Assembly: GCA_016281385.1 (NCBI GenBank)
Contig: JAEEIN010000072.1
Span: 1-40,131 of the forward strand
DNA length: 40,131 bases
Origin: Lachnospiraceae bacterium
GTDB lineage: Bacteria; Bacillota; Clostridia; Lachnospirales; Lachnospiraceae
Direction: 5' to 3'
Positions 1 through 40,131 of this stretch are shown here, in pieces. The notes below the pieces were generated by a model. The model saw only the letters and a list, made by a program, of their open reading frames with translations. It did not search any database and was not told where the DNA came from. The position numbers and the translations under genes are program-made. The number at the start of each line of letters is the position of its first letter. Within the stretch, counting starts at the first letter, position 1.

Positions 1-76
1 GAAACGGGTTTTTGTGTGGTCAAAAAGTGGTCAAACGTTTGTTCAACCCCGCAAACCCGCATAAATACTGGCTTTC

Positions 77-1687
77 TTACTGGATACTTTTGAGTGTCGG
101 GAACAACAACACATCTCGAATTGCCGGGCTATTGGTAAGCAGCATAGTCAAACGGTCTATACCATAGCCGATTCCGCCGGTGGGAGCCATACCGATCTCC
201 AGGGCGTTAAGGAAGTCCTCATCGGTGTGGTTTGCTTCTTCGTCACCCATGTCCGCAAGAGCATCCTGAGCCTTGAATCGCTCACGCTGGTCGATGGGAT
301 CGTTAAGTTCGGAATAAGCGTTACACATTTCCCATCCGTTTACGAAGAGCTCGAAACGCTCAACATAGCCTTCCTTATCGGGCTTCTTCTTGGTAAGAGG
401 CGAGATCTCGATGGGATGGTCCATAACGAAGGTGGGCTGCACCATGTGTTCCTCGCAGAACTCTTCAAAGAAGAGGTTAAGGATGTCACCCTTCTTGTGA
501 TGATCCTCAAACTCAACATGCTTCTCCTTTGCGATGGCCTTTGCTTCGTCATCGGATGAGATCGCATCAAAGTCCACACCTGCGTACTTCTTAACCGCAT
601 CAACCATGGTGATGCGCTCGAAGGGCTTGCCGAAATCAAGCTCGATATCGCCGTAGTTGAACTTTGTTGTTCCGAGAACAGTCAAAGCTACGTGACGGAA
701 CATGTCCTCTGTAAGATCCATCATTCCGTAGTAATCTGTATATGCCTGGTAAAGCTCCATAAGGGTGAACTCGGGGTTGTGACGGGTGTCGAGACCTTCG
801 TTTCTGAATACGCGTCCGATCTCGTAAACTCTCTCTAGTCCGCCGACTATAAGTCTCTTTAAGTAAAGCTCAAGGGAAATTCTTAAGCGAAGATCCTCAT
901 CAAGAGCATTGAAGTGAGTCTCGAAAGGCCTTGCAGCAGCGCCGCCTGCGTTGGATACAAGCATGGGCGTCTCAACTTCCATGAATCCGCGCTCGTCAAG
1001 GAAACGACGGATGGTGGAAATGATCTTTGAACGCTTGATGAAGGTGTTCTTTGACTCCTCGTTCATAATAAGGTCAACATATCTCTGACGATATCTTGTA
1101 TCTGTATCGGTAAGTCCGTGGAACTTCTCGGGAAGGATCTGAAGGCTCTTGGAAAGAAGCGTGATCTCGGAAGCATGAACGGAGATTTCACCTGTCATGG
1201 TTCTGAAAACGTATCCCTTTATACCATAGATATCACCGATATCGGACTTCTTAAACTCTGCGTAAGGCTCCTCGCCGATGGCGTCGCGGGCAACATAAAC
1301 CTGGATCTTACCCTTTAAGTCCTGAATGTTGCAGAAAGAAGCCTTTCCCATAACACGCTTGAACATCATACGTCCCGCGATGGATACGTTGATGGGCTGA
1401 GCGTCCATGATGGCACGTCTTTCGTTGTAATCGTTCTTCTTAACTTCCCTTGCGGCTGCCTCGTCAAGTCCTTCAACTGATACGGGTTCTCTGCCCGCAA
1501 GAAGCTTGGCCTCAAGCTCTTCGTAAAGACTTACACACTCATCGGTGTGATGTGTCTGATCATACTTTGTAATAACAAAAGGATCCTTTCCCGCTTCCTG
1601 CAAAGCCGCAAGTTTTTCACGGCGAACCTTCAAGAGCTGGTTTAAATCCTGTGTTGATTCCTGATTGTTGTTCTGCTGGTCTGACAT
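77..1687 (-). CDS. lysS: Lysyl-tRNA synthetase (class II)
   Basis: Protein has class II LysRS motifs (RYRQRYVDLIMN, ETPMLVSNAGGAAARPFETHFNALD, FRNEGLDTRHNPEFT, GIGYGIDRLTMLLT). Start trimmed to MSDQQNNN (1687), preceded by AAAGGA-like SD; the longer ORF start at 1735 lies in a terminator hairpin. Confidence 0.97.
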   Translation of the reverse strand: MSDQQNNNQESTQDLNQLLKVRREKLAALQEAGKDPFVITKYDQTHHTDECVSLYEELEAKLLAGREPVSVEGLDEAAAREVKKNDYNERRAIMDAQPINVSIAGRMMFKRVMGKASFCNIQDLKGKIQVYVARDAIGEEPYAEFKKSDIGDIYGIKGYVFRTMTGEISVHASEITLLSKSLQILPEKFHGLTDTDTRYRQRYVDLIMNEESKNTFIKRSKIISTIRRFLDERGFMEVETPMLVSNAGGAAARPFETHFNALDEDLRLRISLELYLKRLIVGGLERVYEIGRVFRNEGLDTRHNPEFTLMELYQAYTDYYGMMDLTEDMFRHVALTVLGTTKFNYGDIELDFGKPFERITMVDAVKKYAGVDFDAISSDDEAKAIAKEKHVEFEDHHKKGDILNLFFEEFCEEHMVQPTFVMDHPIEISPLTKKKPDKEGYVERFELFVNGWEMCNAYSELNDPIDQRERFKAQDALADMGDEEANHTDEDFLNALEIGMAPTGGIGYGIDRLTMLLTNSPAIRDVLLFPTLKSIQ

Positions 1688-1719
1688 GTATTTTCCTTTC
1701 CGGTAAGTACCTCTTTTTG

Positions 1720-1752
1720 TAAAAAGAAGGCGCATCGATCAGGAAGCGCCTT
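1720..1752 (-). terminator. Intrinsic terminator after greA
   Basis: Minus-strand AAGGCGC-TTCCTGATCGAT-GCGCCTT followed by CTTTTT. Confidence 0.75.
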
Positions 1753-1782
1753 TAAAAACAAACTTGATTAAAAAGTCCTTGA

Positions 1783-2271
1783 TTACTTTGCGGACTTTCT
1801 TCCTATAGAAAGAATCTTGTAGGAGAACTCGCCCATCTCGGTTTCGATGGTAACGGTCTCACCCTTCTTTCTTCCGATGAGTGCCTTTCCGAGAGGAGAC
1901 TCGTTGGAGATCAGTCCCTTAAGGCTGTCTGCTTCGTTGGAGCCTACGATGCTGTAGATCACTTTGGAATCATCTTCAAGATCCTTAAGACTTACTTCGC
2001 ATCCGATATTTACTTTCTCTGTATCTACTGCATCTTCGTCGACAACTTCGACGTTTTTGAGCATTTTCTCGAGTTCTTCGATACGTTTCTCGATCTCAGC
2101 CTGCTCGTCCTTGGCTGCATCATATTCTGCGTTCTCCGAAAGGTCACCGAGCTCACGGGCTTCTTTGATCTTCTGAGCTACTTCTTTACGTCTTGTAACC
2201 TTTAAGTTTTCAAGTTCGTCCTCATACTCTTTTAACTTTGAGTAAGTAATGATGTTCTTTTTCGCTTCCAT
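1783..2271 (-). CDS. greA: Transcription elongation factor GreA
   Basis: 162 aa, coiled-coil N-terminus (LGDLSENAEYDAAKDEQAEIEKRI) and C-terminal SPLGKALIGRKKGETV typical of GreA. Confidence 0.96.
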   Translation of the reverse strand: MEAKKNIITYSKLKEYEDELENLKVTRRKEVAQKIKEARELGDLSENAEYDAAKDEQAEIEKRIEELEKMLKNVEVVDEDAVDTEKVNIGCEVSLKDLEDDSKVIYSIVGSNEADSLKGLISNESPLGKALIGRKKGETVTIETEMGEFSYKILSIGRKSAK

Positions 2272-2317
2272 TTCGGCTTCCTTTCATTCATGGCTTTTAG
2301 CCAATTCAATGTATCTA

Positions 2318-2346
2318 TTATTATCACCTTTATGCGCAAGTGTCAA
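2318..2346 (-). promoter_or_regulatory. Predicted sigma-A promoter of greA
   Basis: Minus strand TTGACA - 17 bp - TAATAA directly upstream of greA. Confidence 0.6.
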
Positions 2347-2368
2347 GGAAAATCGGGATTTTCCGTCG

Positions 2369-3322
2369 TCAAAAAGAAAGCGTGTCTACGATATCGAAAA
2401 GCTGCTCCATGGAAGTCATCTCGTTAATCCTTTTTCGAAGTCCCGCAGCCCCTTCAAAGCCCTTTAAATACCAGGATAAGTGTTTGCGCATCTCCCGCAC
2501 TCCTATGTACTCGCCCTTGTATTTAAGCTGGAGATTGGCATGTTCTCTGATGGTTTCCTTTATCTCCTCCGATGTGGGTGGGACATATTCTTCTCCCGAC
2601 AGGTACGCATTTATCTGTCGAAAAACAAAAGGGTTGCCCTCGCAGGCCCTTCCCACCATAACCGCGTCACAGCCGGTTTCCTCAAACATGCGCTTTGCGG
2701 AGACTCCGTCCACAACATCACCGTTTCCGATAACGGGAATGCTCACCGCTTCCTTAACGGCGCTTATTATGCTCCAATCGGCGGGACCGGAGTAATACTG
2801 CTCGCGGGTACGTCCGTGGACCGCCACTGCAGCCGCACCGGCTTCCTCCGCCGCCCTTGCGATCTCAGGCGCATTAACATGTGCGTCATCGAAGCCTTTC
2901 CTTATTTTAACGGTTACAGGCTTCTCTATGGCATCGGCAATGGCCTTAACTATCTCGTAAACCTTTTTCGGGTCCTTAATAAGTGCCGAACCCTCGTGAT
3001 TGTTCACCACCTTGGGAACGGGACAGCCCATGTTGATATCAAGGATACTGAAGGGCCTTTCCTCAATACGCTTTGCCATCTCACTCATGATCTTCGGGTC
3101 GTTTCCGAAAAGCTGTAGAGAGACACATTCCTCATCGGGGTGAATGGTGAGAAGGCTTTCGGTATTTTTGTTGTTATAAAAGATGGCCTTGGCGGAGATC
3201 ATCTCCATACAGGTCATTCCCGCGCCTTCCCTTTGGCACAGCAAGCGAAATGGCAGGTCGGAAACCCCTGCCATCGGTGCCATGATTATATTGTTTTTAA
3301 GTGTAACGTTACCTATCTTCAT
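2369..3322 (-). CDS. dusB: tRNA dihydrouridine synthase (DusB-like)
   Basis: [58 protein letters not shown] motifs. Confidence 0.95.
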
Positions 3323-4095
3323 ACTTTCTTTGAGTTCTTAAGATAAATGAGACGAAGACCGTCCAGTGTAAGGATCGGGTCATATACGTCGATAAGATCC
3401 GTCTCGTCGGAAATGATCCTTCCGAGACCACCGGTGGAAACCACCTTAAGATCTTTATATCCGCTCTCTTCCTTAACCTTATTGATGATGTACTCGGTCT
3501 GTCCAATCTGTCCGTAAACAAGTCCCGCCTGCATTGAGGAGATGGTCTCCTGTGCAAGGATGGATGCGGGCTTCTTGATCTCGATCTCGGGAAGCTTCGC
3601 CGTGTCGGTCCAAAGAGCCTTTGCGGAGATCTTGATTCCGGGAGCTGTGATACCTGCGGCAAAGGATCCGTCCGCAGTGATAAGGTCGTAAGTGGTTGCG
3701 GTTCCGAAATCCAGAACAAGCACCGGTCCGCCGTACTTCTCGTAAGCTCCGACAGCATCAACTATGCGGTCTGCGCCGATCTCACGGGGATTCTCGGTTA
3801 TGATCTTGATACCTGTCTTGACACCCGGTCCAATCTCAAGAACCTTTGTTTTTACATATTTTACCACCGCTCCGTTCAAAGCGTGCATAACGTTTGGAAC
3901 CACGCTTGATACGATGGCTCCGTTGATATCATCCACCTTAACACCGTTTCTGTCCAGAAGTCCGGTGATCATCATTCCGTACTCATCGGAGGTCCTTGTC
4001 ACGTTTGACATCATTCTGAAGGTGCTTACCAGCTCCTCGCCGTCATAGACTCCGAAAGTGATATTTGTATTGCCTACATCGATTACCAGGATCAT
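3319..4095 (-). CDS. coaX: Type III pantothenate kinase
   Basis: [51 protein letters not shown] motifs. Confidence 0.96.
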
Positions 4096-4445
4096 TGTTC
4101 TTCTTCCTCTTTAAGATATTCGCTGAAATCTTCTCCCAAAACAAAGGCTCTGTAGAAAAGCTGCAGGGATTCAAGCATTTCCTGTCTGGTGGAGCGTATC
4201 TTGCTGACTAAAAGTCCCGCGGACACATCATCGTAGAGGTAGTCCTCGTCAGCGGCCTGAGTTGTGAACTTAAGCTCCCCTTCCTCATCAAAGCCTATGG
4301 TGAAGATCCCTCCGACCTCTTCCGTAAAAAGAACACAGATCACATGAAGTTCGTCCTTGATCTCATCGGGGATGCGGTCGAAATCCTTGTTGAAATAATA
4401 TTTCTGCTCATACGCGTTGGCGCCGCAGATGACAACTTCTTCCAT
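4092..4445 (-). CDS. Uncharacterised small acidic protein (117 aa) translationally coupled to coaX
   Basis: Open frame in an operon between argF and coaX, 4-bp overlap with coaX; no recognised catalytic motif. Confidence 0.8.
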
Positions 4446-5444
4446 CTAGTTGAAATCCTCCGAAAGGGTTGCTGCCATGACAGCCTTTATCGTATGCATT
4501 CTGTTCTCCGCCTCGTCAAAAACAAGGCTTGCGGGAGACTCGAATACTTCGTCCGTAACTTCCATCTCGGTGCGTCCGAACCTCTCGCCCATCTCTTTGC
4601 CGATCTGTGTCTTGAGATCGTGATAAGCGGGAAGACAGTGAAGGAATACGGCATTGGGACCTGCATTGTCCATGATCTTTTTGTTTACCTGATAAGGTGA
4701 AAGGGCTTTGATACGCTCCTCCCATACTTCAACAGGCTCGCCCATGGATACCCAGACGTCGGTGTAGATAACATCCACGTCCTTTGTTCCTTCCATTGCG
4801 TCCTCGGTCAGGCGAACGCTTCCGCCGGTGGTCTTTGCGATCTCCTCACTGGTCTTAACCAGTTCGGGATCGGGGAAATAAAGCTTGTTGGAACATGCGG
4901 TAAAATGCATGCCCATCTTAGCGCAGGTAACCATAAGGGAATTTGCCATGTTGTAACGGGCATCTCCCATGTAAGTGAGCTTAATGCCCTTTGTGTGGCC
5001 GAAGTGCTCGCGGATGGTTAAAAGGTCTGCAAGCATCTGGGTGGGATGAAATTCGTTTGTAAGTCCGTTCCATACGGGAACAGATGAATACTCAGCCAGT
5101 TCCTCAACCGTTGCCTGGGCAAAGCCTCTGTATTCGATACCGTCGAACATTCTGCAGAGAACCCTTGCAGTATCGGCTATGCTTTCTTTCTTGCCTATCT
5201 GTGAGCTTGCAGGCTCAAGGTAGGTAACTCCCATTCCGAGATCGTGTCCTGCTACCTCGAAGGAGCAGCGCGTTCTGGTACTTGTTTTTTCAAAAATGAT
5301 GGCGATGTTCTTTCCGTGAAGCTTGTCTACGGGAATGCCCGCCTTTTTCTTTGCCTTAAGATCCGCAGCAAGATCCACAAGCTGCTGTATCTCTTCGGGT
5401 GTATAATCAAGAAGTTTTAAAAAATCGCGTCCGTATAAGCTCAT
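4446..5444 (-). CDS. argF: Ornithine carbamoyltransferase
   Basis: [35 protein letters not shown] motifs. Confidence 0.96.
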
Positions 5445-6361
5445 TATTTTACGATCTCCTTAACAGTTGTAGCAAGGCTCGCAAGGTTCTGAACCTCGGA
5501 AGGGATAATGATCTTTGTTGCCTGTCCGTCGGAAGCCTTTTCAAACGCTTCATAGGATTTAAGTGTAACGATCTGCTCCGTGGAAAGACCTGCTTCCTTT
5601 AACATATTTACGGCATCCGCTTCAGCCTTCTGCTGAGCTCTGATACCGTCTGCTTCGGCTTCCTTGTGAAGTCTGATGGACTCTGCGTGACCTTCGGCTT
5701 CCTTAACAAGCTCGATTTTCTGAGCCTCTGCACGAAGAACTGCGGATTCTTTTTCACCTTCTGCCTTTAAGATGGCACTCATCTTTTCACCTTCGGCGAT
5801 AAGGATCTGTTCACGTCTTTCACGCTCTGCCTTCATCTGCTTCTCCATGGCATCTCTGATGGCATTGGGAGGCATGATGTTCTTAACTTCCACACGGTTA
5901 ACCTTAACGCCCCAGGGGTCTGTAGCTTCGTCAAGGGTAGCACGCATCTTTGTGTTTATTGTTTCTCTGGATGTAAGGGTTTCGTCCAGTTCAAGTTCAC
6001 CGATGATGTTACGAAGGGTGGTGGCGGTAAGATTCTCGATAGCGAGCATGGGATTCTCAACACCGTATGTAAAGAGCTTGGGATCCGTGATCTGGAAGAA
6101 GATAACGGTATCGATCTGCATCGTTACGTTATCCTTCGTGATAACGGGCTGGGGCGGGAAGTCAACAACCTGCTCCTTTAAAAGAACTCTCTTTGCGACT
6201 CTGTCGATGAAAGGAACCTTAAAGTGAACACCAACGTTCCATGTTCCCTGATAAGCGCCGAGACGCTCAACGATGTAGGCCTGAGCCTGGGGTACGATCT
6301 TTACGCATGTTACCAGGATCCAGATTACGATGATTACAACTACTGCTGCTAATGTAGGCAT
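5444..6361 (-). CDS. SPFH/Band 7 membrane protein (QmcA-like)
   Basis: N-terminal [36 protein letters not shown], alanine/glutamate-rich coiled coil; paired with an NfeD-like gene. Confidence 0.93.
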
Positions 6362-6364
6362 GAT

Positions 6365-6622
6365 TTACTCCTCCTCTTTTTCAACCTTTTCTACTATTAC
6401 TTTTACTCCTTCTATTGCAAGGATCCGAACCACAGAACCTTTTGAAACGGTCTGTCCGTCCCTCGTACGCGCTGTCCAATCCATTCCCTCAAGCGAGATC
6501 TGCCCCGTCCCCTTGAGATTGTCGATCGCAGCCGTGACAATGGCTTCCTTCCCGAGGATGCCTTCCGCATTGGTCTTTTCCCTGGTGCGGTTCCATTTTG
6601 CCAAAGCATCAAAAATAGACAT
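6365..6622 (-). CDS. NfeD-like C-terminal OB-fold protein
   Basis: 85 aa, GKEAIVTAAIDNLKGTGQISLEGMDWTARTRDGQTVSKGSVVRILAIEGVKVIVEK; adjacent to SPFH gene. Confidence 0.85.
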   Translation of the reverse strand: MSIFDALAKWNRTREKTNAEGILGKEAIVTAAIDNLKGTGQISLEGMDWTARTRDGQTVSKGSVVRILAIEGVKVIVEKVEKEEE

Positions 6623-6635
6623 TTTGTACCTCCCC

Positions 6636-8462
6636 TTAATAGAATACGTGATTTCCTATGACGTAACCCTCCTTCGTGCCTTTACGTCTGAAGTGGGTCA
6701 TATCACCGACATTTGAATATCCTCCGAGAGCTTCCTTTGCGGCCTGTATGCAAATTGCCTTAGGTCCTTTGTTGTACACTCTCGTAAGGGATCCCGATTT
6801 TGCGGGTGTAAACTGTCCCGATGCAAAAATAACATCGTACACTGTATTGGGGTATGCGCCGCTTCGTACACGGTTCATTACAACCGCACCAACGGCCAGC
6901 ATTCCTTCATAAGGCTCGCCTCCGGCTTCACACTGAATGAGTGCTCCAAGCAGTCTTTCAAGGTTTTCGTCGGACTGCATAGCCATCTGCTGCTTGATAA
7001 GAGCCTGTCTTGCTTCTTCTTCCTGACGGCGCCTCTCGGCGATCTCCGCCATTGTCTCACCATGGTCCACGGTGAAGGTGATCTTTACGCATTCCTTGAG
7101 CACATATCCGTCGTAGTCGTTGTAGGCTACCTTGACCCATGTATCGTCGGAATCGTCTATCACTTCGACGCTTGCATTGTAGGAAAGCATTCCGTAAGAG
7201 GGAACTCCGATCCTGGGCTCCGACCTTACAAACACTGCAGGTGCGGTAACCACGGCATTTATGAAGCCCACATCACGGGCCATTGCCTCCGCCTCTTCGT
7301 CAAAGCAGAGAAACTCGTTACTTGCCCATCCGACCAATGTTCCGGTCTCGATATAGCTCCATTCCTCGCCGCGCTCTAGAACCTTTCCTCCGCAGTCCTT
7401 GTAGATCCTTCCTAAGATCTTGCAGTCCAGATTGGGCTCCGACCTTACGTTTAACGCGCTCTTTACCGTTGCCATAACGAGGTTCGAACCGAACTCGCCG
7501 GTTTCTTCCTCTTCTTCGATCCTGATACCGATGCTCTCCAGATTTTCTCCGTTATAAGCCTTTGTATCAAGGATCAGGCCCGCGCCGGCATTGTTCTCCG
7601 ACAGGATATCCGGTGCATTGTCTGCCCTCGCGTCAAGTCCTTTTGCAAAAAGAACACTTCCCGCAAGAAGAACTCCCGCGATCACTTTCAATACCCTTCG
7701 CTGCCTCTTTGCCTCGTAGGACAGAAGCGCTGCGGAAACCGCGGCATTTAAGGATTCGAGCTTCCCTTCCATGGGGATCTTTATGTACTTGTCAGCAAGC
7801 GCTGCGGTCTCATCCGTAAGACCGTTTCCTTCATTTCCGATGAAGAAGGCCGTTCCGGCGGTGTAATCCGATTGCCAAAAATCTCCTTCACCCTTTAAGT
7901 GGGCGGCGTAGCACCTGATCCCCGCCCTTTTTAATTCTCTTATCACTTCTTTAATATCCTCTGCCACAACAAAGGGCTGTCTGAAGATAGCTCCCATCGT
8001 GGCGCGCACCACCTTCGGGCTGTAGATATCCGCGGTATCACGGCTCATGATGACTGCCGTTACGCCCGCGCCTTCCGCAGTACGCATTATCGTTCCCAGA
8101 TTTCCCGGATCCTGAAGTGTCTCAAGCACCAGATACAATCCGTCCTGCCTTATGAGCCCCGACAGATCGTAATTTAACTGCTTTACAAGACAAAGGATAC
8201 CCTGATCGGTAACGGTGTCGCTCATCTTCTTAAAGACCGCGTCCGAAACCGTCTCGTGGGGAATTCTGTTTAATTTATCCATTACTTCCAAACCGGCATC
8301 AAACGATTCCCTGATGTATGCACATTCTATCAGGTCCTCGGGAGTCTCGCAAAAGAGCTTCGTCCCTTCGATCACGAAAAGACCTTCTTCCCGCCTTGCC
8401 TTTCCCTTTTCCATAAGGGAAATGACTCGCTTTATCTGCCTGTTATCCGGTGAAACTATCAT
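6636..8462 (-). CDS. Fusion: TrmH/SpoU-family RNA methyltransferase + signal-peptide-like segment + SH3 domains + SleB-type cell wall hydrolase
   Basis: Residues ~1-257: DPGNLGTIMRTAEGAG, FFIGNEGNGLTDE, IPMEGKLESLNAAVSAALLSYEA (SPOUT motifs). Residues ~258-285: KVIAGVLLAGSVLFAKGLDARA hydrophobic segment. Then SH3-like NVRSEPN / FVRSEPR and SleB catalytic region LIQCEAGGEPYEGMLAVGAVVMNRV. Confidence 0.9.
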   Translation of the reverse strand: MIVSPDNRQIKRVISLMEKGKARREEGLFVIEGTKLFCETPEDLIECAYIRESFDAGLEVMDKLNRIPHETVSDAVFKKMSDTVTDQGILCLVKQLNYDLSGLIRQDGLYLVLETLQDPGNLGTIMRTAEGAGVTAVIMSRDTADIYSPKVVRATMGAIFRQPFVVAEDIKEVIRELKRAGIRCYAAHLKGEGDFWQSDYTAGTAFFIGNEGNGLTDETAALADKYIKIPMEGKLESLNAAVSAALLSYEAKRQRRVLKVIAGVLLAGSVLFAKGLDARADNAPDILSENNAGAGLILDTKAYNGENLESIGIRIEEEEETGEFGSNLVMATVKSALNVRSEPNLDCKILGRIYKDCGGKVLERGEEWSYIETGTLVGWASNEFLCFDEEAEAMARDVGFINAVVTAPAVFVRSEPRIGVPSYGMLSYNASVEVIDDSDDTWVKVAYNDYDGYVLKECVKITFTVDHGETMAEIAERRRQEEEARQALIKQQMAMQSDENLERLLGALIQCEAGGEPYEGMLAVGAVVMNRVRSGAYPNTVYDVIFASGQFTPAKSGSLTRVYNKGPKAICIQAAKEALGGYSNVGDMTHFRRKGTKEGYVIGNHVFY

Positions 8463-9445
8463 ACGGTGGCCGCTCCGGAAAGTTTTGTACTTATTTCAAA
8501 CTGGTAAGGATCGATGGTCTTCTCCATCTGTAGTGCCTCTTCGATGTCAGTATCCATGAACCGGCCGTCTCTGTAGCAGATGCACTTGTTTGTTTTTCCT
8601 TCGGAAAGAACGTCAGCTGCCAAAGCACCCATGATGGATGCATAGTAACGGTCCTTACATGTGGGACTTCCGCCTCGTTGCATGTATCCTAAGATCGTGG
8701 CTCTCGTCTCGATACCCGTTGCGGCCTCTATACGACGTGCCATGGAAGTGGAGTGACCGATACCCTCTGCATTGATGATGAGGTGATGGGTCTTTCCCTT
8801 CTTACGGTTTGAGATGATGTTGTTTACCAGTGTCTGCTCGTTGAAGTCGTATTTCTCTGGAAGAAGAATATCCTCCGCACCAACCGCAACGCCGCACCAC
8901 AATGCGATATATCCCGCATTACGTCCCATTACCTCGATGATGGAACATCTCTCATGGGATGAGGATGTGTCGCGGACCTTATCGATGGCTTCCATTGCCG
9001 TATTGATGGCAGTGTCGAAACCGATGGTGTAGTTTGTGCAGGCGATATCAAGGTCTATGGTTCCGGGAATACCGATGGTATTGATCCCGTGTCTTGACAA
9101 AGCCAGGGCTCCTCTGTAGGAACCGTCGCCGCCGATAACCACTATGCCGTCGATACCGTGAGCCTTACAGATGTCAGCCGCTTTCTGCTGAACAGGCTCC
9201 TCCTTAAACTCAAGACATCTTGCGGTACCGAGAATGGTTCCGCCTCTTTGGATGATATCGGATACGGAATGTGCATCCATGTCCACTATCTCCTCATTTA
9301 ATAACCCCTGGTAACCGTGTTTGATACCCTTTACCTTAACCCCGTTGTTGATGGCCTTTCTCACCACTGCACGAATTGCAGCGTTCATTCCCGGCGCGTC
9401 GCCGCCGCTGGTAAGTACACCTATGGTGTTGATCTTGTTTGCCAT
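8459..9445 (-). CDS. pfkA: ATP-dependent 6-phosphofructokinase
   Basis: GVLTSGGDAPGMNAAIRAVVR, VIGGDGSYRGA, IPGTIDLDI, EVMGRNAGYIAL. Confidence 0.97.
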   Translation of the reverse strand: MANKINTIGVLTSGGDAPGMNAAIRAVVRKAINNGVKVKGIKHGYQGLLNEEIVDMDAHSVSDIIQRGGTILGTARCLEFKEEPVQQKAADICKAHGIDGIVVIGGDGSYRGALALSRHGINTIGIPGTIDLDIACTNYTIGFDTAINTAMEAIDKVRDTSSSHERCSIIEVMGRNAGYIALWCGVAVGAEDILLPEKYDFNEQTLVNNIISNRKKGKTHHLIINAEGIGHSTSMARRIEAATGIETRATILGYMQRGGSPTCKDRYYASIMGALAADVLSEGKTNKCICYRDGRFMDTDIEEALQMEKTIDPYQFEISTKLSGAATV

Positions 9446-9459
9446 ATAAAGCCTCCGTT

Positions 9460-12400
9460 TTATCTTATAGTGATGTTGTCGTCACCAAAGCTCTGCTTAA
9501 GCACATTTAATATCCCGGGTTCGGCCTTAAAGGTCATATCCGGTCCCAAAGTCTTGTAGGCTCTTTCAGCCTCAAGATATATGGTTATGGTATCCCTTCC
9601 GTCGGAATTCCTGATAAGTTCTTTCAGCTTATCGTTCTGTGAAAGAAAAGCCTCTTTGTTGGGGAATCTGATCCACAGTTCCCGCTTCTCGTCCGAGAAA
9701 GACGTCATGCTCTCCATAATGAGCTTTCCGCCCCGGTCCTCTTCCACCTGAACCCTTCCTGTCATAAATACCTTTGCGTCTTCCACAAGGTCCTTTGAAT
9801 ATTTCTCGTATGCCTTGGGAAAAACAATAACCTCCACCGATCCCAAAAGGTCTTCCAAAGAAAGCATTGCCATAGCCTGATTGGTCTTTGTGAATTTCAC
9901 CGTCTTTGCAGTGATCATTCCGCCGATTGTCGCACGGCTTCCGTCCTTGATCTTGACGGCCTCGGTCTCGGGATCGATCATAAAGTCCGCCGATGTTGCA
10001 CTTATCTTCTTCTGCCACATCGACCTGTATTCTTCCAGAGGATGTCCGGATACATAAATACCCAGGACTTCCTTTTCAAAGGCAAGCTTTGTTTCCTTGG
10101 AATACTCCCCTACATTGGGAAGAGTCTCCATGAAATCCTTCTTTGTTTCTTCGCCGGCAAGATCGAAGAGCGTCATCTGACCTGCCATGGAATGCTTCTT
10201 GTCGGCGGTCACAGTATCCATTATCTGAACATAAACGCTCATGTACTGCTTTCTTGTTCCGCCAAGGGAATCGAAGCAGCCGGCCTTTATGAAGTTCTCC
10301 ATGGCACGCTTGTTAAAGTCGTAATCCGCCATTCTCGTAACAAAATCCGTAAGGCTCTTATACGGGCCCCGCAGATTCCTCTCGGTAACAACCCCCTCGA
10401 TAACGGGCCTGCCCACGCTCTTTATGGCGGTGAGTGCGTAGCCGATCTTCCCGTCGATAACGGAAAAAGAACTCTCGCCTGTATTGATATCGGGTGCGAG
10501 AAGCTCGACACCCATGCTCCGGCAAACCTGAATATATTCGGAAACCTTGGCAGAGTTATCTATGACACTTGTCATCAATGACGCCATAAAGAGCGCCGGA
10601 TAATAGCATTTTAAATATGCGGTCTGGTAGGAGACAACCGCGTAGCACGCCGCATGGGATTTGTTGAAGGCGTACTTGGCGAAATCCATCATCTCGTCGT
10701 AGATCTCACCGGCGATCTCCTCGTTTATGCCTCTCTTGGCACAGCCGGGAACGTTCTCCTCAGCATTACCGTATATGAAGTTGGCACGCTCGACTTCCAT
10801 GACGTGTTGTTTCTTCTTACTCATGGCACGTCTTACAAGGTCGCTTCGGCCAAGGGTGTAGCCGCCGAGGTCACGGACTATCTGCATAACCTGCTCCTGG
10901 TAAACGATACAGCCGTAGGTAGGTTCAAGGATCGGCTGAAGCTCGGGAGTCAGATAGGTTACTTTGTCCCTGTTTTCCTTACCCTTTATGTACTTCGGGA
11001 TGAAGTCCATGGGGCCGGGACGGTACAGGGAGATACCTGCGGTAACATCCTCAAGGCTGGTGGGCTTGAGTTCCTTCATGAAACTCTTCATTCCCGCACT
11101 TTCAAGCTGGAACACGCCTTCCGTGTGGCCCGAGCCCATAAGGGCGAATACCTTGGGATCGTTGTAATCTATATGGTCGATGTCTATTCTTTTTCCAGTG
11201 TTCTTCTCGATAAGATCCAGAGCATCCTTTATAACGGTCAGGGTACGAAGCCCCAGGAAGTCCATCTTCAGAAGTCCCAGTTCCTCAAGAGTGGTCATGA
11301 CGAACTGCGTTGTGATGGAACCGTCCGCTCCCCTTTGAAGAGGAACAAAATTCTCAGCAGCCTCGGGGCAGATGAGAACGCCCGCTGCATGCATTGAAGT
11401 ATGTCTCGGAAGGCCTTCAAGCCTCTTTGACATGTCGATAAGGTACCTGACCTCTTCATCCGTTTCGTAAAGATTTCGAAGCTCCGGATTCATGGAAAGG
11501 GCCTTATCAAGTGTCATGTTAAGTTCGTTGGGGATCATCTTCGCGATCTGATCGCCCCTCTGATAGGGCATATCAAGAACGCGGGCCACATCCCTTATGA
11601 CACCCTTTGCCGCCAGGGTACCGAAGGTAACGATCTGAACAACCTTCTCGGGACCGTATTTGCGGCTGACGTAATCTATGACCTCCTGCCTTCTTTCGTA
11701 GCAGAAGTCAATATCGATATCGGGCATGGATACACGCTCGGGGTTTAAGAACCTTTCAAAAAGGAGGTTAAACCTTATTGGATCGATATTGGTGATATGC
11801 AGGCAATATGAAACGATACTGCCGGCGGCGGAACCTCTTCCGGGGCCGACGGGTATGCCTTCGGAACGGGCGTAGTTGATGAAATCCCAGACTATCAGGA
11901 AATAGTCGACATAGCCCATTCTTTTTATGGTAGCAAGCTCGTAATCAAGCCTCTCCCTTAATTCCTCCACGCGATCGGGATATCTTTCCTTAAGACCGTC
12001 GTCGCAGAGCTTGTTTAAGTATGTCCAGGAATCGTACCCTTCCGGCACCTCGAAATGAGGGAGTTTCGTCACGCCGAACTCGATCTCAACATTGCAGCGA
12101 TCGGCGATCTTCTGTGTATTTTCAAGAGCTTCGGGCGCATATAAAAACAACGCTCTCATCTCTTCTTCACTCTTTACATAGAACTGTCCGCCCTCGTATT
12201 TAAGGCGGTTCTCGTCCTTGACGGTCTTGCCCGTCTGAAGGCAGAGCAAAAGGTCATGGGGCTCGGCATCCTCAGCATAGGTATAATGCGCATCGTTTGT
12301 GGCGATAAGGCCTATGCCCAATTCCTTGCTCATGGAAAGAAGGGTGGCATTTACCATCCTCTGCTCAGGAATGCCGTGATCCTGAAGCTCAAGGAAATAG

Positions 12401-12909
12401 TTGTCGGGTCCGAAGCAGTCACGATACTTTATCGCGCACTTTTTTGCTTCATCCACAAGGCCTTTCTGGATAAGCCTCGGCACTTCGCCTGCAAGACAGG
12501 CCGATGCACAGATGAGGCCTTCATGAAACTCCTGCAATACCTCAAAGTCCACACGGGGTCTGTAATAGAAGCCTTCCGTAAAGCCCCGGGACACGATCTT
12601 GCAGAGATTCTCGTAACCCTTGTTGTTCTCGGCCAGAAGGATGAGGTGGTTGTACCTTTCGTCTCCGCCGTTTACTTCCTTATCGAATCTCGAACCGGGA
12701 GCCACATAGACCTCACAGCCGAGGATTGGCTTGATCCCCGCTTCCCTTGCGGCACGGTAAAAATCAATGACGCCGTACATAACACCGTGGTCGGTGATGG
12801 CCGCTGCGTTCATCCCAAGCTCTTTTACGCGCTTCACATATTCTTTTATCTTATTCGAGCCGTCCAGCAGGGAATATTCCGTGTGGACATGCAGATGAAC
12901 AAAGGACAT
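9460..12909 (-). CDS. dnaE: DNA polymerase III subunit alpha (DnaE)
   Basis: 1149 aa; PHP domain FVHLHVHTEYSLLDG, catalytic PDIDIDFCYERRQEVIDYV, GPGRGSAAGSIVSYCL. Confidence 0.97.
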   Translation of the reverse strand: MSFVHLHVHTEYSLLDGSNKIKEYVKRVKELGMNAAAITDHGVMYGVIDFYRAAREAGIKPILGCEVYVAPGSRFDKEVNGGDERYNHLILLAENNKGYENLCKIVSRGFTEGFYYRPRVDFEVLQEFHEGLICASACLAGEVPRLIQKGLVDEAKKCAIKYRDCFGPDNYFLELQDHGIPEQRMVNATLLSMSKELGIGLIATNDAHYTYAEDAEPHDLLLCLQTGKTVKDENRLKYEGGQFYVKSEEEMRALFLYAPEALENTQKIADRCNVEIEFGVTKLPHFEVPEGYDSWTYLNKLCDDGLKERYPDRVEELRERLDYELATIKRMGYVDYFLIVWDFINYARSEGIPVGPGRGSAAGSIVSYCLHITNIDPIRFNLLFERFLNPERVSMPDIDIDFCYERRQEVIDYVSRKYGPEKVVQIVTFGTLAAKGVIRDVARVLDMPYQRGDQIAKMIPNELNMTLDKALSMNPELRNLYETDEEVRYLIDMSKRLEGLPRHTSMHAAGVLICPEAAENFVPLQRGADGSITTQFVMTTLEELGLLKMDFLGLRTLTVIKDALDLIEKNTGKRIDIDHIDYNDPKVFALMGSGHTEGVFQLESAGMKSFMKELKPTSLEDVTAGISLYRPGPMDFIPKYIKGKENRDKVTYLTPELQPILEPTYGCIVYQEQVMQIVRDLGGYTLGRSDLVRRAMSKKKQHVMEVERANFIYGNAEENVPGCAKRGINEEIAGEIYDEMMDFAKYAFNKSHAACYAVVSYQTAYLKCYYPALFMASLMTSVIDNSAKVSEYIQVCRSMGVELLAPDINTGESSFSVIDGKIGYALTAIKSVGRPVIEGVVTERNLRGPYKSLTDFVTRMADYDFNKRAMENFIKAGCFDSLGGTRKQYMSVYVQIMDTVTADKKHSMAGQMTLFDLAGEETKKDFMETLPNVGEYSKETKLAFEKEVLGIYVSGHPLEEYRSMWQKKISATSADFMIDPETEAVKIKDGSRATIGGMITAKTVKFTKTNQAMAMLSLEDLLGSVEVIVFPKAYEKYSKDLVEDAKVFMTGRVQVEEDRGGKLIMESMTSFSDEKRELWIRFPNKEAFLSQNDKLKELIRNSDGRDTITIYLEAERAYKTLGPDMTFKAEPGILNVLKQSFGDDNITIR

Positions 12910-12954
12910 TTTTATACCCCGGTGTTTCAGAATTCAAACAAAATACCAAATTAC

Positions 12955-12983
12955 AGTATATCAATTTTGTGCAAAAAAAACAA
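12955..12983 (-). promoter_or_regulatory. Predicted sigma-A promoter of dnaE overlapping upstream terminator U-tract
   Basis: Minus strand TTGTTT - 17 bp - TATACT; the -35 is formed by the T-tract of the preceding terminator. Confidence 0.5.
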
Positions 12984-13025
12984 CCGAGCCTGTGATCACG
13001 TAATCCGTCTGCCACAGGTCCGGCT
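12973..13025 (-). terminator. Intrinsic terminator of the large secreted protein gene
   Basis: Minus strand AGCCGGACCTGTG ... CACAGGCTCGGTT (imperfect stem) followed by GTTTTTTTT. Confidence 0.65.
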
Positions 13026-13038
13026 GTCTGTTTGATCA

Positions 13039-16000
13039 TTATTTTGAAAAGAGATTACGTATGGCCTTTAAGATCTCAATATTCCCAAAGGGTCTTGCGT
13101 TGATCTTGAAGGTTACCGTTCTGGTTCCGATATAGCCCTTATCGGGATTTCCCTGCAGGACAACTTTTGCGGTTCCCTTTTTATAATTATCCTCATACGA
13201 ATCGGGAACGACCGTAATTTCCTCTCCCACTGCAACAGGAATGGGCTTAGCCTTTTTGTTTTTTACGATCAAAACTGTGATATCATCGTTATCAAGCTCG
13301 ATATCGGCTCCCGTAAATACCTTGGGATCAATGGTTATCTTTACCGACTTATCATTGATATTTGCCCTGATGATGCGGAAGTAACCCTGTATGGTCCCTT
13401 TATAATCACCGGTTCCGGTAACCGTCACGCAAACCGGTGTACCCTGCTCCAGTATGTGATCCTCCCCGATCTCTGTTCCGGCGGTTACATCAACTCTTTC
13501 TTTCGTTTCTGCGTTGATATAATACCAGTCCTTTGCATAAGTATACTTAAATGGGCAGGTACTGTCGTCGGCCCGGTAATAATCCGTCCCGGCTTTAAGC
13601 TTTTTGCCGTTAGCATCCGTTACCGTAACGGAGGTCTTTTTGAACAATCCGGTTGTATTCTCCTTATAGATCACATCGGAAGCCTTAACAACGGCATTGG
13701 AGAACTTTGTCTCACTGATCGTAAAGTCTCTCATGTCGGATCCGGCGTAATTACCTTTACCGTTTATGATAACATAAGGCCTTTGTGCATCGTCCTCTCC
13801 CGTTATCTTCTTGTTGTTCTTATAGGTGAGGGTGTAATCCTTTCCGTTTACAAGATACTCGCCCGAACGCTTGTCCCTGAGCCTGATATTCGGTGTTGTC
13901 GAGTCTTTTGTCTTTGAAAACTTCGGTATAACTTCCGGCTCCCAGATACAATACTGTCCCCGGGCGTCCTCAACTTCAAAGCCGATCTCCAGACTTGTAT
14001 CGGATTTCAGGATCTTATAAGGCACGATCTTAAATGTCTTTTTTACACTTCCGGTATATTTACCCTTTCCTGTAAAGGTTACCGTAGCTTTGCCGGCCTT
14101 AATATCGTTTTTGTAAGAAACTCTGTAGTCTCTTCCAAGGACAAGTGTCTCCCGGGAGTCACTGCCTGCCGCTTTATAAGTTAAATCAATACCATAAGAA
14201 TCGTTTCCGTCCGGATGACCCGCGACATAGTTATGCCACCCTGTATAAACAAATCCCTTTCTTGCGGAATCATATATAACATCGTTTCTCGTGCTTGCTG
14301 AGAAATCACTCGGAACCTTTACATTCTTAAAGTTTATACCGGTAATGGTCATTGTTTTTGTAACGGTTCCGGTAAAGCCTCCTTTACCCTTATACTTTAT
14401 GGTATATTTGCCAAGTTCCCTGAACCCGTCGGGATGATCCACATACTCAACCTCGTAGTCGATGCCTTCCCAAAGATAATTCTTCTTGGAATTACCCTTC
14501 GTTCCGGTCACATAATAGAACCGCATGGGCTGCTTTATATTGCTTCCGGTATAGGAAACCGAGCTTACATATCCCTCCGTCTTTACCTTTGAAAGCTTTG
14601 TACCCTTAATATTAAAGCTCGTATATGCCATTCCGGTATAATTACCGATGCCTGTAATGGTAACCTTCGCCTTACCGACTTCGCGGTTTGAAGAATAAGA
14701 AAGCCTGTAGTCGGTTCCGTATACCAGCGTATATTTCTTTGCATTATCCTTAAGAACAAAACTGAATTCATTTCCGTTCTTATCAAGAACACGGGTCGAA
14801 GAATCCGTTTCCTCTCCCTCAAGAATAAAGTCCGCTCCGGTGTAGGACTGATCCGGGATCTTTGAGATCGTCACCCCGGAGATAAGTGACTGGCCGGCTT
14901 TATCAACTATTTTAAGCCTTAAGGTCTTTGTTCCGGTGTAATTACCCTTACCTATTACTTTGACTTCATATATTCCGGGGGTCTTAAAGGCATTCTCATC
15001 ATAGAGATTTACGGGATCCGTCGAATTTTTATCCGTATGAGGATAGTAAAGGGTGTAATCCGTGTTGTTTTTAAGGGTTACCGTCTTTCCGTTCAGCGAA
15101 TACTTAATTGTAAACTTGCCCTTCTGAACATTTCCGTTTGCATACAGGCTCTGATGCGCAAATTCAGGATCATCAGCCAATGTGCCCGCAGGATCCTCAT
15201 CAGTGAAGGCGTTCTCTATCGAGGTCGGATTAATGGTAAATGTCTGGGAGACGGTTCCCGTATAGTTGTTCTTTCCGGTTATTATAACCGTAGGTGCGAT
15301 ACTTTTTCCGTTCTTTCCGACAGCGTCCTTTGAAGCCGCCTTTACATTGTTCTTGTAGCTTACGGTATATTCATTCGGAGAAACCTTGTATTTTCCTTCA
15401 TATACCACAGGCACGGGTCTGACCTCTTTGCCCGTATAAGTCTGATCCGGGATCAGCTTCATCCAGTAACCCGACGGAGGATTCTTGACCTCCGCTTTAA
15501 GGTTTATTGATACGGTGTCGCTTTCGGACATCTGCCCCGGCTTTACAAAAAGCTGCGTGCTCATTTCTGTCGGATAAAGCTGGCTTTTCGGCGTTACGGA
15601 AATGCTGAAGCTGTCGCCCGGATATATGCCAAGTCCGAATTCCGGAACCCAAAGATCAAAGTAGGAATAACTGTAAAGTTTAATTCCTGCCTTGAAATCA
15701 AGATACTGATTACCTGTATTTTTGATGGTGAAAGTTTTTGCCGGGAATTTCTCCTGACTGACAGCAGTTTCCCAGATCGCATCTTCATTCGGCGAAACCG
15801 TAAATGCAAAGACCTTCTTCAGAACGGATATCCTGATATTAACATTCTTATCCGCCGTAAAGTCTGTCGGAATCGCAAGTTCATAATTGTGTTCACCTTC
15901 ATCCAATTTCGCTTTTGGGGCGATATTTATTGAAGCAGTCTTACCCGGAAGGACAATATGCCTTGAATAGTCTTTTGCTTCAAATGTGTCACTGTCAAGG

Positions 16001-19000
16001 GAATTCAATCCAAGAAAGATCGTTCCCTTATTCTCAACCGTCACATCCTTCCCTGCAGGTACGGAATCCTTAACGTACTCAAAGTAAAGGGAAGATGGAG
16101 TAACTTCTATTTCCGATCTGCGTTCAAATTCAGTATCACAGATCAGAACAAGTTTTGCTTTTTGTCCCTTATCATCGACCACACTGCTTTTTTCGGCCTT
16201 CCCTCCCGAAGGAAGTACAATGGTCCTCACGCTCGGCTCGCTTAAATACCTTTCATAGTAATAAAAAGTCGGAGCGTTTACGGCATATTCTCCGCCCTCT
16301 GCCCTGAATACGTAGCCGCCATTTATACAAAGGCGCGAAACATCCACAGCATATCCTGTGTTACTTGCGGCATATGCACTCATTGAAGCAGTGCCGTAAA
16401 CATCACCGTTTACCGCACGGATCGCAGCGCTTCCTTTTCCCCTGCTTTCACAGCAGAAAATACCGCCGTTCAGATTAAACATCAGCGGCACATAAACACA
16501 TGGTGTCTCGTCCGCCACATTAATAACATCTATCGTTCCGCCGTTCTGTTCCAGTTCATATGCAAGCAGAGCGTATGCATCCTTTTTAGTGTTCCGGCAG
16601 TTAACCTCAAGATAGCCTCCATTGACCGTCAGTTTTGACATACTTGTGTTGCCCTGTATCAACTTGTTCGATACGTTCATGGATCCGGATACGATCACAT
16701 GACCGTTTTCGATGACTACATTCTGGTAATTTTCCTTGAATATAAGTGAGCCGGCCAGTCTTAATGTACCCTCGTCCGATCCCTTCACGGTAAATGTAAA
16801 TCCGTCGCCGCCCTTGTTCGTTATACCGGGTATGGTCACATCATCCCCGGCCTCCAATGTAACGGTAAGATCTCCTATGATATAGAAACTTCCGGTATCG
16901 GGACAGATCTTTTTAAGTTCCGTGGCCGTATACTCACCCGCTGCTCCGACCACAAACTGCGCTTTAACCCCACACCGGCTTTGGCTGCCCCCGCCATTCT
17001 CCAGGAAGTTGACATTAATGGTGTCTATGTCATCAAGATCCGCATTGTTTGCGCTTAATGAAGCTTTGGGTCTTAACGTAAAGGTTGCTGTCTCCCCGGG
17101 TTTTAAACTGTCCTTTGACAGTTTGCCCAAATTCCAACGCTCCGCCTGTGTCACTTCAACGATCTTTACTCTGACATTGCCGGTATTCTTTATTACTACG
17201 GCCTGTGCCTCGGGAATTTCTTTATAACCCGTCGCGGCACTTCCGAAGTCGTACAGATCCTTTTCTACCGACAATTCCGTTCTCTTACTGTCTTCTACAG
17301 CAAAAGAAAGTGAGAGCATGATATACGCTCCCTGTTTTGTCCTGATATAGAACGGATCAACAGAATAATTGCCGACTCCCAATCCCTTCTTGGGGCAGAT
17401 CGTGATGGTTGTTTCCTGACCCACGGCAAGATCAAGCTTATCGTCTTTAAATGTCACATCGTAAGCATCCGTTTTCGGAATCGTAAATGTAACATCTTTG
17501 ATACCCGTATTCTTTACCGTAAAAACTTTTGCATCCGGCAGTTCAAAATAATCTTTGTATACGCGCCAGAAATCAGCGGACGTGTCACCTATAACTTCGA
17601 TATTGGCATCATTTGCCTTTACCTTATAACTCAGTTCTACCTTTACGTATTTATATGTGTAATTTGACTGTATTGTTACAGTTTCCTTGTAGTCAGCTGC
17701 AGCAAGATCATCCTTCGGCTGTGCGGTAAATGTGGCACTTTCTCCCGGAAGAAGATAGTCTGCCGACAATTCGCTCAGTTCAAAATACTCCGTTTCGGAT
17801 CTTGTGATCCACATCGGAACATCACCGACATTCTTAACTGTTATCGTCTTTTTTTCGGGTCTTGGATCTCCATATGTGATCTTGCCGAAAGAACAAGACG
17901 TCTTGTCGACATTTATTTCGGCCCATTTACTTTTCTGATAAATATTTACTTCTTTTGCGACAGCATTTGTGTCCGTTTCAAATATGGTATCATACTCAAG
18001 TATGGGATATGTACTTCCGGGATAGAGGGAAAAAGTACCGGCAGACTGCTTCTTATAAAATTCGGGGCCCACCATCTTTGCGCCATCTTCCAGAGTGAAA
18101 TTTCCGTTATGCTTCAAAAGAAGGCCATAGGTGTTGCTGACAGCCCTGAAAATGGAATTTCCTTTTATGGAAAAGTTTTCCGCGATGACCGCTGCGCCCG
18201 AGCTTGCTCTCTTACGGGCGTAGAACATAGATTCTCCGCTTATGTCAATATTTCCGGTTATCCTTACTGCCGGAGCTATACCGCCGTGGAAGCAATCATA
18301 CCAGAACACTCCGCCGGTCATGGTCAGATTATCCGCGATATGTGTGAGCATACGGTTTATATGCTGCTCAACATAAACTTTACCGCCCTCTATCAGCAGA
18401 TTTCTGCAATCCAGCGGTGAAAAGAAACTATTGGTGTGTATTATTTCAAGAAAACCTTTCTTTACAGTCAGATCCCCCCCGGTTATAGGACCTGAATCTG
18501 TGATTATGTGGCCTCCGTTAAGCACGATATTGTAGTTGGTTTTGTAATCTTTCTCCTCATCATTTCTAAACCAGATAGGTCCGTTCACACGGATCTTACC
18601 CTTGTCGGAGCCTGTAAATGTCAGCGTTCCCGAAGTATTGTTCGCGCCCTGTATTCCCTTAATGGTTACATCCGTAGTATCTGAGATCTTTATGGTCGTG
18701 TCGCCGGTAATGAAGATTATGGTTCCGCTGCCAAATTCCTCCACAAGCTGTTCGGCAGTATATTCGCCCTCAATTCCATCCGATGACTTTAATGCATCCT
18801 CTTCATATTCTTCATCGGAAGTCTGATCTTCGTTTTCTTTTTCCGATGTTGTGATCTCATCATCCGCATTGGGCAATTCACCGAGGGAGACATCCGGCTG
18901 TGCGGTCTCAGCGGTTTCTGTCAGTTCCTGTTCCACAGGCTCATCAGCATAGACTGCGGTAGCAAAAGAACCGCCCCAATCGCCCATGATCAGTGTTGCT

Positions 19001-19041
19001 GCGAGTAAAACCGACAGCATCCTCTTGACTGCTGTTTTCAT
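13039..19041 (-). CDS. Very large secreted modular protein: two beta-helix-like modules, ASH/choice-of-anchor-D-like domains, about eight C-terminal YTG-type Ig-like repeats
   Basis: Signal peptide MKTAVKRMLSVLLAATLIMGDWGGSFATAVYA; repeated ...VTVENKG/FTIKNTG... modules; repeated G(K)GNYTGT...F.I blocks. Start placed at GGAGG-preceded ATG (19041), not the ORF-track start at 19107. Confidence 0.9.
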   Translation of the reverse strand: MKTAVKRMLSVLLAATLIMGDWGGSFATAVYADEPVEQELTETAETAQPDVSLGELPNADDEITTSEKENEDQTSDEEYEEDALKSSDGIEGEYTAEQLVEEFGSGTIIFITGDTTIKISDTTDVTIKGIQGANNTSGTLTFTGSDKGKIRVNGPIWFRNDEEKDYKTNYNIVLNGGHIITDSGPITGGDLTVKKGFLEIIHTNSFFSPLDCRNLLIEGGKVYVEQHINRMLTHIADNLTMTGGVFWYDCFHGGIAPAVRITGNIDISGESMFYARKRASSGAAVIAENFSIKGNSIFRAVSNTYGLLLKHNGNFTLEDGAKMVGPEFYKKQSAGTFSLYPGSTYPILEYDTIFETDTNAVAKEVNIYQKSKWAEINVDKTSCSFGKITYGDPRPEKKTITVKNVGDVPMWITRSETEYFELSELSADYLLPGESATFTAQPKDDLAAADYKETVTIQSNYTYKYVKVELSYKVKANDANIEVIGDTSADFWRVYKDYFELPDAKVFTVKNTGIKDVTFTIPKTDAYDVTFKDDKLDLAVGQETTITICPKKGLGVGNYSVDPFYIRTKQGAYIMLSLSFAVEDSKRTELSVEKDLYDFGSAATGYKEIPEAQAVVIKNTGNVRVKIVEVTQAERWNLGKLSKDSLKPGETATFTLRPKASLSANNADLDDIDTINVNFLENGGGSQSRCGVKAQFVVGAAGEYTATELKKICPDTGSFYIIGDLTVTLEAGDDVTIPGITNKGGDGFTFTVKGSDEGTLRLAGSLIFKENYQNVVIENGHVIVSGSMNVSNKLIQGNTSMSKLTVNGGYLEVNCRNTKKDAYALLAYELEQNGGTIDVINVADETPCVYVPLMFNLNGGIFCCESRGKGSAAIRAVNGDVYGTASMSAYAASNTGYAVDVSRLCINGGYVFRAEGGEYAVNAPTFYYYERYLSEPSVRTIVLPSGGKAEKSSVVDDKGQKAKLVLICDTEFERRSEIEVTPSSLYFEYVKDSVPAGKDVTVENKGTIFLGLNSLDSDTFEAKDYSRHIVLPGKTASINIAPKAKLDEGEHNYELAIPTDFTADKNVNIRISVLKKVFAFTVSPNEDAIWETAVSQEKFPAKTFTIKNTGNQYLDFKAGIKLYSYSYFDLWVPEFGLGIYPGDSFSISVTPKSQLYPTEMSTQLFVKPGQMSESDTVSINLKAEVKNPPSGYWMKLIPDQTYTGKEVRPVPVVYEGKYKVSPNEYTVSYKNNVKAASKDAVGKNGKSIAPTVIITGKNNYTGTVSQTFTINPTSIENAFTDEDPAGTLADDPEFAHQSLYANGNVQKGKFTIKYSLNGKTVTLKNNTDYTLYYPHTDKNSTDPVNLYDENAFKTPGIYEVKVIGKGNYTGTKTLRLKIVDKAGQSLISGVTISKIPDQSYTGADFILEGEETDSSTRVLDKNGNEFSFVLKDNAKKYTLVYGTDYRLSYSSNREVGKAKVTITGIGNYTGMAYTSFNIKGTKLSKVKTEGYVSSVSYTGSNIKQPMRFYYVTGTKGNSKKNYLWEGIDYEVEYVDHPDGFRELGKYTIKYKGKGGFTGTVTKTMTITGINFKNVKVPSDFSASTRNDVIYDSARKGFVYTGWHNYVAGHPDGNDSYGIDLTYKAAGSDSRETLVLGRDYRVSYKNDIKAGKATVTFTGKGKYTGSVKKTFKIVPYKILKSDTSLEIGFEVEDARGQYCIWEPEVIPKFSKTKDSTTPNIRLRDKRSGEYLVNGKDYTLTYKNNKKITGEDDAQRPYVIINGKGNYAGSDMRDFTISETKFSNAVVKASDVIYKENTTGLFKKTSVTVTDANGKKLKAGTDYYRADDSTCPFKYTYAKDWYYINAETKERVDVTAGTEIGEDHILEQGTPVCVTVTGTGDYKGTIQGYFRIIRANINDKSVKITIDPKVFTGADIELDNDDITVLIVKNKKAKPIPVAVGEEITVVPDSYEDNYKKGTAKVVLQGNPDKGYIGTRTVTFKINARPFGNIEILKAIRNLFSK

Positions 19042-19062
19042 AAACTTTCCTCCAAATAAAAA

Positions 19063-19097
19063 ACTGTTTTCGCGAAACATCATATCACGAAAACAGT
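19063..19097 (-). terminator. Inverted repeat downstream of metK (terminator-like on minus strand; also overlaps next promoter)
   Basis: Perfect 10-bp inverted repeat ACTGTTTTCG / CGAAAACAGT, followed on minus strand by TTTTTTATTT. Confidence 0.6.
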
Positions 19098-19107
19098 CTT
19101 TATTCAA
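19079..19107 (-). promoter_or_regulatory. Predicted sigma-A promoter of the large secreted protein gene
   Basis: Minus strand TTGAAT - 17 bp - TATGAT. Confidence 0.5.
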
Positions 19108-19131
19108 AACGATATATTGCTGACTTACTGC

Positions 19132-20316
19132 TTATTTAAGATACTTCTTAAGTGCATCAGCCTTGTCGGTCTTCTCCCAGGGAAGATCGATGTCGGTGCG
19201 TCCGAAGTGGCCGTAAGCAGCGGTCTGCTTGTAGATGGGCCTTCTTAAGTCGAGCATCTTGATGATTCCTGCGGGACGAAGATCGAAGTTCTCTCTGACG
19301 ATCTTTGTAAGCTCGGCATCGGAAAGCTTGCCGGTGCCAAAGGTATCAACCTGAACAGATGTGGGCTGTGCAACACCGATGGCGTAGGATAACTGGATCT
19401 CGCACTTGTCTGCAAGGCCTGCAGCAACGATGTTCTTTGCAACGTATCTTGCTGCGTATGCTGCGCTTCTGTCAACCTTTGTGCAGTCCTTTCCGGAGAA
19501 AGCTCCGCCGCCGTGACGTGCATATCCGCCATAGGTGTCGACGATGATCTTACGGCCTGTAAGACCTGCATCACCGTGAGGTCCGCCGATTACGAAACGG
19601 CCTGTGGGGTTGATGAAGAACTTTGTATTGTCGTCGATCATCTCCTTGGGAAGGATGGGATCGAATACATACTTCTTGATATCTTTGTGGATCTGCTCCT
19701 GAGTAACGTCCTCATCATGCTGGGTGGAGCATACAACGGCCTCAAGCCTTGCGGGCTTGCCGTTCTCATCATACTCTACGGAAACCTGAGTCTTTCCGTC
19801 GGGACGAAGATACTTTAAGGTTCCGTCCTTTCTTACCTTTGTAAGCTGAAGTGCAAGCTTATGGGCAAGAGAAATGGGATAAGGCATAAGCTCGGGAGTC
19901 TCGTTGGTTGCGTAACCAAACATCATACCCTGGTCGCCGGCGCCTGTATCAAGGTCGTCCTTAATTTCTCCTTCTTTTGCCTCAAGGGCCTTATCAACGC
20001 CCATTGCGATATCTGCAGACTGCTCGTCTATAGCTACCATTACGGCACAGGTGTTGCCGTCAAAGCCGTAATCGGATTTGGTGTAACCGATCTCCTTTAC
20101 GGTCTCTCTTACAATGTTCTGAATGTCAACATAGGCATTCGTGGTGATCTCACCCGTAACAAGAACAAAGCCTGTGCAGGCAGTTGTCTCGCAGGCAACA
20201 CGGCTCATGGGGTCATTTGCCATGCATGCGTCAAGGATCGCATCGGAAATGGCATCGCATACCTTGTCGGGATGTCCTTCTGTTACGGATTCGGAAGTAA
20301 ATAATCTCTTTTCCAT
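19132..20316 (-). CDS. metK: S-adenosylmethionine synthetase
   Basis: [81 protein letters not shown]. Confidence 0.98.
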
Positions 20317-20370
20317 TCTGTTCTGTCCTTTCATAAATGTGCTGGGTTTACGGACTGAAAATCTGAAAAT

Positions 20371-20397
20371 AAAAAAGCCGCTTAATACGATAAGCGG
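20371..20397 (-). terminator. Riboswitch-controlled intrinsic terminator in metK leader
   Basis: Minus strand CCGCTTA-TCGTAT-TAAGCGG-C-TTTTTT. Confidence 0.9.
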
Positions 20398-20423
20398 ATT
20401 CGAATAGTTTCATTATTCCAATC

Positions 20424-20536
20424 CTCTTATTGTTCGATTTAGCCGTCGTCCGGCCGCTCGCTCAGGTTGGCACCTTCCACTGTGGGGTTGCCGTGGCTTC
20501 ACAGATCCTTTGTATCTCCACCACTCTGAATAAGAG
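20424..20536 (-). ncRNA. SAM-I (S-box) riboswitch aptamer
   Basis: Minus strand CTCTTATTCAGAGTGGTGGAGATACAAAGGATCTGTGAAGCCACGGCAACC...AAGGTGCCAACCTGAGCGAGC...AATAAGAG; P1 formed by CTCTTATT/AATAAGAG; upstream of metK. Confidence 0.95.
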
Positions 20537-20544
20537 TCATGAAA

Positions 20545-20573
20545 AATATACAACCTTTACCGTTTCATGTCAA
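20545..20573 (-). promoter_or_regulatory. Predicted sigma-A promoter of the metK riboswitch transcript
   Basis: Minus strand TTGACA - 17 bp - TATATT, ending about 8 bp before P1. Confidence 0.7.
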
Positions 20574-20602
20574 TAGAAGGGTCCCGCCAAAGTTCTTTAT
20601 TA

Positions 20603-20631
20603 TTGATTTATTAACGAAAAAATAATATAAT
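20603..20631 (+). promoter_or_regulatory. Predicted sigma-A promoter of the HD-GYP gene
   Basis: TTGATT - 17 bp - TATAAT, 33 bp upstream of ATG. Confidence 0.6.
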
Positions 20632-20663
20632 CTGCCATATGGGAGTTGTTGCATGGAGGTATT

Positions 20664-21779
20664 ATGAGACGAGTCAGTACGGCCGATCTTATGCCGGGTA
20701 TGATAACGGCGGAGGATGTATACGACTATAACAATCAGCTTATCCTGCCCCGTGGCCTTGTTCTTACGGACAAGACCATTACTAAGCTTGAGTTTTATTC
20801 AATCATCAACGTTCGTATAGAAGACGGAAAAGCCGAGGAGGAAGTTTCCGTTTCCGAACCGGAACCCGCTTCCGAACCTGCGGTTTCTAATTCCGAAGGT
20901 GTTTCTTATTCCGAGCGTGTCAAAAAGAGTCCCCAGTTCATTGAATTCAAACAGCGCTTCGAAGAAGAAGTCCCCAAGTTCAGAGGTCTTCTTGATTCCG
21001 TTGCAAAGGGCAACAAACCCATCAGCGTTGACAATATGATGAAATGCTTCGATAACATCCTGGGAGCCGACGAAGGCTACCTCAATGTTTTCGATATGCT
21101 CCATAACATGCGTCAGTACGATGACATGACCTATGTTCACAGCATGAACGTGGCTCTGATATGCAATGTCTTCGCTCACTGGCTCAAGATGTCCGAAGAC
21201 GAGATACGGCTGGCAACTGCCTGCGGTCTTCTCCACGATATCGGAAAGATCGTCATTCCCGAAACCGTCATAAAAAAGCCCGCAAAGCTTACGGACCAGG
21301 AATTCTCTCTTGTTAAGAAGCATACCCTTGAGGGTTACAACATATTAAGGCACAACGGCGCGGCCGAGCCCATCATGAACGCTGCTTTGATGCATCACGA
21401 AAGGTGCGACGGCTCAGGCTATCCCTTCGGTATCAGAAATGCCAAGATCGATCCCTATGCCAAGATGGTGGCCATTGCGGATGTTTACGATGCAATGACC
21501 TCGGCCAGGGTTTACAGAGGTCCCATGTGTCCCTTCACCGTTATCGAGATCTTCGAGACCGAAGGCCTACAGAAGTACGATACAAGGTTCATCATGACCT
21601 TCCTTGAAAACATAGTTAATACGTATATGCTCCAGAGAGTCCGCTTGTCGGACGGCAGGGAGGGCGACATAGTGTTCATAAACCGTTCCGCCCTTTCAAA
21701 GCCCACCATAAAGACTCACGACGGATCCTTCATCGATCTGTCAAGTTACCCGGATCTTTCCATAGAAGCGATAATATAA
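20664..21779 (+). CDS. HD-GYP domain protein (predicted cyclic di-GMP phosphodiesterase)
   Basis: LLHDIGKIVIPETVIKKP, HHERCDGSGYPFG, VAIADVYDAMTSARVYR; SD GGAGG before ATG 20664. Confidence 0.92.
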   Translation: MRRVSTADLMPGMITAEDVYDYNNQLILPRGLVLTDKTITKLEFYSIINVRIEDGKAEEEVSVSEPEPASEPAVSNSEGVSYSERVKKSPQFIEFKQRFEEEVPKFRGLLDSVAKGNKPISVDNMMKCFDNILGADEGYLNVFDMLHNMRQYDDMTYVHSMNVALICNVFAHWLKMSEDEIRLATACGLLHDIGKIVIPETVIKKPAKLTDQEFSLVKKHTLEGYNILRHNGAAEPIMNAALMHHERCDGSGYPFGIRNAKIDPYAKMVAIADVYDAMTSARVYRGPMCPFTVIEIFETEGLQKYDTRFIMTFLENIVNTYMLQRVRLSDGREGDIVFINRSALSKPTIKTHDGSFIDLSSYPDLSIEAII

Positions 21780-21784
21780 AAACA

Positions 21785-21825
21785 AGCCTTTTTGCCATCG
21801 CCGGCAGAAGGGCTTTTTCTTTTTA
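21785..21825 (+). terminator. Intrinsic terminator of the HD-GYP gene
   Basis: AGCCTTTTTGCC-ATCGCC-GGCAGAAGGGCT (G-U pairs) followed by TTTTTCTTTTT. Confidence 0.8.
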
Positions 21826-21858
21826 TAAAAAATCCCGTGAAGCATATGCCTCACGGGA
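21826..21858 (-). terminator. Intrinsic terminator of murA
   Basis: Minus strand TCCCGTGA-GGCATATGCT-TCACGGGA-TTTTTTA. Confidence 0.85.
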
Positions 21859-21864
21859 TCGTCA

Positions 21865-23163
21865 TTATCTGTTCATTGCTTTGAGTTTGAACTCCTGAAG
21901 TTCCTTATCATCCGTTACGATCTCGATATCCGCTCCGAGACTTCTTAACTTCTCGGGGAAATCCTCGTAACCTCTTTCCACATAATGGATATCATCGATG
22001 GAAGTAAAACCGTTAGCCGCAAGTCCCGCAACAACAAGGGCTGCGCCGGCACGAAGGTCAGGAGCAGTAAGGTTCGCTCCCGTATATCTTGAAACGCCTT
22101 CGATCACTGCGGTATTTCCTTCAACCTTGATATTTGCACCGAGCCTTGTAAGCTCGTCAACATACTTGAATCTGTTTTCAAAGATACTCTCGGTAACTAT
22201 GCTGGTTCCCTCCGCAAGTCCCAAAGCCACAACTATCTGGGGCTGCATGTCGGTGGGGAATCCGGGATAAGGAAGGGTCTTAACCTGAGTCGTTCTGAAG
22301 GGCTTTGAAGAAACAACACGGATCGCATCATCCGATTCCTCAACCTCGCATCCGATCTCCAGAAGCTTGGAGGTGATGGACTCAAGGTGCTTGGGTATTA
22401 TGTTCTTAACAAGCACATCACCCTTTGTTACGGCTGCTGCCAGCATGAAGGTTCCCGCCTCGATCTGATCGGGGATTATGGAGTAGTGACAGCCGTGAAG
22501 CTTCTCAACACCTCTGATACGGATAACATCCGTACCTGCACCCTTTATGGATGCACCCATGCTGTTAAGGAAGTTGGCAACGTCAACTACGTGGGGTTCC
22601 TTTGCTGCATTTTCGATATATGTCTGACCCTCTGCCATTACGGAAGCGAGCATTACATTTATTGTGGCACCTACGGAGACCACATCAAGATAGATATGGC
22701 TTCCCTTAAGTTTCTCGGCATCGGCTACGATACAGCCGTGCTCGATATCAACCTTTGCACCAAGAGCCCTGAAGCCCTTTATGTGCTGGTCGACGGGGCG
22801 GCTTCCGATGTTACATCCGCCGGGAAGAGCAACCTCTGCGTTTTTATATTTTCCAAGCAGGGCTCCCGCAAAATAATAAGAGCCTCTGATCTTCTTTATG
22901 CTGTCAATATCAAGTAATGTGGTGGAAATGGTGGAACCGTTGACCTTAACCGTGTGGCGGTCAACCTTCTCAACATAAGCTCCGATACTTCTCAAAGCAT
23001 CAAGCATTACGTTTGTGTCCCTCAGATCCGGTACATTTTCTATTTCAACAGTCTCGTTGGCAAGTAAAGCTCCGGCCAGAATACCGAGTGCGGCATTCTT
23101 TGCGCCTCCTATCTCAACCTCGCCGACAAGGGGTGTTCCACCCTTGATAACGTACTGATTCAT
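21865..23163 (-). CDS. murA: UDP-N-acetylglucosamine 1-carboxyvinyltransferase
   Basis: GGAKNAALGILAGALLANE, PGGCNIGSRPVDQHIKG (catalytic Cys present), YPGFPTDMQPQ, RAGAALVVAGL. Confidence 0.96.
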   Translation of the reverse strand: MNQYVIKGGTPLVGEVEIGGAKNAALGILAGALLANETVEIENVPDLRDTNVMLDALRSIGAYVEKVDRHTVKVNGSTISTTLLDIDSIKKIRGSYYFAGALLGKYKNAEVALPGGCNIGSRPVDQHIKGFRALGAKVDIEHGCIVADAEKLKGSHIYLDVVSVGATINVMLASVMAEGQTYIENAAKEPHVVDVANFLNSMGASIKGAGTDVIRIRGVEKLHGCHYSIIPDQIEAGTFMLAAAVTKGDVLVKNIIPKHLESITSKLLEIGCEVEESDDAIRVVSSKPFRTTQVKTLPYPGFPTDMQPQIVVALGLAEGTSIVTESIFENRFKYVDELTRLGANIKVEGNTAVIEGVSRYTGANLTAPDLRAGAALVVAGLAANGFTSIDDIHYVERGYEDFPEKLRSLGADIEIVTDDKELQEFKLKAMNR

Positions 23164-23246
23164 ACTGCATCCATCCTATTTTATATGAAAATAACCGCAA
23201 CAAAACAAACGGTTCTTCAATCGCATTAATACAGAAAAGATAACAC

Positions 23247-23277
23247 AAAACCCCACCTTTGTCAAAAGTGGGGTTTT
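23247..23277 (-). terminator. Intrinsic terminator downstream of the M23 peptidase gene
   Basis: CCCCAC ... GTGGGG flanked by A-run and T-run (could act on both strands). Confidence 0.8.
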
Positions 23278-23281
23278 TGCA

Positions 23282-24874
23282 TTAGTAACTGATGTAGTTA
23301 AGCGGGTTAACGGCTACACCGTTTATTCTCATCTCGAAGTGGAGGTGAGGACCGGTAGAAGCACCGGTATTACCGCTCAATGCGATCTTCTGTCCCTGGG
23401 ATACATACTGACCCTTTGAAACCAGGATCTTACTTAAGTGAGCGTATCTCGTCTGACGTCCGTCGGGGTGGTTGATGAAGACTACGTAACCGTAACTGTT
23501 CATCCATGCCGCATATGCAACCGTACCGCCGCAGGAAGCAACAACGCTGGTACCTACGGGAGTACCCCAGTCGATGGCCTTATGGTTGGATGTCATACCT
23601 CTCATTGTGGAGGTTCTGTATCCGAATCCGCTGGTAATGCGTCCGCCGGAGATAGGCTTAATGTATGTAGGAGGTATCTTTGTACCCTTTTCAACGATCT
23701 TGGGAACGGCTTCGGCGATTATCTCCTCCTTGACAACGGAGGTGCTCACCACGTCACCGTTTAAATAGCTTGTTTTTTCAACTGCCTTGTGATAACCGGA
23801 CTGAGGCTGCTGGAGCGTTACCTCCTGAGTGGTGTACCAGTCATCGTTGTAGACATAGATTATATCCGCTTCGTAGGTTCCTTCGTAATAAGAAAGCTCG
23901 TCCCTTGTTACGCTGAGCTCGGGCTGGGGAACCGTAATGGTAAGTTCGTCGCCCACACGGATTATGGAGCGTTCGTTTTCAAGTGATTCGTTGAGCTCTA
24001 TAAGTTCATCAACGGAGATCCCCGTCTTGGAAGCGATACCCGAAAGCGTATCACCGGAAACAACCTCGTAGATCGTCTTCGCTTCCTTATCCTTTGTAAC
24101 ATCTTCAATGGCGGTTTCAAGCTTCGTTACCTGCCTTGTGGGAAGGTAAGACTCTACGATCTCCACCGCATTGTCAAAGCCCATTTCGGTGATACCGTAA
24201 TCGAAATCATTAAAGCCGGGCTCTATCTCTATCTCTATGGAAGCAAGGACATCGTCCAGTGCTTTGAACATTCCGTCGCTGGTGAAATAATCCTCAGCGG
24301 TAGTGGCCTTCACAACCTCTTCGGTCTCAAAATTGTTTTTGATGACCGGTTTCAAAACGGATAACTCACGCTTGGTATCGGCAACAAGGTCAACTCCGAA
24401 TTTGCCCTGAGTGTCATACTTGTGCAATGAAGCTTCAAGCAAAGAAACAACATCCGCAGCGGTTGATACATTGACCATATACTCATCGATCTTGACCGTG
24501 TATGCATGCTGCATGGTGGATACGGTGGAACGTTCATATTCCGCAACGATATTGTTAAGTACCGTTTCCTTATCGTCCGCATAGCCTCGCAAGATCTCGT
24601 AACCCTCGACCTTTACATCCGCTTCAACAAAGACCATGTCATCGCTTTCCGATGCAAGCTTTCTTCTTGCCGCGATAAGAAGTTCGTCCGCGGTGGCCTC
24701 ATCGTCCACGGTTCCCATGTCATTTCCGTTTATATACAGTCTGAAGATGTTAAAGCCCTGGCTCTTGTAGCGCTCCACATTCGGAATAAAGAACGCGGCA
24801 ACTATCAGAGCAAGGAAAGCAACTTTCAAATATGCGATTTTACACTTTTTAAAATATCTTGAAATAAAAACCAT
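23282..24874 (-). CDS. M23-family murein peptidase with LysM and G5-like domains
   Basis: N-terminal TM; YEVVSGDTLSGIASKTGISVDELIELN (LysM); KTSYLNGDVVSTSVVKEEIIAEAVPKIVEKGTK (G5-like); HKAIDWGTPVGTSVVASCGGTVAYAA...TGPHLHFEMRINGVAVNPLNYI (M23). Confidence 0.93.
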   Translation of the reverse strand: MVFISRYFKKCKIAYLKVAFLALIVAAFFIPNVERYKSQGFNIFRLYINGNDMGTVDDEATADELLIAARRKLASESDDMVFVEADVKVEGYEILRGYADDKETVLNNIVAEYERSTVSTMQHAYTVKIDEYMVNVSTAADVVSLLEASLHKYDTQGKFGVDLVADTKRELSVLKPVIKNNFETEEVVKATTAEDYFTSDGMFKALDDVLASIEIEIEPGFNDFDYGITEMGFDNAVEIVESYLPTRQVTKLETAIEDVTKDKEAKTIYEVVSGDTLSGIASKTGISVDELIELNESLENERSIIRVGDELTITVPQPELSVTRDELSYYEGTYEADIIYVYNDDWYTTQEVTLQQPQSGYHKAVEKTSYLNGDVVSTSVVKEEIIAEAVPKIVEKGTKIPPTYIKPISGGRITSGFGYRTSTMRGMTSNHKAIDWGTPVGTSVVASCGGTVAYAAWMNSYGYVVFINHPDGRQTRYAHLSKILVSKGQYVSQGQKIALSGNTGASTGPHLHFEMRINGVAVNPLNYISY

Positions 24875-24921
24875 TTATCCTTACCCGAGTTCATGCCCCT
24901 CATGTACTCTTCAACTGATTC

Positions 24922-24950
24922 ATTGTAGCAACAAACCGCCTTTCGGTCAA
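24922..24950 (-). promoter_or_regulatory. Predicted sigma-A promoter of the M23 peptidase gene
   Basis: Minus strand TTGACC - 17 bp - TACAAT; the -35 contains the dinB stop codon TGA. Confidence 0.55.
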
Positions 24951-26167
24951 GGCGAGCGTAAATTCGTGCCCTTCACCACCGCATCCCTTCCGTACTTTTC
25001 CTTAATGGAAGCAAGGGCTTCTTCCAGCTTCTTCTGTTTCTCCGTATCGTGAGGTTCAACGGTTGCTCCCCCGTCTTCAAAGGTATCGAAAAGACTGAGC
25101 TGAACAGGCTCGCTTTCATCTGTAAGTTTGGACGTTCTTATACCCAGAAGCCTTATGGGATCCTTGTTCCAAAGGTCGTCAAAAAGTGAGATCGCGGCTT
25201 CATGGATGGACTTTGCGGTGCAGACCGGGTCCCTTAACATCTTCTGTCTTGAAACACTTTTAAAGGTGGCGTATTTGATCTCCACGGTAACCAGAGAGGT
25301 CCTGAAGCCGTGTTTCTTAAGCCTTCCGGCAACGCTTTCGGAAAGATTCCCGAGAACCCTTACAGCCTCATCCCTGTCCGTAACATCATGATCCACGGTG
25401 GTTGAATTGCCGACGCCCTTCGTCTCCGGCGGCTCCGTAACAACAACGGAATCGTCTATACCGTTTGCAAAACGCCACAGAAGATCTCCGTGACTCTTAA
25501 GATTTGAATTAATGACATTCCTGTCAAAACAAGCGAGATCACCTATGGTCTCGATCCCCAGTTTTTTGAAGGTCACAACCGCACTCTTTCCGCAAAGAAA
25601 CAGGTCTCCTATGGGAAGAGGCCACATCTTCTCCCTTATCTCGCTGCAGTAAAGGGTATGTGTCTTATCGGGCTTTGAAAAATCCGAAGCCATCTTGGCA
25701 AGGACCTTTCGGTCGGATATGCCCACGTTAACAGTGAAGCCGAAACGGGCATAAACTTCAGCCCTTATCATATCGGCACAGGCCTTCGGTGACTCATACA
25801 TATGACTCACGGGAGTAAAATCCATGTAACACTCATCGACGCTTGCCTGCTCAATATCGGGAGAGATGGTTCGTAAATAGTCCATCAAGGCATGGCTCAT
25901 CTCCCGATAGAACTCATGGTTCGCTTCAACATTTATCAAAGTCGGACATTTCCTGAATGCATTGACGATGGGCTCGGCGGTCTCGATCCCGTATTTCTTG
26001 GCGGGAATCGATTTCGCCAAAACAATACCGTGTCGTTTTTCCCTGTCACCGCCCACAATGGACGGTACGGTACGAAGGTCCACGGTATCACCCTGCCTTA
26101 ACCTGTATATGGCACTCCAGCTTAAGAAGGCCGAATTTACATCGATGTGAAAAAAGATCCTGTCCAT
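24947..26167 (-). CDS. dinB: Y-family DNA polymerase IV
   Basis: FFHIDVNSAFLSW, GIVLAKSIPAKKYGI, SVDECYMDFTP, HhH region and little-finger domain. Confidence 0.93.
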   Translation of the reverse strand: MDRIFFHIDVNSAFLSWSAIYRLRQGDTVDLRTVPSIVGGDREKRHGIVLAKSIPAKKYGIETAEPIVNAFRKCPTLINVEANHEFYREMSHALMDYLRTISPDIEQASVDECYMDFTPVSHMYESPKACADMIRAEVYARFGFTVNVGISDRKVLAKMASDFSKPDKTHTLYCSEIREKMWPLPIGDLFLCGKSAVVTFKKLGIETIGDLACFDRNVINSNLKSHGDLLWRFANGIDDSVVVTEPPETKGVGNSTTVDHDVTDRDEAVRVLGNLSESVAGRLKKHGFRTSLVTVEIKYATFKSVSRQKMLRDPVCTAKSIHEAAISLFDDLWNKDPIRLLGIRTSKLTDESEPVQLSLFDTFEDGGATVEPHDTEKQKKLEEALASIKEKYGRDAVVKGTNLRSP

Positions 26168-26173
26168 TTTTAC

Positions 26174-26209
26174 AAAAAAAGGCGGGCAAAAGAATTTCCT
26201 TTGGCCCGC
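26174..26209 (-). terminator. Intrinsic terminator of the flavin reductase gene
   Basis: Minus strand GCGGGC ... GCCCGC followed by CTTTTTTT. Confidence 0.75.
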
Positions 26210-26216
26210 GCAGTGA

Positions 26217-26780
26217 TCATTTCTTTTTTACGGAGTAACCGAACTTACCCAGTTCCTCGCCCAAAGTGTAGTACCTTCCGTGGGAGTAGGTTATGGGGTC
26301 ACTCTTTTCAAAATGAAAAACATTCTTATCATCCATCAGGCTTTCATCCGCATGGACCGCAACCACTTCACCGTAGAATATGGTGTGGGAACCCAGGTCC
26401 TCGGTCTTTGTCACCCGACACTCGATGTTCACGGGGCTTTCCATGATGAGAGGTGCCTTTATGACACTGCACTCTCCCGGGGTAAGACCCGCTTCTTTCC
26501 ATTTATCAACATCACGTCCGCTCTTTACGCCGCAAAGATCTGTCGCACGCACAAGGTCTCTGTTGGTTAAGTTAACGCAGAACTCCCCGGATTCCATGAG
26601 CATTTCGTAGGAGAACCTGGACTTGCGCACAGATATCGAGACCATGGCGGGATCTGAATTGATGGTCCCTGCCCAGGCTATGGTGATGATGTTTGTTTTT
26701 CCTGAATTATCCCGAAGGGACACCATTACCACCGGAAGGGGGTAAAGCATGTTGCCGGGTTTAAAATCAACTTTGGCCAT
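26217..26780 (-). CDS. Flavin reductase family (FMN-binding split barrel) protein
   Basis: LPVVMVSLRDNSGKTNIITIAWAGTINSDPAMVSISVRKSRFSYEML...EFCVNLT; start set at MAKVDFKPG. Confidence 0.88.
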   Translation of the reverse strand: MAKVDFKPGNMLYPLPVVMVSLRDNSGKTNIITIAWAGTINSDPAMVSISVRKSRFSYEMLMESGEFCVNLTNRDLVRATDLCGVKSGRDVDKWKEAGLTPGECSVIKAPLIMESPVNIECRVTKTEDLGSHTIFYGEVVAVHADESLMDDKNVFHFEKSDPITYSHGRYYTLGEELGKFGYSVKKK

Positions 26781-26781
26781 A

Positions 26782-27336
26782 TCAGAACAGTTTAACTCCG
26801 AAAACATTTACCGCAGTCAAAAGAGCAGTAGCAAGAAAAGTAAGTCCGCTGAAAACAAGAGCGATGATGGCGATGGGCTTGATACCTTTTACCTTCTTCT
26901 TAAGCTCTGCATTCTGAGCGGCGAGGGTTTCGGTCTGAGCCTTTAACTCCTCAACCACTGCTGCCTGAACGTTTCTGTAAACGCGGACATTCTCTTTGTG
27001 AATGAATTCCTCCTGCTCCTTTAATAAAGAAGAGGTGCTCTCGGCGCTTTGAGATACGGAGTCGCTTATCTTCTGTATATCTTCGGTATAATCCTTACCT
27101 GCGCCGTCGGCTCTGTATGCGTCAAGTTTCTCGATACTTGCCTGAACAAGCTGGGCAGTCATTTCGTTGGTCTCAACACCCTTTAAGTTAAGGCGTCTTA
27201 CCTCGGAAAGAATGTTTTCATATTCTTTAACCGTTTCCTTGGCAGCCTCAAGTTCCCTTGCCTCCGCTTCGGAATTTGCGCGGATCACGTCCTGAGACCC
27301 GAACTTCTGCGCAAGTTTATCCATAAATCCGTCCAT
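26782..27336 (-). CDS. Coiled-coil protein with single C-terminal transmembrane segment (unknown function)
   Basis: Long Glu/Lys/Gln-rich helical region then KKKVKGIKPIAIIALVFSGLTFLATALLTAVNVFGVKLF; operon with small alarmone synthetase. Confidence 0.82.
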   Translation of the reverse strand: MDGFMDKLAQKFGSQDVIRANSEAEARELEAAKETVKEYENILSEVRRLNLKGVETNEMTAQLVQASIEKLDAYRADGAGKDYTEDIQKISDSVSQSAESTSSLLKEQEEFIHKENVRVYRNVQAAVVEELKAQTETLAAQNAELKKKVKGIKPIAIIALVFSGLTFLATALLTAVNVFGVKLF

Positions 27337-27353
27337 TGTTTTTCCTCCGAACA

Positions 27354-28004
27354 CTATTCTTCTTTATTCTTACCCGCCGCTTCAAGCTTGCGGACTTCCT
27401 CATTTAAGGACAGCATTCTGTCATCAAGAAGGGAGACCATGCTTGCGCAGGCTATGAGTTCGTCCCTGATGTAATCGGGAACGTTTCCTTCGAACTTGTA
27501 GTTTATCTTGTGTTCAAGACTTGCCCAGAAATCCATGGCTACGGTCCTGATCTGTATCTCCACCATGGTATCAACGATCCGGTCCGACAAAAAGATGGGA
27601 ACCGTGACGATCATGTGGTAACTCTTGTAGCCCGAGGGCTTGGGATTACTGATGTAATCCTTGACCTCAATTACCTTTATGTCCGACTGGTTCGAGAGCA
27701 TTTCCGCGATCCTGTAGATATCGCTGGTAAAGCTGCAGATAACGCGGATCCCTGCGATGTCGTTCACATATGCGACCATATTCTCAATGGTGGATTCTTT
27801 TCCGTATTTTTTAAGTTTCTTAACGATGCTTTCGGGAGTTTTCAGCCTTGCCTTGATATGTTCAATGGGGTTGTACTGATGAACCTGCTGAAATTCATCG
27901 TTTAAGATCTCGAATTTTGTATTGATTTCCTTAAGCGCCGACCTGTATACCAGGGTCAGCTCATTCCAGGTATCGACCTGGTTTGTTTCTGAATAAGGTT
28001 CCAT
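27354..28004 (-). CDS. Small alarmone synthetase (RelQ/YjbM-like (p)ppGpp synthetase)
   Basis: KARLKTPESIVKKLKKYG, VNDIAGIRVICSF, PSGYKSYHMIVTVP, VEIQIRTVAMDFWASLEHKINYK; start set at MEPYSETNQ. Confidence 0.93.
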   Translation of the reverse strand: MEPYSETNQVDTWNELTLVYRSALKEINTKFEILNDEFQQVHQYNPIEHIKARLKTPESIVKKLKKYGKESTIENMVAYVNDIAGIRVICSFTSDIYRIAEMLSNQSDIKVIEVKDYISNPKPSGYKSYHMIVTVPIFLSDRIVDTMVEIQIRTVAMDFWASLEHKINYKFEGNVPDYIRDELIACASMVSLLDDRMLSLNEEVRKLEAAGKNKEE

Positions 28005-28144
28005 TTCTCCCCCGGAATTATCTGTAGTATGATGCAACGCACCAAAATAAATATAGCACATCAATATAAAAAAGTAAAACAAAGGGGCATATCTGCGCGA
28101 ATTGTGATATCATCTCTTTGAAGCTTTTACGGGAGGATACAAAA

Positions 28145-28411
28145 ATGCGCATCTGGGCAAAAGAATTCAAAGACAATCACATGCTCCGCGATATGACGGT
28201 TGAGGATCATTCCGATCTGACCAGAACAAAAAAGGTCTATGCCGCCATAGATAAGATCTGCGTTGAATTCGACCTGTCCCACCCCATCTGGCTTGAAAAG
28301 AACATAAAAGAGTTTAAGAAGAACGCAAAAACAAGATTTACAGGCGATTCCTTCATCGACTCCGTTCCCTTTGATTTTTTAGAGATCCAGGTCCTTGAAG
28401 AAGATCTTTAA
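28145..28411 (+). CDS. Small uncharacterised protein (88 aa)
   Basis: ATG preceded by GGGAGGA SD and followed by a strong terminator; antisense region is intergenic. Confidence 0.8.
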   Translation: MRIWAKEFKDNHMLRDMTVEDHSDLTRTKKVYAAIDKICVEFDLSHPIWLEKNIKEFKKNAKTRFTGDSFIDSVPFDFLEIQVLEEDL

Positions 28412-28413
28412 AA

Positions 28414-28449
28414 AAGTCCCCGAGCCTTTCGGTCCGGGGACTTCGTGTT
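28414..28449 (+). terminator. Intrinsic (likely bidirectional) terminator between small ORF and galE
   Basis: AAGTCCCCG ... CGGGGACTT then CGTGTTTTT; A-run on the other side. Confidence 0.8.
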
Positions 28450-28450
28450 T

Positions 28451-29461
28451 TTAATAGCCTTCAGGGTTGTTCTTCTGCCAGTTCCAGGAATCTGCGCACA
28501 TCTCTTTGATGCCGTACTGCGCTTCCCAGCCAAGCTCCTCTTTTGCCTTTGCGGCACTTGCATAGCAGGTGGCGATGTCGCCCGAACGTCTCTCGCCGAT
28601 GACGTAGGGGATCTTCACTCCGCTTGCTTCTTCAAAGTTCTTAATGATATCAAGAACACTGTAGCCCACACCCGTTCCCAGATTGTAGATCTTAAGGCCT
28701 GCTTTTTCCTTGATCTTGTTAAGGGCCTTAACATGTCCGATGGCAAGGTCCACAACGTGGATATAATCTCTGACACCCGTTCCGTCGGGAGTATCGTAGT
28801 CGTTTCCGAATACGGTAAGGTGATCTCTCTTGCCAACCGCAACCTGCGTGATGTAAGGCATCAGGTTGTTGGGGATACCGTTGGGGTTCTCTCCGATGGT
28901 GCCGCTCTTGTGAGCACCGATGGGGTTAAAGTAACGAAGAAGGATCACATTCCATTCGGGATCTGCCTTCTGGATATCCATAAGGATCTGCTCAAGCATG
29001 GACTTGGTCCAGCCGTAGGGGTTTGTGCACTGTCCCTTGGGGCATTCCTCCGTGATGGGGATGAATGCGGGATCGCCGTAAACCGTTGCGGAAGAAGAAA
29101 AGATGATGTTCTTAACCCCATGGTTTCTCAGCACATCCACAAGTGTAAGGGTACCGGCGATATTGTTCTCGTAATATTCCCAGGGCTTTGCAACGGATTC
29201 GCCCACTGCCTTAAGTCCTGCGAAGTGGATGCATGCGTCCACTTTTTCTTTATCCAGTATCTCGTTCATCTTTGCGCGGTCAAGAATGTCGGCCTCGTAA
29301 AAAGGAACGTCCTTTCCCGTGATCTTTGCCACTCTCTTAAGTGACTCGGGATTTGAGTTCGAAAGGTTATCAACTACCACTACATCGTAGCCTGCGTTCT
29401 GCAGCTCTACCACTGTGTGCGAACCGATATATCCGGCACCGCCTGTAACAAGAATCTTCAT
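28451..29461 (-). CDS. galE: UDP-glucose 4-epimerase
   Basis: [68 protein letters not shown]. Confidence 0.97.
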
Positions 29462-29561
29462 GTCCTGTCCTCCATTTGCTGTTTGTTATCGGTGAAACCA
29501 AAGTGTATTACAAAAAAGTGTGGATATCAAGAATGATTCTCTTATGAAAATCTTAAGTTGC

Positions 29562-30878
29562 TTACATGTCGTATTTGATCTTGTCAGCCACATTTATCTC
29601 GCTTCCCAGCTGGGTTTCCATAAGAACAAGCTTCGTGCGGGCTATGACGGTATGTTTTGTTCCTGCGGGGATCTTTACCACATATCCCGGCCCCACATTG
29701 GTGGCACCGCCGTTTATTATCACACTTCCGCAGCCTTCGATCACTGTCCAGACTTCGTCCCTGTGCTCATGGGAATGATAGTTCATCTTATGTCCGGGAA
29801 GAAGGGTAACCTTGATGGTAAGGCTTTCTTTTTCCACGTCTATGACTTCATAGCTTCCCCAGGATTTCTCCGCATACTTTACAGGCTCGTCAAGTGTCTC
29901 AACAAGGGGCTTCATGTAGCTTGAGCCGTGCTTATCGGAAACAAGGATACCGTCGGCGCTGGCGGCTACCACCATATCCTTTAATCCGATCCCCAGAACC
30001 GGTATGTTGAGTTCGTTGATTATGTGAGTGTTCTCACAGGAATCGTCCATAAGGACCTTGCCGATGGAGGTGGTTTCCATGGCTTCGGTAAGGGTGTTCC
30101 AGGTTCCGAGATCCTTCCAGGTTCCGTCGAATATAAGGGCCGAGATCTTCTCTTCTTTTTCCACTACTGCGTAGTCGAAGCTGATCTTCGTAACCTCAGG
30201 ATACTTTGCCTTAAGATCCCTGTAATCGCTGAAATCTATGAGGGAATGGGCCTTCTTTAGGATGTAACCCAGTTTAAAAGCAAATACACCGCCGTTCCAG
30301 AGGGCACCCTCGGCAAGATACTTCTTTGCCGTGGTAAGATCGGGTTTCTCGCGAAAACCGGTGACCGCACCGGAATCATCCGTAAGGATGTAGCCGTACT
30401 TCTCGCTGGGATATGAGGGCTTTATTCCCATGAGATATATGTTTGAAGAACCAAAGCTTACTGCATCGCCCATTCTTTTTATGGTCTCAAAGTAGCCCTT
30501 CTCCACAAAGGGGTCTACGGGACAGACCACCACCGGATCGTCTTCCTTAACGGAAAGTTCGTCCTTTAAATAGCTTGCGGCCAGGGCTATTGCCGGGAAG
30601 GTGTCCCTTCTTGCGGGTTCGACGCAGACCGACACATTGTCGCCCAGCTGATTCTTTATGGCGGAAACCTGACTCTTACCAGTTGCGATGGTGATGGTGG
30701 CATCGGGCATCGCTTCCTTTATCCCGCGATAGATGCGCTCAACCATTGATTCGTATTCATCGCCGTTTTCGCCGGCTTCCTGCTTCTTAAACAATTTCAA
30801 AAACTGCTTGGAACGGATCTCGTTTGAAAGAGGCCAGAGTCTCTTTCCCGATCCGCCGGACAGAATAACAATATTCAT
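29562..30878 (-). CDS. manC: Mannose-1-phosphate guanylyltransferase / phosphomannose isomerase-like protein
   Basis: NIVILSGGSGKRLWPLSNEIRSKQFLKLF, VCPVDPFV, FREKPDLTTAKKYL, C-terminal cupin GHKMNYHSHEHRDEVWTVIEG. Confidence 0.92.
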   Translation of the reverse strand: MNIVILSGGSGKRLWPLSNEIRSKQFLKLFKKQEAGENGDEYESMVERIYRGIKEAMPDATITIATGKSQVSAIKNQLGDNVSVCVEPARRDTFPAIALAASYLKDELSVKEDDPVVVCPVDPFVEKGYFETIKRMGDAVSFGSSNIYLMGIKPSYPSEKYGYILTDDSGAVTGFREKPDLTTAKKYLAEGALWNGGVFAFKLGYILKKAHSLIDFSDYRDLKAKYPEVTKISFDYAVVEKEEKISALIFDGTWKDLGTWNTLTEAMETTSIGKVLMDDSCENTHIINELNIPVLGIGLKDMVVAASADGILVSDKHGSSYMKPLVETLDEPVKYAEKSWGSYEVIDVEKESLTIKVTLLPGHKMNYHSHEHRDEVWTVIEGCGSVIINGGATNVGPGYVVKIPAGTKHTVIARTKLVLMETQLGSEINVADKIKYDM

Positions 30879-30892
30879 ACATATCCCCTTTA

Positions 30893-31837
30893 TCAGATAT
30901 TGAGGCCCTTTGCCTCGTCGCAGCCAAGAACCAGGTTCATGCACTGCATTGCAGCGCCGGAAGCACCTTTGCCAAGATTGTCAAACTGGGAAGAAACAAC
31001 AATACGTTCCTCATTTCCCGTAACAAAGATCTTAAGTCCGTCATATCCCGAAAGAGAATTGCCGGCGATGAAACCGGTGGTGCAGACGGGATCGTCAAGA
31101 GGAGCCACAGAAACAAAACGGCTTCCTTCATAGAATTTAACGAACATCTCATGGATGCTTTCAACCGTTGCATCCTTCTTAAGCATATCCGTATACATGG
31201 GAACGCTTACAACCATTCCGCTGTAATAATCGTCAACGATGGGAGAAAACAGGGGTACCCTGTCAAGTCCGCAGATCGCCTTCATTTCCTTTAAGTGCTT
31301 ATGCTTCTGGGAAAGGGCATACTCTCTGGGAGCGAAAAGCTCGTCTGCCTTGTTCTCGGCCTCATACGCTGCGATCATCTTCTTTCCGCCGCCGCTGTAA
31401 CCGGTGAGGGAAAAGGCGCTTACGGGGTAATCCTTCGGCATTATTCCTTCCGAAACGAGAGGATAAACAAGTGAAATAAAGCCCGTTGCGTGACAGCCCG
31501 GAACTGCGATGCGCTTTCCGTTTACGATCCTGTCACGATGCTCCTTTGAAAGCTCGGCAAAGCCGTAAGCCCATCCTTCCTCCGTTCTGTGAGCGGTGGA
31601 GGTGTCTATGATCACCACATTTTCATTCTCAACCAGGCTCACCGACTCAATTGCCGCCGCATCGGGGAGGCAGAGGAAAGTGATGTCCGATGAATTGATG
31701 AGTCGCTTTCTTTCTGCGGGATCCTTTCTGAGTTCCGGATCTATCTTAAGGATCTCAACATCGTCTCTCTTTTCAAATCTTTCAAATATGCGAAGGCCCG
31801 TGGTACCTTCGCTTCCGTCTATGAATACTTTGGTCAT
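30893..31837 (-). CDS. argC: N-acetyl-gamma-glutamyl-phosphate reductase (short type)
   Basis: KVFIDGSEGTTGLRIFERF, LCLPDAAA, AVPGCHATGFISLVYPLV, SGYSGGGKKMI-like SLTGYSGGGKKM. Confidence 0.94.
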   Translation of the reverse strand: MTKVFIDGSEGTTGLRIFERFEKRDDVEILKIDPELRKDPAERKRLINSSDITFLCLPDAAAIESVSLVENENVVIIDTSTAHRTEEGWAYGFAELSKEHRDRIVNGKRIAVPGCHATGFISLVYPLVSEGIMPKDYPVSAFSLTGYSGGGKKMIAAYEAENKADELFAPREYALSQKHKHLKEMKAICGLDRVPLFSPIVDDYYSGMVVSVPMYTDMLKKDATVESIHEMFVKFYEGSRFVSVAPLDDPVCTTGFIAGNSLSGYDGLKIFVTGNEERIVVSSQFDNLGKGASGAAMQCMNLVLGCDEAKGLNI

Positions 31838-31895
31838 GGCTTCTCCCGTCTTTGTTTTTCGTTAATTTTATTCTTAAAAGCCCGTGTTTGCAAGG

Positions 31896-32765
31896 CTAAA
31901 ACAGTTCCTTTAAGTTAAGGGAAGCGGCGTAGATCTCCTTCTTTCCCGCCTCGATCCCCTTGTCCGCCGCAAGTGCGGCAATGGCTTCCTTCATGGTGCA
32001 GCCGTTTTTCACGATATAGTCCACCAGCAGAGCCTCCAAAGATACGGCATTGTCCCCATCTTCCGGCTCCCGTGTTGTTTCTCCGGGATCATAATAGAAC
32101 AACAACGCGTACTCCCCCTTCTCGGCATTGGGATTGGCTTCAAGTTCCGCAAGGACTTCCGCGGGAGTGCCTCTGTAGATGCGCTCGTGGGCCTTGGTAA
32201 GGTCGTTGCACAATGCCGCCTCAGCCGTGGGAATTTCGTCGGCTATGATCTTCATGGTATCCTTTATGCGCTTGGGGGATTCGTAGAAGATGTAAAGGTC
32301 CTTGTCCGCGTTCTTTATCCTGTCGGTGATGGCAAGGGCATCCTTCTTCTCCCTGGGGAAAAAGCCCATGAATCTGAAGGTATCGGCGCAAAGGCCGGAA
32401 GCGGATACCGCCGTTACAGCTGCGCATGCCCCCGAAACGCCTATGACCTGTACACCGGCCTTTGCTGCTGCCTTTATTAGCACATATCCCGGATCGTTTA
32501 TGCAGGGAGTGCCCGCGTCGGAAACCACTGCGATATTCTTTCCTTCAAGGAGCTTCGAAAGAAGGCCCGAAACCGCGGTATGCTCGTTGAATTTGTGGTT
32601 CGCCGTCATGGGAGTGTGGATGTCAAAATGGGCAAGGAGTTTCATCGTGTTTCGGGTATCCTCCGCCGCTATCAGGTCCACGTCCTTTAACACCTGTATC
32701 CCTCGGGGCGTCATGTCATTTAAATTTCCTATCGGTGTTGCCACCACATATAATATTCCTGCCAT
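31896..32765 (-). CDS. rsmI: 16S rRNA (cytidine-2'-O)-methyltransferase RsmI
   Basis: MAGILYVVATPIGNLNDMTPRGIQVLKDVDLIAAEDTRNT, SDAGTPCINDPGY, GACAAVTAVSASGL; start trimmed to 32765. Confidence 0.96.
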   Translation of the reverse strand: MAGILYVVATPIGNLNDMTPRGIQVLKDVDLIAAEDTRNTMKLLAHFDIHTPMTANHKFNEHTAVSGLLSKLLEGKNIAVVSDAGTPCINDPGYVLIKAAAKAGVQVIGVSGACAAVTAVSASGLCADTFRFMGFFPREKKDALAITDRIKNADKDLYIFYESPKRIKDTMKIIADEIPTAEAALCNDLTKAHERIYRGTPAEVLAELEANPNAEKGEYALLFYYDPGETTREPEDGDNAVSLEALLVDYIVKNGCTMKEAIAALAADKGIEAGKKEIYAASLNLKELF

Positions 32766-32795
32766 AAAGTGCCTCTTGTTGTTTCCGTTTCTTCT

Positions 32796-32824
32796 ACTAT
32801 AACCACAGTCAGCAAAACAAACAA
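32796..32824 (-). promoter_or_regulatory. Predicted sigma-A promoter of rsmI
   Basis: Minus strand TTGTTT - 17 bp - TATAGT. Confidence 0.5.
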
Positions 32825-32856
32825 GATTTCGGTGCAATATTCATTACTTATTTCAA

Positions 32857-32884
32857 TTGACAAACGGTTTTCGCGAAATAAAAT
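32857..32884 (+). promoter_or_regulatory. Predicted sigma-A promoter of the AIM24-like gene with palindrome in spacer
   Basis: TTGACA - 16 bp - TAAAAT with TTTCGCGAAA (32869-32878) immediately before the -10. Confidence 0.55.
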
Positions 32885-32933
32885 TATAGATGCAGTCTAT
32901 TTAATAGCAAAAAACTATTTAGGAGGAATTTTT

Positions 32934-33617
32934 ATGAAGTACAGTATTGAGGGCGAACCCTTACCCGTTGTCATCTGCGAAGTTGAAGCAGGCGAGACTC
33001 TTATCACCGAGAAAGGCGCTATGAGCTGGATGACACCCAACATGAAGATGGATACCACTTCCGGCGGCGGAATCGGTAAGATGCTCGGCAGAGCTTTCTC
33101 AGGTGAAAGCTTATTCCAGAACAAGTACACCGCTGAAGGCGGAAACGGAACCATCGCATTCGCATCAAGCTTCCCCGGATGCATCAGAGCATTCGAGATC
33201 GCTCCCGGACAGGAGATCGTTGCGCAGAAGTCCGCATTCCTTGCATCTTCCGCGGGTGTTGAGCTTTCCGTATTCTTCCAGAAGAAGTTAGGCTCCGGTT
33301 TATTCGGCGGCGAAGGCTTTGTTATGCAGAAGCTTTCAGGTCAGGGAACCGCTTTCCTTGAGTTTGACGGATATATCAAAGAGTATGAATTACAGGCAGG
33401 TCAGAGCATGGTTGTCGACACAGGCTATCTTGCAGCAATGACCGGCAGCTGCACAGTTGACGTTCAGACCGTTCCCGGCCTTAAGAACGCTCTTCTCGGC
33501 GGCGAAGGACTCTTCAACACGGTTGTTTCCGGTCCCGGACGCATCTGGTTACAGTCCATGCCCGTATCCGCTCTTGCAAGCGCACTTATTCCTTTCTTAC
33601 CTACTTCAAGCAAGTAA
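32934..33617 (+). CDS. AIM24 / TIGR00266-family protein
   Basis: MKYSIEGEPLPVVICEVEAGETLITEKGAMSWMTPNMKMDTTSGGGIGKMLGRAFSGESLFQNKYTAEG...FVDTGYLAAM-type pattern; SD AGGAGG. Confidence 0.92.
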   Translation: MKYSIEGEPLPVVICEVEAGETLITEKGAMSWMTPNMKMDTTSGGGIGKMLGRAFSGESLFQNKYTAEGGNGTIAFASSFPGCIRAFEIAPGQEIVAQKSAFLASSAGVELSVFFQKKLGSGLFGGEGFVMQKLSGQGTAFLEFDGYIKEYELQAGQSMVVDTGYLAAMTGSCTVDVQTVPGLKNALLGGEGLFNTVVSGPGRIWLQSMPVSALASALIPFLPTSSK

Positions 33618-33637
33618 TGTAAAGCGGCATAACATTA

Positions 33638-33686
33638 AAGAGGCCACGCTCGGTGATAATCTCACTCGAGCAGGCCTCTTTTTTAT
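33638..33686 (+). terminator. Strong intrinsic terminator of AIM24-like gene
   Basis: AAGAGGCC-AC-GCTCG-GTGA-TAATC-TCAC-T-CGAGC-A-GGCCTCTT-TTTTTA. Confidence 0.9.
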
Positions 33687-34366
33687 ATTCTTTCCTTATA
33701 AAATAAATGTGCGGCATTTTCGCCATTCAGCCAAATGCCATTCAGCCCCGAATTGATGGCCCCCATGTAGTCATTTTCGTAGCTGTCACCCAGCATCACC
33801 GAGCGGGAACGGTCCAGCCCGTGCTTGTCGACAAGAGCGGTGAAAAAGGCTTTGTCCGGTTTCATGCATCGAAAGTCCGAGGAAATGAGATAATCGTCCA
33901 CCATTTTATCAAGGCCGAAATCCAGGATCTCGTAAAGAGTGTAGGAGCGCTGGGCATTTGAGAGGATAAAGGTTTTCTTGCCCAGATCATGCAGCTTCTT
34001 CAAGAATTCCGGAACACCCTCAAACAGCCGACGGTAATCCATGGAAGCTTCTCTAAACTTATATGAGATCTCAAAGAGTTCTTTTTCAGGGATCTTCGGA
34101 TTTCCGTAAGAAGAAAACAGTTCGTCATATACTTCCAGAATTTCGATCTCGGGATAGTCAAAGGGGGTGGGTCGCAGCCTGTACTCCCTGTCCTTGTCAA
34201 AGAATTCCTCTCTGAAATCGGCAAGGGGCGGATGCTTTATGCCACGAGCGTCCAGCACTTTAAGCCATTTTATCCACGTTTCGTCACAGTGCTCATCCGT
34301 GTGGATGTCTATAAGCGTTCCGTAAAGATCGAATATGTAATTGTCAAAAGAAAAAGTGTTGTCCAT
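33683..34366 (-). CDS. HAD-superfamily hydrolase
   Basis: YIFDLYGTLIDIHTDE, FILSNAQRSYTLYEIL, CMKPDKAFF, VMLGDSYENDYMGAINSG. Confidence 0.92.
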   Translation of the reverse strand: MDNTFSFDNYIFDLYGTLIDIHTDEHCDETWIKWLKVLDARGIKHPPLADFREEFFDKDREYRLRPTPFDYPEIEILEVYDELFSSYGNPKIPEKELFEISYKFREASMDYRRLFEGVPEFLKKLHDLGKKTFILSNAQRSYTLYEILDFGLDKMVDDYLISSDFRCMKPDKAFFTALVDKHGLDRSRSVMLGDSYENDYMGAINSGLNGIWLNGENAAHLFYKERI

Positions 34367-34372
34367 GAGCAG

Positions 34373-34400
34373 ATTGTATCATATGGGAAAAATGTGGCAA
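34373..34400 (-). promoter_or_regulatory. Predicted sigma-A promoter of the HAD hydrolase gene
   Basis: Minus strand TTGCCA - 16 bp - TACAAT. Confidence 0.5.
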
Positions 34401-34429
34401 GAAAATCTTCATCACTTTAACTCTCTATC

Positions 34430-34458
34430 TTGACAAAGTAAAGAGCGTTTACTAAACT
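34430..34458 (+). promoter_or_regulatory. Predicted sigma-A promoter of the NhaC-family gene
   Basis: TTGACA - 17 bp - TAAACT. Confidence 0.55.
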
Positions 34459-34471
34459 GATTTTGACAAGG

Positions 34472-34506
34472 CTGTCACGGGAAAGGGATTTCTGTGACAG
34501 TTTTTT
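34472..34506 (+). terminator. Terminator-like hairpin in the 5' leader of the NhaC-family gene
   Basis: CTGTCAC-GG-GAAA-GGGA-TTTC-T-GTGACAG followed by TTTTTT, between predicted promoter and SD. Confidence 0.7.
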
Positions 34507-34533
34507 ACAATCAAAAACTTGGAGGGAATTTTT

Positions 34534-36156
34534 ATGAAAAAGAAATCAGCTTTGATCGCCCTGATCATCTTTGCTGTAATGGTAGCACTGATCGCCGGGG
34601 TAAACGCCGCAGGCGTTGAATTTGCAGGCTCCTTCTGGGCACTGGTTCCGCCCCTTGTAGCCATCGTCCTTGCGCTGATCACCAAGGAAGCTTATTCTTC
34701 TTTGTTCATCGGTATCGTACTCGGTGCTCTGATGTCTGCAAAGTGTAACTTCCTCGGAACCATGGACAAGCTCACGGTTGATGCTCTGAGCACAGCCATT
34801 GCAGATAATGCGGGCATTTTGCTGTTCCTGGTGATCCTCGGGATCGTGGTTGCACTGGTAAACAAGTCCGGCGCGTCAAGAGCCTTCGGTGAGTGGGCCC
34901 AGACCCATATAAAAACAAAGACCGGTGCCATGCTCGCAACTTTCTTACTCGGCGTTCTGATCTTTATCGACGACTACTTCAACTGCTTAACGGTAGGTTC
35001 AGTAATGGCTCCCGTTACCGATTCCAAGAAGATCTCCCGTGTTAAGCTTGCTTATCTCATTGATGCAACGGCTGCTCCGGTCTGCATGATCGCTCCCATA
35101 TCTTCATGGGCTGCAGCGGTTTCCGGCTGTGTTGAAAGCGAAAAGTATTCGGGAATCGAGCTTTTTGTTCGTGCGATCCCTTATAACTTCTATTCCATCT
35201 TCACTCTTGTATTTGTGATCATGATTGCGATCCTCGGTTATGACTATGGTAAGATGGCAGACTTTGAGATCAAAGCACAGAAGGGTGATCTCGGAATCCT
35301 CGAGGTTGCATTAAACGACGAGAAGCAGGAAAGAAAGCTGGAAGAAGAAGGACCTGCGGATCCCAGACGCGGAAAGCTTTTCGACCTTATCATTCCCATT
35401 GTTGTTCTTATAATCCTCTGTGTATGGGGACTTTTAAAGAACGGTTTTGACGCACTCGGAGAAGAAGGCGGCAGCTTCATCGATGCATTCTCTTCAACCG
35501 ACGCTTATGTCGGACTTCCCTGGGGAAGTATCCTGGCACTTGTTGTGATCATCCTTTATCTTGTAATAAGAAGAGTAGTTACTTTCGAAGAAGCAATGGA
35601 ATGTATTCCCAAGGGCTTCGTTGCAATGGTTCCCGCCATTACCATCCTTACCCTTGCAACTTCCTTAAAGAGCATGACAAATGCTCTCGGAGCTTCCGAA
35701 TTCGTTGAAAGCGCAATGAGCAACGCAAAGGGACTTCAGTGGGCACTTCCCGCCATCGTCTTTGTTGTTGCCTGTGTCATCGCTTTCGCAACGGGAACTT
35801 CATGGGGAACCTTCGGTATCCTTATCCCCATCGTTTCCGCTATATTCCCGGAAACCTCAAGCCTCTTCTTTGTAGGCATTTCAGCGTGTCTTGCAGGTGC
35901 TGTATGCGGCGACCACTGCTCACCCATTTCCGACACGACCATCATGTCATCCGCAGGTGCGCACTGTAACCACATCGATCACGTATCGACACAGCTTCCT
36001 TATGCAATAACGGTAGCGGCGATCTCCTTCGTGGCATATCTGTTCGCCGGAATCCTTGATAAGGCAGGGGTTACATGGCTTTCGATCCCCATCGGTATCG
36101 CCATGACAGTCATCTTCCTTCTTGTGATGAAGCAGAAGTACGCAAAAGCCGAATAA
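34534..36156 (+). CDS. NhaC-family Na+/H+ antiporter
   Basis: Polytopic 541-aa membrane protein; FIDDYFNCLTVGSVMAPVTD, APISSWAA, GTSWGTFGILIPI, CGDHCSPISDTTIMSSAGAHCNHIDHVSTQLPYA typical of NhaC/YqkI-like antiporters. Confidence 0.93.
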   Translation: MKKKSALIALIIFAVMVALIAGVNAAGVEFAGSFWALVPPLVAIVLALITKEAYSSLFIGIVLGALMSAKCNFLGTMDKLTVDALSTAIADNAGILLFLVILGIVVALVNKSGASRAFGEWAQTHIKTKTGAMLATFLLGVLIFIDDYFNCLTVGSVMAPVTDSKKISRVKLAYLIDATAAPVCMIAPISSWAAAVSGCVESEKYSGIELFVRAIPYNFYSIFTLVFVIMIAILGYDYGKMADFEIKAQKGDLGILEVALNDEKQERKLEEEGPADPRRGKLFDLIIPIVVLIILCVWGLLKNGFDALGEEGGSFIDAFSSTDAYVGLPWGSILALVVIILYLVIRRVVTFEEAMECIPKGFVAMVPAITILTLATSLKSMTNALGASEFVESAMSNAKGLQWALPAIVFVVACVIAFATGTSWGTFGILIPIVSAIFPETSSLFFVGISACLAGAVCGDHCSPISDTTIMSSAGAHCNHIDHVSTQLPYAITVAAISFVAYLFAGILDKAGVTWLSIPIGIAMTVIFLLVMKQKYAKAE

Positions 36157-36158
36157 AG

Positions 36159-36187
36159 TGGACTTTTAGCAAAATAAAGTGTATTAT
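36159..36187 (+). promoter_or_regulatory. Predicted sigma-A promoter of the DegT gene
   Basis: TGGACT - 17 bp - TATTAT. Confidence 0.4.
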
Positions 36188-36188
36188 C

Positions 36189-36221
36189 AAGTGGCAGGCG
36201 CATTTGCATCTGCCACTTTTT
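36189..36221 (+). terminator. Intrinsic terminator of the NhaC-family gene
   Basis: AAGTGGCAG-GCGCATTTGCAT-CTGCCACTT-TTT. Confidence 0.8.
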
Positions 36222-36237
36222 GTATGGAGAAATCGCC

Positions 36238-37335
36238 ATGAAGATAATGCCCAACCGGATGGACCGGGGCTTTGAAATGTATAAAGAAGAATTTGAGCAG
36301 AAGGCTCTTGAGGTACTGCGCTCGGGCTGGTATGTACTTGGCAAGGAGGTTTCTTCTTTCGAGGAGGAATTTGCCGCATATGTGGGTGCAAAATACTGCG
36401 TAGGCCTTGCATCGGGACTGGATGCTCTTCAGCTTGCTTTCAGGGCATTGAATATCGGCGAAGGCGATGAAGTTCTCGTACAGGGCAACACTTACATAGC
36501 AAGTGTCATGGGTATAACGATGAACAACGCAACTCCCGTTATCGTTGAACCCGATGAATATTATCAGATAGATACGACGAAGCTTGAGGCGGCACTTACC
36601 GAGAGGACAAAGGCGGTTCTTGTTGTTCATTTATACGGCGAGAATGCCAAGATGGATGATATCCTTTCCTTTTGTAAGAAGCACGATCTTAAGCTGGTTG
36701 AAGACTGTGCCCAGAGCCACGGCTCTGCCTTTAACGGGCAGATGAGCGGCACATTCGGCGATGTGGGTTGTTTTTCCTTCTATCCTTCGAAGAATCTGGG
36801 AGCCTTCGGCGACGGCGGAGCCATTGTCACAAATGATGAGGCCATCGCTAAGGAGATCAGAATATTAAGAAATTATGGCAGTGAAAAGCGCTATTATTTT
36901 AAGGAAGTTGGTTTAAACTCAAGACTTGATGAGCTGCAGGCAGGTCTTTTAAGGGTAAGGCTTAAGCATCTTCCGGAGCTTACAAAGGAAAGGGAGAAGA
37001 TAGCGGCCGGATATCTGGAACGCCTGAACAATCCCCTGATCACCCTTCCCAAGCAGCGCGAGGGTGCAACCTGCGTATGGCATCAGTTCGTTATCAGGTG
37101 TGACAGCCGTGATAAGCTTATAGAATATCTGAATGAGCGCGAGATCGGGACCATAATTCACTATCCCATCCCGCCCCATCTTTCGGAAGCATACCGGTAT
37201 CTCGGCTTTAAGGAAGGGGATTTCCCCATCACCGAGAAAATGGCCGGAGACGTTCTTTCCATTCCCATGTATAACGGAATGACGGAAGAAGAACAGGATT
37301 ACGTTATTGAAGCACTTAACGCATATCGCGGATAG
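36238..37335 (+). CDS. DegT/DnrJ/EryC1/StrS-family PLP-dependent sugar aminotransferase (FdtB/QdtB-like)
   Basis: SGLDALQLAFRAL, VHLYGENAKMD, EDCAQSHGS, FSFYPSKNLGAFGDGGAIVTND (Schiff-base Lys present). Confidence 0.93.
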   Translation: MKIMPNRMDRGFEMYKEEFEQKALEVLRSGWYVLGKEVSSFEEEFAAYVGAKYCVGLASGLDALQLAFRALNIGEGDEVLVQGNTYIASVMGITMNNATPVIVEPDEYYQIDTTKLEAALTERTKAVLVVHLYGENAKMDDILSFCKKHDLKLVEDCAQSHGSAFNGQMSGTFGDVGCFSFYPSKNLGAFGDGGAIVTNDEAIAKEIRILRNYGSEKRYYFKEVGLNSRLDELQAGLLRVRLKHLPELTKEREKIAAGYLERLNNPLITLPKQREGATCVWHQFVIRCDSRDKLIEYLNEREIGTIIHYPIPPHLSEAYRYLGFKEGDFPITEKMAGDVLSIPMYNGMTEEEQDYVIEALNAYRG

Positions 37336-37344
37336 GAGTTTTTT

Positions 37345-37773
37345 GTGAAGAAGATCGAAGAAATGGTAAAGATCCTCGAATTCCCGGATCTTGGGGATGA
37401 GAGGGGCAATCTTGTTGTTGTGGAAGGTGAAGGCTTCGGCGCTCCCTTTGACATCAAGAGAGTTTTCTACATATACGGTTCCGACTCAACTGTCGTAAGG
37501 GGCCAGCACGCAAACAGAAAAACGGAGTTCGTCCTTATCAACGTTGCGGGAAGCAGCAAGGTTAAGGTCAACAACGGTCAGGAGACCGTGATCTACGAGC
37601 TCAACCGTCCGAGAATGGGGCTTTATCTGCCCACCATGCTTTGGAAGGATATGTACGATTTTTCAAGCGATTCCGTTTTGCTTGTTCTTGCCAGCGAGCA
37701 CTACGACGGAACCGAATATATCAGAGATTACGAGGAATATAAGAAAGAGGTTTTAAAGCTTAAAGATGAGTAA
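37345..37773 (+). CDS. WxcM/FdtA-like cupin (putative dTDP-4-keto-6-deoxysugar isomerase family)
   Basis: LGDERGNLVVVEG, VVRGQHANRKTEFVLINVAGSSKVKVNNG, LNRPRMGLYLPTMLWKDMYDFSSDSVLLVLASEHYDGTEYIRDYEEY; GTG start with GGAG SD. Confidence 0.9.
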   Translation: MKKIEEMVKILEFPDLGDERGNLVVVEGEGFGAPFDIKRVFYIYGSDSTVVRGQHANRKTEFVLINVAGSSKVKVNNGQETVIYELNRPRMGLYLPTMLWKDMYDFSSDSVLLVLASEHYDGTEYIRDYEEYKKEVLKLKDE

Positions 37774-38704
37774 GATTTCAATCGTTGTACCCGTCTATTA
37801 CAATTCCGACACCCTTGACATGTTATATGCGGACATGAAGGAGAAGATCCTTCCCACACTTGGCGATTACGAGATCGTCTTTGTGGATGACGGTTCAGGG
37901 GATAATTCCTGGGAAGTCATGAACAATATAAAGGCTCAGGATCCCAATGTTGTCTGCGTTAAGCTTTCAAGGAATTTCGGCGAACATGCAGCGCTCCTTG
38001 CGGGACTTTCAACCTGCACCGGTGACTGCGCCGTTACAAAACAGGCGGATCTTCAGGAGGATTCAACCATCATCCTTGAGATGTACGAAAGCTGGAAAAA
38101 GGGCAACAAGGTTGTACTTGCGGTAAGGGAAGAAAGGGATGAGAATCCCATCAAGGTATTCTTCGCCAACATGTACTATGCCCTGGTAAGAAAAACAATA
38201 AACAAGAACATGCCCAAGGGCGGCTGCGACTGCTACCTTCTTGACCGTCAGGTCATTGAGGTCCTTGAGCGTCTTGACGAGAAGAACTCCTCCTTAACTC
38301 TTCAGGTTCTCTGGGTTGGCTTTAAGACAGACAAGATCTACTTTAAGAGAAAGGATCGTGAAGTGGGCAAATCCCGCTGGACCTTATCAAAGAAGGTCAA
38401 GCTCGTAATGGATTCCATGATGAGCTTTTCCTATTTCCCCATCAGATGCATGACTGCCATCGGCTTCATATTCGATCTTCTCGCACTTATTCTTTTTGTT
38501 GACGTAGTTGTGGAATATTTCACGGCGGGAACGCCCATCGCGGGATGGTCATCCCTGATGTGCGTTGTTTTGATATCTGCGGGGCTTATAATCAGCTTCC
38601 TCGGAATTTTGGGAGAATACCTCTGGCGTACCCTTGATGCATCAAGAACGCGTCCTCCTTTCATCATCGACACCGTGAACAAGGGCGACAAAAAAGAGGA
38701 CTGA
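37766..38704 (+). CDS. Family 2 glycosyltransferase (GtrB/DPM1-like) with two C-terminal TM segments
   Basis: ISIVVPVYYNSDTLDMLYADM, FVDDGSGDNSWEVM, KLSRNFGEHAALLAGL, DLQEDS, C-terminal TMs; ends ASRTRPPFIID. Confidence 0.93.
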   Translation: MSKISIVVPVYYNSDTLDMLYADMKEKILPTLGDYEIVFVDDGSGDNSWEVMNNIKAQDPNVVCVKLSRNFGEHAALLAGLSTCTGDCAVTKQADLQEDSTIILEMYESWKKGNKVVLAVREERDENPIKVFFANMYYALVRKTINKNMPKGGCDCYLLDRQVIEVLERLDEKNSSLTLQVLWVGFKTDKIYFKRKDREVGKSRWTLSKKVKLVMDSMMSFSYFPIRCMTAIGFIFDLLALILFVDVVVEYFTAGTPIAGWSSLMCVVLISAGLIISFLGILGEYLWRTLDASRTRPPFIIDTVNKGDKKED

Positions 38705-39040
38705 TCAGACCTTTTTCAGGTCATAAATGTCATCGAACTTAACAATCGTATTAACGATCTTGATGATCCGGGAATCCTCATCTATTTTGGAGAGGATTCC
38801 CGTTTTTTGTATATAATTTTCCTCAATGGAGCTGTAATAGATGCATTCCACCATATCTCCGCAGGAAAGCAGCGAAAAGACTTCGTCAAGCTCGTTTAAC
38901 CTCTCCTCTGAAAGCTCCGTTCTCGGAACAACAATATGCTCCTTGGCCCTTAACGCTTCCTCGTAGCCTTTTAAAGCGGCGAAGGGCATGAACTGCTTGG
39001 CACGCATCTCACGGCTCATTTTAGGTCTCAGTGTGCTCAT
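38705..39040 (-). CDS. YolD-like protein
   Basis: MSREMRAKQFMPFAALKGYEEALRAKE and C-terminal GILSKIDEDSRIIKIVNTIVKFDDI; 4-bp overlap with the UmuC-like gene. Confidence 0.85.
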   Translation of the reverse strand: MSTLRPKMSREMRAKQFMPFAALKGYEEALRAKEHIVVPRTELSEERLNELDEVFSLLSCGDMVECIYYSSIEENYIQKTGILSKIDEDSRIIKIVNTIVKFDDIYDLKKV

Positions 39041-40131
39041 GACTTTCCTTTCTTATGGCCGCCAATCTGGCCGTTTCTTTCGATCATGGTTCCGCCCTGT
39101 TCCAGGTTCATTCCCTTTAGGATGGCATTGCTTCCGTATTTGTGCTTGATGGAGATCATGGCTTTCTGGATACGGTTTTCTTTTTCCTGTTCAACGGGAT
39201 CCGTGAAAAGGTCGTACTGACGATAAGCTTCATCAACCACGTTGTTGTAGGCGAGCATGATCCGCCTGATATCATGGAAGGGGTTCTTGATCCGATCGTA
39301 AAGTTCAAGAACAAAAGGCACTATATATTTCGACGAGCTTGAAGCTACGGGAAGGTGCACACTTCCGTGGGCGGGCTCAAGGTTGATCCTGTTTGCATAG
39401 CCTAAGTGCAGAGTTATGGACTCGGTTATGAGGCCCTTGTCCACAAGATCAAGGCACAGCTCGTCCGCCATTTCCCCCACAACAAGGCGTCCCTCGTCAT
39501 GGCCGTAATCCCTTGGAAGTACCTGACCGGAGGAAACGGAATTGCTCTTTGGACGGAAGGCCTTGATATCCTGTATCGTACAGGTTTCCCTGCCCCAGGC
39601 ATGATCGATGAGAAGCTCCGCGTCAACTCCGAAAAGATGATAAAGAAGGTCCTCGTCCGCATGGGCGATCTCTCTCATGGTTTCAATACCGCTTTTCCTG
39701 AGCCTTTCCACCGTTCCCCGGCCGATGCGCCAGAAATCCGTCAGGGGCTTGTGATCCCAGAGTTTTTCGCGATAGGTTTCTTCATCCAGAATTCCGATAT
39801 GATCCTCCACATGCTTGGCCCAGATATCCATGGCGATCTTGGCAAGGTACATGTTCGTTCCTATACCGCAGGTGGAAGTCACTCCGGAAACATCGAAAAT
39901 GTCCTGCATGATGCGTTCCGCAAACTCCCTGGCGGTCATATCATACATCTTAAGATAATCCGTTACATCCATGAAAACCTCGTCGATGGAGTAAACGTGA
40001 ATATCCTCTTTTGAAACATATTTAAGATAGACAGAGTAAATATCCGACGACACATCTATATATTTCTGCATCCTCGGCTCGGCCATTATGTATTCGATAT
40101 TCTTGGGTATCTCAAATACCCTGCATCGCCC
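39037..40131 (-). CDS. Y-family DNA polymerase (UmuC/UV-repair type), 5' end truncated by window edge
   Basis: Frame stays open to 40131 (GRCRVFEIPKNIEYIMAEPRMQKYIDVSSDIYSVYLKY); HVYSIDEVFMDVTDY, STCGIGTNMYLAKIAMDIWAKH, DFWRIGRGTVERLRKSGI. Confidence 0.93.
   Translation of the reverse strand, partial: GRCRVFEIPKNIEYIMAEPRMQKYIDVSSDIYSVYLKYVSKEDIHVYSIDEVFMDVTDYLKMYDMTAREFAERIMQDIFDVSGVTSTCGIGTNMYLAKIAMDIWAKHVEDHIGILDEETYREKLWDHKPLTDFWRIGRGTVERLRKSGIETMREIAHADEDLLYHLFGVDAELLIDHAWGRETCTIQDIKAFRPKSNSVSSGQVLPRDYGHDEGRLVVGEMADELCLDLVDKGLITESITLHLGYANRINLEPAHGSVHLPVASSSSKYIVPFVLELYDRIKNPFHDIRRIMLAYNNVVDEAYRQYDLFTDPVEQEKENRIQKAMISIKHKYGSNAILKGMNLEQGGTMIERNGQIGGHKKGKS

Follow-up and report, generated by a model that had tools for sequence, protein, structure and literature searches.

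The window, which is the whole 40,131-nucleotide stretch of the Lachnospiraceae genome analysed here, carries metK and, following it on the minus strand, a gene for a large secreted protein. The short region between the two genes enabled us to examine how the end of one transcription unit and the beginning of the next are arranged (Table 1). Read along the minus strand, the metK stop codon (19134-19132) is followed by TTGAAT, a 17-bp spacer, TATGAT, the T-tract, the GGAGG sequence and the ATG start codon (19041-19039). A perfect 10-bp inverted repeat, formed by ACTGTTTTCG (19063-19072) and CGAAAACAGT (19088-19097), and the abutting palindrome TTTCGCGAAA are exact in the sequence, as the original prediction had described them. 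The mechanical open reading frame call placed the start of the secreted protein at the TTG at 19107, which we rejected and assign to the promoter instead. The metK leader contains a SAM riboswitch (20424-20536, minus strand; Rfam RF00162, 68 bits).

Table 1 Features of the metK/secreted-protein junction and the second palindrome site of the window
Feature	Position	Strand	Basis or remark
metK (S-adenosylmethionine synthetase)	19132-20334	-	Proteins 95-87% identical in congeners
-35-like TTGAAT	19102-19107	-	Promoter scan
Terminator hairpin	19063-19097	-	Fold and shuffles; predicted to end the metK transcript
-10-like TATGAT, extended TG (TGaTATGAT)	19079-19084	-	Promoter scan; exactly in the terminator loop
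Operator-like palindrome TTTCGCGAAA	19068-19077	.	Centred on the predicted start; genome-wide recurrence
Predicted transcription start	19072-19073	-	Inferred from the -10 position; within the 3' arm
T-tract TTTTTTATTT	19054-19063	-	Sequence; directly 3' of the stem
Shine-Dalgarno GGAGG	19049-19053	-	Sequence
2000-aa secreted protein	13039-19041	-	Signal peptide; HYDIN/DUF1573-type Ig-like domains
Second in-window TTTCGCGAAA	32869-32878	.	Between -35 TTGACA and -10 TAAAAT of an AIM24-family gene (32934-33617)

In most congeners examined, dnaE comes directly after metK, as identified from the opening of the following reading frame. In the present genome, metK and dnaE (9460-12909) are separated by the 2000-aa gene, and relatives of its product account for 38 matching stretches in the same genome but turned up in no more than two of the 17 congeners. 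Judged by this gene order and distribution, the gene is a lineage insertion between metK and dnaE. The large secreted proteins as a group form a lineage-specific expansion.

The predicted fold of the RNA spanning 19131-19050 has an energy of -23.9 kcal/mol, where shuffled sequences average -12.7 (z -4.39); none of 200 shuffles was as stable. Its 13-bp stem, with one G-U pair, is formed by a 5' arm at 19097-19085 and a 3' arm at 19075-19063, and the nine-base loop (19084-19076) is TATGATGTT, which holds the -10 hexamer exactly. We therefore interpret the 10-bp split repeat as, most plausibly, the stem of the predicted intrinsic terminator of metK, and the original prediction of such a role for the repeat and its T-run agrees with the fold. 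Like other rho-independent terminators, it consists of a stable stem-loop and a T-tract past the last stop codon, but its stem is fairly A/T-rich and its loop doubles as the -10 of the promoter that follows. Among the inverted repeats of the window, the 10-bp repeat does not stand out, being one of three of at least 10 bp (loops of 3-30), and a simple terminator scan missed the metK hairpin. Among relatives, 79 of 106 distinct metK 3' ends have a predicted terminator within 160 nt past the gene, with sequences unrelated to the counterpart here.

The promoter scan recovered the two hexamers and the 17-bp spacing of the original prediction together with an extended TG, although a match of this quality occurs at chance frequency for the region (one found against 1.5 expected, or one per 1.1 kb). 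The two hexamers, their spacing and the upstream TG resemble sigma-A extended -10 promoters, from which this one differs in being embedded in the terminator of the upstream gene. From the position of the -10, we infer a start site 6-7 nt downstream, at about 19073 and inside the 3' arm. The segment 19073-19030 is unstructured when folded alone (z +1.1); a transcript beginning there lacks the 5' arm, so the hairpin would not form and termination would be escaped. TG-extended -10 elements also lie inside or directly before the metK terminator at five other Lachnospiraceae loci (L012, L035, L039, L044 and L101). Across 239 terminators, -10 motifs in the loops showed no clear enrichment above reverse-strand controls, and the papers examined on promoters inside terminators contained no description of the present layout. 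The gap between the 2000-aa gene and dnaE (12925-13038, minus strand) is another compact junction of this kind, in which a second terminator is immediately followed by a promoter-like TTGTTT-17-TATACT with extended TG and the -35 overlaps the T-tract.

The genome contains nine copies of the palindrome TTTCGCGAAA, every one of them intergenic by inspection. A crude gene caller scored eight of the nine as intergenic; the exception falls in a spurious ORF at a contig edge, where the minus strand encodes the start of a secreted protein. Markov models of the genome itself expect 0.39-0.50 intergenic and 1.3-5.8 coding copies. The 17 congeners have 0-3 copies each, mostly coding, and of 56 copies in relatives (16 from congeners and 40 from other family genomes) 49 are inside genes and seven between them (Fisher p ~1e-5 against this genome). 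The 8-bp core TTCGCGAA gives a similar picture, with 15 of its 23 copies intergenic, whereas 1.1 Mb of loci from Lachnospiraceae and other Firmicutes contain 18 copies, two of them intergenic; this bias has a p of 5e-4 relative to relatives and ~3e-9 relative to a genome that is 12% intergenic, and it is unchanged when the index site at 19068 is removed (14 of 22). Eight more sites, of which five are intergenic, come with the nine-base form TTTCGCGAA. These counts come from a 193-contig draft with crude gene calls; the motif derived from the finding itself and was not picked from many, and the nine include the index site. The copy number does not settle the matter by itself, since nine or more copies occur in 9 of 397 family genomes, which places nine in the top 2-3%; in one such genome, G062, all five sites checked are coding. 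Further genomes (G131/G428, G114/G417, G409 and G171) hold 6-14 copies each. The palindrome is over-represented in promoter regions relative both to coding DNA and to relatives, and its association with intergenic promoters is non-random.

The sites precede about 15 units, roughly a dozen of them besides the metK junction. Five are genes for large signal-peptide proteins, namely the 2000-aa gene and those on C4, C48, C60 and C18, which exceeds expectation with a hypergeometric p of ~7e-6, a rough value based on guessed totals of 25 in 1200. The promoters of seven other large secreted paralogs gave no significant close match to the site, with C164 and C117 borderline only. Further targets are topA (C68), genes for a solute-binding protein (C29) and a FliD-like protein (C120), a gene on C129, and a gene on C82 that is citrate-synthase-like when its N-terminus is judged by eye. 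On C183 the site precedes the gene of a 162-aa protein, with an ABC exporter behind it, and on C31 that of a 396-aa membrane protein, with a GGDEF protein encoded divergently. Two AIM24-family genes are included, one in the window and the other on C146, where the site precedes a PAS-protein gene with the AIM24 gene downstream on the same strand. On C18, a response regulator with REC and LuxR-type HTH domains is divergent to the secreted-protein gene, and a site lies near each of the two promoters. The promoters L296:283 and L199:2245 have in common TTCGCGAAA, followed by one or two A/T pairs and TTGGTACATTA, a likeness that suggests a common promoter type or a duplication.

Relative to the best predicted promoters, site centres appear to cluster at two distances: -43 (C4), -42 (secreted-protein gene of C18), -45 (topA) and -44 (C146) in one cluster, and -17 to -24, in the -35/-10 spacer, for the window AIM24 gene, the response regulator, C82 and C183 in the other; both clusters rest on predicted promoters, and those assigned at C48, C60, C29 and C120 are weak predictions. 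In general, a position near -41 fits an activator in contact with RNA polymerase, and one within the spacer or at +1 fits a repressor. The index site is centred at 0, unlike the sites near -43 before other secreted-protein genes. The topA promoter is kept in several congeners while TTTCGCGAAA is absent from the orthologous promoters of those compared, so the site is an acquisition of this lineage on a promoter that already existed.

Our best explanation, which we consider probable, is that the segment 19049-19107 (minus strand) combines a terminator, a promoter and a putative operator. The metK RNA would fold the 13-bp hairpin, enter the U-tract UUUUUUAUUU and terminate. The hairpin loop would at the same time supply the -10 of a promoter of the sigma-A type, from which the gene of the 2000-aa secreted protein would be transcribed; these transcripts would start in the 3' arm and, without the 5' arm, would not be terminated. 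The palindrome in the 3' arm, centred on the start, would be the operator for a sequence-specific regulator of the lineage, which when bound at 19068 would block open-complex formation and thereby repress. Elsewhere in the genome, activation would be the probable outcome at sites just upstream of the -35 (about -43), and repression at those that lie within the spacer, at about -17 to -24. The three roles of the original prediction fit the evidence, with the operator moved from the split repeat to the palindrome, which recurs where the split repeat is unique.

The original prediction had placed the operator in the split dyad around the -10, GTTTTCG...CGAAAAC, and the perfect 10-bp arms on either side of the hexamer do agree with such an arrangement. 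The dyad nevertheless has a single genome copy even when three mismatches are allowed, and no homologous stretch of its 35 bp was found in 59 relatives; with two mismatches, GTTTTCGCGAAAAC occurs 14 times, equal to the control. Its uniqueness here and absence from relatives argue against a recurring operator and fit a private terminator stem, whose pairing explains the dyad fully, and we regard the split-dyad operator as highly improbable. Conservation of the dyad across related genomes, which that prediction proposed as a check, was not observed. Conservation beyond what terminator pairing accounts for is found within the genome, where TTTCGCGAAA recurs in association with promoters; across species, conservation of an operator at the metK 3' end is not applicable because the downstream gene is lineage-specific. 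A more serious competitor, still unlikely in our judgement, is that the junction is only a compact terminator and promoter, with the palindrome at 19068 arising by chance from the stem sequence and no regulator acting here, whatever role TTTCGCGAAA may have as an operator at other sites. The palindrome does belong to the terminator stem and could be a by-product of its pairing; the stem by itself accounts for both repeats, the 35-bp dyad is unique, and motif-free overlaps occur after metK in the five loci named above and before dnaE in the window. This account, however, has to accept the low chance that one of only nine copies falls on the predicted start of a secreted-protein gene, which belongs to the enriched target class. 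The palindrome could instead be a site of DNA modification, restriction or nucleoid structure, as its restriction-type centre TCGCGA and its presence before topA might suggest. TCGCGA is not avoided in coding DNA, however (observed/expected 0.82, against 0.83 in relatives), and the sites are few, appear to be placed in a promoter-specific way and concentrate at genes for surface and signalling functions, which makes this reading rather improbable.

Returning to the palindrome as operator, TTTCGCGAAA apparently marks a lineage-specific and so far undescribed regulon. A wider interpretation, which we put forward tentatively as a possibility somewhat short of even, is that one Lachnospiraceae species has newly evolved a regulator that recognises TTTCGCGAAA and runs a cell-surface programme, comprising large secreted proteins, AIM24 proteins, topA, the citrate-synthase-like gene and the gene of the regulator itself. 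At the metK junction, its operator would have come to lie in the terminator stem, with the loop occupied by the -10, and a single 50-bp piece would thereby serve as terminator, promoter and operator. Such a regulon, with its candidate regulator, would be testable for the large secreted proteins that are abundant in this uncultured, gut-type Lachnospiraceae species. At this very compact junction, a housekeeping gene and an inserted gene would share one set of bases, as the terminator of the former and the regulated promoter of the latter; the layout bears on the insulation of newly inserted genes from a host chromosome and on their wiring into it.

LacI-family operators are palindromes with a central CG, as here. 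The present sites as a set differ from them in having no association with sugar genes, and no LacI-family gene adjoining a site was found. Literature searches for a bacterial operator with the sequence TTTCGCGAAA or TTCGCGAA returned only primers and incidental matches, apart from one predicted SacR site of Lactobacillus plantarum that contains TTCGCGAAA (PMC7419226). The best and first candidate regulator is the REC and LuxR-HTH response regulator on C18, an assignment that we hold to be possible but less likely than not. Its own predicted promoter has a site in the spacer, and the protein can be aligned along both of its domains with the structures of FixJ and further REC-HTH proteins; its HTH match has an E value of 5e-4, below the Pfam curated cut-off. 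The arrangement is like that of NarL/FixJ-type regulons in that a REC-HTH gene with a site in its own promoter is divergent to a target, and it differs in the sub-threshold HTH and in a link between protein and site that is putative. Two core sites 73 bp apart (L285:731 and L285:804) lie between the divergently oriented genes for a secreted protein and a REC-LuxR-HTH regulator.
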